Below, one piece after another: positions 1 to 56,684 of a stretch of 56,684 nucleotides of DNA. Numbering within the stretch: position 1 is the first letter of the stretch; each line of letters starts with the position of its first letter. A program made the translations under genes and the position numbers. The notes below the pieces were generated by a model that saw only the letters and a program-made list of their open reading frames with translations, ran no database searches and was not told the origin of the DNA. The stretch is from positions 171,403 through 228,086 of the forward strand of contig VXQX01000080.1 in NCBI GenBank assembly GCA_009838765.1, read 5' to 3'. Source of the DNA: Gemmatimonadales bacterium. GTDB lineage: Bacteria > Gemmatimonadota > Gemmatimonadetes > Palauibacterales > Palauibacteraceae.

Positions 1-107
1 TAACTCAGCCAGCCTCTTCCCACTGGCTGGGCCTCGTTCACCCGCGCGCGTACCCGCATCGCCGCCGGCCCCGCCGCGGGGGGGGCGCCCCCCCCCCCCC
101 CCCCCGG
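1..107. other. Low-complexity contig end
   Basis: The first hundred bases run into eight G at 78-85 and eighteen C at 88-105. The translation that joins the first gene does not look like protein before about position 108. A homopolymer of this kind at a sequence end is typical of low-quality assembly, and the opposite end of the window has a matching G run. The first gene is therefore cut here and its true upstream sequence is unknown. Confidence 0.7.
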
Positions 108-1070
108 GACCGGCGCGCCCGCATCCTGTCGGCCGTGGAGCGGCTGGAGGCCGGGGGAAGCACGGCGGGCGGGGCCGGGATCGCCCTCGCCTACGACGTG
201 GCGCGGCAGCACCTCGTCGAGGACGGCAACAACCGCGTCATTCTCGCGACCGACGGGGACTTCAATGTGGGTGCCTCCAGCGACGAAGCGATGGTCCGCC
301 TCATCGAGAAGGAACGGGAGAGCGGAATCTTCCTCACGGTCCTCGGCTTCGGCACCGGGAACCTGAAGGACTCGAAGATGGAGGGGATCGCGAACCGCGG
401 GAACGGCAACTTCCATTACGTGGACGGCCTCCTCGAGGCCCGGAAGGTGCTCGTGGAGGAGATGGGAGGGACGCTGTTCACGGTCGCGAAAGACGTGAAG
501 CTGCAGGTGGAGTTCAACCCCGCGCGCGCGGCCGCATACCGGCTGATAGGGTACGAGAACCGGCTGCTCGCCGACGAGGACTTCAACGATGACACGAAGG
601 ATGCGGGCGAACTCGGGGCCGGCCACACGGTGACCGCGCTGTACGAGGTCGTGCCCGCGGGGCTCCCGGTTCCCCGCGGCGTGGATCCGTTGCGGTACCA
701 GCCGGCCACCGAGCCGCGGCCCCCGGTGGAAACGCCACCGGGAGCATTCGAGGACGAACTGCTCTACGTGAAGGTCCGCTACAAGGACCCGGACGGCTCC
801 GAGAGCCGGCTCCTCGCGCATGCCGTCGCGGACCGCTCCCGGTCGCCCTCGCGGAGCTTCCGCTTCGCCGCCGCAGTGGCGGGGTTCGGCATGCTGCTGC
901 GCGACTCGCCCCATGCCGGAGGGCTCTCGCCGGATGATGTCATCTCGCTGGCGGAGAGAGGGCGGGGCGACGATCCGCGAGGCTACCGCGGCGAGTTCAT
1001 CCGACTCGTGGAGACGGTGCGCGACCTGGACCTGCTCGGAACCGCAGCGGAGGACGACGACCGGCGTTAA
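108..1070 (+). CDS. von Willebrand factor A domain protein (YfbK type), 5' truncated
   Basis: This is the C-terminal part of an exported vWA protein of the YfbK family. The reading frame is already coding before the first GTG at 135 (ILSAVERLEAGGSTAGGAG), so the real start lies beyond the homopolymer. The vWA fold is shown by the T-loop-like GGSTAGGAGI, the strand NNRVILATDGDFNVG with its conserved Asp, and the later FLTVLGFGTGNLKD. The remainder matches the DUF3520-like tail of YfbK proteins (VEFNPARAAAYRLIGYENR, TALYEVVP). The N-terminal signal and first vWA strand are missing. The TAA stop overlaps the ATG of the methyltransferase as TAATG. Function in YfbK proteins is not settled; metal-dependent protein binding at the envelope is the family expectation. 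Confidence 0.85.
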   Translation, partial: DRRARILSAVERLEAGGSTAGGAGIALAYDVARQHLVEDGNNRVILATDGDFNVGASSDEAMVRLIEKERESGIFLTVLGFGTGNLKDSKMEGIANRGNGNFHYVDGLLEARKVLVEEMGGTLFTVAKDVKLQVEFNPARAAAYRLIGYENRLLADEDFNDDTKDAGELGAGHTVTALYEVVPAGLPVPRGVDPLRYQPATEPRPPVETPPGAFEDELLYVKVRYKDPDGSESRLLAHAVADRSRSPSRSFRFAAAVAGFGMLLRDSPHAGGLSPDDVISLAERGRGDDPRGYRGEFIRLVETVRDLDLLGTAAEDDDRR

Positions 1071-1843
1071 TGTGGCGCCTCACCCGTGAGGAGCCGCGCC
1101 CCTTGAAGCTCAATCGACGCATCTCCGGCCAGATCGAGAGGCCGGCGGACAAGCGGCGCTACGTCCGCCGGCTGTTCGCCGGCGTGGCCGGCCGCTACGA
1201 CCTCACCAACGACGTGATGTCGCTGGGCCTCCACCGCCGCTGGAAGCGCCGGCTGCTCGCCCGGGCCGAGCTGCGCCCGGGCCACCGCGTCCTCGATCTC
1301 GCGGCGGGCACGGGAGACCTCGCCCGGGGCGCGCTGGACCACGCCGCGCGCGACGCGTTCGAGATCCGGGTCGTTGCCGCGGACCTCACGCCGGAGATGA
1401 TGCGGGTGGGGCGCGGACGACCGGGCCCCGACCTCGCCGGCTGGGTCGGAGCCGATGCGCTCCGCCTGCCCTTCCCCGATGGCGCGTTCGACCGCGTCGT
1501 CGTCGGCTACGGGCTGAGGAACTTCGCCGGCCTGGACGCCGCGCTGGCCGAGAGCTTCCGCTGCCTGCGCCCGGGCGGGCGGCTCATCTCGCTCGACTTC
1601 GGCCACCCGCGCTCCGCGGCGCTGCGCCGCATCTACCTCGGGTATCTCGACGTCTCGACCCGCATCGCGGGTTGGGCGATTCACCGCGATCCGGAGTCCT
1701 ACGTGTACATCCCGGAGTCGCTGAGGAGGTTCCCGGACCAGCGGGAAATGGTCCGCAGAATGGAAGCGGCCGGGTTCGTGGAGTGCGGCTACGAGGATCT
1801 GATGATGGGCACGATGGCCATCAACTACGGAGACCGCCGCTAG
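1070..1843 (+). CDS. ubiE: Demethylmenaquinone methyltransferase (UbiE/MenG)
   Basis: A 257-residue class I SAM-dependent methyltransferase for the last C-methylation of menaquinone or ubiquinone. Visible family motifs are the N-terminal VRRLFAGVAGRYDLTNDVMS with HRRWKRRL, the SAM-binding LDLAAGTGDLAR, the ADLTPEMMRVG segment, and VVVGYGLRNFAGLDAAL, followed by LRPGGRLISLDF. Length is normal for UbiE. With no ubiquinone genes nearby and the inferred phylum, menaquinone is the likelier product. The ATG shares a base with the upstream stop (TAATG). About 20 residues precede the conserved N-terminus, so a slightly later start is possible. Confidence 0.93.
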   Translation: MWRLTREEPRPLKLNRRISGQIERPADKRRYVRRLFAGVAGRYDLTNDVMSLGLHRRWKRRLLARAELRPGHRVLDLAAGTGDLARGALDHAARDAFEIRVVAADLTPEMMRVGRGRPGPDLAGWVGADALRLPFPDGAFDRVVVGYGLRNFAGLDAALAESFRCLRPGGRLISLDFGHPRSAALRRIYLGYLDVSTRIAGWAIHRDPESYVYIPESLRRFPDQREMVRRMEAAGFVECGYEDLMMGTMAINYGDRR

Positions 1844-1846
1844 CGG

Positions 1847-2038
1847 CTAGATGTTGGGGCTGGATTCCGTCTTCCAGACGGTGAACTGGCGCTGGCCGGA
1901 TTCGCTTTCCTCGAGGCGAACCTTCAACGCATCGCCGTCGGTCAGCCGCATGTGGTCGCGCATCTCCAAGGGAATCGTGATACGACCACCGCTTCCTACG
2001 GTGATGTCGCGGTAGTACAGGACGCGGAAGATCGCCAT
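1847..2038 (-). CDS. AbrB/SpoVT-type DNA-binding protein
   Basis: A 63-residue protein with a swapped-hairpin AbrB fold: VLYYRDITVGSGGRITIPLEMRD is the typical GRITIP core, followed by LTDGDALKVRL. It should bind DNA as a dimer. A strong GGGGAGG ribosome site lies four bases before the ATG, and a TATATT box at 2088-2093 could be its -10. It converges tail to tail with ubiE and diverges from the ABC exporter, which makes it a candidate local regulator. Many AbrB proteins are antitoxins, but no toxin gene is adjacent. Confidence 0.8.
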   Translation of the reverse strand: MAIFRVLYYRDITVGSGGRITIPLEMRDHMRLTDGDALKVRLEESESGQRQFTVWKTESSPNI

Positions 2039-2134
2039 CTAACCTCCCCATGGAGGGTTGGATTCGGCTGAAGCGAGGGGAATCCTCAATATATCGACGG
2101 GGCGCCCGCGTGGCGACGGGTACGGGCAGCCCGT

Positions 2135-3097
2135 ATGATCGGGGCCGTGAATACACCGGCGATTCGCCTCCGTGGCGTCACAAAGCGCTTCGAAAAGAAG
2201 ACGGCGGTCCGCGATCTCGACCTCGAGATCCCGCATGGATCGATCTACGGGCTCATCGGCCCGAACGGCGCCGGAAAGACGACCACGCTCCGGATCATCC
2301 TCGACATCATCGGGCCCGACACCGGTTCCGTGGACGTTTTCGGCTCTCCCAACGTCGAGGCCATGCGCCAACGCGTAGGGTACCTCCCGGAGGAGCGCGG
2401 CCTGTACCAGAAGATGACGGCCGCGGAGCACCTCGCGTTCTTCGGCCAGCTGAAGGGTCTGAGGCGGAAGGAGGCGCTCGCGCGGGCCCGGGACGGGCTG
2501 GATGCGGTGGGTCTCGGCGACCGGGCGGACGACAAGGTGGAGACCTTCTCGAAGGGGATGGCCCAGAAGGCCCAGTTCCTCGGGGTCATCCTTCACCGGC
2601 CCGACCTGCTGGTGCTCGACGAGCCCTTCAGTGGCCTCGATCCGCTCAACGTCGAACTGTTCAAGCAGCTCCTGCAGGAACGCCAGCGGGCCGGAGCCAC
2701 GATCCTGCTCTCGACGCACCTCATCGAGGACGCCGAGCGCCTGTGCGAGCGCGTGTGCATGATCGCGGGAGCGACCAAGGTGCTCGATGGCCGCGTCCGC
2801 GACATCAAGGCCGCGGCGGGGCGGCGCGACATCGCGCTGTCCTTCGAGGGGAACCCCACGTTCCTTGACGCACCGGATCTCATCGAGGACATCTCGGCGC
2901 ACGGCACCTACGTGGAGGTCCGCATGCTTGAGGGGGCGGACCCCCAGGCGTTGCTGCGGCGGGCGGTGGACAGCGGCGCCCTGATCTCCCGTTTCGAACT
3001 GATCGAGCCTTCGCTGCGCCAGATCTTCATCGAGAAGGCGACTGAGGCCGGACTCTCGCATGAGGACGAGAGCGAAGATGACGAGGCGGCCGCATGA
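2135..3097 (+). CDS. ABC transporter ATP-binding protein (NatA-like)
   Basis: A 320-residue ATPase of an ABC-2 type exporter. Walker A is GPNGAGKT at about residues 42-49, the signature is the variant FSKGMAQK at 138-145 instead of LSGGQ, and Walker B is LLVLDEPF at about 158-165 with the D-loop SGLDP. LLSTHLIEDAERL is the H-loop. The C-terminal 90 residues match the DUF4162 extension found on NatA/YhaQ-type ATPases. A GTG at 2147 is an alternative start that would remove four residues. The gene ends in an ATGA overlap with the permease, so the two are made together. Substrate is unknown; NatAB relatives export sodium or other small solutes. Confidence 0.92.
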   Translation: MIGAVNTPAIRLRGVTKRFEKKTAVRDLDLEIPHGSIYGLIGPNGAGKTTTLRIILDIIGPDTGSVDVFGSPNVEAMRQRVGYLPEERGLYQKMTAAEHLAFFGQLKGLRRKEALARARDGLDAVGLGDRADDKVETFSKGMAQKAQFLGVILHRPDLLVLDEPFSGLDPLNVELFKQLLQERQRAGATILLSTHLIEDAERLCERVCMIAGATKVLDGRVRDIKAAAGRRDIALSFEGNPTFLDAPDLIEDISAHGTYVEVRMLEGADPQALLRRAVDSGALISRFELIEPSLRQIFIEKATEAGLSHEDESEDDEAAA

Positions 3098-4425
3098 ACC
3101 CGTTCACGCCCAGGGTCGCGGCCGTGATCCGCCGGGAATTCGTGCTGCGCGTGAAGTCCAAGTGGTTCCTCCTCTCCACGCTGGGCCTCCCCGTGCTGAT
3201 CGTCGGGCTCGGCGTCCTCTCCGCCTTCCTGGCAGTGCGAGGGGGGACGGATGTGGGCGAGGAGCGCAGGGTCGTCGGAGTCGCCGATCCCGCCGGGCTC
3301 ATCGGGGACCTCCTCGTCGAGGAGCTGCTCGCGGACTCGCTCGACGCCGTGCGGGCCGGGGGCATGGAGGAGTTCTCGGTTGACGAGGCGCGGACGCGGC
3401 TCTCGGACTCGTCCTACGACCTGCTGCTGATGATCCCGAGGAGCGCGGGCCGGCGCTCTGCGGAGATGCCGGGCGAGACACCGGACGCGGACGAAGGGGA
3501 GGGGGACGACGAGCGGACGACGCTGCTCGCGCGGGCCAGCGTTCCCTCCGTCATCGAGGGGTCGGTCCGGGGCGCCCTTCAGCGGGCATCGGTGCGGGCG
3601 CGCCTGCGCTCGATCGGCGTGCAGAGCGTCGATCCCGGCGCGCTGCTCCAGCGGACATCGTTCGACGTCATCAACGTCACGGAGTCCGGCGAAGCGCGGT
3701 CCCAGGACATCTACCGCGCGCTCAGCTTCGGCATCGCGTTCTTCTTCTACTTCATCCTGCTCATCTACGGGCAGATGATCGTGCGCGCGATCCTGGAGGA
3801 GAAGCAGTCCGACATCGTCGAGATCATGGTCTCCTCGCTGCGCCCATGGGAATTGATGCTGGGCAAGATCGTGGGCGTCGGGGCGGTGGGCATCGCGCAG
3901 ATGGCCGTGTGGGCCCTGGTCTTCGCGCTCGCGGCGGTCTACGGCCTCACGGCCGGGGCCTCCACGCTGGCGGAGGCGGGGATCGACCTCGCGAACATCC
4001 CGGTGCCGTGGGGCACGCTCGTGCTGATGTTCTTCTTCCTCATTTTCGGGTATCTGCTCTACGCGGGCATGTTCGCCGGCGCCGGCGCGACGATCAGCAA
4101 CGAGCACGACGCCCAGCAGGTCATGCTCCCCATCACGATGCTGATCATCCTCCCCTTCATCGCGACGCAGGGCGTGATCCAGAGCCCGAACGCCGGCTGG
4201 GGCATCATCCTGTCCCTCGTGCCGTTCTTCAGTCCGCTGGTGATGCCGGCGCGGCTGTTCGCGACCTCGGTCCCCGTGTGGCAGTGGCTCGCGTCGCTGG
4301 TTCTGCTGGGAGTCTTCGTCCTCGGGGCGGCGTGGGTCGCGGGCCGCATCTTCCGGGTCGGGATTCTGATGAAGGGCCAGCGCGCCAACCTGCCGCAGGT
4401 GCTGCGGTGGATACGCCACGGCTGA
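3094..4425 (+). CDS. ABC-2 type permease (NatB-like)
   Basis: A 443-residue inner-membrane partner of the preceding ATPase, coupled by an ATGA overlap. The layout is that of NatB/YhaP: one N-terminal membrane segment (WFLLSTLGLPVLIVGLGVLS), a large extracytoplasmic region of about 160 residues containing an acidic stretch, then five or six membrane segments starting near IAFFFYFILLIYGQMIVRA. The segment EEKQSDIVEIMVSSLRPWELMLGK is the conserved cytoplasmic coupling region of this family. The last codons overlap the start of tupA, so the tungstate genes may be read from the same transcript although they form a separate transporter. Confidence 0.9.
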   Translation: MNPFTPRVAAVIRREFVLRVKSKWFLLSTLGLPVLIVGLGVLSAFLAVRGGTDVGEERRVVGVADPAGLIGDLLVEELLADSLDAVRAGGMEEFSVDEARTRLSDSSYDLLLMIPRSAGRRSAEMPGETPDADEGEGDDERTTLLARASVPSVIEGSVRGALQRASVRARLRSIGVQSVDPGALLQRTSFDVINVTESGEARSQDIYRALSFGIAFFFYFILLIYGQMIVRAILEEKQSDIVEIMVSSLRPWELMLGKIVGVGAVGIAQMAVWALVFALAAVYGLTAGASTLAEAGIDLANIPVPWGTLVLMFFFLIFGYLLYAGMFAGAGATISNEHDAQQVMLPITMLIILPFIATQGVIQSPNAGWGIILSLVPFFSPLVMPARLFATSVPVWQWLASLVLLGVFVLGAAWVAGRIFRVGILMKGQRANLPQVLRWIRHG

Positions 4426-5234
4426 CCTTCGCTCTCATCTTCGCCCTCGGCGGCGGCGTGTGCGCCGGGGCGTGCGGGACCGACCAGGACACGTTCGTGC
4501 TCGGCGCGACGACGTCCACCTACGATTCGGGTCTGCTCGAACACCTGATCGCCCGCTTCAACGAAGACCAACCGGGACTCCGGGTGCGCACGGTCATCGC
4601 CGGGAGCGGCGAAGCGCTGGAGCTGGGGCGCACGGGAGACGTGGACCTCCTGCTCGTGCACGCGCCGGACGCCGAGGCCCGCTTCGTCGAGGCGGGTCAC
4701 GCGCCGCGGCGGAGTCCCGTCCTCGCCAACGGATATGTGATCGCGGGGCCGCCCTCGGATCCGGCGCGGATTCGCGGGTCCGCGAGCCCGTCGGAGGCGT
4801 TCGCGACGATCGCGCGGGGGGAGCACGGCTTCGTCTCGCGGGGCGACAGTTCGGGCACGCATGCCCGCGAGATCCTCCTCTGGCGCGAGGCGGGCGCCGC
4901 TGCCGCGGGCGCGTGGTACGTGGAATCCGGGCAGGGGCAGGCGACGACGCTGCACGTGGCCAGCGAACGCGGCGCCTACGTCCTCACGGACGATGCGACG
5001 TTCGCGATGCTGTCGGAGACGCTCGACCTGGAGGCGCTCGTCGAGGGCCACCCGTCGCTGCGCAACGTCTACTCGCTGCTCACGCCGCGGGCCGCGCTCC
5101 AGCCTGAACGCGCCGCGGTGTTCGCGGACTGGCTGCGCTCCGCAAACGGACGCCGCGCCATCGGGGGCTTTCGGGTGCGCGACGGCCCCGAAGCCCTCTT
5201 CGCCCCGTGGCCCCGCGACGATCCGGCAAACTAG
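4407..5234 (+). CDS. tupA: Tungstate/molybdate ABC transporter substrate-binding protein
   Basis: The 275-residue periplasmic oxyanion-binding protein of a TupABC importer. The GTG at 4407 gives a hydrophobic export signal (LTFALIFALGGGVCAGAC) and overlaps the permease stop at 4425. The mature start TFVLGATTSTYDSGLLEHLI is the typical TupA entry, with TTSTxxSGLL lining the anion site. VDLLLVHAPDAE, FVSRGDSSGTHAREILLW and the C-terminal LRSANGRRAI region follow in TupA order. TupA proteins bind tungstate very tightly, but motifs alone do not separate tungstate from molybdate. The much longer open frame extending upstream in this frame is antisense to nothing and simply reads through the permease gene. 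Confidence 0.9.
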   Translation: MDTPRLTFALIFALGGGVCAGACGTDQDTFVLGATTSTYDSGLLEHLIARFNEDQPGLRVRTVIAGSGEALELGRTGDVDLLLVHAPDAEARFVEAGHAPRRSPVLANGYVIAGPPSDPARIRGSASPSEAFATIARGEHGFVSRGDSSGTHAREILLWREAGAAAAGAWYVESGQGQATTLHVASERGAYVLTDDATFAMLSETLDLEALVEGHPSLRNVYSLLTPRAALQPERAAVFADWLRSANGRRAIGGFRVRDGPEALFAPWPRDDPAN

Positions 5235-5237
5235 TGC

Positions 5238-5320
5238 AGTGTCGCAGGAATCCTGCGGCCGTTCGAGCGCCGCTGCATCCGTCCCGGCGCTCTCGGTGAC
5301 TCGCAGATTCCTGCGACACT
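5238..5320. repeat. 14-bp perfect inverted repeat between tupA and tupB
   Basis: Arms 5238-5251 (AGTGTCGCAGGAAT) and 5307-5320 (its exact reverse complement) flank a 55-base spacer. Each arm also begins a smaller palindrome: CGCAGGA-a-TCCTGCG on the left and CGCAG-attc-CTGCG on the right. The element lies entirely between the tupA stop and the tupB GTG. It could be a REP-like element, an mRNA structure that sets the tupA:tupB ratio, or an operator. No second copy was noticed in the window. Confidence 0.7.
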
Positions 5321-5336
5321 CGACTAGATTCGGCCC

Positions 5337-6035
5337 GTGGATCCGCTGCTCGAGGCTCTCCGGCTCATCACGTCGGGTGACCTGTATGTCCGGGACGTCA
5401 TCCTCCGCTCGCTGCAGATCAGCGGATCGGCGCTCCTGCTGGCCATGGTCATCGGACTCCCCATCGGGATCGCGGTCGGGCTGACGCGATTCCGGCTTCG
5501 CCTGCCCCTCGTCGCCGTCATCAACGCGGGTCTCGCCTTTCCTCCCGTCGTGGTCGGCCTCGGGGTCTTCCTCGTGCTGTCGCGGGCGGGCCCGCTCGGC
5601 GACCTGCAACTGCTCTACACGCCGGCCGCCATGATCGGCGCCCAGGCGATCCTCGCAGGCCCGTACATCGCCGCGGTGAGCCTCGCCGCGGTGGAGAACA
5701 TCCCGCCGGACATCGCGCTCCAGGCGCGGGCGCTCGGCGCGAGCCGGCGGCAGGCGATCGTTCTGCAGTTGAGAGAGGTGCGGACATCGCTCGTAGCTGC
5801 CGTCGCGGCGGGGTTCGGGGCCATCATCAGCGAAGTGGGCGCGGTGATGATGGTGGGGGGCAACATCCTCGGAGAAACCCGGGTGATGACGACCGCGATC
5901 GTGCTGGAGACCAGGCGCGGCAACTTCGACGTCGCGATCGCCATGGGGATCGTCCTCATGCTCATCGCCCTGGGCGTGAACGCGGTACTCCTCCTGCTCG
6001 GCCGGCGCACGATCCGCCGCGGCCAGGTCGCGTGA
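5337..6035 (+). CDS. tupB: Tungstate ABC transporter permease
   Basis: A 232-residue inner-membrane permease with about five membrane segments. The segment ENIPPDIALQARALGASRRQ is the EAA cytoplasmic loop that docks with the ATPase, and LAFPPVVVGLGVFLVLSRAGPLG is characteristic of TupB/WtpB-type permeases. FGAIISEVGAVMMVGGNI matches the TupB core. The gene starts with GTG at 5337, after the inverted repeat, and its TGA overlaps the GTG of the ATPase gene (GTGA at 6032-6035). Confidence 0.92.
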   Translation: MDPLLEALRLITSGDLYVRDVILRSLQISGSALLLAMVIGLPIGIAVGLTRFRLRLPLVAVINAGLAFPPVVVGLGVFLVLSRAGPLGDLQLLYTPAAMIGAQAILAGPYIAAVSLAAVENIPPDIALQARALGASRRQAIVLQLREVRTSLVAAVAAGFGAIISEVGAVMMVGGNILGETRVMTTAIVLETRRGNFDVAIAMGIVLMLIALGVNAVLLLLGRRTIRRGQVA

Positions 6036-7132
6036 ACGCGGCCGACGGACTGCTTCTCGGCGGTGCCGGCCTGCGCCGGGTCTACGGCGGAAGGACGGCC
6101 GTCGAGGTGGACCGTATCGAACTGCGCGAGGGCGAGATGCTCGCGGTGTTCGGGCCGAACGGGGCCGGGAAGTCCACGTTGCTGCGCCTCCTCGCCATGC
6201 TTGAGAAGCCGGATGCCGGCGAGGTCACCTTCCGCGGCGAGTCGGGGCGGCCGGCGGAGCGAGCGCTTCGGGCCGCCTCCGCCGTCGTGTTTCAGCGCCC
6301 TCACTTCTGGAGCGATTCCGTCGAGTACAACGTCGGGCTCGGCCTGTCTCTGCGCGGCGTGCCCCGCGCTGAATCGCGCGCCCGTTCGCGCGCCGTGTGC
6401 GAACAACTCGCCATCTCGCACCTGCTCGGAGCGCCGATATCGCAATTGTCCGGCGGAGAGGCGCAGCGCGTAGCGCTCGCGCGGGCGCTGGTTCTGGACC
6501 CGGATATCCTCTTCCTCGACGAGCCGACCGCGAATCTCGACACGGATTCACGGCTCGATCTCCGCCACGACCTTGAGCGCGTGGCCCGGCAGCGGGCGAC
6601 GAGCGTCTTTCTCATTACTCACGACCGGGGCGAGGCCTTCCACCTCGCAGACCGGGTCGCCGTGCTGCGCGGCGGGAAGCTGGTCCAGACGGGTACGCCG
6701 AAGGAGATCTACGAGAATCCCGCGGATGTCTACACGGCGCGCGTCACCGGGGCGGAGTTTACGATCTCCGGCGTGGTGACGCGGGCTCACGAGCGCATGG
6801 TCACGGTCGACATCGGGGGCGCCTCGTTCGTGGCCCTGGGCGAGGCGACGACCGGCACGCCCGTGAAGATCGCCTACCGGCCGGAAGACCTCGTCCTCGG
6901 ACCCCCGGACGTCCCCGCGGCGGACCTGAGCACGCGCAACCTGGTCGTCGCGACTGTGGAGGAACGGCGCGACATGGGCGGGCTCGTGCGGCTGCGGCTC
7001 CGCGGTCCCGTCGAGCTCGTGGCCCTCGTCACGCTCGATGCTGCGGAGGAACTGGGTGTGGACCGTGGAGCGCGCGTCGCCGTGCGCGCGAAGGCCACGG
7101 CGCTGCATGCGTTCGCGGCGGCGGCGTCCTAG
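6032..7132 (+). CDS. tupC: Tungstate/molybdate ABC transporter ATP-binding protein with TOBE-like tail
   Basis: A 366-residue ATPase completing the importer. Walker A GPNGAGKS is at residues 41-48, the signature is LSGGEAQRVALAR, Walker B is ILFLDEPTANLD and the H-loop is FLITHDRGEAF. About 130 residues follow the nucleotide-binding domain and look like a TOBE/MOP-type oxyanion-binding regulatory module (VTVDIGGASFVALGEA, then a second half from VVATVEERRDMGGLVRLRL). Such modules inhibit transport when oxyanion accumulates. The GTG start overlaps the tupB stop. The gene converges with the plug-type gene on the other strand, and their ends overlap by four bases. Confidence 0.9.
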   Translation: MNAADGLLLGGAGLRRVYGGRTAVEVDRIELREGEMLAVFGPNGAGKSTLLRLLAMLEKPDAGEVTFRGESGRPAERALRAASAVVFQRPHFWSDSVEYNVGLGLSLRGVPRAESRARSRAVCEQLAISHLLGAPISQLSGGEAQRVALARALVLDPDILFLDEPTANLDTDSRLDLRHDLERVARQRATSVFLITHDRGEAFHLADRVAVLRGGKLVQTGTPKEIYENPADVYTARVTGAEFTISGVVTRAHERMVTVDIGGASFVALGEATTGTPVKIAYRPEDLVLGPPDVPAADLSTRNLVVATVEERRDMGGLVRLRLRGPVELVALVTLDAAEELGVDRGARVAVRAKATALHAFAAAAS

Positions 7133-8361
7133 CCCGAACGCCGCCTTATCGCCGGGCCTGTCCAGATGACGATGGCCCCGCAGCGGCCCACGGCCCCGCC
7201 GAACTCGGCCGGCAGCTCGCTCGGGCCTCGATACACTTCGATCCCTGCGATCTCGGGCGGCGTGACGAAGTTGTCGATCGATTCGCCGCCGCCGCCGTCT
7301 CGAATCACGCGTACTCCGTCCAGATAGACGTTCGCGTTCTGGCACCCGTATTCGGCGCGACCACTCAGGCTGGGCGCGCCCCGCGTCATGCGGATCGTGC
7401 AGTTGTTGTTCGCGCCTCCGGCGCACTCGGTGCGCACGCCCGGAATCCGTCCCAGGTAGTGCGTGACCCGGATCGCGCCGGCGTCTTGGATGTCGTCGCG
7501 GGTGAAGAACACCCCGGCTCCGATCGCCTCGCCCAGCTCACGGCGGTCGTAGAATCCCTGCAACTCCAGTCGCTTCTCTCGCAACGCCGTGACGACGATG
7601 GGCGCGAGTTCGATCGGGTCGACGCTGAGTTCGAAATCCACCTGCACGGTCCGGTCGCTCGGAAGGTCCACCAGCTGGTCCAGGGGATCGAAGGTGAGAT
7701 GATCCACGGTGAGGCGGTACATCCCCGGACTGAGGTCGGTGAACATGAAGCGGCCGCTGCCATCGGTCATGATCTGCCGGTCCTCCGCCAACAGCGTGTC
7801 CGAGAGGACGATGTTCGCCGCCTCGACCGGACGACCGGAACGCCGATCGAGCACTCGACCCACGATTCGTCCCGGTACGGTGAGCAGGCTCGCGAGCACG
7901 CCTGCCTCCACGCCCACGAGAATGTCCCACCCGGCTGGGGGGCCCGGCGCGATGCTCACGTGCGTCGGCTCCGTGCGGAAGGACGGGAACCTCGCGCTCA
8001 CCGTAAGGTCTTCCAGGGGTGGAAGGCCGCAGAGGACGTACACGCCCTGGTTGTCCGCCTCCACGGAGACGGTGCGCCGCTGCCCCTCGCCTTCGGTCCA
8101 GGTGGCGGAGACCGTGGCTCCCGGAAGGAGGATGCCCTGAAGCGTATCGCGGACGATGCCAGCGAGACCGGTGAGGGAGGGATCCATCTCCGTCGGACAC
8201 GTCACGAAGGTCCGGGGTGGGGTGGGAAACGGGCTCTGTGCGGCCAAGCGGGGTCCGGCCGGCGTCAGGATCGCGCCTGCGGCCAGGACGCAGAACGTGG
8301 CACGGCAAACGGCTCTCCCTCGAGCCTGCCTCTCCGAACAACCTTCTCGCAGTGTTCGCAT
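7129..8361 (-). CDS. Exported regulatory-domain/TonB-plug protein without barrel
   Basis: A 410-residue exported protein with a signal peptide (CRATFCVLAAGAILTPAG...AAQ). Two carboxypeptidase-regulatory-like beta-sandwich domains follow: one near residues 60-150 (GIVRDTLQGILLPGATVSA), the second near 165-250 (IVGRVLDRRSGRPVEAANI, SGRFMFTDLSPGMYRLTV). The C-terminal part looks like a TonB-receptor plug: FFTRDDIQDAGAIRVTHYLG, VYLDGVRV, IAGIEVYRGPSELPAEFGG, and the final CGAIVIWTG. It stops where a beta-barrel would begin. Outer-membrane receptors of this sort are about twice as long, so it cannot form a channel alone. A partner-binding or surface role is possible; function is unknown. Confidence 0.85.
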   Translation of the reverse strand: MRTLREGCSERQARGRAVCRATFCVLAAGAILTPAGPRLAAQSPFPTPPRTFVTCPTEMDPSLTGLAGIVRDTLQGILLPGATVSATWTEGEGQRRTVSVEADNQGVYVLCGLPPLEDLTVSARFPSFRTEPTHVSIAPGPPAGWDILVGVEAGVLASLLTVPGRIVGRVLDRRSGRPVEAANIVLSDTLLAEDRQIMTDGSGRFMFTDLSPGMYRLTVDHLTFDPLDQLVDLPSDRTVQVDFELSVDPIELAPIVVTALREKRLELQGFYDRRELGEAIGAGVFFTRDDIQDAGAIRVTHYLGRIPGVRTECAGGANNNCTIRMTRGAPSLSGRAEYGCQNANVYLDGVRVIRDGGGGESIDNFVTPPEIAGIEVYRGPSELPAEFGGAVGRCGAIVIWTGPAIRRRSG

Positions 8362-8547
8362 CCCGCGGTCTCCGCCGCTACGTCACCAAGCCACGCGTGG
8401 AAGGTAACGCAAGCGCCCATCGCGCACACGGCGCGCGCCGGGCTGCGGGCGCGCCGAACCTCAGGGGATGTTCGGCATTGCGAGACACGCCCGCCCGCCG
8501 TCACACTTTCGAGGGTTCTTCGACCGCGGAGTCTCGTATTGAATAAC

Positions 8548-8991
8548 GTGGGAAACCGGCCAGGGCGCCGCGCGATCGGCGTCGTCTGCATCCTTTCCGG
8601 ATTTTCCGGCTGCCTGAATCTGGGGATCGGACTCTCCCCGATAGTGGGGAATATGCGCCAGTCCGTGGTCAGTGAGGGGTCCGCCCTGCCCGAGTTCGCA
8701 CGCGCCGCCGGGGGGCCCGGGTCCGTGCGCGTCTCGGGCCAGATCGTGGGCCGGTTGCGGTGCGATTACCTGTCCCACGATCTGCGAGAGGTTGACGGAG
8801 GATTGAGACTGGTTGTCACGATCGTGTCGGGTCGACAGGGCTGCAACAGCCTGACGCCCTCGACGCTCTCCTACGTCGCGGACATTTACAACGTGGAGCC
8901 CGGATCCTGGTCGATGCTCGTGGAGCATCGCTACGAGGGCGTGGACGGAACCCCCGGCGAGCGGTTCCACGATGTCGTCACGGTGAACTAG
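8548..8991 (+). CDS. Putative lipoprotein of unknown function
   Basis: A protein of about 147 residues starting at GTG 8548 (or TTG 8539, three codons earlier). The N-terminus is a lipoprotein signal, RRAIGVVCILSGFSGC, with FSGC as lipobox, so the mature protein should be lipid-anchored in the envelope. The rest is rich in beta-strand pattern (VSGQIVGRLRCDYLSHDLRE, LVVTIVSGRQGCNSL, MLVEHRYEGVDG) and has two further cysteines that could pair. No family was recognised. It diverges from the plug-type gene across about 180 bases in which no clear promoter was found. Confidence 0.65.
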   Translation: MGNRPGRRAIGVVCILSGFSGCLNLGIGLSPIVGNMRQSVVSEGSALPEFARAAGGPGSVRVSGQIVGRLRCDYLSHDLREVDGGLRLVVTIVSGRQGCNSLTPSTLSYVADIYNVEPGSWSMLVEHRYEGVDGTPGERFHDVVTVN

Positions 8992-9000
8992 CGCCCGGCT

Positions 9001-9270
9001 TTACCCCAGGGGCGTCGAGCGGGAATGGAGTCCGAGGAGATCCGCGTCGCTCATGCCGGCCAGGGCGCGCGTCGCCTCCGCCACGCTGCGACTCTCGTGC
9101 GGCAGCCAGCGCGGCGGCTCGTAGGGGTCCTCGAGGCACACGAAGTAGATGCGGGCCGCCTGGGGCGTATTCGGCTGTCCCCCCGACACGTAGGCTTCCC
9201 AGCGCACCATCCCCGCGTCGAGGAACGTGCGGGAGAGCGCCTTCTTCGGATCCGCTTTCGCGCCGCTCAC
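9001..9270 (-). CDS. Hypothetical protein, second gene of a coupled pair
   Basis: An 89-residue soluble protein with no signal peptide or membrane segment. It starts with GTG inside a GTGA overlap with the upstream gene, so translation is probably coupled. The sequence includes TFLDAGMVRWEAYVSGGQPN and a motif IYFVCLEDPYEPPRW, suggesting a small alpha/beta domain. No family was recognised. The tight overlap and normal base use argue that it is real. Confidence 0.6.
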   Translation of the reverse strand: MSGAKADPKKALSRTFLDAGMVRWEAYVSGGQPNTPQAARIYFVCLEDPYEPPRWLPHESRSVAEATRALAGMSDADLLGLHSRSTPLG

Positions 9271-9557
9271 ACCTTCACCGAGCGCGCGAGCAGTTCGCGA
9301 AGCCCCGCCTCGTTCATCTCGGCCACGGCCTGCTTCGGCACTTTGGAGATGCCCGGCGGCGCCTGGTTGTAACGCTGCGGAATCGTGATGTCGTCCCGGT
9401 TGCGGAACATCACGAGCAGCCGGGGCGACTGTTGCGTCGTGCCCGAGAAGATCGAGAACTCGGCCTCCCAGGTGGCCCCCGACTCGCTCGTGAACCGGGT
9501 TCGGGCGCTGTCCGCGGCCCCATCCATCCGGAAGATCAGTTTCTTCAGAAGCGACAT
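9267..9557 (-). CDS. Hypothetical protein, first gene of a coupled pair
   Basis: A 96-residue protein starting at ATG 9557 (MSLLKKLIFRM). An upstream extension of the same frame to 9680 is antisense to the leader region of the next gene and is less likely. The middle reads as beta-strands with a charged turn (ATWEAEFSIFSGTTQQSPRL, LVMFRNRDDITIPQRYN), followed by a helix. No family was recognised. It is the promoter-proximal partner of the 89-residue gene and diverges from the serine hydrolase gene. Confidence 0.6.
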   Translation of the reverse strand: MSLLKKLIFRMDGAADSARTRFTSESGATWEAEFSIFSGTTQQSPRLLVMFRNRDDITIPQRYNQAPPGISKVPKQAVAEMNEAGLRELLARSVKV

Positions 9558-9694
9558 GGGCGCCACACTAGGCGAGTCGGGCGCGACCCGCCAGCCTGAA
9601 GGCTTCCGATACGGGCGAGATGCTGCGACCTTGCATCGGATTCGAGCCCGGCGGGCGGTTTCCGGCCACCCGTCGGCCACGCAAGGAGAACGTC

Positions 9695-10876
9695 ATGCCG
9701 CTCCACCGTCGCCTGTCCCGCGCTCGCGCGGCGTCCGGCCCGCACCCCGCGACGATCGTGTTCCTGCTCGGCTTCCTCCTCCTTCCCTTCGCCGCCGCGG
9801 GTCAGGACGCGGACGTCATCGCTGCGTTCTCGCGGCAGATGGCGGCGGATGTCGAAGCGGACGGCATCGGCGGGATCACAGCGGCGGTCTTCAAGGGGGA
9901 CCAGGTGCTGTGGGCGCAGGGGTTCGGCTGGGCCGACCCCGGGAACCGCGTGCCGGCGGGGGTGCGCACGATCTACCGGACCGGATCGATCTCGAAGTCG
10001 GTGACCGCGATCCTGATGGCGGAGCTGGTGGAGGAGGGGACGGTCGCGCTCGATGACGCGGTGGCGGACTACCTGCCCGAGGCCGCCGGCTTCGGGGACC
10101 CGCCGGCCGGCATGGAGCCGATCACGTTCCGGCAGTTGGCCAGCCACACCGCCGGCCTCATTCGGGAGCCCGAACTCGAGGGCGCCGCGGCGGGGCCGAT
10201 CGAGGACTGGGGGTACAAGATCCTCGCCTCGATCCCCCATACGCGGTTCTACACGATGCCCGGCACCCGGTATCAGTACTCGAACATCGGGTACGGCGTG
10301 CTCGGTTACGCCCTGCAGCGGGCCGCCGGGACGTCTTTCATGGTCCTCGTCGAGGACCGCCTGTTCGAGCCGCTGGGCATGCGCTCCTCGACCTTCATCG
10401 TCGGCCCCGACCTGTGGCGGCGGGTCGCGGTCGGCTTCGCGAACGGAGCCGACGGCGCGGTGGACGCCGACTTCCCGGCGCTCGAGCACGACGGTCGCGG
10501 CTACAAGGTGCCGAACGGCGGCGTCTACGCGACCGTCGGAGATCTCGCGACGTTCGCGGCCGCGGTCATGGGCATGACCGAACACGAACTCCTGGAGCCG
10601 GCGACGCGGCGGGACGTGATGACGGTTCAGACGCCGGAGGATCCGGACTCGGGGTACGGACTCGGGTTCTCGATTCGCCCCGTCGCGCTCGATGGAGGCG
10701 GCGACGTGCGGTTCGTCGGCCATGGCGGTTCCGTGGCCGGGTACAACATGTACCTCGTGTTCGAACCCGTGAGCGGCTACGGCGTCGCGCTCGGCCGCAA
10801 CTACAATCGCGGCGCCACCAATCTCGGCGAGGCCGGGAACGGGCTCCTCAGGGCGCTGCTCGAGGCCGGCGGGTGA
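9695..10876 (+). CDS. Exported serine hydrolase, beta-lactamase/class C fold
   Basis: A 393-residue protein of the serine beta-lactamase-like family (Pfam Beta-lactamase type), which includes class C enzymes, D-aminopeptidases and esterases. ATG 9695 has an AAGGAGA ribosome site seven bases upstream and opens a signal peptide (IVFLLGFLLLPFAAAG). The catalytic set is visible: TGSISK with the SxxK pair at about residues 98-101, the tyrosine motif YSN (YQYSNIGYG), and the late FVGHGGSVAGY. It probably acts in the periplasm on peptide, ester or muropeptide substrates; drug resistance cannot be inferred from motifs. Its stop overlaps the GTG of the next plug-type gene. Confidence 0.88.
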   Translation: MPLHRRLSRARAASGPHPATIVFLLGFLLLPFAAAGQDADVIAAFSRQMAADVEADGIGGITAAVFKGDQVLWAQGFGWADPGNRVPAGVRTIYRTGSISKSVTAILMAELVEEGTVALDDAVADYLPEAAGFGDPPAGMEPITFRQLASHTAGLIREPELEGAAAGPIEDWGYKILASIPHTRFYTMPGTRYQYSNIGYGVLGYALQRAAGTSFMVLVEDRLFEPLGMRSSTFIVGPDLWRRVAVGFANGADGAVDADFPALEHDGRGYKVPNGGVYATVGDLATFAAAVMGMTEHELLEPATRRDVMTVQTPEDPDSGYGLGFSIRPVALDGGGDVRFVGHGGSVAGYNMYLVFEPVSGYGVALGRNYNRGATNLGEAGNGLLRALLEAGG

Positions 10877-11928
10877 ACGGCAGGGCATCGCTGCTCCGAG
10901 GCTGCGCGCCGCTGCTCGCGCTCGCGGCGACCGGCGCTCTCGCCCCCTCCCCTGTCGCGGGACAGGAAGAGGAAGACGAGGGGATCCTCCGCATCTGCCG
11001 GCAGCTCGGACAGGCGGAACTCGAAGTCGGCATCGAGGGCACGATCCGGGACGATGAGAGCCGGGTCCCGTTGCCGGGGGCGACAGTCCGGATCCGCTAC
11101 GAGGCCGCACAGGGGATGCCCACGCCGGAGGCCGTACGCGTCGAAGCGGATGAGCGAGGGAGATACCAGGCCTGCGGCCTCGAAGCGTTTCGGGAGATCC
11201 GGGTGCGCCCGAACTACCGGTCCCGGCGCGGGAAGGAGCGCAGGGTCGAGCTCGACCGGTCGCGGTTCGTCGACCTCGAGGTAGATCTGGGAGATGCGGC
11301 TTTCGTCGTGCTGTCCGTCGTGGACGCCGCGGACGGGCGACCTGTGGCGGGCGCGCAGATCGACTTCTCCCCGCTGCCGGTCTCCGGGGTCACGGATACG
11401 CTCGGACGCGTGGCGTTTCGCTCGATGCCGCCGCTGACCTACGGCCTGCGCGTCGCGCACATCGGCTACGCGCCCGTCGAGACCGAGATCAATGTCCTCA
11501 CGGACCAGCGCGCGGAATTCCGCGTCGAACTCAACACGCGGGCGATCGCACTCGCGCCGATCGCGGTGAGGGTAACCGGCCGCGACCCCTTCCTTCTCAC
11601 GTCCGGGTTCTACGAACGCCGCCAGTCCATCGAGGACGGCTACTTCGCGACCCACCCGGAACTCGACCAGTTCATCCACCTCGGGCAGGTGTTCCAGTTC
11701 AAGCGGGAACTCTCCGTCCGATACCGCCGGAACCAGCTCATCCTCCTCAACGGAAGGCCGGCCGGTCGCCTTGGTTTCAATCGGAGAAACCTGAGCGAAC
11801 TGAGATTCGACACCGTTCGGGGCATCGAAGCGTACAGGTGCAGCGAGGCGCCGCCGGAGATCATGAACCAGGTACCGAACACGCAGCTTCTCGCCAATTG
11901 CAACCTGATCGCGATCTGGACGTACTGA
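10873..11928 (+). CDS. Exported regulatory-domain/plug-like protein without barrel
   Basis: A 351-residue exported protein. GTG 10873 overlaps the serine hydrolase stop (GTGA), so the two genes are coupled; the larger open frame upstream is only read-through of that gene. After a signal (LLALAATGALAPSPVAG) comes a carboxypeptidase-regulatory-like domain (IEGTIRDDESRVPLPGATV, ERGRYQACGL), then a second one (VVDAADGRPVAGAQ, TLGRVAFRSMPPLTYGLRV). The C-terminal region is a shortened plug-like part: GFYERRQSIEDGYF, LILLNGRPAG, VRGIEAYRCSEAPPEI, ending NCNLIAIWTY. There is no barrel. The pairing with a hydrolase suggests a shared envelope function that the sequence does not identify. Confidence 0.8.
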   Translation: MNGRASLLRGCAPLLALAATGALAPSPVAGQEEEDEGILRICRQLGQAELEVGIEGTIRDDESRVPLPGATVRIRYEAAQGMPTPEAVRVEADERGRYQACGLEAFREIRVRPNYRSRRGKERRVELDRSRFVDLEVDLGDAAFVVLSVVDAADGRPVAGAQIDFSPLPVSGVTDTLGRVAFRSMPPLTYGLRVAHIGYAPVETEINVLTDQRAEFRVELNTRAIALAPIAVRVTGRDPFLLTSGFYERRQSIEDGYFATHPELDQFIHLGQVFQFKRELSVRYRRNQLILLNGRPAGRLGFNRRNLSELRFDTVRGIEAYRCSEAPPEIMNQVPNTQLLANCNLIAIWTY

Positions 11929-11935
11929 CGATTCC

Positions 11936-13363
11936 TTGAGCGACACCGGACGGCCCGAAGGGGAAACTGCGGCTCCCGGCCGTCCCGGAGTGTGGGGAAC
12001 GGTGCGGGCGCTGTTGTGGGGCACGCAGGAAGACTTCACGTCGGGCAGCCTGAACCGCGGCGTGCTCCTGCTCGCCATCCCGATGGTCCTCGAGATGGCG
12101 GGGGAGTCGCTGTTCTTCCTCGTGGACATGGCGGTCGTCAGCCGGCTCGGGGCCGACGCGCTCGCCGCGATCGCGCTCACCGAAGCGATGCTGGCGGTCA
12201 TCTATTCGGTCGCGATGGGACTCGCGATGTCCACCACGGCGATGGTCGCGCGCCGGACGGGGGAGAAGGACGAGCGTGGAGCTGCGACAGCCGCCGTGCA
12301 GGCGATCGTGCTGAGCGTCGGCATCGCCGTGGTCCTCGGGCTCGCGGGCGCGATCCTGGCCCCGTGGCTGCTGCGAGTCATGGGCGGCTCGCCCGAAGTC
12401 GTCGCCCAGGGCACCACCTACGCCCGCATCCAACTGGGCGGGATGGTCGTCATCATCCTCCTCTTCGTGAACAACGCGATCTACCGGGGGGCGGGCGACC
12501 CGTCGATGGCGATGCGTTCCGTGTGGCTGGCCAACGGGATCAACATCGTGCTCGATCCCATGCTCGTGTTCGGCCTCTGGATCTTCCCCGAACTCGGGCT
12601 CCCGGGCGCCGCCGTCGCCACGACGATCGGGCGCGGGATCGGGGCCCTGTACCAGTTGTGGCACCTGTCGCGGGGCGAGCGCCTCCGGGTGCGACGGGAC
12701 GACCTCCGGATCCACCTGCCCGTGATCGGGCGACTCGCGCGCGTGTCGGTCGGCGGCGTGGGGCAGATGCTCGTGACGCAGGTCAGCTACATCGTTTCGA
12801 TACGGTTTCTGTCGGAGTTCGGGACGGTCGCCCTCGCGGGCTACACCATGGCGATCCGCGTCGTCATCTTCATCATCCTCCCCGCGTGGGGCCTCGCGAA
12901 CGCGGCCGCCACGCTCGTGGGCCAGAACCTCGGCGCCGGGAAGCCCGACCGCGCCGAGCGGGCCGTCTACCTCACCGGCTTCTGGAACATGCTGTTCATG
13001 GGCGTGGTGACGGTGGTTTTCGTGGCCTACCCGGGGCCGATTCTGGCGCCGTTCGCCCCGGACCCGGAGACGCTCGACGTGGGCGTGCGCGCGCTCCGGA
13101 TCATCAGCTACGGGTACATCTTCTACGCCTGGGGCATGGTGACGATGCAGGCCTTCAACGGCGCGGGCGACACGGCGACGCCGACCTGGATCAACGTCGG
13201 CGTGTTCTGGTTCTTCCAGCTTCCCGTCGCGGCGCTGCTCGCCTTCGGCGTCGGGTGGGGCGAGACGGGCGTGTTCTGGTCGTTCGCGGTCGCCTACTCG
13301 CTGTCGGCCGTCGTCGGCCTCTGGATCTTCCGCGGCGGCGGATGGAAACAGAAGGTGGTGTAG
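11936..13363 (+). CDS. MATE family multidrug/metabolite efflux transporter
   Basis: A 475-residue inner-membrane protein with about twelve hydrophobic segments in two repeated halves. NRGVLLLAIPMVLEMAGESLFFLVD is the typical first MATE helix, and VNNAIYRGAGDPSMAM with AFNGAGDTATPTW are the two symmetry-related MATE signature segments. MATE proteins export cationic compounds using a sodium or proton gradient. The start is a TTG at 11936, seven bases after the previous stop, so it is probably in the same transcript as the serine hydrolase and plug-type genes. Confidence 0.92.
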   Translation: MSDTGRPEGETAAPGRPGVWGTVRALLWGTQEDFTSGSLNRGVLLLAIPMVLEMAGESLFFLVDMAVVSRLGADALAAIALTEAMLAVIYSVAMGLAMSTTAMVARRTGEKDERGAATAAVQAIVLSVGIAVVLGLAGAILAPWLLRVMGGSPEVVAQGTTYARIQLGGMVVIILLFVNNAIYRGAGDPSMAMRSVWLANGINIVLDPMLVFGLWIFPELGLPGAAVATTIGRGIGALYQLWHLSRGERLRVRRDDLRIHLPVIGRLARVSVGGVGQMLVTQVSYIVSIRFLSEFGTVALAGYTMAIRVVIFIILPAWGLANAAATLVGQNLGAGKPDRAERAVYLTGFWNMLFMGVVTVVFVAYPGPILAPFAPDPETLDVGVRALRIISYGYIFYAWGMVTMQAFNGAGDTATPTWINVGVFWFFQLPVAALLAFGVGWGETGVFWSFAVAYSLSAVVGLWIFRGGGWKQKVV

Positions 13364-13382
13364 CTTCCCTGGCCGCGGTCTG

Positions 13383-14798
13383 CTATGCGGAGCAGCGGGT
13401 CCGGCCTGCCGCTCCCTTCGACCGGAGACCGATCACGACGCTTGCCCGCTGCCCCTCGGCAAGTTCCACCTCCCGCGCTCTGAGGTCGAAACCCCCGCAG
13501 AGGGCGCTGATCCTGTGGGTTCCCGGCGACAACCCCTCCAGCGAGAATCGGCCAGCTCGGTCCGTCGTGGCGCGGACATCCGTGCCGGTCACCGTCACGC
13601 TCGCGGCCTCGAGCGGCCGTTGAGTGACCTCGTTCACCACCACGCCTTCGATCGTCCCGGGCCGGGTCACGGTCACGGCGAGGCGTGCCTCGACACCCGC
13701 CTCGGCGGTGACCCCCGAGGGATCCCCCCGGTGAGGACCGTAAGCGGCCGTCAATTCCAGGACTACGTCGGCCGGAACTTCGCACAGCCGGTATCGTCCG
13801 AGCGAGTCCGTGCGGACTACGGTTTCCACGCGTTCGAGGCCGGTGGGATCCTCGGGATTCGCATAAGACACAAAAACATGCGCGGCGGGGAGCCGGACCC
13901 GGGTAAGTTCGTCTTCCACCACCCCGTTCACCGCAACCTCGGCGGGCTGGCCGGCCGGCTCGCACAGTGTGACCTCGATCTGCGGTATCTCCCGCGCCGC
14001 CGCCGTCCAGTTGGACCACAGAATGATCGCGCCGCAGGTCATGGTGGTCGCGTTCCAGGCGAAGAACGGGACCTTGCTACCGGGTGGGTACAATTCCGCG
14101 GCGCCGAGGTCGTGCACGGAGAGTTCTTCAAGCAGCGTCGGCGGCGGGGCGACCGACGAACGGAAGGTCCCTGCCGGATTCAGGGAGTACGACCGGCTCG
14201 TTCCCGAGCCGCCCGCCCCTCCGATCAGCCTCCGGTCGAGGTACACCGGAATCCTCGGGCACCGCGGCAGGGGGGCGCGCATCTGGAGGGTCGACATGAA
14301 GTCGGCGAGGCGCACGAAGCCCCGCTTGTTGGCTTCGATCCACCGAGGCTCGACGAACACGCCCCAGCCCTCCTCCATCCGGTCGTAGAAGCCGGACTCG
14401 ACGAGGCGGGGCGGGCGGCCTTCCACGCCGACTTCCAGCGGCTCCAGCGGAATCGCCTGCGGGGTTAGCTGTACCTCCAGCCGTGGTGGGGCCCGCGGTC
14501 CGATTTCCAGCGGGATGGAGAGGACTTCATAGCCGAGGCGGCGGACGCCGAGCGTATATGTGCCGGGGGCGACCTGGGCGAAGGCGAACGCGCCGTCCGG
14601 TCCCGTGATCGTTTCTCGAGCCGAACCCGATGGGTTCGCCAGCCGCACCGCAGCACCCTCGATCGGCGCCCTTGTCCCGCCCTCGGTGATGATTCCCTGG
14701 ATCCCGACCGCCTCCTGGGCGCTCGCCGCGTCGGACAGGAAGGCGTTCCCCGCCACGAGGGCGACGGCCAGGGCCAGCAACGGCGTCCGCTTCGTCAT
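13383..14798 (-). CDS. Exported regulatory-domain/plug-like protein, tandem copy A
   Basis: A 471-residue protein. ATG 14798 is chosen because it opens a signal peptide (LLALAVALVAGNAFLSDAASA) and lies 19 bases after the upstream paralog's stop; the frame continues 31 codons upstream into that gene. Domains in order: a regulatory-like beta-sandwich (GIITEGGTRAPIEGAAVRLA), a linker with IPLEPLEVGVEGRPPRLVES, a plug-like region with GFYDRMEEGWGVF, IPVYLDRRLIGG, LGAAELYPPG and CGAIILWSNW, then two more beta-sandwich domains (VNGVVEDELTRVRLPAAHV and EGVVVNEVTQRPLEAASV). No barrel follows. The order is unusual because sandwich domains occur on both sides of the plug-like part. Role unknown; exported. 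Confidence 0.8.
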   Translation of the reverse strand: MTKRTPLLALAVALVAGNAFLSDAASAQEAVGIQGIITEGGTRAPIEGAAVRLANPSGSARETITGPDGAFAFAQVAPGTYTLGVRRLGYEVLSIPLEIGPRAPPRLEVQLTPQAIPLEPLEVGVEGRPPRLVESGFYDRMEEGWGVFVEPRWIEANKRGFVRLADFMSTLQMRAPLPRCPRIPVYLDRRLIGGAGGSGTSRSYSLNPAGTFRSSVAPPPTLLEELSVHDLGAAELYPPGSKVPFFAWNATTMTCGAIILWSNWTAAAREIPQIEVTLCEPAGQPAEVAVNGVVEDELTRVRLPAAHVFVSYANPEDPTGLERVETVVRTDSLGRYRLCEVPADVVLELTAAYGPHRGDPSGVTAEAGVEARLAVTVTRPGTIEGVVVNEVTQRPLEAASVTVTGTDVRATTDRAGRFSLEGLSPGTHRISALCGGFDLRAREVELAEGQRASVVIGLRSKGAAGRTRCSA

Positions 14799-14817
14799 TC
14801 GCAACGGCTTCTTCCAG

Positions 14818-16218
14818 CTAGACCGAGCACGTCCCCCGTCTCGCAAGATCCGTCGCGCGCAGGCGGAGGACCACGGCGATATTCCCTCCATCGACCAGCT
14901 CCACCTCCTGCGGGGAACCGGTATGCCCGGCGCACACGGCCCGTATCGTGTAGGACCCCGGCGGAAGGTCCTCGAGGGAGAATCGTCCCGCAGCGTTCGT
15001 CACCGTCCGAAAGTCCGTGTCGACAAGCACGATCCGTGCGCCCTCGATCAGGGCCGAGGTCGCCTCGTTGAGCACCATGCCGGTGATCGTGGCCGGAGAC
15101 GTCACCCGCACCGGCAGCCTCAGCGCGTCGCCACCCGCGGCCGCAAGCGCAACCATCGGCCCCCCCGCGTGCGGACCGTACTCCGGAGTCAGATGCATGA
15201 CGACGCCCTCGGGCAGGTCGCACACGCGGTACCGTCCGAGCGAGTCCGTGCGGACGACCGTTTCCACGCGCTCCAGCCCGTCGGGATCCTCGGGGTTCGC
15301 GTACGACGCAGACACATGCGCGGCGGGCAGCCTGACTTCAGTAACCTCGTCCTCGACGAAGCCATCGAGCGCGACCTCTCCGGGGCGGCCACGCGACTCG
15401 CACAACTTCACCTCGATCTTCGGGATCTCCGGCAGGCGCGCCGTCCAGTCGGACCACAGGATGACCGCGCCGCAAACCGCGGTCGTGAAGGTCCAGGCGA
15501 ACATCGGAATCTTCGTTCCCGGCTGGTAGACCTCGGCCGCGCCGAGATCGGACACCGACATCTCGTCGAGCAGCGGGGGAAGGCGATCCAACCCTACAGT
15601 GAAGATCCCTCCCGGATACGAATCGTCCGTCCCCCATCCGGGCGTCGTGCCGATCGGCCTCCGGTCCAGGTACACCGGAACCTTCTCGCACCGGGACAGG
15701 GGCGCGCGGTTCTGGAGGACCCACAGATAGTCCCTCAGGAGTACGAAGCCGACCTTGCTGGCCTCGATCCATTCGGGCTCGAAGAACACGCCCCAGCCTT
15801 CTTCCATTCGATCGTAGAAGCCGGACTCCACGAGGTCGGGCGGGCGGCCTTCCACGCCGACTTCGAGCGGCTCCAGCGGGATCGCCTGCGGGGTCAGGCG
15901 CACGTCCAGCCGCGAGGGTTCCTGCGCGCCGACCTCCAGCGGCGTACTGAGCAGCTCGTATCCGAGGCGCCGCACGGCGAGCGTATACGTGCCCCGGGTA
16001 ACTTGAGCGAAGGCGAAGGCTCCGTCCGGTCCCGTGGTGGTTTCGCGAGCCGAGCCGGATGCGTCGGCCAGCCGCACGGTCGCGCCTTCGATCGGCTCTC
16101 CCGTCGCGTCGTCAACGACGGTTCCGGCGACCTCCACAGCCTCCTGAGCCGCCATTCCGCCGTGAGCCACGCCGGGGATCGCCGCCAGCGCGACGGCGAG
16201 CAGAGAGGCACGGGCCAT
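14818..16218 (-). CDS. Exported regulatory-domain/plug-like protein, tandem copy B
   Basis: A 466-residue paralog of the next gene with the same domain order and long stretches nearly identical to it (IPLEPLEVGVEGRPPDLVES, GFYDRMEEGWGVFFEPEWIE, RTDSLGRYRVCDLPEG). The start at ATG 16218 gives a signal peptide (LLAVALAAIPGVAHG); ATG 16263 would add fifteen residues. The first sandwich domain is GTVVDDATGEPIEGATVRLA, the plug-like part includes VPVYLDRRPIG and CGAVILWSDW, and the C-terminal domain begins GMVLNEATSALIEGARIV. The two genes are a clear tandem duplication and probably share a transcript. Function unknown. Confidence 0.8.
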   Translation of the reverse strand: MARASLLAVALAAIPGVAHGGMAAQEAVEVAGTVVDDATGEPIEGATVRLADASGSARETTTGPDGAFAFAQVTRGTYTLAVRRLGYELLSTPLEVGAQEPSRLDVRLTPQAIPLEPLEVGVEGRPPDLVESGFYDRMEEGWGVFFEPEWIEASKVGFVLLRDYLWVLQNRAPLSRCEKVPVYLDRRPIGTTPGWGTDDSYPGGIFTVGLDRLPPLLDEMSVSDLGAAEVYQPGTKIPMFAWTFTTAVCGAVILWSDWTARLPEIPKIEVKLCESRGRPGEVALDGFVEDEVTEVRLPAAHVSASYANPEDPDGLERVETVVRTDSLGRYRVCDLPEGVVMHLTPEYGPHAGGPMVALAAAGGDALRLPVRVTSPATITGMVLNEATSALIEGARIVLVDTDFRTVTNAAGRFSLEDLPPGSYTIRAVCAGHTGSPQEVELVDGGNIAVVLRLRATDLARRGTCSV

Positions 16219-16330
16219 CACGGTTACCGGTCCGCGCCTGTCGCATGTGACGGGTTCTGTCATGTGAGCATCCGCGAGGTTGAAATGGCCCGGAGCCCCG
16301 GACCGGGAGAATGGACTACGGTGCCGCCCG

Positions 16331-16868
16331 TCAGAAGACGCCGCAATCCGCGTTTGCGTCACTTTCGGGGATTCGACCGAGAAACGGAGGCTGCGCTAGG
16401 GTGCCCGGCTCTCTGTCCGCAGTTGGGGGCAGCGGGGTCCGAATCACCCACAGGCGATCGTCGGCGTCAACCGCCACTGCCTCGATTGCGGGGATGGCCT
16501 CGGCCAACGTCATCTCTTCGATGCGGGCCCTGAGAGCCTCCTGCAACCGGCTCGCGAAGTCGTCCGGCATACGGATGTCCGGGCACCCCGCGATGGAGAG
16601 TGTCGTCGGACTCCGATTCCTCTCCAATTCGGCCAGCGGCGCTCCCTCTCCGCATTCCGCACGGCGGCCGTCACCGGGGTCGGGGTGAGCGGCCGCTCCA
16701 GAACCTCAGCCACGGCACCGTCCTCGCCGATCAGCCTGATCCGGCATCCCGAGGAGTCGACGACGCGACCCGCCGGCGGGCATCCTGCCGCCGCCGTCAC
16801 CCCCGCACGCAGCGAGGAGGCAGAGGACGGCGCCGAACAAGCAGGGGCGCGAGGCGCAGGACCCGCTA
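16331..16868 (-). pseudogene. Decayed 6-bladed beta-propeller lipoprotein
   Basis: Three frames on the minus strand each hold a piece of one protein. The first is a lipoprotein signal (CLFGAVLCLLAACGG, within 16706-16868). The second reads VVDSSGCRIRLIGEDGAVAE then VLERPLTPTPVTAAVRNAER, ending near 16640. The third continues as ERNRSPTTLSIAGCPDI and AIEAVAVDADDRLWVIRTPL, stopping at 16331. This is the order of the last blades of the propeller proteins common in this group. The signal sits directly against the last part, so most blades are missing. At least two frame changes plus an internal deletion make it a pseudogene. Confidence is moderate because the family match is by eye. Confidence 0.6.
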
Positions 16869-16875
16869 TCCGACG

Positions 16876-17128
16876 CTAGGTCACATGGAACGTCACCCAT
16901 TGCGAGACCCAGACGGCAGTGGGCTCACCGCGGTTCCTCGCGGGGCGGAAGCGCATCTGCGACACGACCTCCCACCGTGATGAGGGCGTCCGCGTAGTCG
17001 CGCGCGGGTTCGACCTCCAGGTAGTGCTCGCCGAGGCGGAAGCGGGTCTCGCCGCCGAGGAGGCGCTCGACGACGATCTCGTCGCCGGGGCGATTCCAGC
17101 GGCCTCGCTCTCCGGGGTCTGACAGCAC
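16876..17128 (-). pseudogene. Decayed M56 peptidase/TonB gene with internal deletion
   Basis: One frame contains ARDYADALITVGGRV (about 16961-17005), which in the intact neighbours follows the M56 catalytic region. The overlapping frame contains EVVSQMRFRPARNRGEPTAV and VWVSQWVTFHVT, the end of the TonB C-terminal domain, stopping at 16876. In the intact gene at 19794-21107 these parts are separated by well over 100 residues. Here they meet at a short shared stretch around GGAGGTCGTG and are out of frame. The residues before the M56 piece (RPGDEIVVERLLGGETRFRL) do not match the intact M56 proteins and were not identified. Confidence 0.65.
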
Positions 17129-17323
17129 CGGTTGCGGAAGCGGATCGTCCTCGCCAATGCCCTCGTGCAGCAGGATCGCCTCTGGACTCCCCAGCCCCGG
17201 TTGCGGCCTGACGTGGCTGCGCGAACGCTCCGCATCGATCCCGGTCGCGAACCCCGGCCCCGCAGCCCTACCGAGGCATCCCCTGCGACATGGATACTCA
17301 TGTCCCGTTGGACAAGTCTCAGC

Positions 17324-17352
17324 TTGACATCGCTGGCCCGCCCCCGTAGATG
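17324..17352 (+). promoter_or_regulatory. Sigma-70-like promoter of the Cys-rich peptide operon
   Basis: A perfect TTGACA (17324-17329) is followed after 17 bases by TAGATG (17347-17352). It lies 50 bases before the peptide ATG, in a stretch less GC-rich than its surroundings. A GGAG ribosome site at 17392-17395 follows with good spacing to ATG 17403. Confidence 0.55.
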
Positions 17353-17402
17353 GCGGCCGCTATTCGATTTGGCTTGTCCCCCCAATTCCATGGAGAATGC
17401 AG

Positions 17403-17633
17403 ATGAACAAGGTCGCATTCCGTTGGAATCGCCCGCTCCAGCTCTTGGGCCTGCTCCTGATCGCGGCGTTGTCGGTTGGCGCCGAAGCCGGGCGAGCTCA
17501 AGAAGTAGACGACGAATGCGATGAGTTTCTCGGTTGCGATTACTGTATCTCTCGTGATGGAGACGAGGTCTGCACCACCTGGATCTGCCCGGTCGGTGAC
17601 TCCAGGGGTGTTGGGATCTTCTGCATTAGATGA
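17403..17633 (+). CDS. Small exported six-cysteine peptide
   Basis: A 76-residue precursor. ATG 17403 is preferred over ATG 17397 because GGAG at 17392-17395 is seven bases away. The signal peptide is PLQLLGLLLIAALSVGAEAG with probable cleavage near GRAQ-E. The mature part is about 43 residues, acidic, and holds six cysteines in the order C-x5-C-x2-C-x7-C-x4-C, then one near the C-terminus (FCIR). Six cysteines in so small an exported domain suggest disulfide folding or metal binding. The stop overlaps the start of a thioredoxin-fold protein (ATGA at 17630-17633), a natural partner. No family was recognised, though the layout recalls the small NVEALA peptides found beside propeller proteins in Bacteroidota. 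Confidence 0.75.
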   Translation: MNKVAFRWNRPLQLLGLLLIAALSVGAEAGRAQEVDDECDEFLGCDYCISRDGDEVCTTWICPVGDSRGVGIFCIR

Positions 17634-19438
17634 CTGCTAGATCTCACAGTTCAGCGGATAAAGGGGATGGTCGGTGGAACCGGGTCGTCAACATCGCGAT
17701 CCTGGGAGTGCTCGCCATCCTGCTGTTCAATCCGTCGGGTGTGGTGGGAAGCTGGATCATCGCAGAGTACAAGGGATGGCAGGAGCAGCGGCGAATCGCC
17801 CTGAACTGGCCGGAGTTGACAAACGCGTCGAGTTATCTTGGTCCGTCGCCTCTACAGGATGGTGCTGTCATAGTGGAGTTCGTGGACTATGACTGTCCCG
17901 TTTGTAAGGCGGTGGCTCCCGCCGTCCTGGAGGGTGCTCGCGGCCGCGGCGTTACGGTGGTTATGCGCCACGTCCCCTCTGAACGGCGTGGTCCGGCTGC
18001 AACGGAAGCGGCTCTCGCAGCGATTTGCGCAGAGCAGTACGGTCTGTTCCCGGAGGCGCACGGCGCGCTGATCTCGGACGAGACGTGGCTGGAGACTCGA
18101 GATTGGGTGGGCTTCGCCGTCAACTTGGGAGTTGGCGACCCAGAGTCGTTCGGCAATTGTGTGAGCGAGGAAGAAGCCCCGCAGCGACGTCTCGCCCGCG
18201 ATGTGGAGTTGGCGGAAGTTCTGCGGATTCCCGGGACGCCGACCTTCGTTTCAGCCGAAGAGTTGCACTTGGGTGCGCCGGGACTGGCGTCGGCGTTGGC
18301 CGCAGCTGCCCTATTGCGGCCGCGCGCTCCGCGTCGTCCCTCGACCGACCCGGTCTTCGATTCGTCGGAGCACAGGGATCTCTCCGAGCGGCTGCTGTCC
18401 GTCAAGGGTGGCTTCTTCACGCCGGACGGCGGTCTCGTTGTGGTGGACCGCACCGAGATCCACATGATCGACATGGCGTCCGGGGAGCATCGAGTCGTGG
18501 GGCGCGAGGGAGGGGGGCCGGAGGAATTCGGCGTCATATGGCAGGCGGTTCGCACGTCGGAGGGTGTCACCGTTAGGGACTTCCTCAGGGGTCGTATCGT
18601 GTCGATTGGCCACGATGGCGATTTTGGCCACTCACAAAGCTACCTGGATGTTCCGCTCAACGGCTCTCAACCGCGGCTGGTAGCCCGTCATCCAGACGGC
18701 AGCACGGTCTTCCGCGACAGAGTCAGCGATGCGATCACGCGGAAATCCAAAGGTCGATACTGGCGGCAAGCCCGGTACGTGGCGGTGGATTCCGACGGCG
18801 GACTTCGGGTGGTCGCGGAGACACAAGGCAACGAACGGTACTCCGACACGAGACTCGACCGTCCCGTGTTGTTTGGGCACCGGACATTGGAGGCGGCGAC
18901 CTCAGACCGTCTCGTCGTCGCCGAAACTGACCAGGGATCCATCTCGGTACTCGACTGGAGCGGCGTGCCGGTCGCCAGTATTCCCATGCCGCCGGGCGTC
19001 AGGCTGTCCGCAGACCAGGTGCGGAGGGGGCGAGAGTCCGAGGCGTCGCAGCAGGAGGAGAGTAGGGGGCGGTTCATGGAGGCCGCGTTGGACGGCAGGT
19101 TCCCGTTCCCGCCGTCGTTCATCGAGGAGCGACTCCTCCCCACTCGGCCGCCTGACTGGCCGGCAAACGAAGTGGCGCCCCCGATCGATGCGATGCTGAC
19201 GGACTTCGATTCGAGACTCTGGGTGAGAGATTATCGGCTTCCCGGCCAGGATAGCGTAACGTGGCGAGTGTGGGACATCGACCGGGAGCAGCTGCTGTTC
19301 ACGGTGAGCATGGATGGTGAGGATCGGTTGCTCGACGCGCGAGGCGACGAAGTGCTGCTGCGCCGATTGGATCCATTCGACGCTCACCAGGTCGTGGTTA
19401 CTCCGCTTCTCCCCGAGCAGGCCAAAGGGGGGACTTAG
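17630..19438 (+). CDS. Membrane-anchored DsbA-like thioredoxin fused to 6-bladed beta-propeller
   Basis: A 602-residue protein. An N-terminal signal anchor (about residues 18-40, VVNIAILGVLAILLF) should place the rest outside the cytoplasm. Residues 70-225 form a DsbA/Thioredoxin_4-like domain: VEFVDYDCPVCKAVAP with the CPVC pair at 89-92, the cis-proline loop PGTPTFV at 201-207, and two further cysteines near 133 and 177. From about residue 240 to the end is a beta-propeller of the 6-bladed family, with the hallmark GGGPEEF at 294-300 and strand repeats such as GLVVVDRTEIHMIDMASGEH. ATGA coupling to the six-cysteine peptide suggests that it oxidises, isomerises or carries that peptide. Base composition is less GC-rich than in neighbours. 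Confidence 0.88.
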   Translation: MTARSHSSADKGDGRWNRVVNIAILGVLAILLFNPSGVVGSWIIAEYKGWQEQRRIALNWPELTNASSYLGPSPLQDGAVIVEFVDYDCPVCKAVAPAVLEGARGRGVTVVMRHVPSERRGPAATEAALAAICAEQYGLFPEAHGALISDETWLETRDWVGFAVNLGVGDPESFGNCVSEEEAPQRRLARDVELAEVLRIPGTPTFVSAEELHLGAPGLASALAAAALLRPRAPRRPSTDPVFDSSEHRDLSERLLSVKGGFFTPDGGLVVVDRTEIHMIDMASGEHRVVGREGGGPEEFGVIWQAVRTSEGVTVRDFLRGRIVSIGHDGDFGHSQSYLDVPLNGSQPRLVARHPDGSTVFRDRVSDAITRKSKGRYWRQARYVAVDSDGGLRVVAETQGNERYSDTRLDRPVLFGHRTLEAATSDRLVVAETDQGSISVLDWSGVPVASIPMPPGVRLSADQVRRGRESEASQQEESRGRFMEAALDGRFPFPPSFIEERLLPTRPPDWPANEVAPPIDAMLTDFDSRLWVRDYRLPGQDSVTWRVWDIDREQLLFTVSMDGEDRLLDARGDEVLLRRLDPFDAHQVVVTPLLPEQAKGGT

Positions 19439-19485
19439 CTAGCTAGGGCTTCCGGTCTTCAGCCGGTGGTTGGTCGCTTTAGGGC

Positions 19486-19697
19486 TCAGTGGCCCTGTTT
19501 CGTCGTGATGATGATCCACCCCACCCGTCGCCCGCTCGCCGTAGGTTGCCATCGTCGCCGGCATATCCGCCCACGATCATGGCTCGCCTGGGATCCGGCG
19601 AGATCTCGCGGACGGCGGAGGGCGGCGTGCGTGCAGCCATCGCGGCGCCGGACATGCACCGACCTGAGGTTAAGCGGATCGCGGGCCGGCGGATCAT
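19486..19697 (-). pseudogene. Probable decayed TonB-plug-like tail
   Basis: The stretch from 19439 to 19793 has no intact gene. On the minus strand one frame reads VREISPDPRRAMIVGGYAGD and the adjacent frame continues VGWIIITTKQGH before a stop at 19486. Together they resemble the end of a plug-like repeat as in the 21112-23025 protein (LDVDHVTIVRGESATDAYGE, then HGVIQITTK). A frameshift would be needed between the pieces. It may be the detached tail of the M56 gene just upstream. The match is by eye and short. Confidence 0.4.
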
Positions 19698-19761
19698 GGA
19701 TTCCTCCCCGGGTTGTGCCGTTTCCTGCTCCGAGGGAAACTCCCACCCTGGGGATCGTTGC

Positions 19762-19787
19762 GCAGCGGGGCCCGCGGGCCCCGCTGC
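19762..19787 (-). terminator. 26-bp perfect palindrome after the M56 gene
   Basis: Thirteen-base arms GCAGCGGGGCCCG and CGGGCCCCGCTGC meet without a spacer, six bases beyond the stop of the M56 gene at 19794. In RNA it would form a very stable GC hairpin. No T-run follows, so it is at best a non-canonical terminator or a transcript-stabilising hairpin. Confidence 0.5.
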
Positions 19788-19793
19788 CTCCCG

Positions 19794-21107
19794 CTAGATC
19801 ACCTGGAAGGTCACCCACTGGGAGACCCAGACGGGGGTCGGTTCACCCTGGTTCCTCGCGGGACGGAACCGCATCTGCCGGGCGACTTCCATGGCGGCGC
19901 GATCCAGCGCGTCGTTGCCGCTGCCCGTCTTGATCTCCTGGTTGACCACGGCGCCGGAAAGGTCGACGTACAGCCACATCTCGACCCGGCCACCGATACC
20001 CGCGTTCTTCAGGTTTAGCGGATAGGCGCTCTCAAGTACCTGCCGGACCTCGTCCACGTTCTGGAGAACCGGGGGTGTGTCGAACGCGATGGAGGTCGGC
20101 TGGTCCGCCTGCGCGGCTCTCTCGACCAGGCGGACCAGCGGGTTCTCCTCGATCTCGGCCGCGGGCGCGGGAGCGTCCATCGGCGCCTCGGGTTGCGGGG
20201 TGCCCAGAACGAGGATGATGGCGAGCGCCGCCACGCCCGACGCTCCCAGGGTTCTCGGAATGCGGAGGCGGGCCAGCGGCTCGGTCATGCGGCGCAGTCG
20301 CCGCTCCACGGCCGGCCTGCGTTCCGCGAAGGCGGCCGCGGCCAGCAGGGGCGCGGAGACACGGCCACCCACCGTGATGAGAGCGTCCGCGTAGTCGCGC
20401 GGGGACTCGCCCCGCTCCAGCACGCGGCGGTCGCAGTCGAACTCGATCGCCAACCGCAGCCGGGAGAGCTGCCACCACAGGAAGAGGTTCCACGGCATCA
20501 GCACGAGGGCCGCGACCGCGACGGCGAAGAGACGGTGGTCGCCGGCGCGCTGGTGTTCGCGCTCGTGCAGAAAGACCAGGCGCAACAGCCTGTCCTCGAG
20601 TTCAGGGATCCACCTCGGCATCACGACGACGGGGTGCCGGATGCCGACCACGGCCGGGCCCCGGTCGTCCGCGATCAGGACCGGCGATCCGAGGACGCGA
20701 CCCGGCGTCCACGTGCGCATCTCCGATTGCAGGCGCCGGTACGCCCACCCGAGGTGGAGGAGCATCCCCGCGACGAGCAGTGCCCAGACCCCACCCGCCA
20801 GCGCACCCAGCGTGCCGGCGTCGGACCACACGATGGATCCCGCCGCCTCGGGCGCGGCGGGCGCGGAGCTCACTACCACCGCCTCACTCAACCTCACGAG
20901 AGGAGCCCACGGCGCCCCACCGAGGCCCGGGAGGAGTCCGGGGGCGAGAAACGCCGCGAACGGGAGCGCCACCGAGCCGACGATCGCGGCGAACCAGCCC
21001 CAGCGCACCGGCTTCCGGAAGTGGCCCAGCGCCCGCTCGCTCGCGAAGGCGGCCAGGGCGAGGAGTCCCGCAATCGACAGGCAGTATCCGATCCAGACGA
21101 TGACCAT
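19794..21107 (-). CDS. BlaR1-like M56 membrane peptidase with TonB C-terminal domain
   Basis: A 437-residue protein. ATG 21107 is used because AAGGAG lies seven bases upstream, inside the end of the preceding gene; the frame extends eleven codons further but into that gene. The N-terminal half has four membrane segments and the zinc site HEREHQRAGD (HExxH at 181-185) of M56 peptidases, with EFDCDRRVLERGESPRDYADAL after it. After another membrane segment (SGVAALAIILVLG) come about 90 residues of TonB C-terminal domain (YPLNLKNAGIGGRVEMWLYV, MRFRPARNQGEPTPVWVSQW). In classical systems M56 proteins cleave a BlaI-type repressor on sensing a signal; here the sensor is replaced by a TonB domain that may contact a peptidoglycan or receptor partner. 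Third gene of the blaI operon. Confidence 0.87.
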   Translation of the reverse strand: MVIVWIGYCLSIAGLLALAAFASERALGHFRKPVRWGWFAAIVGSVALPFAAFLAPGLLPGLGGAPWAPLVRLSEAVVVSSAPAAPEAAGSIVWSDAGTLGALAGGVWALLVAGMLLHLGWAYRRLQSEMRTWTPGRVLGSPVLIADDRGPAVVGIRHPVVVMPRWIPELEDRLLRLVFLHEREHQRAGDHRLFAVAVAALVLMPWNLFLWWQLSRLRLAIEFDCDRRVLERGESPRDYADALITVGGRVSAPLLAAAAFAERRPAVERRLRRMTEPLARLRIPRTLGASGVAALAIILVLGTPQPEAPMDAPAPAAEIEENPLVRLVERAAQADQPTSIAFDTPPVLQNVDEVRQVLESAYPLNLKNAGIGGRVEMWLYVDLSGAVVNQEIKTGSGNDALDRAAMEVARQMRFRPARNQGEPTPVWVSQWVTFQVI

Positions 21108-21111
21108 GTCC

Positions 21112-23025
21112 CTACTCCTTCGACCCGCTGTCCTTCGCACCCGCCTTCGTCGTGATTTGGATCACTCCGTGTCGGGCCTTCTCTCCATACGCGTCCGTGG
21201 CGCTCTCGCCTCGCACGATCGTGACATGATCGACGTCCAGTCGGCCGAGTTCCGACAGCCCCTCGGCGTCGAGAATCACGCCATCGATGACGATCAGCGG
21301 ATCGGGTATGTCCTCCAGACGGGGCACAATCCGGGCTTCCGGCGCGCCATCCCGGTCGACATCGTCGAGGACCCCCGTGCGGAGGATGTCTTCGATCTGG
21401 AGGCCACCCTCGCTCGCCGGCGGCGTTCGGGAAGCCGCTCCTTCCGGGGAGGCGCGGTCCGCGGCGCCGTCCCTGGTCGTGATTTCGACCGCTCCGTTCC
21501 GGGCCCGCCCGCCGTACAGCTCGATCGCCGCCGCTCCCTTGACGACCTCGACGTGGTCGATATCGAGAGACTGGAGGTCTTCCAGGCTGCTGCCCTCGGC
21601 TTGGATGACGCCGTCGACGATGATGAGCGGAGCGTCCTCATCGGCTACGGAAACTCCGCGGGCGGGGGCCTCGTCCGCCTCGTCCGCGTCGTCCGACATC
21701 TGGAAGGTGATCCACTGGGAGACCCAGACGTCGGTCGCCTGGTCGCGGTTCATCGCGGGCTCGAAGCGCATGGCGCCGCCGACGTCGGCGGCGGCGCGGT
21801 CCAGCGCGTCGCTGCCGCTGCTCGTCTTCACCTCCCGGTTCTGCACGACGCCGGACTCGTCGATGTACAGCCAGATTTCGACTCGGCCGCCGATTCCCGC
21901 TTCCTTCAGGTTCGTCGGGTAGGCCTGCTTCAGCGCATCCGATACTTCCCCGGCGTTCTGAAGGATCGGCGGCCGGTCGTACACGATGAAGGTCGGCCGG
22001 TCGCCGCGCCCCACGGCCTCCGCGCCGGGCATCGGCGGGGGCACCCAATCGCTGGTTTCGGACGGCGTGGTCACGGTCACGGCGGGCGGTTCCGGCGCGT
22101 TCATGCCGCTCTCGGGCCCTGGGCAGCCGAGGACGAAGAGGACGGCTACCATGGCCAGCCCCGAGCTGCCGAGCGTGCGGAACAGGCGCATGTTGGCGGG
22201 CGGCTCGGTCATGCGGCGCAGGCGCCGTTCCACGGCCGGCTTGCGTTCGGCGAAGGCGGCTGCTGCGAGCAGCGATCCGGAGACGCGGCTCCCGACGGTG
22301 ATGAGGGCATCCGCGTAGTCGCGCCGTGATTCGCCGCGCCCGAGCACGCGATGGTCGCAATCGAACTCGATCGCGAGCCGAAGGCGGGATACCTGCCACC
22401 ACACGACCGGGTTCCACGGCATCAGGACGAGCGCGGTGACCGCCGCCGCGAAGAGCCGATGGTCGCCGGCGCGCTGATGCTCCCGCTCGTGGAGGAAGAC
22501 GAGGCGGAGCAGCCGGTCGTCGAGTTCGGGGATCCACTTCGGCATGACGACGACCGAGCGCCGGATCCCGACGACGGCCGGCCCCCGCTCTTCGGAGATC
22601 ATGACCGGCGATCCCGCCACGCGGCCCGGCCGCCACGTCCGCATCTCCGACCGCAGCCGGCCGTAGATCCGCCCGAGATAGCCGATCATGGCGGCGGCCA
22701 GAGCCAGCCATCCCCACCCCAGCACCGCGCCCACCGCCGCCGCATCGAAAGCTCCACCGGCCGCCACGGGCGACGCCGGCGCTGCGGTTGCGACCGCCAG
22801 ACCGCTCAACCCGACCGCCGGCGCGGCCGGCGACGCGCCGAAGCCGGGAAGGAGTCCGGGCGCGAAGAAGGCGACCACGGGCACCGTCACGGATCCGGCG
22901 ATCGCCGCGAACCACGCCCAGCGCACGGGCTTGCGGAAGTGGCCGAGGGCCCGCTCCGACGCGAAGGCCGCCCCGGCGAGGAGTCCCGAAATCAACAGGC
23001 AGTATCCGATCCACTCGATGACCAT
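21112..23025 (-). CDS. M56 peptidase-TonB fusion with two plug-like repeats
   Basis: A 637-residue relative of the following gene. Residues 1-320 hold the membrane segments and zinc motif HEREHQRAGD (HExxH at 179-183). A TonB C-terminal domain follows (YPTNLKEAGIGGRVEIWLYI, VWVSQWITFQM). Two plug-like repeats are added: PLIIVDGVIQAEGSSLEDLQ with VEVVKGAAAIELYGGRARNG, and PLIVIDGVILDAEGLSELGR with VTIVRGESATDAYGEKARHG, each ending in an ITT motif. Such repeats are the segment of TonB-dependent receptors that precedes the barrel. The protein therefore joins a peptidase, a TonB tail and receptor-plug pieces. The ATG is five bases from the BlaI stop, with AAGGAG supplied by the last BlaI codons. 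Repressor cleavage is inferred from the BlaR1 family. Confidence 0.87.
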   Translation of the reverse strand: MVIEWIGYCLLISGLLAGAAFASERALGHFRKPVRWAWFAAIAGSVTVPVVAFFAPGLLPGFGASPAAPAVGLSGLAVATAAPASPVAAGGAFDAAAVGAVLGWGWLALAAAMIGYLGRIYGRLRSEMRTWRPGRVAGSPVMISEERGPAVVGIRRSVVVMPKWIPELDDRLLRLVFLHEREHQRAGDHRLFAAAVTALVLMPWNPVVWWQVSRLRLAIEFDCDHRVLGRGESRRDYADALITVGSRVSGSLLAAAAFAERKPAVERRLRRMTEPPANMRLFRTLGSSGLAMVAVLFVLGCPGPESGMNAPEPPAVTVTTPSETSDWVPPPMPGAEAVGRGDRPTFIVYDRPPILQNAGEVSDALKQAYPTNLKEAGIGGRVEIWLYIDESGVVQNREVKTSSGSDALDRAAADVGGAMRFEPAMNRDQATDVWVSQWITFQMSDDADEADEAPARGVSVADEDAPLIIVDGVIQAEGSSLEDLQSLDIDHVEVVKGAAAIELYGGRARNGAVEITTRDGAADRASPEGAASRTPPASEGGLQIEDILRTGVLDDVDRDGAPEARIVPRLEDIPDPLIVIDGVILDAEGLSELGRLDVDHVTIVRGESATDAYGEKARHGVIQITTKAGAKDSGSKE

Positions 23026-23029
23026 GTCC

Positions 23030-23401
23030 CTACTCCTTCGAGCTGAGGCGTTCGTCCACGAGACCGCGCAGGTTCTCGAGGTCCTCCTTCGAGAGCGCCC
23101 GGTCCGAGACGAGGTGCGTTAGCAGCAGTTCGGGCGACCCCTGGAACATCTTCTGAACCAGCCGGCGCACGGCGCTCGCGCCAGCGCAGTCGCGCCCGAC
23201 GAGCGTGTGATAGCGGTAGGCTTTCCCCTCCTGGGTGTGCCCCACGTACCCCTTCTCCTCCAGCGTCCGGAGGATCGTGAGCACGGTGGTGTAGGCCAAC
23301 GCGTCACCGAGGCGTTCCTGGACCTCCGCGACGGTGGAGGCCCCTCTCTCCCACAGCACCGCCATGAGGTCGAGTTCCCGCGTCGTGAACTTGATCTCCA
23401 C
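23030..23401 (-). CDS. blaI: BlaI/MecI/CopY family transcriptional repressor
   Basis: A 123-residue winged-helix repressor. GTG 23401 is preferred over the TTG at 23425 because an AAGGA site lies eight bases upstream and VEIKFTTRELDLMAVLWERG is the usual BlaI N-terminus. The DNA-binding domain includes STVAEVQERL and YTTVLTILRTLEEKGYVGHT, the recognition helix and wing of this family; the C-terminal part (LTHLVSDRALSKEDLENLRG) is the dimerisation region with the site that M56 partners cut in classical systems. It is the first gene of a blaI-M56-M56 operon. A matching dyad operator overlaps its own promoter, so it should repress itself. The target beyond this operon is unknown. Confidence 0.93.
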   Translation of the reverse strand: MEIKFTTRELDLMAVLWERGASTVAEVQERLGDALAYTTVLTILRTLEEKGYVGHTQEGKAYRYHTLVGRDCAGASAVRRLVQKMFQGSPELLLTHLVSDRALSKEDLENLRGLVDERLSSKE

Positions 23402-23498
23402 GAGTCTCGTCCTTTCCCTCCCCAACCATCAGCGTCGCCTGCCCCGGCCGGCCGCCATCGAGACGCCGGCGGACCGGGCGGGGCGTCGTTCCCGATTC

Positions 23499-23541
23499 AG
23501 CCTAAACGCGCCGGGGCGTCGCTGTCAACTAGGTACGTAGT
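23499..23541 (-). promoter_or_regulatory. blaI promoter with BlaI-type operator
   Basis: On the minus strand a perfect TTGACA (23523-23528) is followed after 18 bases by TAGGCT (23499-23504). Just upstream, touching the -35, is the dyad ACTAGGTACGTAGT (23528-23541), in which ACTA, GTAC and TAGT are symmetric. It closely resembles the MecI/BlaI operator pattern TACTACA-TGTAGTA. A repressor bound here would block polymerase, giving autorepression of blaI and both M56 genes. The GTG start of blaI is about 98 bases downstream of the -10. Confidence 0.65.
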
Positions 23542-23612
23542 AGCAACGCCTGGAGGGCACCGATTCGGACGCGGGCGGGAAGGTCCGGGTTAGGCGGAGC
23601 GGGAGGCCGGCG

Positions 23613-26600
23613 TCACGCGCGCAACCAGTTGTGTGCGAAGCGCACGAACCAGGAGGCTCCGGCCGACCGCAGGAAGCCGCGGGCCTCGCGTTGATCGCCG
23701 CGCCCGTGGGGTGAGGAATAGGTGCCGGCCAACACTCTCAGTTTCTCGGCGCTCAGTCGGTCGATCTCGGCGGTATGGTCTGCAGCTTCGATGAGATCGG
23801 CGACGGTTTCCCGGGGGTCGCGAGTACCCATTGCCGCGGCACGAAACCAGGTCACCAGGTAGAGATCGTTCTCCCCGACGCCATTGGAGCCATCCCCCAG
23901 CAACTCGAGGCAGGCATCCACCTCGCGCTGGTCGTCATCGGTCATGGCCAGGAGGCCGGTGAGTGCCCATGCTTGCGCCCCGAACGGATGTCGGCCCGTG
24001 AGCCCGGGACGCCGGAGTAACGGCTCCATATAGTCTCGGCAACGAGCGTAATCCCCCTTGAAGAAGAAGCACTGCGCCTGATTCAGGAGCGCGCAGGCCC
24101 GGGCTTCGGGTGGAGTCTCAAGCGCCTCGTCCATTTCGCGGCAGCGGCCGAGTTCATCGAGCGCCCGCTCGAAGTTGCCGAGTTCGAGCAGGACCGCGCC
24201 CAGGTTATTGAGGTTCGCGGACTCATGTCGGTTCTCGTTGTGGGTCTCGGAGGTGTCTTCCAGCAGCTGGAGGGCATCGTGAAGACGCGCCCCTCGCATG
24301 GCCACCCAGAACTCTGCGGCGGTGGCGGCCCTGAGGCCCTCGTAGCCGAGTCGGCCGAGCCCGTGACGGTAGGTCTCGAGAGCCAGGCGAGCCTCCGCGA
24401 GACCGCTTCGACCTCCAACCCGATGGAAGAGGAGCCGAAACGCATCGCACCAGACTCCCGCGTAGTCGGCGTCCTCCCGGACGATCCTGCGGAGATGCAC
24501 GCGGATCCTCTCGAAACCGGGGTTCCCGGCGCGCCGGGGCTCGGCGTCCATCGCCTCGAGTACGGCCATCTGCACGGCCAGCGCGCGGAGGAGGGCCGGA
24601 TCGGTCGCCTGACTGCGAGCTTCCGCCAGATTCCGTCGGTGCAGCCCCGTCGCGAGGCGATCCCCCGTCGCCACGTCCGCCCGCGCCAACGCCAGTTGGA
24701 CGCGACTCAGGTCGTTCCCCGTCTCCGCGACGGCGGCGATCTGGTGCAGCACGCTCATCGCCCGCCGAAACCTTCCTCGCTGAAACTCGGCCTCCGAGAG
24801 GAGGAAGCCGGAGCGCAGGCGGTCGGCGCCGGCCGTAGCATGCTCGAACGCCAACGCCGCCGCCTGGCCCGCTACCGGAGACCGGCCTCTCCGCAAGGCC
24901 TCCTGCGCCACCTCGCAGGCCACGCTGAAGCCACGAGAGGACTCTCCGGCCGCGGCGAACTCGGAGGCGGCCGCCGCACGCGCGCCGAGACCGGCGTTCT
25001 CGAGGGTACGGGCCGCTGCACGGTGTACCTCCGTCCTCTCGTCCGGCGGCAGACTCCACGCGAGCACGGTGCCGGCGAGAGGGCGGCTCACCGTCCATTG
25101 GCCGGTCTCGGAGTGTAACCAGCCCTTGGCCCGGAGCCCTTCGAGGGCATCCCGACTCGAATGTCCTGCCACGACCGATTCGGCGTATGCGCGCGCAGGG
25201 TGCGTAAGCAGTGCCAGCGTCATCGCCAGCCGTTCTTCCGGGAGCGAGAGGGTCTCCAGTTGATCGCCGACGAGCGACCGAACTTCGGCAGACCGCTCGT
25301 AGGCCAATCGCCCGCCCGATTCACGGTCGCTTGCGGTCGTGGGGCTGAAGCCGTGACGCAGCCATGCCCTGAGAATGGCTCTAGCCAGAGCCGGGTTCCC
25401 TCCCGAGAGCCTCGCGCTTTCGATCGCCTGGCGAGGACTGCATTTCCTCTCGCTGGTCTGAATCGACGCCGCACACGCCTCGGTGGTGAGTGGATCGAAG
25501 GGGATGGTGAAGTCGACCAGACGCGCGGCTTCCGCCTGTCGAGCCACCGCCGGGTTCGAGAAGCCGACCACCATGGCGCCCGGGAAGTCTGCGCTCCGCA
25601 TCGCCTCATCGACGGCGGCCCAATCCCGAACATCGGCCCTGATGACGATCAGCCGGGTCTTTCCGGGGTATCGGCCCAGCTCCAGGGCCAGATTCTCCCG
25701 CGTCCCCGCAAGATCCGGCGAAAGCCACTGCACCAAGCCGCCCCCGCCGCGTACGAAGCGGGCGAAGTGCCGCACCACGTCTTCCCGCCCGAACCCGCGC
25801 TCGCCGGCCAGGACCAACCGTACCGGCGCGGCGCGGGACGAACGGAGTGCGAGGCTCAGTTGGCGGAACTCGCCTCCTCGATCCGACACCTGCGGTTTGT
25901 GGCGCTCGCGGAGGACGGGCGGCGCGGCGTCGAACTGGCTTCTGGCCCACGCCGCCGTTTCCGTCAGAGTGTCGGCGCTGGCGACCCAGCCGCATTTTTC
26001 CAGCGCTCGGTAGTAGGCGAGGGCGGAGGCGTAGTCGCCCTTCATGCACAACGCACGCATGAGGGTGCTGTGCGCGTGTTCGTCGAACTCGTTTTGTCTC
26101 ACGATCCGGAGCGCGGCGAGGCACGCCTGGTCCCAATCGCCTCTCTCCTCGGCCGCCTGTTGTACGTTCTTGAGCGCCATGGCGACGAGGACGCGGCAAC
26201 GCTCTCGTTCGCCATCCAGCCAGCGCTCGAACTCGTCGACTCCCATGTTGAGCAGGCCGGGGGCGAACTCTCCCCGGTACAGATCGATGACGGTCTCGTG
26301 GTCCCCGGCCCGGAAAGCCCGTTCGAAGGCATCGAGTTCGTAGGTGACGCGCTGCGGTACGAGCCGGACCGTGCTGGCGTCCACGGCGATCACCGGACCC
26401 ATGGACGACCGGATGTCGTAGAGCGCCTGGCTGAGCGAGTGTCGCGCCTTCCGGTCGCGACTATCCCAGAGCAGATCGGCGAGCTTCTCCCGCATGTGAA
26501 CGGTTCCGGGATGCGCCACGAGATAGAGCAGGAGCCCCATGTGCTTCCTTGACCGCAGCGTGATCCTCGCCCCGCGTGCGTCCGAGGCCGCGACCTCGCC

Positions 26601-26621
26601 GAAGCAGCGCAACGTGAGCAT
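23613..26621 (-). CDS. SARP/BTAD-type large transcriptional regulator
   Basis: A 1002-residue cytoplasmic regulator. Residues 1-95 are an OmpR-like winged helix (LRCFGEVAASDARGARITLR, REKLADLLWDSRDRKARHSL). Residues 96-235 form the bacterial transcriptional activation domain of TPR-like helices. From about 265 there is a STAND/AAA-like ATPase region, but its P-loop reads GERGFGRED (273-281), lacking the Lys and Ser/Thr needed for phosphate binding. The last 400 residues are helical repeats with TPR character (NNLGAVLLELGNFERALDEL). Regulators of this kind often control secondary metabolism or secreted products, but the target here is unknown. It stands alone on its strand and has its own AT-rich leader with two palindromes. 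Confidence 0.85.
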   Translation of the reverse strand: MLTLRCFGEVAASDARGARITLRSRKHMGLLLYLVAHPGTVHMREKLADLLWDSRDRKARHSLSQALYDIRSSMGPVIAVDASTVRLVPQRVTYELDAFERAFRAGDHETVIDLYRGEFAPGLLNMGVDEFERWLDGERERCRVLVAMALKNVQQAAEERGDWDQACLAALRIVRQNEFDEHAHSTLMRALCMKGDYASALAYYRALEKCGWVASADTLTETAAWARSQFDAAPPVLRERHKPQVSDRGGEFRQLSLALRSSRAAPVRLVLAGERGFGREDVVRHFARFVRGGGGLVQWLSPDLAGTRENLALELGRYPGKTRLIVIRADVRDWAAVDEAMRSADFPGAMVVGFSNPAVARQAEAARLVDFTIPFDPLTTEACAASIQTSERKCSPRQAIESARLSGGNPALARAILRAWLRHGFSPTTASDRESGGRLAYERSAEVRSLVGDQLETLSLPEERLAMTLALLTHPARAYAESVVAGHSSRDALEGLRAKGWLHSETGQWTVSRPLAGTVLAWSLPPDERTEVHRAAARTLENAGLGARAAAASEFAAAGESSRGFSVACEVAQEALRRGRSPVAGQAAALAFEHATAGADRLRSGFLLSEAEFQRGRFRRAMSVLHQIAAVAETGNDLSRVQLALARADVATGDRLATGLHRRNLAEARSQATDPALLRALAVQMAVLEAMDAEPRRAGNPGFERIRVHLRRIVREDADYAGVWCDAFRLLFHRVGGRSGLAEARLALETYRHGLGRLGYEGLRAATAAEFWVAMRGARLHDALQLLEDTSETHNENRHESANLNNLGAVLLELGNFERALDELGRCREMDEALETPPEARACALLNQAQCFFFKGDYARCRDYMEPLLRRPGLTGRHPFGAQAWALTGLLAMTDDDQREVDACLELLGDGSNGVGENDLYLVTWFRAAAMGTRDPRETVADLIEAADHTAEIDRLSAEKLRVLAGTYSSPHGRGDQREARGFLRSAGASWFVRFAHNWLRA

Positions 26622-26693
26622 GTTCCTCCCTCCCGCGGTAGGGTCCTTGGCGCCGGTCGTTCCGTCGTCTGGAAACTACGGAGAGGTATGCAC

Positions 26694-26718
26694 TTGATAT
26701 CAACACGTTGTGCCACAA
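26694..26718 (-). promoter_or_regulatory. Two palindromes upstream of the SARP-type regulator
   Basis: TTGATATCAA (26694-26703) is a perfect 10-base palindrome, and TTGTG-c-CACAA (26708-26718) a perfect 11-base one, four bases apart. They lie 73-97 bases before the regulator's ATG, in a markedly AT-rich island. Their position fits an operator, perhaps for autoregulation. No clear -35/-10 pair was assigned. Confidence 0.45.
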
Positions 26719-26789
26719 TAAGATAATGGCGTTCTGGCGGAGCCCCCACGGCGCCTTCATCCCCCGAAGACGAGGGGAATCGGCGACAG

Positions 26790-27077
26790 CTACCGGCGCG
26801 TGCGGAGCGCCGTCAGGATGGCTTCCTCGATCTCGTCCAACAGATCCGGCCAGTCGAGCGTTGCGGTCTTCGTCACGGTGATGAAGTTCTCGACGATGAG
26901 CAGGGCCCGGACTCCGTCCACCTTGAACAGGCGCGCCGCGAGCGGGTCCTCGGCGGCGGACTCGGGATCGAAGTAGCTGCGACTCCCTTCGCCGGGGATG
27001 TCGTCGTTCAGCACGAACTTCGCCGCGTGCGGGTTCGGCGTGCCCTCAACGGTGATCTGGATGTCGGAGTCTGTCAT
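26790..27077 (-). CDS. Nfu/NifU N-terminal domain protein
   Basis: A 95-residue protein consisting of the Nfu N-terminal (scaffold) domain only: ITVEGTPNPHAAKFVLNDDI is the typical opening (PNPxxxKF), and LAARLFKVDGVRALLIVENF with ITVTKTATLDWPDLLDEIEE completes the fold. The C-terminal CxxC domain that carries the Fe-S cluster in full Nfu proteins is absent, so it cannot assemble a cluster in that way by itself. ATG 27077 is chosen because the domain begins there; the open frame upstream to 27476 is antisense to the next gene. A role in Fe-S delivery is the family expectation. Confidence 0.85.
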   Translation of the reverse strand: MTDSDIQITVEGTPNPHAAKFVLNDDIPGEGSRSYFDPESAAEDPLAARLFKVDGVRALLIVENFITVTKTATLDWPDLLDEIEEAILTALRTRR

Positions 27078-27209
27078 CGGGTCCGGAGTTGGCGGCCGTG
27101 GAACGATCCGTTTGAGTATCGGCGGGCTGGGCTCGCTCGCAAGGCCTCCTTGCCCGGACTTCCGCCCGCGGGCACGATGCGAACGCGGACTCTCCGACCT
27201 GGATGATCC

Positions 27210-30014
27210 ATGATCGATCGCAGGCAACCCGGACTCGGCGTCGCCCTTCCGGCGGCGGCCGTGGCGGTCGTGGCGACCCTCGCGGGGGCTGCGGCGGCGG
27301 CGGCGCAGTCGGATCGCGCCCGCCGGGCGCCGGATCGCGTCCTCGCCTTCCCGGCCCCGGTGGGAGAGGAACGGCTGGACGTGGACCGCGGGGCCATGGG
27401 CGCCTGGTACCGCATCCGCAAGCTCGCCACGACCGCGAGCCTGCTCCACATCACCGCCCATCCCGACGACGAACATGCCGGCATGCTCACGCTGGCCAGC
27501 CGGGGGTGGGGTGCCCGGACGGCCCTCCTCAGCCTCAACCGCGGCGAGGCCGGGGCGAACGCGATCGGCCCGGAACTCTTTGACGCGCTAGGGCTGATCC
27601 GCACGCGCGAACTCGTCCTCTCCGGCCGCTACTACGGCCTGGACGACCTCTACTTCACGACGGCGGTCGACTACGGCTACTCGAAGTCGGTGGACGAAGC
27701 CTTCCGCAGTTGGGACCGGGAGGCGGTGCTGGAGGACATGGTCCGTGTCATCCGTCTCAACCGGCCGCTCGTTGTCGTGAGCCGCTTTCACGGGTCGGCG
27801 CGAGATGGGCACGGCCACCACCACGCGGCGGGGCTGCTGACGCCGGAAGCCGTGGCCGCGGCCGCGGACCCTACGCGCTTTCCGCGCCAGATATCCGGAG
27901 AGGGGCTCCGGCCCTGGCGGGTCCTCCGCACCTTCCGCGGAGGGGTTCGCGTCGACGAACCGTACGATGTGGAGGTGAACGCGACCGGGATGAGCCCGTG
28001 GCTCGGCGATACGTACCAGCGCTGGGCCAGCCGGGGGCTCGGCCTGCAGCGTTCCCAGACGGCTGGGCGCGTGCGGACGGGCGGCGGCCGCTATTTCTAC
28101 GAGCACGTTGACGGCACCGGCACCGGCACCGGCGGCGGGACGGGGACGGCGACCGGAATCGCGGGTTCGTTCTTCGCGGGACTCGACTCGACGCTGAGGG
28201 GACTCCCCGCGCTCCTGAGCGAGGCGTCCTCTCCCGAGGCGGACTCACTGCTCGCTGAACTGGACCGCCTCATCGGCGCCGCGGCGGAGGCGTTCGACTT
28301 CCGCGATCCGGGGCGCGCGGTTGACGACCTGGCCCGGGGGCTGGGATGGGTCCGGGCGGCGATCACCGCGCTGCCGGACGCTCCCGAGACGCGGTTTCAC
28401 CTCTCGCTGAAGGAGCGGCAGTTCGAGGAAGCCGTGCTGGCCGCGAGCGGGACGACCGTGTCCGCGGAGCTTGCGGGCGGCCCGGCGGCCGGCGGTGAGG
28501 CCGTCCTGGCGCCGGGCCAGACGGCGGCGATCCACCTCCGGGTCGAGCCGGCGGCGTCCGCGGACGGCGAAGGGGTCACGGCCTGGATCGCGAGCCGTGG
28601 CGGCGAGATCCTGGCGCCGCCGAGGCGGATCGCGCGTCGGCCGGATGGCTCGACCGAGGGGATCGAGGTCCGGGTTCCGACCGCGCCCGCCGCACCGTAC
28701 TTCGGACGCGGGGACGTGTCGGAGAACCACTATCAGGTATCGGACTCGGCGGACCTGCATCTCCCGTGGCGTCGTCCGGCGCTGGCGGCGGGCGTCGAAC
28801 TCGCCATCGCGGGGCACGCCATCGTGCGCACGGTTCCGGTGACGGCCTCCGTCGCGCGCCTGCCCTACGGCTCCGTGACGCGGAGGGTGGAGGCGCTGCC
28901 GGTCCTCTCCGTTTCCCTGGCGCCGGGCGTGGGCATCGTGCCCGTGGACGGCGCGGGCGAGGGGGGCGGCGGCGGCTCGGCCGGAGGGCCGCCCGCGGCG
29001 CCCATGGAAATACGCGCGCGGGTCGTGGCGAACGCGGCGCCTCTCTCCGCCACGGTTCGCCTCGAACTGCCGGAGCGGTGGACGACGGTCCCGGGCACTC
29101 CCGACATCGTGGAGCACGACTTCCGCACTCCGGGCGAGATCGTGGACGCGGCGTTCGTCATCGCGCCGCCTGCCAGCTGGCGAGGCGAAGCCGAGGTCAC
29201 GGCCGTGGCCCGCGCGCGGGGAGAGGACTACCGCCGGGGTTACCGGACCATCGAGCATCGGGACCTGCCGCTCGCGCGGCTATGGCGCCCGGCCCGCATG
29301 CCGGTCCGGTCGGTGCCCGTCGCCGATCTGGAGGGCGTGAGGGTCGGCTACGTGATGGGGGTCGGCGACGAAGTGCCGGCCGGGATCGAGGCGCTCGGCG
29401 CCACGGTAGAACTCCTGGATGAAGCCGCCCTCGGGGAAGTGGATGCGGGCGCTGCCGCCGGTTCCGGCGAAGAAGCGGGGTTCCACGCGATCGTCGTGGG
29501 CACCCGCGCCTACGCCGTGCGCGAAGACCTCGTCGAACACAACTGGCGTCTCCTGGACTACGCCCGCGGGGGCGGGCACCTCATCGTCCTCTACCAGACG
29601 CAGGAGTACGTGCCCTCGGAGATGGCGCCGTATCCGGCTTCTCTTCCGCGGGGAGCGGAGGAAGTGTCGGAGGAGGACGCGCCCGTCCGCCTGCTCCGGC
29701 CCGGCCACGCCCTCATGACCGCGCCCAACCGCCTCTCCGAAGCCGATTTCGATGGATGGATCGAGCAGCGCGGCTCCAAGTTCTTCTCCGAGTGGGATCC
29801 GGCGTACACCCCGCTCGTGGAGACGCACGACGCGGGCCAGGTTCCCCAGGAGGGCGTGTGGCTCACCGCCCCGGTGGGCGAGGGGCGCTACACCTACCTC
29901 GCGCTCGCCCTCCACCGGCAACTGCCCTACGGGGTGCCGGGCGCCTACCGCATCCTCTCGAACGTCCTCACGCCTCGCGGGGCATCGGCGCCCGCGCCGG
30001 ACGGAGACCGCTGA
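27210..30014 (+). CDS. Exported PIG-L family deacetylase with C-terminal GATase-like domain
   Basis: A 934-residue exported protein (signal LGVALPAAAVAVVATLAGA...AAQ). The catalytic PIG-L/LmbE fold is at about residues 70-260, with the zinc motif AHPDDEHAG (83-91) and the second ligand region GHGHHHAAG. PIG-L enzymes remove the N-acetyl group from GlcNAc-containing substrates. A Gly-Thr linker (about residue 308, from GGCACC repeats near 28113-28131) leads to a helical part, two likely beta-sandwich regions with Gly/Pro-rich spacers, and a C-terminal class I glutamine-amidotransferase-like fold (VRVGYVMGVGDEVPAGIEAL, FHAIVVGTRAYA). First gene of an operon with a symporter three bases downstream and a GH4 enzyme, suggesting deacetylation of an amino-sugar glycoside outside the cell. 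Confidence 0.88.
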   Translation: MIDRRQPGLGVALPAAAVAVVATLAGAAAAAAQSDRARRAPDRVLAFPAPVGEERLDVDRGAMGAWYRIRKLATTASLLHITAHPDDEHAGMLTLASRGWGARTALLSLNRGEAGANAIGPELFDALGLIRTRELVLSGRYYGLDDLYFTTAVDYGYSKSVDEAFRSWDREAVLEDMVRVIRLNRPLVVVSRFHGSARDGHGHHHAAGLLTPEAVAAAADPTRFPRQISGEGLRPWRVLRTFRGGVRVDEPYDVEVNATGMSPWLGDTYQRWASRGLGLQRSQTAGRVRTGGGRYFYEHVDGTGTGTGGGTGTATGIAGSFFAGLDSTLRGLPALLSEASSPEADSLLAELDRLIGAAAEAFDFRDPGRAVDDLARGLGWVRAAITALPDAPETRFHLSLKERQFEEAVLAASGTTVSAELAGGPAAGGEAVLAPGQTAAIHLRVEPAASADGEGVTAWIASRGGEILAPPRRIARRPDGSTEGIEVRVPTAPAAPYFGRGDVSENHYQVSDSADLHLPWRRPALAAGVELAIAGHAIVRTVPVTASVARLPYGSVTRRVEALPVLSVSLAPGVGIVPVDGAGEGGGGGSAGGPPAAPMEIRARVVANAAPLSATVRLELPERWTTVPGTPDIVEHDFRTPGEIVDAAFVIAPPASWRGEAEVTAVARARGEDYRRGYRTIEHRDLPLARLWRPARMPVRSVPVADLEGVRVGYVMGVGDEVPAGIEALGATVELLDEAALGEVDAGAAAGSGEEAGFHAIVVGTRAYAVREDLVEHNWRLLDYARGGGHLIVLYQTQEYVPSEMAPYPASLPRGAEEVSEEDAPVRLLRPGHALMTAPNRLSEADFDGWIEQRGSKFFSEWDPAYTPLVETHDAGQVPQEGVWLTAPVGEGRYTYLALALHRQLPYGVPGAYRILSNVLTPRGASAPAPDGDR

Positions 30015-30017
30015 CGG

Positions 30018-31838
30018 GTGGCGCTGACCACGCTCGACTGGGTCGTCGTCTGCGTGTACGGCGCGATCGTCCTCGCCATCGGGTTCGGGTTCGCCCGGCG
30101 GGCGGGCGGCAGCGTCGAGGACTACTTCATCGCCGGGCGCTCACTCCCCTGGTGGCTCGCGGGCACGTCCATCGCGGCCACGTGGTTCGCGACGGACGCC
30201 CCGCTCGCGACGGCCGCTCTCGTGCGCCGGCAGGGCGTGTACGGCAACTGGCTCTGGTGGTACGAGGCGGCCGGGATCCTCATGCTGACCTTCTTCTACG
30301 CGCGTCTATGGCGGCGCGCGGGCGTCCTCACGGACGCCGAAGTCATCGAGATCCGCTACGGCGGGGCGCCGGCCCGGGCGCTGCGGGGTTTATCGGCCGT
30401 CTACCAGGGCCTCCTCAAGAACGCCGTCGTCATGGGCTGGGTCATGCTGGCGATGGTGAAGTTCAGCCGCGTGCTCCTCGGCTGGGACCCCGCCGTGACC
30501 CTGGCCGTGTGCGTCGGACTCGCGCTCGCCTACACGGTCGCGTCGGGACTCTGGGGCGTCGTGGTCACCGATCTGCTCCAGTTCGTCGCCGGCATGCTCG
30601 GGGCGATCACCCTGGCGGGGATCGTGCTCACGCGCTTCGGCGGTCCGGCGGCGATGGCGGACGCGGTGCGAGCCCTTCCGCAGGCCCCGCCCGGCGCCCT
30701 CGATCTCGTGCCGACCGCCGGCACCGCCTCCTCGCTCGAGATCGTCTCCTTCCTGTGCCTCATCGGCGTCCTGTGGCTGAGGAGCGGACAGGGCGACGGC
30801 TACGTGGCCCAGCGCCTGTTCGCGACGCGGGACGAGCGGCAGGCCGTGAAGGCGTCGCTGTGGTTCGCCTTCGCGGGAACCGTGCTCCTCACCTGGCCCT
30901 GGATCGTGGTGGGGCTCGGGTCGCTCCTCGTCTTCCCGCCGGGGGCCATGGATCCGGCGCTCGCCGCCGACCCCGAACTCGCCTATCCGATGATGATCCG
31001 GGAACTCATGCCGGCCGGGCTCAGGGGGCTGATGGTCGCCACCTTCCTGGCCGCGTTCATGAGCACGATGGACACGCACCTCTGCTGGGGGGCGTCGTAC
31101 ATGGTGAACGACATCTACCGCCGTTTTCTGAGGAAGGACCGCTCCGAGCGGCACTACGTCGCGGCGTCGCGGATCATGGTCGTGCTGCTCGCGGTGGTCG
31201 CCGCGGGCGTGGCCTGGCAGATGGATTCGATCCAGCGGGGGTGGATCTACATCATCGAACTCACGGCGGGGGTCGCGCTCGTCTGGCTCCTGCGCTGGTA
31301 CTGGTGGCGGGTGAACGCGTGGGCCGAGATCGCGGCCATGGCCGGCTCGGTGCTCCTCGCCAACGGGCGCGTCCTGGTGGGCGCGCTCGAGCCCGTGCTG
31401 CCCGCCGCGGCGATCCGGGCCGCGGACGGCTTCTACGCGCCGGAGATGGACCTCATCCGGGCGGTCGTCATCCTCGTCGCCTGCACCGCGCTCTGGCTCG
31501 CCGTCGTGCTCGTCACGCGGCCCGAGTCGGACGAAGTGCTGGACCGCTTCTACCGGCGGGTACACCCCGGCGGCTGGTGGCGCCGCGTGGCGGAGCGCAC
31601 CGGCGTCCGCTCCACCGACCCGCCGGCGAGCCGCATGTGGCCGGGCTTCCTTCTCGGCGCGCTCTTCGTCTACGCGAGCCTGCTCGGCATCGGATACCTG
31701 CTCACGGGCCGGGCCGGCGCGGGCGTGCTCTTGATCATCGTGTCTCTTGCGGCGGGGGCCATGACGGTGCGGATCGCGCACGCGGACACCGCCCCCGCGT
31801 CCTCGGAGACTTCCGCGCCCTCGCGGACCTCGCCATGA
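30018..31838 (+). CDS. Sodium:solute symporter (SSS family)
   Basis: A 606-residue inner-membrane protein with about thirteen to fifteen hydrophobic segments. VEDYFIAGRSLPWWLAGTSI is the hallmark N-terminal SSS motif, and RGLMVATFLAAFMSTMDTHL the conserved late helix containing the sodium-site Ser/Thr residues. GTG 30018 follows the deacetylase stop by three bases, and the gene ends with an ATGA overlap into the GH4 gene. Placed between an exported deacetylase and a cytoplasmic glycosidase, it most likely imports the glycoside or sugar released outside. Substrate cannot be read from the sequence. Confidence 0.92.
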   Translation: MALTTLDWVVVCVYGAIVLAIGFGFARRAGGSVEDYFIAGRSLPWWLAGTSIAATWFATDAPLATAALVRRQGVYGNWLWWYEAAGILMLTFFYARLWRRAGVLTDAEVIEIRYGGAPARALRGLSAVYQGLLKNAVVMGWVMLAMVKFSRVLLGWDPAVTLAVCVGLALAYTVASGLWGVVVTDLLQFVAGMLGAITLAGIVLTRFGGPAAMADAVRALPQAPPGALDLVPTAGTASSLEIVSFLCLIGVLWLRSGQGDGYVAQRLFATRDERQAVKASLWFAFAGTVLLTWPWIVVGLGSLLVFPPGAMDPALAADPELAYPMMIRELMPAGLRGLMVATFLAAFMSTMDTHLCWGASYMVNDIYRRFLRKDRSERHYVAASRIMVVLLAVVAAGVAWQMDSIQRGWIYIIELTAGVALVWLLRWYWWRVNAWAEIAAMAGSVLLANGRVLVGALEPVLPAAAIRAADGFYAPEMDLIRAVVILVACTALWLAVVLVTRPESDEVLDRFYRRVHPGGWWRRVAERTGVRSTDPPASRMWPGFLLGALFVYASLLGIGYLLTGRAGAGVLLIIVSLAAGAMTVRIAHADTAPASSETSAPSRTSP

Positions 31839-33229
31839 ACGAGCCGCTCAGGATCGTCCTCGTCGGGGCGGGCAGCCGCGAGTTCGGCCCCGCCTCCATC
31901 CGCGACATCCTCCTCAGCGATCCCCTCTGCGACCGCGACCTGAGCCTGGTCCTCGTCGACATCGACCCGTCGGAACTGCCCCGCACGCGGGCGTACGCGG
32001 AGGCGGTGGCGGAGCGGCTGGGCCGGAGCGTCGCCGTCTCCGCGACGACCGATCTCGAAACCGCACTTCCCGGCGCCCGCGCGGTGGTCCTCGCCATTGA
32101 AATCAACCGCTACTTCTACTGGGCCCAGGACTTCCACGTCCCCCGCGCGTTCGGCTCCTCCCAGATCTACGGAGAGAACGGAGGGCCGGGCGGCTTGTTC
32201 CACGCGCTGCGCAACATGGGTCCCGCGGTCGACTTGGCGCGGGCGATGGAGGTCCACTGCCCCGAGGCGTGGCTCGTCAACTACACGAACCCACTCACCA
32301 AGCTGTGCGAGGCCCAGAGCCGGCTCTCGTCGGTGCGCGTCGTCGGACTCTGCCACGGCGTCTTCCACGGGATGGAACAGATGGCGCGCCTCCTGGAACT
32401 GCCGGTGGAGCGCCTCGACGCCCGGGCCAGCGGGCTCAACCACTTCAGCTGGTTCGAGTCGGTGCGCGACCGCGAGACGGGTGAGGATCTCTACCCGACC
32501 CTGCGGCGCCGCGAGCGCGAGGCGCACTGGCTGCACGACTGGGACGAGATCGCGCTGAGCCGCATCCTGTTCCGGGTGTTCGGCCGCTATCCCAGCCCCG
32601 GGGCGAACCACATCGGCGAGTACCTCGGCTGGGCGCGGGAATTCCTCGGCAGCAGCCTGCTCCAGTTCTTCTACGACCCCGTGCACGGCACCCCGTGGGA
32701 AACGGGAGAGACCCCCACCTGGCTCTACAACCTCGGCGAGAACCCGACCGACGTGCCGGCGTTTCCCGAGTCCCCGCTCCCCCGGGTGCGGGACGACGGC
32801 GACAATCCGGGCGGGGAGGACGAGGCCGGAGCGGGCGGAGAACTCACGCCTTCAGGAGAGTTGGCGGTCCCGCTGCTTGAAGGCGTGCTGTGCGGCGTGG
32901 ACACATATCTCGATGCGGTGAACGTCCCCAACCAGGGTTACGTGCCGGGCCTTCCCGACGGGGCCGTCGTGGAAGTCCCCGCCCGCTCCGACGCGAGCGG
33001 GCTGCATCCCGCCGCCATGGAACCGCTGCCGGAAGGGATCCTCGGATTGCTCAGGACCCAGACATCGATCAACCGGCTGCTCGTCGACGCCTTCGCTGAG
33101 GGTTCCCGCGGGACGCTGCTGCAGGCGCTCCTGCTAGATCCGACGACGGACTCCTACCGCACGGCGGTCCACACGATCAACGAGATGTTCCGGCTCCAGG
33201 CGGGCGTGCTGCCCGAGATGGAGTGGTAG
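31835..33229 (+). CDS. Glycoside hydrolase family 4 (NAD-dependent glycosidase)
   Basis: A 464-residue cytoplasmic enzyme. ATG 31835 overlaps the symporter stop; the very long open frame reaching upstream in the same phase is read-through of the neighbours. The NAD-binding start LRIVLVGAGSREFGPASIRD, the NYTNP segment, the metal-binding cysteine motif VVGLCHGVFHGM and the ASGLNHFSWF histidine motif are those of GH4 alpha-glucosidase and alpha-galactosidase types. GH4 enzymes cleave by transient oxidation at C3 with NAD+ and a divalent metal. An acidic Gly-rich insertion (DDGDNPGGEDEAGAGGE) is unusual. No phosphotransferase genes are nearby, so unphosphorylated glycosides are likely substrates. 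Confidence 0.9.
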   Translation: MNEPLRIVLVGAGSREFGPASIRDILLSDPLCDRDLSLVLVDIDPSELPRTRAYAEAVAERLGRSVAVSATTDLETALPGARAVVLAIEINRYFYWAQDFHVPRAFGSSQIYGENGGPGGLFHALRNMGPAVDLARAMEVHCPEAWLVNYTNPLTKLCEAQSRLSSVRVVGLCHGVFHGMEQMARLLELPVERLDARASGLNHFSWFESVRDRETGEDLYPTLRRREREAHWLHDWDEIALSRILFRVFGRYPSPGANHIGEYLGWAREFLGSSLLQFFYDPVHGTPWETGETPTWLYNLGENPTDVPAFPESPLPRVRDDGDNPGGEDEAGAGGELTPSGELAVPLLEGVLCGVDTYLDAVNVPNQGYVPGLPDGAVVEVPARSDASGLHPAAMEPLPEGILGLLRTQTSINRLLVDAFAEGSRGTLLQALLLDPTTDSYRTAVHTINEMFRLQAGVLPEMEW

Positions 33230-33256
33230 CGGGCGGGTTGTCGGGGTCGACCCCTT

Positions 33257-33505
33257 CTACCAATTGTAGGTTGTCCACGCGCCGCAGTCGGTCGCCGGGC
33301 AGGCGAGTCGGACCCGGAACGGCGAGTCGTCGGAGCGGGGGGCGCGGTGCTGCTCGACGCAGCGCACCATGCGGGCCTCGCACCGGGGGCAGTCCGGCTC
33401 GCCGCCGGGACCGGCGTGCTTGCGGTCGCGCCGTTCGAGCGCCTGGCCTGCCTCGAAATCGAGAAGCGGCCCCTGCTGCGGGGCCGGGGGCGACGGATCA
33501 TCCAT
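33257..33505 (-). CDS. Small zinc-ribbon protein
   Basis: An 82-residue soluble protein with two Cys pairs: DCPRCEARMVRCVEQH and LACPATDCGAWTTYNW. CxxC and CxxxxC at this spacing would make a treble-clef or zinc-ribbon fold that binds one Zn. ATG 33503-33505 is on the opposite strand from, and overlaps, the ATG of the aminotransferase-like gene (both inside CCATGG). The open frame could extend further upstream but would be antisense to that enzyme. It diverges from that gene and converges with GH4. Function unknown; a small nucleic-acid or protein adaptor is possible. Confidence 0.65.
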   Translation of the reverse strand: MDDPSPPAPQQGPLLDFEAGQALERRDRKHAGPGGEPDCPRCEARMVRCVEQHRAPRSDDSPFRVRLACPATDCGAWTTYNW

Positions 33506-34733
33506 GGCGAAACACGATATTCCGGTCCAGCCGGCGTCGGCCAGCCCGACCGCGGCGGGCGCCGTAGCGGAGTCGGCGCTACCGCTCGACCATCGCATCG
33601 ACGAGGTGCGGGGCGAGTTCCCGATCCTCTCCCGCAAGACGTACCTCAACTCCAACTCCCTCGGCGCTCTCTCTCTCCGCTCGGTGGAGGAACGCCGGCG
33701 ATTCGAGGATCTGTGGCACGAGATGGGCGCGGCCGCCTGGTATGAGATCTGGGTCGCCAAGCTCGATGAGGTCCGGACTCAATTCGGGCAGACCATCGAA
33801 GCCGACGCCGACACGATCGCGCTCATGTCGAGCGTCTCCGCCGCGGTCTCCGTCGTCTGGGGGGCCATCGCGGCCGGCGCCAGGGGCACGGGCCGCGACA
33901 AGGTCGTGCTCACCGAACTCGATTTCCCGACCGTGGGCCACCACTTCCTGTCGCAGCGGGCGAACGGCCTCGAAGTGGAGATCGTGCCGAGCCCGGACGG
34001 GATTCACGTCCCGCTCGAGTCGATCCGCGCCGCCCTGGACGAACGCACCGCGCTGCTTGCGACGTCGCACGTCTTCTTCACGAGCGGCAACACCCAAGAC
34101 GCGGCCGAGCTCACGCGGATCGCCCACGATGCGGGTGCGTTCATTTTACTGGACGCCTATCAATCAAATGGACAACTGGCGATCGATGCGGGGGTGCTGG
34201 GAGTGGACTTCCTCGTCGGTGGCGCGCTCAAGTGGCTGTGCGGCGGTCCGGGGATGGCCTATCTCCATGTGAACCCGGAGGTTCGTCTCGATCCGGTCAC
34301 GCTTTCGTGGTTCGGTGTTGAAAACCAGTTCCTTTTCGACATTCGCGATGCGACGCCTCGGGCGGACGCCAGGCGCTTCGAACTGGGGACCCCCGCCGCG
34401 GGGGTCGCGTACACGGCCGCGGGAGGGCTGTCCATCGTTCTCGAGTACGGAATTTCGGCCATTCAACGTCGTAACCGGCTCCTGGCGAATGACTTGCGGG
34501 GGCGGCTGTCGGATCTCGGCTACCGGCTCCACCAGGCCTCCGATCCGGCGGCGCGATCCGCGCTCGTCCTCGTCGAACATGACGGCGATGCGGCCGCCGC
34601 CGTGCGTCACCTCGCCTCGCGCGACGTGGTTGTCGACCATCGCGGTCCCCTGGTTCGATTCTCTCCCCACTTCTACAACACGCTCAAGGACAACGAACGC
34701 GCCGTGGCGGCGCTGGCCGAGATCCGAGGGTAA
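33504..34733 (+). CDS. Class V aminotransferase/kynureninase-like PLP enzyme
   Basis: A 409-residue PLP-dependent enzyme. ATG 33504 gives a natural N-terminus (MAKHDIPVQPAS) before the conserved VRGEFPILSRKTYLNSNSLG. The PLP site is shown by AFILLDAYQSNGQLAID with the Asp that contacts the pyridine nitrogen, and by FLVGGALKWLCGGPGMAYL with the Schiff-base Lys. The sequence is closest in feel to kynureninases and their relatives (YLNSNSLG, FELGTPAAGVAY) rather than cysteine desulfurases. No other tryptophan-degradation genes are nearby, so kynureninase is not certain. The stop at 34733 is followed by a short hairpin. Confidence 0.8.
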   Translation: MAKHDIPVQPASASPTAAGAVAESALPLDHRIDEVRGEFPILSRKTYLNSNSLGALSLRSVEERRRFEDLWHEMGAAAWYEIWVAKLDEVRTQFGQTIEADADTIALMSSVSAAVSVVWGAIAAGARGTGRDKVVLTELDFPTVGHHFLSQRANGLEVEIVPSPDGIHVPLESIRAALDERTALLATSHVFFTSGNTQDAAELTRIAHDAGAFILLDAYQSNGQLAIDAGVLGVDFLVGGALKWLCGGPGMAYLHVNPEVRLDPVTLSWFGVENQFLFDIRDATPRADARRFELGTPAAGVAYTAAGGLSIVLEYGISAIQRRNRLLANDLRGRLSDLGYRLHQASDPAARSALVLVEHDGDAAAAVRHLASRDVVVDHRGPLVRFSPHFYNTLKDNERAVAALAEIRG

Positions 34734-34754
34734 AGCGGTACGGTAAAGTACAAC

Positions 34755-34770
34755 CGACCGGGACCGGTCG
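34755..34770. terminator. Short GC hairpin between two same-strand genes
   Basis: CGACCGG-ga-CCGGTCG forms a seven-base stem with a tiny loop, 22 bases after the PLP enzyme stop and 35 bases before the next ATG. No T-run follows. It may end or attenuate transcription, or act as an operator for the membrane protein gene. Confidence 0.35.
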
Positions 34771-34804
34771 AGCGTTTGGCCCGTAGCTGAGAAGGGAGGA
34801 CACG

Positions 34805-35197
34805 ATGGAAGACCTCACGCGGGCAGTGGAAGTGTTCGTGTCGATCAACCTCATCGTCCTGGGGGTCTCGTACCTCCTCCAGCCCGATGCCTGGAAGGCG
34901 TTGCTGGAGCACCTGCAGTCCAAGGGGAGGGCCGGCAGCCTGACGGTCGCGTTCCTCGCCATGGCGATCGGATCCTTCATCGTCGCCTTCCACAACGTGT
35001 GGGGCGGCGTGCCGGCGATCCTCACCGTCTACGGCTGGCTGGCGCTGGCGAAGGGCGCGTGCTACGCCCTGCTGCCCGGGCTCGCTCTGAAGGGAATGGA
35101 GACGGGGCTCCGGATGGGCGCCGGCCTGTGGCGGGCCGGCGGCGTGCTGGTCGCGGCGATCGGTGTCGTCGTCTTGCAACACGCCCTGCAGGGGTAG
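34805..35197 (+). CDS. Small four-helix membrane protein
   Basis: A 130-residue inner-membrane protein with four predicted helices: VFVSINLIVLGVSYLL, LTVAFLAMAIGSFIVAF, AILTVYGWLALAKGACYALL and AGGVLVAAIGVVVLQ. A strong GGGAGG ribosome site lies six bases before the ATG. No catalytic motif or family was recognised. The stop codon falls inside the first unit of a 21-base tandem repeat. Confidence 0.75.
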   Translation: MEDLTRAVEVFVSINLIVLGVSYLLQPDAWKALLEHLQSKGRAGSLTVAFLAMAIGSFIVAFHNVWGGVPAILTVYGWLALAKGACYALLPGLALKGMETGLRMGAGLWRAGGVLVAAIGVVVLQHALQG

Positions 35198-35248
35198 GAA
35201 GACGCGCTGCCGGGGTTGAGAAACGCTCTGCGGGGGTAGCGGTCAGAC
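35186..35248. repeat. Three 21-bp imperfect tandem repeats across a stop codon
   Basis: Units begin at 35186, 35207 and 35228: CTGCAGGGGTAGGAAGACGC, CTGCCGGGGTTGAGAAACGC and CTGCGGGGGTAGCGGTCAGA (first 20 bases of each). The stop TAG of the membrane protein lies in unit one; unit two carries TTG in the same place and unit three again TAG. The period is a multiple of three, so copy-number change would not alter the frame. Confidence 0.6.
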
Positions 35249-35275
35249 GGCTCGGCTTCCGCCGGAGGCCGCCCG

Positions 35276-36127
35276 TCAGGCCAGGGTGGCGTGGGCGGAC
35301 ATCGCGAGGACGCCCGTGTCGTCGAGCGCCCTGAGAGCGGCGTTGTCGCCCTCCTGCTCCCCCTGAAGGGTGATCGTCCGGTCGACGAACATGGGCCGGC
35401 GGGCCCGGAAGGTCAGCGTTCGCAGCGGCCGCCCCGAGCGCCGGACCGCGAGATCCGCGAGGAGCAGCGCCGTGAGCGGGCCGTGCACGACGAGATCCGG
35501 GTACATCTCGACGTCGCGCGCGTAGTCCCGGTCGTAGTGGATGCGGTGCGCGTTGAAGGTGAGCGCCGAGAACCGGAACAGCATTGCGGCGTTCGGCGTG
35601 ACGGACTCCGACCACTCCATCTCGTCCTCCGGGGCCGAACGCTCCGGCAGCACCAGCGGCTCGGTGGGCCGCTCGAGGAAGACCAGGTCCTGTTCCTCGA
35701 CGATCTCCCCGTCGCTCCCCGAGATCCGGTGTTCGACCGCTACAAGGACGAGCGGGCCGCTGCGGCCGGTCTTGGGCGTGACCGACACGATCGTCGAGCG
35801 ACGGCGGAGCCCATCTCCGACGCGCACGGTCCCCTCGAATTTCAGGCGGCCGCCCGCCCACATGCGGCGGGAGAGGGGCAGCGCCGGCAGGAAGTCGCCG
35901 CGTTTCTGGTGGCCATCGACATCGAGCTGGCCGCCCGGCGCCAGCTCCCGGCAGTACATCCAGTGGAACAGGGGCGGGAGCGGATCTCCCTCGCCGAGTC
36001 CCGAAGGGTCCCGGTCCAGCGTGGCCAGCATGGCCCGCGCGAGCGTGGCGGAGGCCCGGTCCACGACCTCCTCGGTGCGTCCGACGCCGTGCACCCCGCT
36101 CTCCGTGTCCGCTCCGCGCTCCCGCAT
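35276..36127 (-). CDS. FAS1-like/MaoC dehydratase (mesaconyl-C4-CoA hydratase type)
   Basis: A 283-residue double hot-dog hydratase. ATG 36127 has GGGAG five bases upstream; the longer open frame covers the acyl-CoA dehydrogenase in antisense. The N-terminal half has the signature FHWMYCRELAPGGQLDVDGH, DFLPALPLSRRMWAGGRLKF, as in mesaconyl-C4-CoA and related FAS1-like hydratases. The C-terminal half has the MaoC catalytic segment FSALTFNAHRIHYDRDYAR with the Asp/His pair of hydratase 2, then YPDLVVHGPLTALLL. The acyl-CoA dehydrogenase gene ends 14 bases upstream, so the two form an operon. A C4 or C5 dicarboxyl-CoA pathway is likely. Confidence 0.88.
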   Translation of the reverse strand: MRERGADTESGVHGVGRTEEVVDRASATLARAMLATLDRDPSGLGEGDPLPPLFHWMYCRELAPGGQLDVDGHQKRGDFLPALPLSRRMWAGGRLKFEGTVRVGDGLRRRSTIVSVTPKTGRSGPLVLVAVEHRISGSDGEIVEEQDLVFLERPTEPLVLPERSAPEDEMEWSESVTPNAAMLFRFSALTFNAHRIHYDRDYARDVEMYPDLVVHGPLTALLLADLAVRRSGRPLRTLTFRARRPMFVDRTITLQGEQEGDNAALRALDDTGVLAMSAHATLA

Positions 36128-36141
36128 GGCCGCTCCCCGCT

Positions 36142-37305
36142 TCAGAAGGACTTCGGGAGACCCAGGACATGGGTCGCCACGTGGGACAGGATCAGGTTCG
36201 TGGAGATCGGCGCGACCTGGTACAGCCGGGTCTCGCGGAACTTGCGTTCGATGTCGTACTCGGTGGAGAAGGCGAAGCCGCCGTACGTCTGCATGCACAT
36301 GTCGGCCGCGGCCCACGAGGCGTCCGACGCGAGGTACTTGGCCATGTTCGCCTCGGCTCCGCACGGCGCCCCGTCGTCGAACAGCGAAGCCGCCCGCTCG
36401 ACCATGAGCGCCGCCGCCTCCGTCTTCATGTGGGCTTCGGCGATGGGGAACTGGATGCCCTGGTTCTGCCCGATCGGGCGCCCGAACACCTCGCGGCCCT
36501 TCGCGTATTCCGCGGCATGCTCCACGAAGAACCGCGCGTCCCCCACGCACTCGGCCGCGATCAGCACGCGCTCGGCGTTCAGGCCATCGAGGATGTAGCG
36601 GAACCCCTTCCCCTCCTCGCCGATGAGATTCGCCGCCGGCACGCGCAGTCCGTCGAAGAACACCTCGGTGGTGGAGTGGTTGATCATCGTCTCGATGGGC
36701 CGGATGGTGACGGACGCCCCGACTTCGTTCCGCAGGTCGACCAGGAAGACGGACATCCCGGCCGTGGGCTTCGCGCTCTCCTCGCGGGGCGTCGTGCGCG
36801 CGAGCAGGAGCATGAGATCGGAGTGTTCAGAGCGGGAGATCCAGGTCTTCTGCCCGTGGATCACGTACGCGTCGCCGTCACGCTCTGCGGTCGTCGCGAT
36901 CCGGGTCGTGTCCGTGCCGCAGGTCGGCTCGCTCACCCCGAAGGCCTGCAGCCGCAACTCTCCCGCCGCGATTCGGGGCAGGTAGCGCCGCTTCTGCGCC
37001 TCGCTCCCGTGCCTGAGCAGGGTGCCCATGATGTACATCTGGGCGTGACAGGCGGCCCCGTTGCACCCGGTGCGCTGGATCATCTCGAGGATGACGCACG
37101 CCGCCTTGAGATCGAGGCCGGCGCCCCCGTATTCCTCAGGGATGAGCGCCGCGAGATATCCGGCCTCGGTGAGCGCCTCGATGAACGCCGTCGGGTAGGC
37201 GCTCTCGCGGTCGCGGTCGCGCCAGTACTCGCCGGGAAAGCGCTCGCACAGGCCGCGAACGCCCTCGCGAATCGCCTCGTAGCCGTCTTCGGAACTCGTG
37301 AACAC
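36142..37305 (-). CDS. Acyl-CoA dehydrogenase family protein
   Basis: A 387-residue flavoenzyme. GTG 37305 begins just before the conserved N-terminal helices (AIREGVRGLCERFPGEYWRD) and gives normal family length; the open frame goes on upstream but into divergent-gene leader. The FAD motif is FGVSEPTCGTDTTRI, followed by VIHGQKTWISRSEHSDLMLL. The C-terminal domain has GREVFGRPIGQNQGIQFPIA and MQTYGGFAFSTEYDIERKFR. The segment that usually supplies the catalytic Glu (YEGT) reads LYQVAPISTNL, so the base must lie elsewhere or the chemistry differs. It is transcribed with the FAS1-like hydratase. Confidence 0.88.
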   Translation of the reverse strand: MFTSSEDGYEAIREGVRGLCERFPGEYWRDRDRESAYPTAFIEALTEAGYLAALIPEEYGGAGLDLKAACVILEMIQRTGCNGAACHAQMYIMGTLLRHGSEAQKRRYLPRIAAGELRLQAFGVSEPTCGTDTTRIATTAERDGDAYVIHGQKTWISRSEHSDLMLLLARTTPREESAKPTAGMSVFLVDLRNEVGASVTIRPIETMINHSTTEVFFDGLRVPAANLIGEEGKGFRYILDGLNAERVLIAAECVGDARFFVEHAAEYAKGREVFGRPIGQNQGIQFPIAEAHMKTEAAALMVERAASLFDDGAPCGAEANMAKYLASDASWAAADMCMQTYGGFAFSTEYDIERKFRETRLYQVAPISTNLILSHVATHVLGLPKSF

Positions 37306-37474
37306 GCGGGCCGGTTTCCATCCGGGTTTCGTCGATCGAGGACTGCCAGGAGATGGGACGGAGGGTACGGGTTGTCGGCGGCCGCCGCGATGGCTCCGGG
37401 CGGAGCGGGACGGCATATTCCCCGCACGGAACGGAACACGGGACGAGAATTCCCACCCGGAGCGAGGTTGAGCG

Positions 37475-38053
37475 TTGAGCACAGTGAACGATCCGGACAT
37501 CTCACCGCAGCGCGACGCCGACGGCTCCGACGGCTCCGATTGGGGGGAGCGGGTGTACCGATCGCTCCCGGATCTCGGCATCCGTCACGTCGCCACGGTT
37601 CCGGATGCCGGCCTCGGGAGGTTCCTCGAACTGTGCGAAGCGGACCCCGCGATCCGGCTCATCACGCTCACGACGGAGGAGGAAGGGATCGCCCTCGCCT
37701 GCGGCACGTGGCTCGGCGGCGAACTCGCGGCCGTCGCCATCCAGTCGAGCGGGGTCGGCAACATCGTGAACATGCTCGCACTCCCGAACGTGTGCCGGAT
37801 TCCCTGCCTCCTCCTCGTGTCCATGCGCGGCGAGGCCGAGGAGCGGAACCCGTGGCAAGTCCCGGTGGGGCGGACCGTGCCCGACCTCCTCACCGCCCTC
37901 GGCGTGGAGGTGTTCCGCCCGGAGTCCGCCTCCGGAGTGGCGGCGGCATTCGCGGAGGCCGCCGCGCGCGCGCAGGAGGCCGGACGTCCCGCCGCGGTGC
38001 TCGTCGGCCAGCACATCATCGGAGCCAAGTCGTTCGTGGGCGGTGACGGATGA
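37475..38053 (+). CDS. ThDP-dependent decarboxylase alpha subunit (ComD-like)
   Basis: A 192-residue protein equal to the N-terminal (PYR) domain of a two-subunit 2-oxoacid decarboxylase such as sulfopyruvate or phosphonopyruvate decarboxylase. Motifs: VYRSLPDLGIRHVATVPDAG, LITLTTEEEGIALACGTWLG with the ThDP-activating Glu, and VAIQSSGVGNIVNML. TTG 37475 follows a GAGCGAGG site by seven bases; GTG 37484 is the alternative. The N-terminus has an acidic DGSDGSD stretch. ATGA overlap with the next gene shows that the two subunits are made together. The gene diverges from the acyl-CoA dehydrogenase. Confidence 0.85.
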   Translation: MSTVNDPDISPQRDADGSDGSDWGERVYRSLPDLGIRHVATVPDAGLGRFLELCEADPAIRLITLTTEEEGIALACGTWLGGELAAVAIQSSGVGNIVNMLALPNVCRIPCLLLVSMRGEAEERNPWQVPVGRTVPDLLTALGVEVFRPESASGVAAAFAEAAARAQEAGRPAAVLVGQHIIGAKSFVGGDG

Positions 38054-38688
38054 GGGACGCGAGGCTGGACCGGCGCGCGCTCGTCGCGGAGATCCTGGAG
38101 CGCCGCGGGGACGCGGCCGTGGTCGCGGGACTCGGTTCCGCGGCGTGGGATTGTCACGCGGCGGGCGACTCGCCGCTCAACTTCTACTTCTGGGGCGCGA
38201 TGGGCGGGGCGGCGATGCTGGGGCTCGGCGTCGCCCTCGCTCGGCCGACGCGGCGCGTGCTCGTGGTCACCGGGGACGCGGAGCTGCTGATGGGGGTGGG
38301 GAGCCTCGCCACGATCGCCGCCCAGGCCCCCTCCAACCTCGCGCTCCTCGTGCTCGACAACGAGGCGTTCGGCGAGACGGGACGCCAGGCGGGGCTCACG
38401 GGGAAGAACACGGACATCGCCGCGATCGCGCGCGGAGCCGGCATCGCGTCCGCCTTCACGGTCGGCGGCGAAGTCGAGGTGGGATCGGCGGGGCTGAATG
38501 TCCAGGAGGGGTCCGCGGAGACGGACATCGACGCGCCTGCGGCGACGCTGGCGGCGACCCTGTTCGAGGAGGAAGGCCCGGTGCTGTGCGTCGCGAAAGT
38601 CGCGCTCGGCGCCGAGCCGGACTCATACCCGCCGCGTGACGGCGTCCTGCTGCAGGCCCGCTTCCGGGCCGCGCTTGCCGGCGACTGA
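38050..38688 (+). CDS. ThDP-dependent decarboxylase beta subunit (ComE-like)
   Basis: A 212-residue protein equal to the PP domain of the same decarboxylase. NFYFWGAMGGAAMLGLGVAL is the typical entry, and the ThDP/Mg motif runs from VVTGDAELLMGVGSLATIAA to LALLVLDNEAFGETG (GD followed after about 25 residues by DN). The phosphonopyruvate and sulfopyruvate decarboxylase families share this layout; a PEP mutase or sulfolactate dehydrogenase that would decide is not in the window. A short insertion (VEVGSAGLNVQEGSAETD) after the DN motif region looks atypical. It overlaps the alpha-subunit stop by ATGA. Confidence 0.85.
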   Translation: MRDARLDRRALVAEILERRGDAAVVAGLGSAAWDCHAAGDSPLNFYFWGAMGGAAMLGLGVALARPTRRVLVVTGDAELLMGVGSLATIAAQAPSNLALLVLDNEAFGETGRQAGLTGKNTDIAAIARGAGIASAFTVGGEVEVGSAGLNVQEGSAETDIDAPAATLAATLFEEEGPVLCVAKVALGAEPDSYPPRDGVLLQARFRAALAGD

Positions 38689-38739
38689 GCGCGGCGCTTC
38701 ACCGCTGTCGGCGCTGGCGCGGGGGTCTGCGGCGGACTG

Positions 38740-39987
38740 CTAGAGGAGGCGGGAAGGGTCGTAGCCCACGCCCCGCAGGATACGTTCCACCGCCTCGCCG
38801 AGCTTCGAGTTCGGCGTGGAGGCGCCCGCCGTGATGCCGATGCTGATGTTTCCGTCCGGCAGCCAGGCGTCCTCCGTCACCGTCTCATCGGTTCCCAGCG
38901 GCTTGTGGGTGATGCGCCCGCGCACGGTGTCGATGCAGGCGGCGTCCTCGATGTGATATGTCGTCGTGTACAGGCTGCAGAGGTACGCGAGCTGGTTCGT
39001 GTTCGAGGAGTTGTAGCCTCCGATCACGACCATGAGGTCCGGCGGGTCCTCCATCATGTCCTTGACGGCGTCCTGCCGCTTCTGGGTCGCCGAGCAGATC
39101 GTGTCGAAGCTGCGGAAGCGGTCCGGCATCTCCTCCGACCCCCAGCGGTCCGCGATCGCCTCGCCGAGTTTCGCCGCGATGGCCAGCGACTCGGAAGCCA
39201 GCATCGTCGTCTGGTTGGCGACGCCGATCTTCTCGAGGTGGAGGTCGGGGTCGAACCCCTCCGACACCGATTCGGCGAACAACCGCATGAAGGAAGCGCG
39301 CTCCTCTTCTCCGCGGATATACGAGCAGACGAATTGGGCCTGCTCCATGTCGCGAACGATGAGGAACTTCCCGCCTCCGTGTTTCAGGACCTGCGAACTG
39401 GTCGCCCGCGTCTCCTCGTGCCAGTGCTTGCCGTGGATGACGGAGGTGAACCCGTCGCGGGCGTAGCCGTCCACCCGTTTCCATACGTTGAGCACCGAGC
39501 CGCACGTCGTGTCGACGAGAATGCAGTCGAGGGCGCGCAACGCCTCGAAGTCGTGCAGCGTGACGCCGAAGGCCGGAATGATCACGACGTCGTCGACGGT
39601 GACGCCGCTGAAGTCGAACTCCCCGGCGTCGGAAGGATAGAGGAACTCGATCTCCATCTCCCGAAGCCGGCGGTTCACGTGCGGGTTGTGGATGATCTCG
39701 CCGACGAGCAGGATCCGCCGGTCCGGGAACTTGCGGCGCGACTCGTACGCGTAGTCCACCGCGCGGTCCACCCCGTAGCAGAACCCGGAACTCTTCGCGA
39801 GACGCAGGAGGATCCGCCCGGCCTGAAGCTCGAAGTCCCGCTCCCTGATGAGGGAGACGATGGCGCTCCCGTACTCGAAATCGATTACCGGCTGGATCTC
39901 CTTCTTCAGACCCAATCCGCGCCGGTAGTAGCGTTCCTCCGCGGTCGACGCCTTGCGACCGCCCGCACTCAGTGTCTGTTTCGCCAT
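38740..39987 (-). CDS. ispH: 4-hydroxy-3-methylbut-2-enyl diphosphate reductase, long form
   Basis: A 415-residue IspH, the last enzyme of the MEP isoprenoid pathway, making IPP and DMAPP. It is the long form known from cyanobacteria, plants and some other phyla, about 100 residues more than E. coli IspH. The three [4Fe-4S] cysteines are seen at C70 (LAKSSGFCYGVDRAV), C162 (ILVDTTCGSVLNVW) and C298 (FDTICSATQKRQ). The substrate-site histidines HNPHVNRR and VIHGKHWHEE and the Ser/Asn motif GGYNSSNTNQLA are present. Start ATG 39987. The pathway supplies the menaquinone side chain that UbiE's product needs. Confidence 0.95.
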   Translation of the reverse strand: MAKQTLSAGGRKASTAEERYYRRGLGLKKEIQPVIDFEYGSAIVSLIRERDFELQAGRILLRLAKSSGFCYGVDRAVDYAYESRRKFPDRRILLVGEIIHNPHVNRRLREMEIEFLYPSDAGEFDFSGVTVDDVVIIPAFGVTLHDFEALRALDCILVDTTCGSVLNVWKRVDGYARDGFTSVIHGKHWHEETRATSSQVLKHGGGKFLIVRDMEQAQFVCSYIRGEEERASFMRLFAESVSEGFDPDLHLEKIGVANQTTMLASESLAIAAKLGEAIADRWGSEEMPDRFRSFDTICSATQKRQDAVKDMMEDPPDLMVVIGGYNSSNTNQLAYLCSLYTTTYHIEDAACIDTVRGRITHKPLGTDETVTEDAWLPDGNISIGITAGASTPNSKLGEAVERILRGVGYDPSRLL

Positions 39988-40011
39988 GCCCTAAAGATGG
40001 CAAGATCGGGC

Positions 40012-40085
40012 GTGCCTGCCAAGCAAGCGCCGATGGCTCGCCAGGCAGGCACCACCGGCTGCCGGGCTCGCACCACCGGCTGCCG
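40012..40085. repeat. Inverted and direct repeats between ispH and lon
   Basis: GTGCCTGCC (40012-40020) and GGCAGGCAC (40044-40052) are inverted repeats with a 23-base spacer. Overlapping them, the 16-base word GCACCACCGGCTGCCG occurs exactly twice (40049-40064 and 40070-40085), a 21-base period. They sit in the divergent promoter region of ispH and lon. Direct repeats could be regulator sites; no known heat-shock motif was recognised. Confidence 0.55.
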
Positions 40086-40253
40086 TCTTGACGCACACCG
40101 CCCGTATCGGCAGACCTCTTACAGGCGTTCGTTACGCCACATCGGCGGATCTTGGGGTCGTGGCCCGAAATCGGCGGGTCCGAAACCTGCACTGGAAGAC
40201 GCGAATCCGACTGGCGCGCGCACGTCACGCGAGAACATAGAAGCTACACGAGT

Positions 40254-42908
40254 ATGAGCGAAGAAAACGATATCAAGGCCGCCGAAGCGGAGGACGCCGA
40301 GGCAACGGCCTCCGAAGAGACGGAACACGGGCGCCGCCCCGAGTCGAAGCGCTTGCGGCTGCCGGTCCTCCCCCTCCGGGGAACGGTCGTGTTCCCCGCC
40401 GTGGCCGCACCCATCGCTGCGGGTCGGGATAAGACGATGAAGGCCATCGACCGGGCGATCGCGGGGGAGAAGCTGCTCTTTGCGGTCGCCCAGGTCGATG
40501 CCGAAATCGAGCGGCCGGACCCGGAGCACCTGTACCGCATCGGGACCGTGTGCCGCATCGCGCAGATGCAGAAGGTGCCCGGCGGCATCCAGATGGTCAT
40601 CCAGGGCGACGCGCGTGCCGCCGCCCTCGAATACGCCGAGCGCGACGGATACCTCGAGGTCGTCGCGCGAGACATGGATGACATGGATCCGCTCGACCCC
40701 GAGGAGCGGGCCTTCGCGGCACTCTACAAGGAGGTCCACGAGAGAGCCGCTGAAGTCAGCCGCCTGCGCGGCGTCCCGAAGGAAATCGTCGATCACCTCC
40801 TCGGCGGCGTGACCACGCCCGGGGAACTCGCCGATCTCGTCGCCTTCTACACCGAGTTGGAGGTCGAGCAGAAGCAGGAACTTCTCGAGACCCTCTCCGT
40901 CGAGGCGCGGCTGCGCTCGCTTCTCGTGCACCTGCAGAAGCAGATCGGTCTGCTCGAGGCGCAGGAGGAGATCCGCGAGCAGGTCCAGGAGGAATTGGGG
41001 GAGAGGCAGCGCGAGATCTTCCTGCGCGAGCAGATGAAGGCGATCCAGAAAGAGCTGGGCGAGGACATCGACTCCCAGGAGGCGAGCGACCTTCGCGAGC
41101 GCATCGAGGCGCTCGAGTTGCCGGAGGAGGCACGCCGGGAAGTCGACCGCGAGCTTCGGCGTCTCGAACGCATCCCGCGCGAATCGGCGGAGGCTCAGGT
41201 CGTAAGGACGTACCTGGAGATCGTCGCGGACCTTCCCTGGTCGGAGACGACCGAGGAACAACTGGACATCCCGCGCGCCGAGGAGATCCTGGAACGGGAC
41301 CACTACGGGCTGCGCGACGTGAAGGACCGGGTCCTCGATTTCCTCGCGGTGCGGAAGCTCCAGGAAGAGACGCGGTTGCGCGAAGCTCGCGAAGCCGCCG
41401 AATCGGAGGAGGAGGAGGACGCGGAGGTCGACGCGGACGGCGACGGCGCGGAGACCGGAGCGTCGGGGAACGGCGACGCGGAGAGCGAGGCGGAGGCGGC
41501 GGCCCCCGACGGGTCCGATGGATCCGATGGATCCGATGGAGAAGAATCCGACGAGGCCGGGACCGACTCGGTACCGGGATATGACGACGACCGCGCGGGG
41601 GAGACGCTGCTCTTCGTCGGACCGCCGGGCGTGGGCAAGACCTCGATCGCCCGTTCCATCGCCGACGCCATGGGCCGCAAGTACGTCCGCGTGTCGCTGG
41701 GTGGGGCGCGCGACGAGGCGGACATCCGGGGACACCGGCGCACGTACGTGGGCGCGATGGCCGGCCGCATCATTGAGGGGCTGAAGCGGGCGGGAACGAA
41801 GAACCCCGTGTTCCTCCTGGATGAGATCGACAAGCTGGGCGTGTCCTTCCAGGGCGACCCCTCGGCCGCGCTGATGGAGGTGCTCGATCCCGCGCAGAAC
41901 GAGTCGTTCGTGGATCACTACCTCGGGGTGCCGTTCGACCTCTCCGAGGTGCTCTTCATCGCCACGGCGAACGTCTTCGAACAGATCCCGGGACCCCTGC
42001 GCGACCGGATGGAGGCGATCGAGTTCCGCGGCTACACGGAAGCCGAAAAGCTGGAGATAGCGCGCCGCTTCCTCCTGCCCCGGCAGAAGCGACGGAACGG
42101 CCTGCTCCCCGAGCAGGTCGAGGTCGATGAGGACGCGATTCGCGCGGTCATCACCCGCTACACGCGCGAGGCCGGCGTGCGGCAGCTCGAACGCGAACTC
42201 GGTTCGGTCTGCCGGAAGTCCGCGCGAAAGATCGCGACGGGATCCGCCGAGGCGGCCGTGGGCGCGGACGACCTGCGTGAACTGCTGGGCCGGCCGAAGG
42301 TGCATGCCGCCGAAAAGATGGAGCAGGACGCGGTCGGCGTGGCTACGGGCATGTTCTACACGCCCGTGGGCGGTGACATCATGCTCGTCGAGACGAGGGT
42401 CCTGAAGGGCAAGGAGGGGCTCGTCCTCACGGGGCAGCTCGGCGACGTCATGAAGGAGAGCGCGCAGGCCGCGCTCACCTTCGCGCGCAGCCATGCGAAC
42501 GGGCTCGATCTCACGGAGGAACGGCTACGGGATCACGAGATTCACATCCATGTCCCGGCCGGAGCCATCCCCAAGGAGGGACCGTCGGCGGGGATCGCCA
42601 TGGCGGTGGCGCTCGTGAGCGCCCTGGGCGACCACCCCGTGCGGCACGACGTCGCCATGACGGGCGAGATCACGCTGTCCGGACGGGTGCTCCCGATCGG
42701 CGGCGTGAAGGAGAAGGTGCTCGGGGCGGCGCGCGCGGGGATCAACGAGATCATCCTTCCGGCGGTCAACGAGGGCGACCTGGAGGATCTCCCGGATCAC
42801 GTGTGCGAGCAGCTTGAGTTCCACCTCGTGGAGACGCTCGACGAAGCGCTCGCCGCGGCGCTCGCCAACGGATCGCTCGAAGGAGGGGCGCTCGCCTTTG
42901 CGGAGTAG
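40254..42908 (+). CDS. lon: ATP-dependent protease Lon with acidic insertion
   Basis: An 884-residue Lon. Start ATG 40254 opens an acidic tail before the usual [15 protein letters not shown]. The N-terminal substrate domain and coiled-coil ([20 protein letters not shown]) are normal. The AAA+ domain has Walker [10 protein letters not shown] from residue 456 and Walker [12 protein letters not shown]. The proteolytic domain has the Ser-Lys dyad: GPSAGIA with Ser778 and GGVKEKV with Lys821, the same 43-residue spacing as in E. coli. Between [10 protein letters not shown] and TLLFVGPPG, where E. coli Lon has about ten residues, there are about 85 mainly acidic ones ending in GSD repeats. It degrades misfolded and regulatory proteins. 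Confidence 0.95.
41511..41537 (+). repeat. 9-bp tandem repeat in lon
   Basis: GGGTCCGAT followed by GGATCCGAT twice encodes GSDGSDGSD in the acidic insertion of Lon. A similar DGSDGSD stretch, from separate codons, occurs near the start of the ThDP alpha subunit. Confidence 0.8.
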
Positions 42909-42926
42909 CGGGCGAGAAGCCTCCGG

Positions 42927-43601
42927 CTAGGCGTCCGCCTCCGGTCCCGCCACGTATCCGACGATGTCCTCGATCGCGTCAAGCATGATGTGCGGGCGTT
43001 CGATCACGAGTTCCCGCTCCGAGAACGGCCCCCAGAGCGCGGCGACCGTCGTCACGCCGGCCGCGTGTCCCGCCCGCATGTCCCACACCGAGTCGCCCAC
43101 GTAGGCGGCGGTCTCGGCGGCGGCGTCCAGCCGCTCCAGCGCGAGGCGGATGGGGGCCGGGTCGGGCTTGTGCGGCACGGGCTCATCGGACGTGACGATC
43201 ACGTCGAACAGCGCCTGGTCCAACGCGCACGCCGCCAGGCTGCGGGCGGTTCCGGCGCTCGCCTTGCTCGTGACGACGCCCACGCGCACACCCCTTTCCC
43301 GGAGTTGAACGAGCGTCTCGGCGACACACGGAAAGGAACGGATGAGCCGTTCGTGTTCCCGGAAGTTGTGGTCGATGTAGGTGTCGACCATGGCCTGAAC
43401 TTCCTCGGCCGAGTCCACGAGATAGCCGAGTTGGGTCCGCAGCGGCTGGCCCAGCGTCCTCAGCCACACTTCGTCGGGGGGCGGGTCCTCGAAGTGGGCC
43501 CTCATCGTATGGCGCCAGGACTCGGCGATGAGGTGGGTCGAGTCCACGAGGGTCCCGTCGAGGTCGAAGAGGATCGTTTCCAGCGGGCGGCGCGGTGACA
43601 T
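42927..43601 (-). CDS. HAD-family phosphatase (phosphoglycolate phosphatase/PpaX-like)
   Basis: A 224-residue HAD hydrolase. Motif I is ILFDLDGTLVDST with the nucleophile Asp, motif II is VGVVTSKAS, motif III is the Lys in PHKPDPAPI, and motif IV is YVGDSVWDMRAGHAAG. A helical cap lies between motifs I and II, as in phosphoglycolate phosphatase and PpaX. GVTTVAALWGPF is typical of this subgroup. The product is probably a small-molecule phosphatase; the exact substrate is not decided by sequence. It diverges from phosphofructokinase and lies tail to tail with lon. Confidence 0.88.
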   Translation of the reverse strand: MSPRRPLETILFDLDGTLVDSTHLIAESWRHTMRAHFEDPPPDEVWLRTLGQPLRTQLGYLVDSAEEVQAMVDTYIDHNFREHERLIRSFPCVAETLVQLRERGVRVGVVTSKASAGTARSLAACALDQALFDVIVTSDEPVPHKPDPAPIRLALERLDAAAETAAYVGDSVWDMRAGHAAGVTTVAALWGPFSERELVIERPHIMLDAIEDIVGYVAGPEADA

Positions 43602-43659
43602 GGGGAGCGAGGGTGCCGACCCGCGGGCGTAGCGTCAACCCCCGCAGCCGATGGCTTTG

Positions 43660-43760
43660 CCACGCGCGGGCGGAGCGCCGATAATCGGGCCATGGACGAG
43701 AGGAAGACTGTAACCGGCGACGACGATCCCGGGACGACCGCACCACGCGCGGGCGGAGCG
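43660..43760. repeat. 18-bp direct repeat around the pfk start
   Basis: CCACGCGCGGGCGGAGCG occurs at 43660-43677, in the leader, and again at 43743-43760, inside the first codons of phosphofructokinase. The copies are exact and 83 bases apart, one either side of the start codon. Confidence 0.7.
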
Positions 43761-44858
43761 GGAGAGATCAGGAAGATCGCGATCAACACCGGCGGGGGCG
43801 ACGCGCCGGGGCTGAACGCGGTGATCCGGGCCATCGTTCTGAGCGCCCGCCGCCGCGGGTGGAGCGTGGTGGGCATCGAGAACGGCTACGGGGGCCTGCT
43901 GCCCGACGATCCCGGGCGGGTGACTCCGCTGGGGGCCGACGAGGTGCGGGGGATCACGCACCGCGGCGGGACGATTCTGGGCACGACGAACCGTTCCGAC
44001 CCGTTCGCGTGGCCGGTGCGCCTGCCGGACGGCTCCATCGAGAAGCGCGACCGGTCCGGCGAGGTCATCGAGAACCTCCGGCGGCACGGTATCGACGCGC
44101 TGATCGCGATCGGCGGGGACGGCAGTCTCCACCTCGCGCACCGGCTGTCGAAGCGGGGGCTCCCGGTGGTCGGCGTGCCGAAGACGATCGACAACGACCT
44201 GTGCGGAACCAGCCTCACGTTCGGGTTTCTCACGGCGGTGGCGACGGCGACCGACGCGATCGGGAAGCTTCACTCCACGGCGGAGAGCCACCGCCGCGTG
44301 ATGGTGGTGGAAGTCATGGGACGGGACGCCGGATGGATCGCGCTCTACAGCGGGCTGGCAGGCTCGGCCGACGTCATCCTCATCCCCGAGATTCCCTTCG
44401 ACATCGAAAGGGTGTGCGACAAGATCCGGGAGCGTGAGGCGGCGGGGCGGGAGTTCAGCATCGTCTGCGTGGCGGAGGGCGCCAAGCCCGCCGGAGGGGA
44501 GATGGTGACGAAGACCGTCCACGGCGGCGGGGACGACCAGGAGCGGCTGGGCGGGCTGGGCGATATGGTGGCGCGCGAGATCGCACGGCGCACGGGGAAG
44601 GAGACGCGGTCGCTGACGCTGGGCCACCTGCAGCGCGGCGGCACGCCGACCTCCTACGACCGCGTGATGTCGCTGCGCTTCGGGGCGGCCGCCGTGCGCT
44701 GCGTGGCCCGCGGCCGATTCGGGACGATGGTCGCGCTGGACCCGCCGCTTGTCCGGGCGATCCCGCTTGCCGAGGCGCTCGCCAATCCCAAGCTCGTGCC
44801 TGTGGACGGCGACATCGTGATGACGGCCCAGGCGATCGGGGTCAGCCTCGGCGACTGA
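43692..44858 (+). CDS. pfkA: 6-phosphofructokinase, group with mixed ATP/PPi signature
   Basis: A 388-residue phosphofructokinase of glycolysis. Core motifs: IAINTGGGDAPGLNAVIRA, LIAIGGDGSLHLAH, VVGVPKTIDNDL, VVEVMGRDAGWIAL and LTLGHLQRGGTPTSYD. The GGDGS glycine is the ATP-type residue at E. coli position 104, whereas PKTIDND has the Lys at position 124 usual for PPi enzymes; this pair is seen in ATP-dependent actinobacterial group III enzymes. It is therefore more likely ATP-dependent, without the classical allosteric control. A 25-residue Gly/Asp-rich tail precedes the core, so a later start is possible. Confidence 0.9.
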   Translation: MDERKTVTGDDDPGTTAPRAGGAGEIRKIAINTGGGDAPGLNAVIRAIVLSARRRGWSVVGIENGYGGLLPDDPGRVTPLGADEVRGITHRGGTILGTTNRSDPFAWPVRLPDGSIEKRDRSGEVIENLRRHGIDALIAIGGDGSLHLAHRLSKRGLPVVGVPKTIDNDLCGTSLTFGFLTAVATATDAIGKLHSTAESHRRVMVVEVMGRDAGWIALYSGLAGSADVILIPEIPFDIERVCDKIREREAAGREFSIVCVAEGAKPAGGEMVTKTVHGGGDDQERLGGLGDMVAREIARRTGKETRSLTLGHLQRGGTPTSYDRVMSLRFGAAAVRCVARGRFGTMVALDPPLVRAIPLAEALANPKLVPVDGDIVMTAQAIGVSLGD

Positions 44859-44876
44859 CCCCGAAGCCGGCGTACG

Positions 44877-45488
44877 CTAGCGCGTGGCGGCGGCGTAGCG
44901 GGCGGCGACTGCGGCCCAGTCGACCACGTCCCAGAACGCGGCGAGGTAGTCCGCGCGGCGGTTCTGGTAGTTCAGGTAGTACGCGTGCTCCCACACGTCC
45001 ACGCCCAGGAGCGGCGTGTCTCCCTGCATCAGCGGGCTGTCCTGGTTCGCGGTCGAGTAGACGGAGAGTTCGCCGCCGCTCCCGGCCACGAGCCACGCCC
45101 AGCCGCTGCCGAAGCGGGTGAGCCCCGCCTGCTGGAAGGCCGCCTTGAAGTCGTCGAAGGAGCCGCAGGCACCGTCGATGGCGGTCGCGAGGTCGCCGGA
45201 GGGACTTCCGCCCCCGTCCGCGGACATCGAGGTCCAGAACAGCGAGTGGTTCGCGTGACCGCCGCCGTGGTTCCGCACCGCGCCGCGGATCGACTCGGGC
45301 ACATCGGCGATGCCGCGCAGAAGGGCCTCCAGGGAGAGGCCCGCGAGGTCGTCGTGCCCCTCGAGCGCGCCGTTCAGCATGTTCACGTACACCTGGTGAT
45401 GCTTGCCGTGGTGAATCTCCATCGTGCGCGCATCGATCGTCGGCTCGAGCGCGTCATGGGCGTACGGCAGGTCGGGCAAGGCGTGCAT
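44877..45488 (-). CDS. Fe/Mn superoxide dismutase
   Basis: A 203-residue superoxide dismutase. The metal ligands are visible as His in [15 protein letters not shown], His in [11 protein letters not shown], Asp in [15 protein letters not shown] and the His of the same motif. [13 protein letters not shown] and NQDSPL are residues more often found in Mn-type or cambialistic enzymes. The protein lacks a signal peptide and acts in the cytoplasm. GGAGG lies a few bases before the ATG. It converges with phosphofructokinase. Metal choice cannot be settled from sequence. Confidence 0.93.
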
Positions 45489-45509
45489 CCTACCTCCTCG
45501 GAATCAAGA

Positions 45510-45525
45510 GCCCCCGACCGGGGGC
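45510..45525. promoter_or_regulatory. Hairpin in the leader of superoxide dismutase
   Basis: GCCCCC-gacc-GGGGGC forms a six-base GC stem with a four-base loop, 22 bases before the sod ATG. It lies in the likely 5' leader and could affect translation or mRNA stability. It is short and may be chance in GC-rich DNA. Confidence 0.3.
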
Positions 45526-45626
45526 CGTAGTGACGAATGCCGGATTCTTGAACCTTTCGCCAAGGTATGCGCGCGGTGACCCGTTTCGCACCTGCCTCGT
45601 CTTTCTCCTGTTCAATCGCTTCAACC

Positions 45627-46772
45627 ATGAGGGGAGGGATCGCGGTGGCGGGAAGGTGTCGTGCCCTGGCGGTGGGGCTGCTGGCTCTGGCGGCCGTTGG
45701 TTGTGCGGAGGAACGGGGCATCGTCGGACCGCCGCTGCCCGATCCTCCCTTCGATCCGGAGTTGGCGGCGAACTCCATCTACTCGCTCCGGTTCGCCGCG
45801 GACAACGCGATCGTGGCGCAGGTGCGGACGATCGCCGAGGTGCTCGGGCTGGCCGCGCCCCCGGCGAATCGGGTGGCCCACGCGCAGCTCCGCGGTTCGT
45901 CCGACCGGGTCGATCTTCTCCGCGCTCTCGAGCCGCGTTCGCTCGAACGCGCGGTGGCGAACATCGCGGCGAGCCGTGCATCGGGCGGGAAGACGCCGCT
46001 CTTCCCCATCAACTTTCTCGGCAAGGAGTTCATCTTCGACGCGTCCATCGACGCGTATGTCGAGTACGGGGACGGCGGCCCTGAAAACGGGGTCCGGTTC
46101 GAGCTGTACGTGGTGGATCTGTCATCCGGCCTCCCCGCGCTGCCGCTGCGGCCGTTCGGGTTCGTGGATCTCATGGACGAGAGCGACGCGGTGTCGTCCC
46201 GGCTGCGGATGCGGGCCTTCGATACGAGCGGAGCTGGGGCCGAGCGCGTCGCGGACTACGTCCTGGACGGCGCCTTCGCATCCGACGCGAACGGAGTGTC
46301 GGTGAGCCTGCTCGGCGAGGGCTTCGCGGAAGACCAGAACGGGCGCTTCGACTTCGAACTCGACGAGTTGCTTGAGTTCGATGACGCGGCCGGCATGACG
46401 TATGTCACGTCTACGCACCGCGTGCTCTCGGCCGAGGGGACGGACGTACGATTGCGGGTCGGTGGCGGTCTGTCGGCGGACGGGTCGCACGCGGATCTCC
46501 GCTTCCGCATGGACCTCGATGGCTCGGCCGGGCGAACGCTCGTGGACCTCGCCGTCGTGAACGGGGCGCAGGAGGGGGAGATCCGCCAGGCCGGGCGCGT
46601 GGAGGCGCTCGTCGAGGGCACGGTGGAAGCGCCGGTCTTCATCGATGCCGCCGGGCGGGGATTCACCGGCTCGGAACTCGCGGCGCTCGACGAAATCCTC
46701 TTCGGCATCGACGACGTGCTCGCGTTCGCGGGCGAGGCCTACGTCCCGCTTGCCGACCTCTTCGCCTACTGA
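45627..46772 (+). CDS. Putative lipoprotein, large beta-rich domain
   Basis: A 381-residue exported lipoprotein. ATG 45627 opens the signal RALAVGLLALAAVGC with AVGC as lipobox; the frame extends twenty codons further, which would spoil the signal. The mature part is rich in beta-strands and Asp/Gly turns (FIFDASIDAYVEYGDGGPEN, GRFDFELDELLEFDDAAGMT, RLRVGGGLSADGSHADLRF) and ends near FAGEAYVPLADLFAY. No family was recognised. It diverges from superoxide dismutase and converges with the reductase subunit. Confidence 0.7.
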   Translation: MRGGIAVAGRCRALAVGLLALAAVGCAEERGIVGPPLPDPPFDPELAANSIYSLRFAADNAIVAQVRTIAEVLGLAAPPANRVAHAQLRGSSDRVDLLRALEPRSLERAVANIAASRASGGKTPLFPINFLGKEFIFDASIDAYVEYGDGGPENGVRFELYVVDLSSGLPALPLRPFGFVDLMDESDAVSSRLRMRAFDTSGAGAERVADYVLDGAFASDANGVSVSLLGEGFAEDQNGRFDFELDELLEFDDAAGMTYVTSTHRVLSAEGTDVRLRVGGGLSADGSHADLRFRMDLDGSAGRTLVDLAVVNGAQEGEIRQAGRVEALVEGTVEAPVFIDAAGRGFTGSELAALDEILFGIDDVLAFAGEAYVPLADLFAY

Positions 46773-46806
46773 GCGAACAGGTCTCGCCTGCCGAACGGAC
46801 GGATCT

Positions 46807-47793
46807 TCAGGCGGCGGCGATCTCGTTGAGGGCGCGGCGGACGAGGACGGGGATCATGGCGCGGCGCCATTCCGGGTCGACGGTGATGTTGGAGAGCGGG
46901 TGACACTGGCGGAACGCCTGCTCGGCCACGGCTTCGATCACGCCGGGCCCGAGGCGGTTCCCCATGGCGGCGTCGTCGACCTTGCCCACGTGGCGGGGAT
47001 AGGCGCCCATCGCTGAGACGACGAGGCGGAAATCGGACACGCGGCCGTCGTCGTCGCGCCCGACGCGCACCGCGAGATTGGCTAGCGGGAAATCGATGGC
47101 CGCGCGGGGCCGGAGTTTCTGGAACGCGACCCGCGTACCCGGGGGCGGCCGCGGAACCCGGATCGCCACGACGAGTTCGCCTCTCCCCATGGACCGGTTC
47201 CAGATCCCGTCGGACGTGAAGAAGCGCCGGATCGGCACGTCGCGCGTCCCGTCCTCGTCGGCGACCTCGATGACTGCGTCGAGCACCGCAAGGACCGGAG
47301 GCGTATCCGCCGAGTGCGCGGCCACGCAGCGGGTGCCGCCCTTCACGACGTGGCAGAGGTCGCCGTCCTTCTTCAGGCAGTAGCCGAGCGCCTTTCGCCA
47401 GAACCTTGTCTGGTTGTAGTACGCGCAGCGCGTGTCGAGGCAGACGTTGCCGCCGATGGTCCCGACCCGCCGCAACTGCGGACCCGACACGAGTTCGGCG
47501 GCGCGGGCCAGGCTGGGAATCCGCGCGAGGATCTCCGGATGGGTCGCAATCGACGTCAGCGTCTCCGCGGCCCCGATGCGGATCTCCTCCTCGCTAGAAG
47601 CGATCCCGTGCATCTCCCGTACGCGGCTGAGGGCGACGAGGTGGCCGGGCGTGAACAGCCCGTGCTTCATGTTGGGGACGAGGTCGGTCCCGCCGGCGAT
47701 GGGCATCGCGTCGTCGCCATGGGCGGCGAGCAGCGACAGCGCCTCGTCGAGCGCGCGCGGCATGTGGTATTCGTACGGATGAAGCCTGAGCAT
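46807..47793 (-). CDS. FAD-binding molybdopterin dehydrogenase subunit (4-hydroxybenzoyl-CoA reductase beta type)
   Basis: A 328-residue medium subunit of the xanthine-oxidase superfamily. ATG 47793 gives the usual MLRLHPYEYHMPRALDEAL start. FAD is bound by PIAGGTDLVPNMK and by RRVGTIGGNVCLD. After this motif comes a cysteine-rich loop with Cys 123, 139, 147 and 156; spacing 16, 8 and 9 is the same as that of the extra [4Fe-4S] cluster in the beta subunit of Thauera 4-hydroxybenzoyl-CoA reductase, as I recall it. The large molybdenum subunit and the 2Fe-2S subunit are not in this window, so it is either an orphan or its partners are elsewhere. Confidence 0.85.
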   Translation of the reverse strand: MLRLHPYEYHMPRALDEALSLLAAHGDDAMPIAGGTDLVPNMKHGLFTPGHLVALSRVREMHGIASSEEEIRIGAAETLTSIATHPEILARIPSLARAAELVSGPQLRRVGTIGGNVCLDTRCAYYNQTRFWRKALGYCLKKDGDLCHVVKGGTRCVAAHSADTPPVLAVLDAVIEVADEDGTRDVPIRRFFTSDGIWNRSMGRGELVVAIRVPRPPPGTRVAFQKLRPRAAIDFPLANLAVRVGRDDDGRVSDFRLVVSAMGAYPRHVGKVDDAAMGNRLGPGVIEAVAEQAFRQCHPLSNITVDPEWRRAMIPVLVRRALNEIAAA

Positions 47794-47819
47794 GAACGGC
47801 AACCTAGCTTGTGGGCCGG

Positions 47820-48644
47820 ATGGCGCTCAAACTCGATCCCCGAGCCGTTCCCGAGCCGGAGAAGACGTTGGACCCTGATTCGCTGAGAGAATTCGCGGCG
47901 CAGCTGGCCGAGGAGTCGGGCCGGGCGATCGCGGGCATGTTCCGCCATCCCGACCTGGCCGTTGAATCGAAGACGGACGCGTCGCCCGTCACCGTGGCGG
48001 ACCGCTACGCCGAGACGGTCCTGCGCGACCGCATTCTGGATCGCTTTCCCGACCACGGTATCGTCGGGGAGGAGTTCGGCCCGCAGAACGAGGACGCCGA
48101 GTACGTCTGGGTGCTGGATCCGATCGACGGGACGATCTCTTTCGTCGCGGGCGTCCCCCTGTTCGGGACGCTCATCGGGCTCCTGCGCGGCGGGGAGCCG
48201 ATTCTGGGGGTGATCCACCAGCCGATCACGCGGGAGCTGGCCATCGGGACGCCGTCGGGCACGACCTTCAACGGGGAGGCGGTACGTGTTCGCGAAGACC
48301 GCTCGCTGTCGGAGGCGACGCTCCTCACCACGGATCCGGGGGCGGTCGGCCGGCACCGGGACCTGGCGGGGTTCGAGGCGCTGTGGTCGAGAACGGCGCT
48401 GTACCGCGGGTGGGGCGACTGTTACGGATATCTCATGGTCGCGACGGGGCGGGCCGACATCATGCTCGATCCGATCATGCACCCGTGGGACATCGCGGCT
48501 CTGATCCCGGTGATCCGGGGCGCGGGCGGCGTGATCACGACCTGGGAAGGGGACGATCCGACCGGCGGCGCGTCGACGGTGGCGGCCGCGCCGGCGCTCC
48601 ACGGCGAAGTGATGGAGATCCTGAACGGAACGGGAACGTCATGA
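47820..48644 (+). CDS. hisN: Inositol monophosphatase family, histidinol-phosphatase type
   Basis: A 274-residue Mg-dependent phosphatase. The metal sites are seen in SKTDASPVTVADRYAE, IVGEEFG (Glu) and WVLDPIDGTISFVAGVPLFG, the last containing the DPxDGT motif. The C-terminal metal Asp is in MLDPIMHPWDIAALIPVI. The GVPLFGTLIGL stretch and length favour the HisN (histidinol-phosphate phosphatase) branch over inositol monophosphatase. No other histidine genes are nearby. ATG 47820 is used; GTG 47811 is possible. No ribosome site is evident, so it may be leaderless. Its stop overlaps the next gene (ATGA). Confidence 0.8.
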   Translation: MALKLDPRAVPEPEKTLDPDSLREFAAQLAEESGRAIAGMFRHPDLAVESKTDASPVTVADRYAETVLRDRILDRFPDHGIVGEEFGPQNEDAEYVWVLDPIDGTISFVAGVPLFGTLIGLLRGGEPILGVIHQPITRELAIGTPSGTTFNGEAVRVREDRSLSEATLLTTDPGAVGRHRDLAGFEALWSRTALYRGWGDCYGYLMVATGRADIMLDPIMHPWDIAALIPVIRGAGGVITTWEGDDPTGGASTVAAAPALHGEVMEILNGTGTS

Positions 48645-49900
48645 CGGGAATGAAGCGCCATCCGGGGCTGTTGGCGCTCGCGCTGGTGGCCGGCTTCGCG
48701 GCGTGCGGCGGGCCCGGGTCGATCGTGGTCGACAACGGGAACATCATCGACGGCACGGGCACCGTGTGGCCAGCCGGGCGGCTCGTCGTCGTCGACGGCC
48801 TGGTGACGTGCGTGGGCGCGCCGGTCGACTGCGCCGGGCCGGCGGGCGTGGAGGTGCTCGACGCCGACGGCTTCTGGGTGGTGCCGGGACTGATCGACGT
48901 GAAGGAGGCCGCGGAGGTGCCGAGCAACGAGCAGGCCGCCTACCTGGCCTTTCTGCTCGGCGTTACGACGGCGGCTGTCCCGGAGATTCCGGAGGGGCCC
49001 GAAGGGGAGCCGCTGCCGCCGGCCGGCAGCGATGACGCGCGCATCCCCGCGCCGCGTCCGGCGACGCCCGTCGAGGAGCCGTCGTACCCGCTCGGTCTGT
49101 TCGGCCAGGCGCTCGCCGCCACGGTCGCGCTCGACGCGAGCGGGCCACCCGGTCGAGAGCCGCGAGATCTTCAGCTCTACGCGCGGGCGCGGGCGACGCT
49201 CGCCGACCGCGAAGCGCTGATGGATTCCGCCCGCGCGATGGGCGCGCGGGGCGCCGCGTTCGCGCCACGCCTGCTGGAGCAGGAGCGCTGGGCGGCGCCC
49301 TACCGACTCCCGCACGGGATGAATCGTCTCGTCGAGTTCGCGATGGTCACGGAGCGCATCCAGGATCGGCTCCTTCCCGACCGGACGCCCGCCGAGGCCG
49401 AACGGCTGGGGGCCGCGCTGGAGGTGCTCCGCGAGTTCGTGCAGGAGTTCCACGCCGCCGGAGGATCCGTCTCCACGGCCACGAACGGGGCGCTCGCGCC
49501 GGGGCTGGCGCTGCACGAGGAGCTGGACGCGCTCGTCGCGGCCGGGTTGACGGCGGAAGACGCCCTCTACTCGGCCACGCGCGAGGCGGCCCGCCACCTG
49601 GGACTCGAAGATTCGCGGGGTACGCTGGAGCCGGGCAAGCTCGCGGACTTCCTCATCCTCGAGAGCGATCCGCGCCTGGACATTTCGCTCACTCAGACGG
49701 TGTCCCGCGTGGGCAAGGGCGGCGTCCTGTACGATCCGCCCACGCTGTTCGACGCCCTGCTCGACAACCCCGGCAACCGGGTCTCCGACAATCCGGTGCG
49801 GCTCATGATCGGCGGGGCCGCGCTCCTGCTCACGCTGCTCCTCTTCGCGCGCGGCGTCCGGCGTCACCGCCGCTCGCTCGGGCCGCGCATCGTTCCGTAG
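48641..49900 (+). CDS. Membrane-anchored amidohydrolase-like protein lacking metal motif
   Basis: A 419-residue exported protein coupled by ATGA to the phosphatase. The N-terminus is a signal with a lipobox-like ALVAGFAAC. The frame of a dihydroorotase/imidazolonepropionase-type amidohydrolase is present: SIVVDNGNIIDGTGTVWPAG, VVVDGLVTCVG, FWVVPGLIDVKEAAE, and the C-terminal LVAAGLTAEDALYSATREAA with GTLEPGKLADFLILE. The HxH that should follow PGLID is missing, and the late metal Asp site reads STATNGALAPG. With no visible zinc ligands it is probably not a hydrolase. A C-terminal membrane helix (LMIGGAALLLTLLLFARG) anchors it. The long open frame upstream is read-through of the phosphatase. 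Confidence 0.8.
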   Translation: MTGMKRHPGLLALALVAGFAACGGPGSIVVDNGNIIDGTGTVWPAGRLVVVDGLVTCVGAPVDCAGPAGVEVLDADGFWVVPGLIDVKEAAEVPSNEQAAYLAFLLGVTTAAVPEIPEGPEGEPLPPAGSDDARIPAPRPATPVEEPSYPLGLFGQALAATVALDASGPPGREPRDLQLYARARATLADREALMDSARAMGARGAAFAPRLLEQERWAAPYRLPHGMNRLVEFAMVTERIQDRLLPDRTPAEAERLGAALEVLREFVQEFHAAGGSVSTATNGALAPGLALHEELDALVAAGLTAEDALYSATREAARHLGLEDSRGTLEPGKLADFLILESDPRLDISLTQTVSRVGKGGVLYDPPTLFDALLDNPGNRVSDNPVRLMIGGAALLLTLLLFARGVRRHRRSLGPRIVP

Positions 49901-49988
49901 CCGCTAGCCCGCCCGTCGGGAGGCGGCCTGGAGGACAACCGGGAAGGACGGCCGGGAGGACAGCCGGAAGGGCGGCCGGAAGGGCACG

Positions 49989-51521
49989 TTACCAGAACGG
50001 TTCCGTTGCAACGAAGGTCCGCCAGGATTCGGTGAGGCCAGCCTCCGCCTCACGCGCCCACCGGTCGTACCAGTCGCCGACCCGCGACGCTCCCTCCGCC
50101 GCGAGTGGATCGGCCGCGGCCAATTCCTGCGAGATCCGCCGGGCGACCGACGCGTCGTTGAGGCGGCCGAGATCGTCCTGCAGCGCCGACAGACGCCGGA
50201 GGCAGGTGTCCACGGCCGGGCCTGGGAAGAGGGTCCGCGAGTAGTCGCACGCATAGCGGAGCTTCTTGAGCGCGATCCTGACCCGGTGGCGCTCCGGCTC
50301 CGCGAGGCGCTCGAAGCCCTCCCCCGCCCGCATCAGGCTCCGGTGTCTCCTGATCAGCCTGTCCCTCGCCGTATCGACGAGAGATTCGTCACTGTCCCGG
50401 GCGACGAGTCCGCCGCCGTGCGCCGCCCGTAGCAGGTCCAGGACGAACCGGTTGCACCGGCGGCCCAGGATCAACTTTCGCGCCGACGCATGGGCCGCGT
50501 CCCGGCGTGCCCGGGCGGCGTCGCGAAGCCGCAGCAACGACGTGCCTCGCCTGACCCACGACGCTCCGGGGCTCGCCTCGATCACGAGAGGCAGCGTCTC
50601 GAGCAGAAAGACATCGAGGTCGCGCGCCGGACCCAGGCGCTTGAGCGCCCGCCGGGCCTCGCGGTTCAGGGCGGCGGCGCGGGACCCGAGATGGGGCTTG
50701 AGGAAGAGCAGCGCCGAGCGCAGCCGCCGCAGGGAGACCCGCAGTTGGTGGACGCCTTCGGGATCGCCGGCCTCCAGCACCGGAGCGAGGTTTCCCGTCA
50801 CCTGGATGGACGCGGCCCGGACCACCTTCGCGAGCGCCGCGTCGATCGAGTCCGCCGGATCGAGCTTCACCCGGATCGCGCGGACGGCGGGCGGCGACGT
50901 GCCGAGAAGCAGGTCGGTGCCGCTCGCCGCCTTGGAACGCGTCCCGATCCTGAGGCGACGCTCCTCGAGGAGCGCGCGTGCGCCCGCCAGCATGTCGCCC
51001 ACCGGCCCGCCCAGCAGCTCCAGCTCCAGTTCGGCGATCGGCGTCTCGCGGTCGCCAGCCGAGATTCGCCCCATATCCAGCGACGCCTCGACCAACGCGT
51101 CGCCCGCCCGGACCTCCTTCTTTGTGCGCTCGATGTCCGTGAGGAAGGTGGGGATCAACAGATCGGCATCCGAGATCCCGAGATCGCCGACGGGGGCCTC
51201 CGGGGGGAGTTGATCGAGCCTCGGCGCCCCCTCGTCCCCGGTGGCGGGCGGCAGGAGCGAGGTCCACTCGCCGCGGGTCAGTCCATCTCCTTCGTCCCGC
51301 TTCAGCGTCAGTTCCCGGTTCGGGATGGGCTTCCGGGCGCCGCGCCGACTCCGGATTCGGAGAGCGAACCCGCGACGCCGCAGATGGCCCTCCGCGGTGT
51401 CGTAGTACGCCGTCAGAAGTTGCTCGCGGGCCGGGCGAGGGCCGCCCAGATCGTCGAACGCCGCGGACAACTCGGCGGGACTTCCCGTCAGCTTGACCTC
51501 GACTTCGACCGTCGCGGGCAC
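49989..51521 (-). CDS. CYTH-CHAD domain protein
   Basis: A 510-residue cytoplasmic protein. GTG 51521 places the CYTH motif TVEVEVKLTG (ExExK) at the extreme N-terminus as in this family; the open frame goes on upstream into the aminotransferase gene. Residues 1-200 are the CYTH tunnel fold, which binds or hydrolyses triphosphates (TAYYDTAEGHLRRRGFALRI, AELELELLGG). The rest is a CHAD domain with conserved basic helices (VHQLRVSLRRLRSALLFLKP, RVRIALKKLRYACDYSRTLF), known to bind polyphosphate. Together they suggest inorganic triphosphatase action on polyphosphate granules. A phosphate transporter is two genes away. Confidence 0.9.
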   Translation of the reverse strand: MPATVEVEVKLTGSPAELSAAFDDLGGPRPAREQLLTAYYDTAEGHLRRRGFALRIRSRRGARKPIPNRELTLKRDEGDGLTRGEWTSLLPPATGDEGAPRLDQLPPEAPVGDLGISDADLLIPTFLTDIERTKKEVRAGDALVEASLDMGRISAGDRETPIAELELELLGGPVGDMLAGARALLEERRLRIGTRSKAASGTDLLLGTSPPAVRAIRVKLDPADSIDAALAKVVRAASIQVTGNLAPVLEAGDPEGVHQLRVSLRRLRSALLFLKPHLGSRAAALNREARRALKRLGPARDLDVFLLETLPLVIEASPGASWVRRGTSLLRLRDAARARRDAAHASARKLILGRRCNRFVLDLLRAAHGGGLVARDSDESLVDTARDRLIRRHRSLMRAGEGFERLAEPERHRVRIALKKLRYACDYSRTLFPGPAVDTCLRRLSALQDDLGRLNDASVARRISQELAAADPLAAEGASRVGDWYDRWAREAEAGLTESWRTFVATEPFW

Positions 51522-51543
51522 CGCGGAACCTGGTGTCTTGTCC

Positions 51544-52665
51544 CTATGCCACCGCGGCGCAAGCCTCCTCGAGAAGGGCCGCCACCCGATCGAGCGCCTC
51601 GTCGAGTTCCGCGGCCGGGTTTCCGAAGCCGAGCCGCAGGTATCGGTCCATGCCGAAGTGGTCTCCCGGCACGAGGAGCACGCCCTTCTCGGCCCGCAGT
51701 CGCTCCGCCAGTTCGGTGGAGTTGATGTCGAGGCCGTAGCGCACGTAGCAGATCGCGCCGGCATCGGGGGCTCGGTACGAGAACAGGTCCGCGCGGTCGT
51801 CGAGCCAGCCGGTCACGCGGGAAAGGTTGGCGCGGATGATCCCGCGCGTCCTCTCAAGTACGCGGGGGCGCACATCGGCGCTCAGGACACGGCGCGCCGC
51901 GACGTCCGACAGCGTGGCCGGCGTGATCGTCGTGTAGTCCTTCCGGCTCCAGAACTCTTCGTGCATGTGCACCGGCGCCGCGATCCAGCCGAGCCGGAGA
52001 CCCGGCAGCGCGTAGGCCTTCGAGAGCGAACCCGTCACGATCACCCGGTCGTAGCGGCCCCAGAAGCTCGGCGTCTCCCGGACCTCGACCTCCGCCCCGA
52101 TGTAGACCTCGTCCGCCAGAATCCAGGCCCCCACCGCCTCCGCGGCGTCGACGACTTCGTCCATCGCCGAGGCCGTCAGGACGGCTCCGGTCGGGTTGTT
52201 CGGATTCGTGACGATGACGAGGCGCGTCCCCGGGGTGATGATTTCCGCGGCGCTTCCCGGCGCGGGCTGCCAGCCGAGACCCTCCCTCAACTGCCACGAG
52301 ACGACGTCCGCGCCGAGCCCGCGCGCGAGTCCCGGCGTCTGGCCGTAGGTCGGTTCCAGGGCCACGACCCGGTCCCCGGCCGACACCAGGCTCCAGAGCA
52401 CGACGTAGTTCGCTTCGGCCCCACCCGTCGTGACGATGATATTCCCGTGAACCGCCCCCTCGTACAGGTCCGCAATCACGGCTTTGAGCGGATCCGAACC
52501 GTCGCTCTGTCCGTACTCGAGGCGGACGCCGCCCGGGTCCAGGTCGATGAGTTCCAGCAGTTCCGACAGCGTGAGCGGGTGCACGCCGCTCTCGGAAAGG
52601 TTGTAGTCCACGCGGTGCTCGAACGTCGACTGCCACCGCTCCATCAGGAATGGGGGAACCCGCAT
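51544..52665 (-). CDS. Class I/II PLP-dependent aminotransferase
   Basis: A 373-residue fold-type I aminotransferase. ATG 52665 has AGGAG five bases upstream. The PLP site: VTTGGAEANYVVLWSLV, VTNPNNPTGAVL, WILADEVYIGAEVE and the Schiff-base Lys in GSLSKAYALPGLRLGW. The C-terminal FGMDRYLRLGFGNP contains the carboxylate-binding Arg. RLEYGQSDGSDPLKAVIADL at the N-terminal side is typical of aspartate/capreomycidine-synthase-like relatives. Substrate is not decided. The next gene starts 22 bases later and probably shares the transcript. Confidence 0.88.
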   Translation of the reverse strand: MRVPPFLMERWQSTFEHRVDYNLSESGVHPLTLSELLELIDLDPGGVRLEYGQSDGSDPLKAVIADLYEGAVHGNIIVTTGGAEANYVVLWSLVSAGDRVVALEPTYGQTPGLARGLGADVVSWQLREGLGWQPAPGSAAEIITPGTRLVIVTNPNNPTGAVLTASAMDEVVDAAEAVGAWILADEVYIGAEVEVRETPSFWGRYDRVIVTGSLSKAYALPGLRLGWIAAPVHMHEEFWSRKDYTTITPATLSDVAARRVLSADVRPRVLERTRGIIRANLSRVTGWLDDRADLFSYRAPDAGAICYVRYGLDINSTELAERLRAEKGVLLVPGDHFGMDRYLRLGFGNPAAELDEALDRVAALLEEACAAVA

Positions 52666-52730
52666 TTCAGCTCCTGGGGTTTGATCAGGTTGTGCCCACG
52701 TTCGAATTGTGACTTTCGGAGGATACCAAC

Positions 52731-52862
52731 ATGACGCGAAGACAGGAACAGGACACGGCCGAGTTCTTGGCCGAGCGCTCCGACTGGGCCGATATCGAGG
52801 CGGTGCGACGGCTCCTGAAGCGGAGCGGCGGCAAGCCACCGCACCCTCGGGATCGCCGCTGA
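52731..52862 (+). CDS. Small 43-residue charged protein
   Basis: A short gene: ATG at 52731, stop TGA 52860-52862, with a strong GGAGG site at 52718-52722, eight bases ahead. The product starts MTRRQEQDTAEFLAERSDWA, has a likely amphipathic helix (DIEAVRRLLKRSGG), and ends with a basic PHPRDRR tail. No membrane segment, cysteine or family was recognised. It diverges from the aminotransferase across 65 bases and precedes the phosphate transporter by about 130 bases. The ribosome site makes it credible despite its size. Confidence 0.5.
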   Translation: MTRRQEQDTAEFLAERSDWADIEAVRRLLKRSGGKPPHPRDRR

Positions 52863-52991
52863 GGTAACAGTCTCGTCACGGCGCTTGCCCCGTGGCGAAA
52901 TCGGCCTAGGGTTGGCGCTGAAAGTGCCGTGCGCGACACCTCGCGGTGACCCGGCTCCGGACGTCCGCAGCCCCAGCCAGGCGTTGATCCA

Positions 52992-54521
52992 TTGTTCGAA
53001 ACGATTGCTCTGCTTCTGATCCTCGGGCTTGCGACCTTCGACCTCTGGGTCGGGGTCGCGAACGATGCAGTGAACTTCCTGAATTCGGCGTTCGGATCCC
53101 GGGTGGCGCGGCGGCGCCTCATCATGATCATCGCCACGGTCGGGATCCTGCTCGGCGCGTTCACGTCGAGCGGCCTCATGGAGGTGGCGCGGCGCGGCGT
53201 GTTCGATCCCGGCTTCTTCACCGACGTGGACGGGACGATCATCCTGACCTCGATCCTCGCGCTCTACCTCGGCGTCATGGCGGCGGACGTCCTCCTCCTG
53301 GATCTGTTCAACACCTTCGGGCTGCCGACGAGCACGACGGTATCGATCGTGTCTGAACTCGTGGGCGCCTCGATCGCGGTCGCCCTCTGGACCACGGCGG
53401 GCGGATTCCGCGAGGCGCTGGCAGTCATCAACACGGGGCCGGTGCTCGGCATCTACACCGCCATCTTCCTCTCCGTGATCACTGCCTTCGTGAGCGCGGC
53501 CGGGATCATGTGGCTGGTACGGATCCTGTACGGATTCGACCTGAAGGAGAGCTTTCCGCGCTGGGGCTGGCTCTGGACCGGCGTCTCGTTCTCGGCGATG
53601 GGCTATTTCGTGCTGTTCAAGGGTCTGCAGGGCGCCGCGCTTCTCGGCGAGGAGACGATGACGATGCTGCGCGAGCAGATCGTCCTGATCCTCGCCGGAG
53701 TGTTCGTCCTGTCGAGCGTGTTTGCGCTCGCGTTGCGGCGGCGACCGAGGACGGTGGTCGGCGTCATCGTCCTCACGGGCACGGGCGCACTGTCCATGGC
53801 GTTCGCCGGAAACGACCTCGTCAACTTCATCGGCCCGTCGGTCGCGGCCTTTCAGGCGGTGCTCGTGGAGGGGGTCGACCTCTCCGGCCGCGTGCCGACG
53901 CCGCCGTGGGCGCTGCTGGCGGCGGGCATCATCATGGCCGTGGCGCTCATCCGGTCCCGGAAAGCGCGTCGCGTGACGGACACGGAGATTCGGCTCGCCG
54001 CGCAAAGCCACACACGACAGCGTTTCCGTGACAGCAAGCTGGGCACGTCGATTGCGACGTGGGGATACTCCGGATTCCTCCTCGCCAAGCGTCTCACGCC
54101 GCGCAGGATCCGAGAGCACATCGAGGCGCAGACCGCGCCGCCCCCGCCGGACGCGGACGATCCTCCGTACGATCTGCTGCGCGCGAGCGTGAATCTGACC
54201 GTCGCGGCGCTGCTCATCTCCATCGGCACGGCGAACAGGCTGCCCCTGTCGACGACCTACATCACGTTCATGGCCGCGATGGGCGCCTCTTTCGGGGACC
54301 GAACCTGGACGCTCACGGACGGCGGCCAGCGCGTGACGGGCATCATGGTCGTGCTCGGCGGCTGGCTCCTCACTGGCCTCATCGCCGCGGCGGTCGCTTT
54401 CGTGATGGCCTCGCTGATCGTCCTCTCGGGGGCGGCCGGCCTGCCGATCGTCGCCGTGCTGGTCGCCGTCGGCATGTGGCGGCTCGGCAGGGTCCACCGG
54501 CCCGAGCCGGAGCACGGCTGA
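52992..54521 (+). CDS. pit: PiT-family inorganic phosphate transporter
   Basis: A 509-residue inner-membrane protein with about ten to twelve hydrophobic segments. The duplicated PiT signature is visible as GVANDAVNFLNSAFGSRVAR near the N-terminus and LSMAFAGNDLVNFIGPSVAA in the second half; FGLPTSTTVSIVSELVGASI and RLPLSTTYITFMAAMGASF are the paired Ser/Thr-rich re-entrant loops. A hydrophilic stretch of about 80 residues lies between the halves' later helices. PiT proteins import metal-phosphate or sodium-phosphate. TTG 52992 is the best start. The CYTH-CHAD protein nearby supports a polyphosphate connection. Confidence 0.9.
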   Translation: MFETIALLLILGLATFDLWVGVANDAVNFLNSAFGSRVARRRLIMIIATVGILLGAFTSSGLMEVARRGVFDPGFFTDVDGTIILTSILALYLGVMAADVLLLDLFNTFGLPTSTTVSIVSELVGASIAVALWTTAGGFREALAVINTGPVLGIYTAIFLSVITAFVSAAGIMWLVRILYGFDLKESFPRWGWLWTGVSFSAMGYFVLFKGLQGAALLGEETMTMLREQIVLILAGVFVLSSVFALALRRRPRTVVGVIVLTGTGALSMAFAGNDLVNFIGPSVAAFQAVLVEGVDLSGRVPTPPWALLAAGIIMAVALIRSRKARRVTDTEIRLAAQSHTRQRFRDSKLGTSIATWGYSGFLLAKRLTPRRIREHIEAQTAPPPPDADDPPYDLLRASVNLTVAALLISIGTANRLPLSTTYITFMAAMGASFGDRTWTLTDGGQRVTGIMVVLGGWLLTGLIAAAVAFVMASLIVLSGAAGLPIVAVLVAVGMWRLGRVHRPEPEHG

Positions 54522-54576
54522 ATTCCCGGCCCGTCCGGCGCGTCGCTTCGAAACGCGCCGGGCCGGGCCGAGCAGT

Positions 54577-54984
54577 TCAGCCCATGCGGGCGTCGAGCGT
54601 CAGCTCGTCCTGATCCATCGTGCCCCACAGGACCATCGCGCCGGCGAGAACGATGATCGAGGGATAGAAGAGGACCTGCGATCCGTCCAGGACCCAGCCC
54701 CACGGATCGAGGATCGACTTCCACACCGCGAGCGCCGTGATGAGAAGGACGATGAAGGCCACCGGGTACGCGCGCTTCCTCCACAGGCCCAGCACCACGA
54801 GCAGGCCGAGGACGATCTCCAGGCCGCCGAACACGTTCTGGACGACCGCCTGCGAACCGATCCCGAGATAGAAGCTCTCGGCCACGCGCTGGCCGTGCTC
54901 CACGTTGACGAACTTGTCGAGCCCCCACATCACCAGCAGCCACCCCGTGCTCACTCTCAGCAGCAGCAGACCCCAGCGTTTCAT
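54577..54984 (-). CDS. DoxX family membrane protein
   Basis: A 135-residue four-helix membrane protein of the DoxX/DoxD type: LLLLRVSTGWLLVMWGLDKF is the usual first helix with the conserved Trp-Gly-xx-K/F pattern, followed by VFGGLEIVLGLLVVLGLW and two more helices. DoxX proteins have been linked to quinone-dependent oxidation and thiol stress, but mechanisms vary. It converges with the phosphate transporter and diverges from dsbD across about 210 bases, where no clear promoter was identified. Confidence 0.85.
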   Translation of the reverse strand: MKRWGLLLLRVSTGWLLVMWGLDKFVNVEHGQRVAESFYLGIGSQAVVQNVFGGLEIVLGLLVVLGLWRKRAYPVAFIVLLITALAVWKSILDPWGWVLDGSQVLFYPSIIVLAGAMVLWGTMDQDELTLDARMG

Positions 54985-55193
54985 GTCGGCCTCCGGTTTC
55001 CGGTGTCGCGGGACGTTCCTCGTTCCTTCAAGAGTGGTCCGCCGCGATTGCGGGCGTCAATCGCGGGTGTCCATCTCGGGCGTCCAGCGCGGGCATCCAG
55101 CGCGACGGGCAGGGCGGGTGTTTTGACGCGGGGGCCGGGCGGCTAATTTCCCGGCCGGTGGGTCGGAAGCTCAGGTTCGGGGGATCGGGACGA

Positions 55194-56684
55194 ATGACGG
55201 TCGGTTCGAGAGGCAGGACAGCGGCAGGGCCTTTGCCACGGACTGCGGGAGAGGGACACGGCGAAGCGCGGCGTGCGTGGCCGGCGCGCGCGGCACTGAT
55301 CGCGGCGGTCGCGGGATCTCTCCTCCCGGGCCCGGGCGCGGCGCAACTCCCCCGGCAGGGGGCGCCGGATCTCGAGAAGGGGGACATCGCCGTCGCCCTC
55401 GACCGCACCGCCTACCTCGCCGGCGAGGCCGCCGACCTCGCGGTGCGCCTCACCATCGAGGACGGCTGGCACACGAACAGCTACCAGCCGACCTACGACT
55501 ACCTGATCGCGACGGAGATCGACGTCGAGACGCCGCCCGACTGGCCGGCGCCGGAGATGCCCCGCTATCCCCCGGGCGAGATGAAGCGCTTCGAGTTTGC
55601 GCCCACCGCCATCTCCGTCTACGAGGGCGAGATCTTCATCCGGGCCGTGCTGCCGACGCCGGCGGGAGCGGCGACCGGCACGTATCCCATCCGAACGAAC
55701 GTCACCTACCAGGCGTGCGACGACAAAATGTGCCTCGCGCCGGTGACGACGCCGGCCACGGTGGGACTGACGATCGACGCGGGAGGGGAAGTCGCGAACG
55801 CCGAGTTCTTCGCGGCGGCGGAAGCCTCGACGGGCGGCGGCGGATCGCAGATCGCGGGCGCGGGACGAGGCTTCTTCTGGTTCGTGCTCCTGGGCTTCCT
55901 GGGCGGGCTGATCCTGAACGCGATGCCGTGCGTGCTTCCCGTGCTGTCGCTCAAGGTGTTCGGGCTGCTGAAGAGCGCGGAGGGCGGCAGGCGCGCGCTC
56001 ACGACGGGGAGCCTCGCCACGGCGGCGGGGATCGTCCTCTCCTTCCTGCTGCTGGCGGGGGCCGCGATCGGAGCGCGCGCGGCGGGCGTCGCGGTGGGCT
56101 GGGGCATCCAGTTCCAGGAGCCGGTGTTCGTCGGGGCGCTCGCGGTCGTGATCCTGCTCTTCACGCTCAACATGTGGGGGCTGTTCGAGATCCATCTCCC
56201 GGGGACGCTGGCGAAGGTGGGCTCGTCGGGTCCGTCCGAGGGGCTCGCGGGGCACCTCGTGACCGGCTTCTTCGCCACCCTGATGGCGACGCCATGCTCC
56301 GCCCCCTTCCTGGGGACCGCGCTCGGCTTCGCGCTCACGCAGGACTCGGGCACGACGGCCGCCATGTTCGGGGCGATCGGCACCGGGATGGCCTCTCCGT
56401 ACCTGCTCCTGGCGGCGTTCCCGGCGGCGGGGCGCGTGCTGCCGCGGCCGGGGGCGTGGATGGCGACCTTCCGCGTAGTGATGGGGTTCCTGCTCGCGGC
56501 GACGCTCGTGTGGCTCCTCTTCGTCATGTCGGGCCTGGTGTCCGCGCCGCGCGTGGCCTTCTTCGAGATCGGGCTGCTGGCCGTGGCCCTCGCGATCTGG
56601 CTCGCGAGCCGGTCGCAGCGGGGGCGGGCGGCGGGGGCGGGGGCCGCGGGGGCGGGGGGGGGGGGGGGGGGGGGCTGGTGGGGG
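55194..56684 (+). CDS. dsbD: Thiol:disulfide interchange protein DsbD, 3' truncated
   Basis: At least 497 codons, open to the end of the window. ATG 55194 is followed by a long, basic N-terminus and a signal (AALIAAVAGSLLPGPGAA). Residues about 60-200 form the periplasmic DsbD alpha-type domain with the active cysteine pair in TYQACDDKMCLAP. The membrane part has the two buried cysteines in NAMPCVLPVLSLK and MATPCSAPFLGTA, which pass electrons from cytoplasmic thioredoxin outwards. The C-terminal thioredoxin-like domain is cut off; the last codons run into Gly from the G homopolymer. DsbD keeps periplasmic isomerases reduced and could serve the DsbA-propeller protein of this genome. Confidence 0.9.
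   Translation, partial: MTVGSRGRTAAGPLPRTAGEGHGEARRAWPARAALIAAVAGSLLPGPGAAQLPRQGAPDLEKGDIAVALDRTAYLAGEAADLAVRLTIEDGWHTNSYQPTYDYLIATEIDVETPPDWPAPEMPRYPPGEMKRFEFAPTAISVYEGEIFIRAVLPTPAGAATGTYPIRTNVTYQACDDKMCLAPVTTPATVGLTIDAGGEVANAEFFAAAEASTGGGGSQIAGAGRGFFWFVLLGFLGGLILNAMPCVLPVLSLKVFGLLKSAEGGRRALTTGSLATAAGIVLSFLLLAGAAIGARAAGVAVGWGIQFQEPVFVGALAVVILLFTLNMWGLFEIHLPGTLAKVGSSGPSEGLAGHLVTGFFATLMATPCSAPFLGTALGFALTQDSGTTAAMFGAIGTGMASPYLLLAAFPAAGRVLPRPGAWMATFRVVMGFLLAATLVWLLFVMSGLVSAPRVAFFEIGLLAVALAIWLASRSQRGRAAGAGAAGAGGGGGGGWWG
56654..56684. other. G homopolymer at contig end
   Basis: Twenty-one G in a row (56654-56674), then a short G-rich tail. It mirrors the C run at the other end and breaks dsbD. 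Most likely it is assembly or sequencing artefact. Confidence 0.7.

Follow-up and report, generated by a model that had tools for sequence, protein, structure and literature searches.

What does a gene for a small exported peptide with six Cys do in front of, and overlapping, a gene for a membrane-anchored protein in which a DsbA domain is fused to a beta-propeller? The pair lies in a 56,684-nucleotide stretch of DNA from a Gemmatimonadales bacterium (the window), and a sequence-only reading of this stretch had proposed that the fusion is a dedicated folding, maturation or sensing partner of the peptide, perhaps for a secreted signal or toxin. The features of the locus are as follows.

17324..17352, + strand: putative sigma70-like promoter (TTGACA, 17-bp spacer, weak TAGATG), from sequence; partly kept in L036
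17392..17396, + strand: Shine-Dalgarno GGAGA, 6 nt before the ATG, from sequence; conserved in L036
17403..17633, + strand: six-Cys exported peptide precursor, 76 aa (P0001), from sequence, locus comparison and pattern scan
17403..17501, + strand: signal peptide, residues 1-33; dN/dS 0.35 against L036, cleavage site by inspection
17502..17630, + strand: mature peptide; dN/dS 1.18, all Cys kept, predicted four-stranded beta fold
17630..19438, + strand: membrane-anchored DsbA / six-bladed propeller fusion, 602 aa (P0002), from Pfam, AlphaFold2 and Foldseek
17669..17728, + strand: transmembrane anchor at the N-terminus, residues 14-33, that leads into a conserved NPSGVVG motif, from alignment and AlphaFold2
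17741..18310, + strand: DsbA-like thioredoxin domain with leading helix, residues about 38-227, from Pfam, AlphaFold2 and Foldseek; dN/dS 0.31
17894..17905, + strand: CPVC active site (C89, C92); both Cys invariant in 14 fusions
18236..18241, + strand: Thr-cisPro loop (T203-P204); invariant in 14 fusions
18323..19417, + strand: six-bladed beta-propeller, residues 232-596, from AlphaFold2 and Foldseek; no Cys

The precursor has K/R at its N-terminus, then a LLGLLLIAALSVG core and a cleavage-like site that we placed by inspection between ARAQ and E; its sequence is MNKVAFRWNRPLQLLGLLLIAALSVGAEAGRAQ up to this site and EVDDECDEFLGCDYCISRDGDEVCTTWICPVGDSRGVGIFCIR after it. The signal is of the Sec type. 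All six Cys fall within the last 43 residues of the 76-residue precursor, as had been read from the letters, and in the mature peptide they are spaced C-x5-C-x2-C-x8-C-x4-C-x11-C. AlphaFold2 predicts a four-stranded beta fold for the mature peptide (pLDDT about 90), which had no significant match in the PDB (best E 0.74) and for which no known fold can be named. When we searched 14 such peptides against Pfam and NCBIfam, there was no significant family match, NVEALA included. Across the DsbA loci described below, most peptides have exactly six Cys and a few have 4, 8 or 9. We rejected a cytochrome-like peptide, since CxxCH occurs in only 1 of the 14.

Upstream of the peptide gene, a perfect TTGACA (17324-17329) stands 17 bp before a weak TAGATG. 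A consensus promoter scan reported no promoter upstream of the peptide gene; L036, a relative in which the remaining intergenic DNA has diverged, retains the –35 element, its flank CTCAGCTTGACATCG and the 17-bp spacing. A promoter at this position is therefore plausible, and the earlier description of it as clear was too strong. The gap upstream of the cassette contains gene wreckage: decayed pieces of a propeller lipoprotein in two frames, with a lipobox-like LLAACGGDGGG start (16331-16900, – strand), and a fragment resembling the neighbouring M56/TonB_C gene (16925-17128, – strand). On the other side of the cassette, two BlaR1-type M56 peptidases are fused to TonB C-terminal domains (19794-23425, – strand); one of them also matches a Plug domain, and a BlaI-type repressor precedes the two.

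The stop of the peptide gene overlaps the start of the fusion gene in an ATGA. In the AlphaFold2 model of the fusion protein (mean pLDDT 84.8), the transmembrane helix, the thioredoxin fold and the propeller are resolved as domains. Two Pfam profiles match above cut-off (Thioredoxin_4, 3.9e-8; DSBA, 3.6e-6), and the CxxC, the cis-Pro loop and the thioredoxin fold are all present, so the anchored protein with CPVC domain, cis-Pro loop and 6-bladed propeller described from sequence is borne out. The propeller carries a GGGPEEF motif and a helical insert (461-502). Foldseek matched P0002 to NHL six-bladed propellers and to ScsC, alpha-DsbA2 and C. diphtheriae DsbA, and HMMER, like Foldseek, places this type of DsbA near ScsC. 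Together with a CxxC pair that occurs in the peptides, the likeness to ScsC raises the possibility that the peptide is a Cu or Zn carrier kept reduced by an ScsC-like domain. We consider this very unlikely: an oxidising VKOR is present once in each of 10 genomes checked, we saw no ScsB/DsbD or copper gene beside the window locus, and the peptide comparison revealed no conserved His or Met ligands.

We then asked whether the peptide belongs with the DsbA domain, with the propeller or with neither. Loci were picked for their similarity to the fusion protein and independently of the peptide, and counts were tallied by hand. The anchored DsbA clade, fused or separate, is present at 42 loci, two of which are cut by contig ends (L052 and L053). 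In all 40 assessable loci, a Cys-rich exported peptide adjoins the DsbA gene, intact in 36 and as wreckage in 4. In 21 related propellers without DsbA (L125-L140, L037-L040 and L045, with little upstream sequence in L130 and L038), the six-Cys peptide was found at none (0/21 versus 40/40, Fisher p about 1e-12). At one DsbA locus (L117) the peptide lies about 2.1 kb downstream, and at three others (L106, L123 and L144) a single DsbA is accompanied by two or three tandem, diverged Cys peptides.

Among the 15 DsbA-propeller fusion genes (window, L036, L041-L043 and L105-L114), 11 have an intact peptide with six or more Cys adjoining (window, L036, L041, L106, L107 and L109-L114). The other four (L042, L043, L105 and L108) might be taken for counter-examples; we rejected them as such, as decayed peptide genes are present directly upstream. 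The remnant reads ...TCQICEVANADCWVLLCNGGPILTNCVF in L042 and L043 and ...CTECYLGGGCYAWICPIGHPEGTGIQCP in L108, and in L105 a deletion has joined the peptide start to the last three Cys. Fusions with neither a Cys-rich peptide nor its remnant next door, which would have spoken against the proposed pairing, were thus not found. Natural deletions of both kinds agree with a peptide that belongs to DsbA. In one split operon (G026, L046), the propeller is lost and the peptide and DsbA genes are kept 25 nt apart. In L126, L128, L129 and L138, fusion-like genes have lost the DsbA domain; a membrane stub and the propeller are left, and the six-Cys peptide is absent. The peptide follows DsbA, not the propeller.

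To see how often such a peptide turns up in background sequence, we scanned 710 kb of fetched loci in six frames for a hydrophobic leader, the pattern C-x-C-xx-C-x-C-x-C-x-C and a stop. There were 21 occurrences: 17 adjoined a DsbA gene, 4 lay a little farther away within those loci, and 0 were found elsewhere. A profile built from the 14 peptides matched only at such DsbA loci (16 genomes). This background scan and the conservation of the Cys led us to reject a chance ORF.

In L138, a nine-Cys ORF with a signal peptide (CCRESESRAPYCCEQCCWEQDNCNDC, 2791-3393) lies 1.3 kb upstream of propellers without DsbA. In L062-L072, the DsbA has 100-190 extra N-terminal residues and the peptide is absent; our guess is that these are VKOR-DsbA proteins.

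To find fusions, we searched 395 Gemmatimonadota genomes with a profile and also scanned named genomes; they turned up in the genus of the window and in a different family of this phylum. Outside Gemmatimonadota, the named-genome scan gave no full fusion except on short contigs in gammaproteobacterial bins; these contigs (L156, L167 and L168) carry Gemmatimonadota-type genes of this kind and are probably misbinned. Within the genus the fusion is patchy (5/17 genomes). A split operon, in which the six-Cys peptide, a propeller lipoprotein and DsbA are separate genes, is present in 13/17 and is nearly core; it also occurs in the window's own genome (L054), a 3.6-Mb assembly that is 95% complete. 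The split-operon peptide is 82 aa long and of the CxxxC...CxxxC type, and the propeller and DsbA genes overlap by 4 nt. Because the same functions exist as separate genes, the fusion is one state of a wider three-part system, which extends beyond the window's family. The coupling of peptide and partner seen in the window stands, but the fusion is not its sole form.

We next compared evolutionary rates between the window and its direct counterpart, L036. We found that dN/dS is 0.35 in the signal, 1.18 in the mature peptide (1.36 excluding Cys), 0.31 in DsbA and 0.86 in the propeller, the last to be read with care because propellers recombine with those of other genes. The mature peptide differs in rate from DsbA (Fisher p 0.004, with the peptide rate taken from 41 codons), and DNA identity is about 75% in the mature part as compared to 93% in the signal and 87-96% in the DsbA part. 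All six Cys are kept. In the window-type mature peptide, the Cys are fixed and the other positions appear near-neutral to diversifying. The L113/L114 pair shows the same order of dN/dS, as do the split operons in a milder form (signal 0.21, mature 0.45, propeller 0.36, DsbA 0.31). Because the mature dN/dS in the split operons of 11 genomes is 0.45, the split-operon peptide is a real gene under purifying selection, and all six of its Cys are kept. The earlier concern that the peptide frame might show no purifying selection across relatives is thereby answered, and the Cys conservation that was to be checked by alignment holds both between the window and L036 and across these 11 genomes.

The propellers also recombine. 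The window propeller shares 93.9% identity with the one in a chimeric G026 gene and 89.3% with that of its direct counterpart, L036, with mosaic blocks. In five genus genomes this propeller, at up to 94% DNA identity, is attached to an unrelated N-terminal part of about 630 aa, which has a weak YncE-like propeller match and a second domain:

L037, 2981-5968: propeller with unrelated N-terminal part
L038, 2-1669: propeller with unrelated N-terminal part
L039, 138-3011: propeller with unrelated N-terminal part
L040, 2573-5578: propeller with unrelated N-terminal part
L044, 15-1955: propeller with unrelated N-terminal part

This mosaic exchange between the fusion and the gene type with the 630-aa head amounts to propeller cassette shuffling. 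When we compared similarities across 10 fusion loci, peptide similarity, once corrected for DsbA, went with propeller similarity (partial Mantel r 0.61, p 0.001); there was no signal for DsbA after correction for the propeller. The signal falls to r 0.36 (p 0.03) with the Cys masked, and n is small; the result is suggestive of contact between peptide and propeller.

What, then, is the substrate of the DsbA domain? The propellers of all 15 fusions have 0 Cys, and in the genus split operons the propeller domain also lacks Cys, the Cys of the lipoprotein being that of its lipobox. Because the propeller has no Cys, the peptide is the sole candidate DsbA substrate in the cassette, and the case for it is strong. 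We infer with good support, from these comparisons, that DsbA oxidises the exported peptide; that the propeller binds the peptide is the more weakly supported step. VKOR is able to re-oxidise DsbA. Folding and maturation, as first proposed for the fusion, thus gain from the Cys-free propeller, and the sensing and toxin parts of that proposal stay conjectural.

Arylsulfate sulfotransferase has a six-bladed fold. A dedicated DsbA is encoded in an operon with this enzyme (dsbA2-dsbB-astA; PMC4460558), and the adjacency or fusion of DsbA and propeller here, with the precedent in E. coli and Campylobacter (PMC4460558), could mean that DsbA serves the propeller itself, as DsbL serves the sulfotransferase, and that the peptide is incidental. 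This is scarcely credible, as the peptide is present or decayed at every DsbA locus, and the missing Cys led us to reject it for the fusions. Unlike in the DsbL/DsbI-AssT systems, the propeller has no Cys pair and the likely substrate is a separate peptide, no DsbB/DsbI gene lies beside the cassette, and we found no arylsulfotransferase-family Pfam match in the fusion proteins.

Taken together, these data make it fairly likely that the locus is a cassette devoted to the oxidative folding of a secreted, diversifying disulfide peptide, in which the propeller serves as a cognate binding module (receptor or immunity). The precursor would be exported by Sec and its signal removed, so that the 43-residue mature peptide would reach the periplasm with its six Cys still reduced. 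Its co-translated partner would be held in the inner membrane by its single helix, its CPVC DsbA domain would form the three disulfides of the peptide, and the cell's VKOR would re-oxidise that domain. The Cys-free propeller on the same anchor may bind the folding or folded peptide and so give specificity, as a cognate receptor, presenter or immunity module. The role of the peptide beyond the cytoplasm could then be that of a diversifying signal, or of an antagonist, among related strains. We saw no exporter across the outer membrane and no obvious target nearby, so release from the cell is putative. Propellers of this kind that stand without DsbA or peptide are frequent in these genomes, which means that the propeller has, or can acquire, other functions.

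The closest known systems in working are bacteriocin operons with a dedicated thiol-disulfide oxidoreductase, such as sublancin BdbA, thermophilin BlpGst and pediocin PedC (PMC4919988). The common feature is a small exported Cys peptide co-encoded with a thioredoxin-fold oxidoreductase, as at all 40 loci here (4 of them decayed). The cassette differs from these operons in that the peptide has a Sec-type signal and six Cys, the host is Gram-negative, and the oxidoreductase sits on a membrane anchor and is either fused to a propeller or coupled to one.

With this precedent (PMC4919988), one form of the folding-cassette explanation is interbacterial antagonism, in which the peptide is a bacteriocin-like toxin folded by DsbA and the propeller confers immunity. 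The mature part diversifies while the Cys stay fixed, diverse tandem peptides share one DsbA, and the four fusions with decayed peptides have kept DsbA-propeller in the manner of orphan immunity. We hold this form only tentatively, as the signal is Sec-type with no double-glycine leader, no ABC exporter was found among the window neighbours scanned, there is no match to a bacteriocin or immunity family, and the peptide of the split operon is close to core and subject to purifying selection. That near-core distribution instead favours the other form, cell-cell signalling or kin recognition, in which the anchored propeller would sense the peptide as a pheromone or surface ligand; a recombining, fast-evolving propeller with many paralogs also fits. 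A signalling domain or regulator is neither fused to it nor conserved beside it, and only a short cytoplasmic tail precedes the membrane anchor, which leaves signalling somewhat unlikely. Three features, namely the patchy fusion, the tandem variant peptides and the loci that keep DsbA-propeller once the peptide is lost, speak for antagonism or recognition more than for housekeeping. We rejected a defence system, there being no PADLOC match.

In the maturation of methylamine dehydrogenase, MauD/E act with a Cys-rich light chain and a propeller heavy chain. These are the same three kinds of parts (a small disulfide-rich chain, a propeller and a thioredoxin-fold maturase), and the peptide might by analogy serve a propeller enzyme as a structural or redox subunit. 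This is improbable: the peptides are strongly variable even between close relatives, with little shared beyond the Cys, the propeller is six- and not seven-bladed, and there was no cofactor-enzyme family match, with no light- or heavy-chain Pfam match in the peptides or fusions.

In Bacteroidota, NVEALA peptides adjoin PF17170/DUF5128 six-bladed propellers. The systems are alike in having small exported peptides beside propellers. The propeller here may be close to PF17170: 2/14 fusion proteins match that profile (best 3.7e-11; P0002 itself does not), and the Foldseek matches of the fusion include the exported propeller BF0058 of Bacteroides. Unlike in NVEALA systems, DsbA is a constant partner, and we rejected NVEALA membership as none of the 14 peptides matches the profile.

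Palauibacterales are a marine group with some sponge-associated members, and the genome paper on them does not mention propeller, DsbA, cysteine or bacteriocin (PMC10469786). We found nothing in the literature that ties NVEALA, DUF5128 or a six-bladed propeller to Gemmatimonadota and no publication that describes the system, in a search that covered few subscription journals. In marine, partly sponge-associated Gemmatimonadota, the cassette has the appearance of a system for signalling or antagonism by peptides that has not been described before. It may, with some reserve on our part, represent a widespread undescribed family of diversifying, exported disulfide peptides of this phylum, each made with its own membrane-bound oxidase in one chain with a propeller that would be its cognate receptor or immunity module; the use would be antagonism or recognition at the level of strains, and marine and sponge microbiomes the probable setting. 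These loci add genetically encoded disulfide peptides, each tied to its own folding enzyme, that Pfam, NCBIfam and PADLOC do not see, in a phylum of which most members are uncultured. That the mature region diversifies points to marine bacteria contending with, or recognising, one another, and an oxidase fused to a recognition domain, if that is what it is, would be a ready-made laboratory tool for disulfide peptides.

At two other loci (L057, 3849-6561; L073, 3908-6451), a different DsbA and propeller pair has Cys-rich peptides on both flanks. These peptides have Tyr-rich tails and Cys arranged as CxxxCxxxC...CC, and form a further class that shares these kinds of partner.
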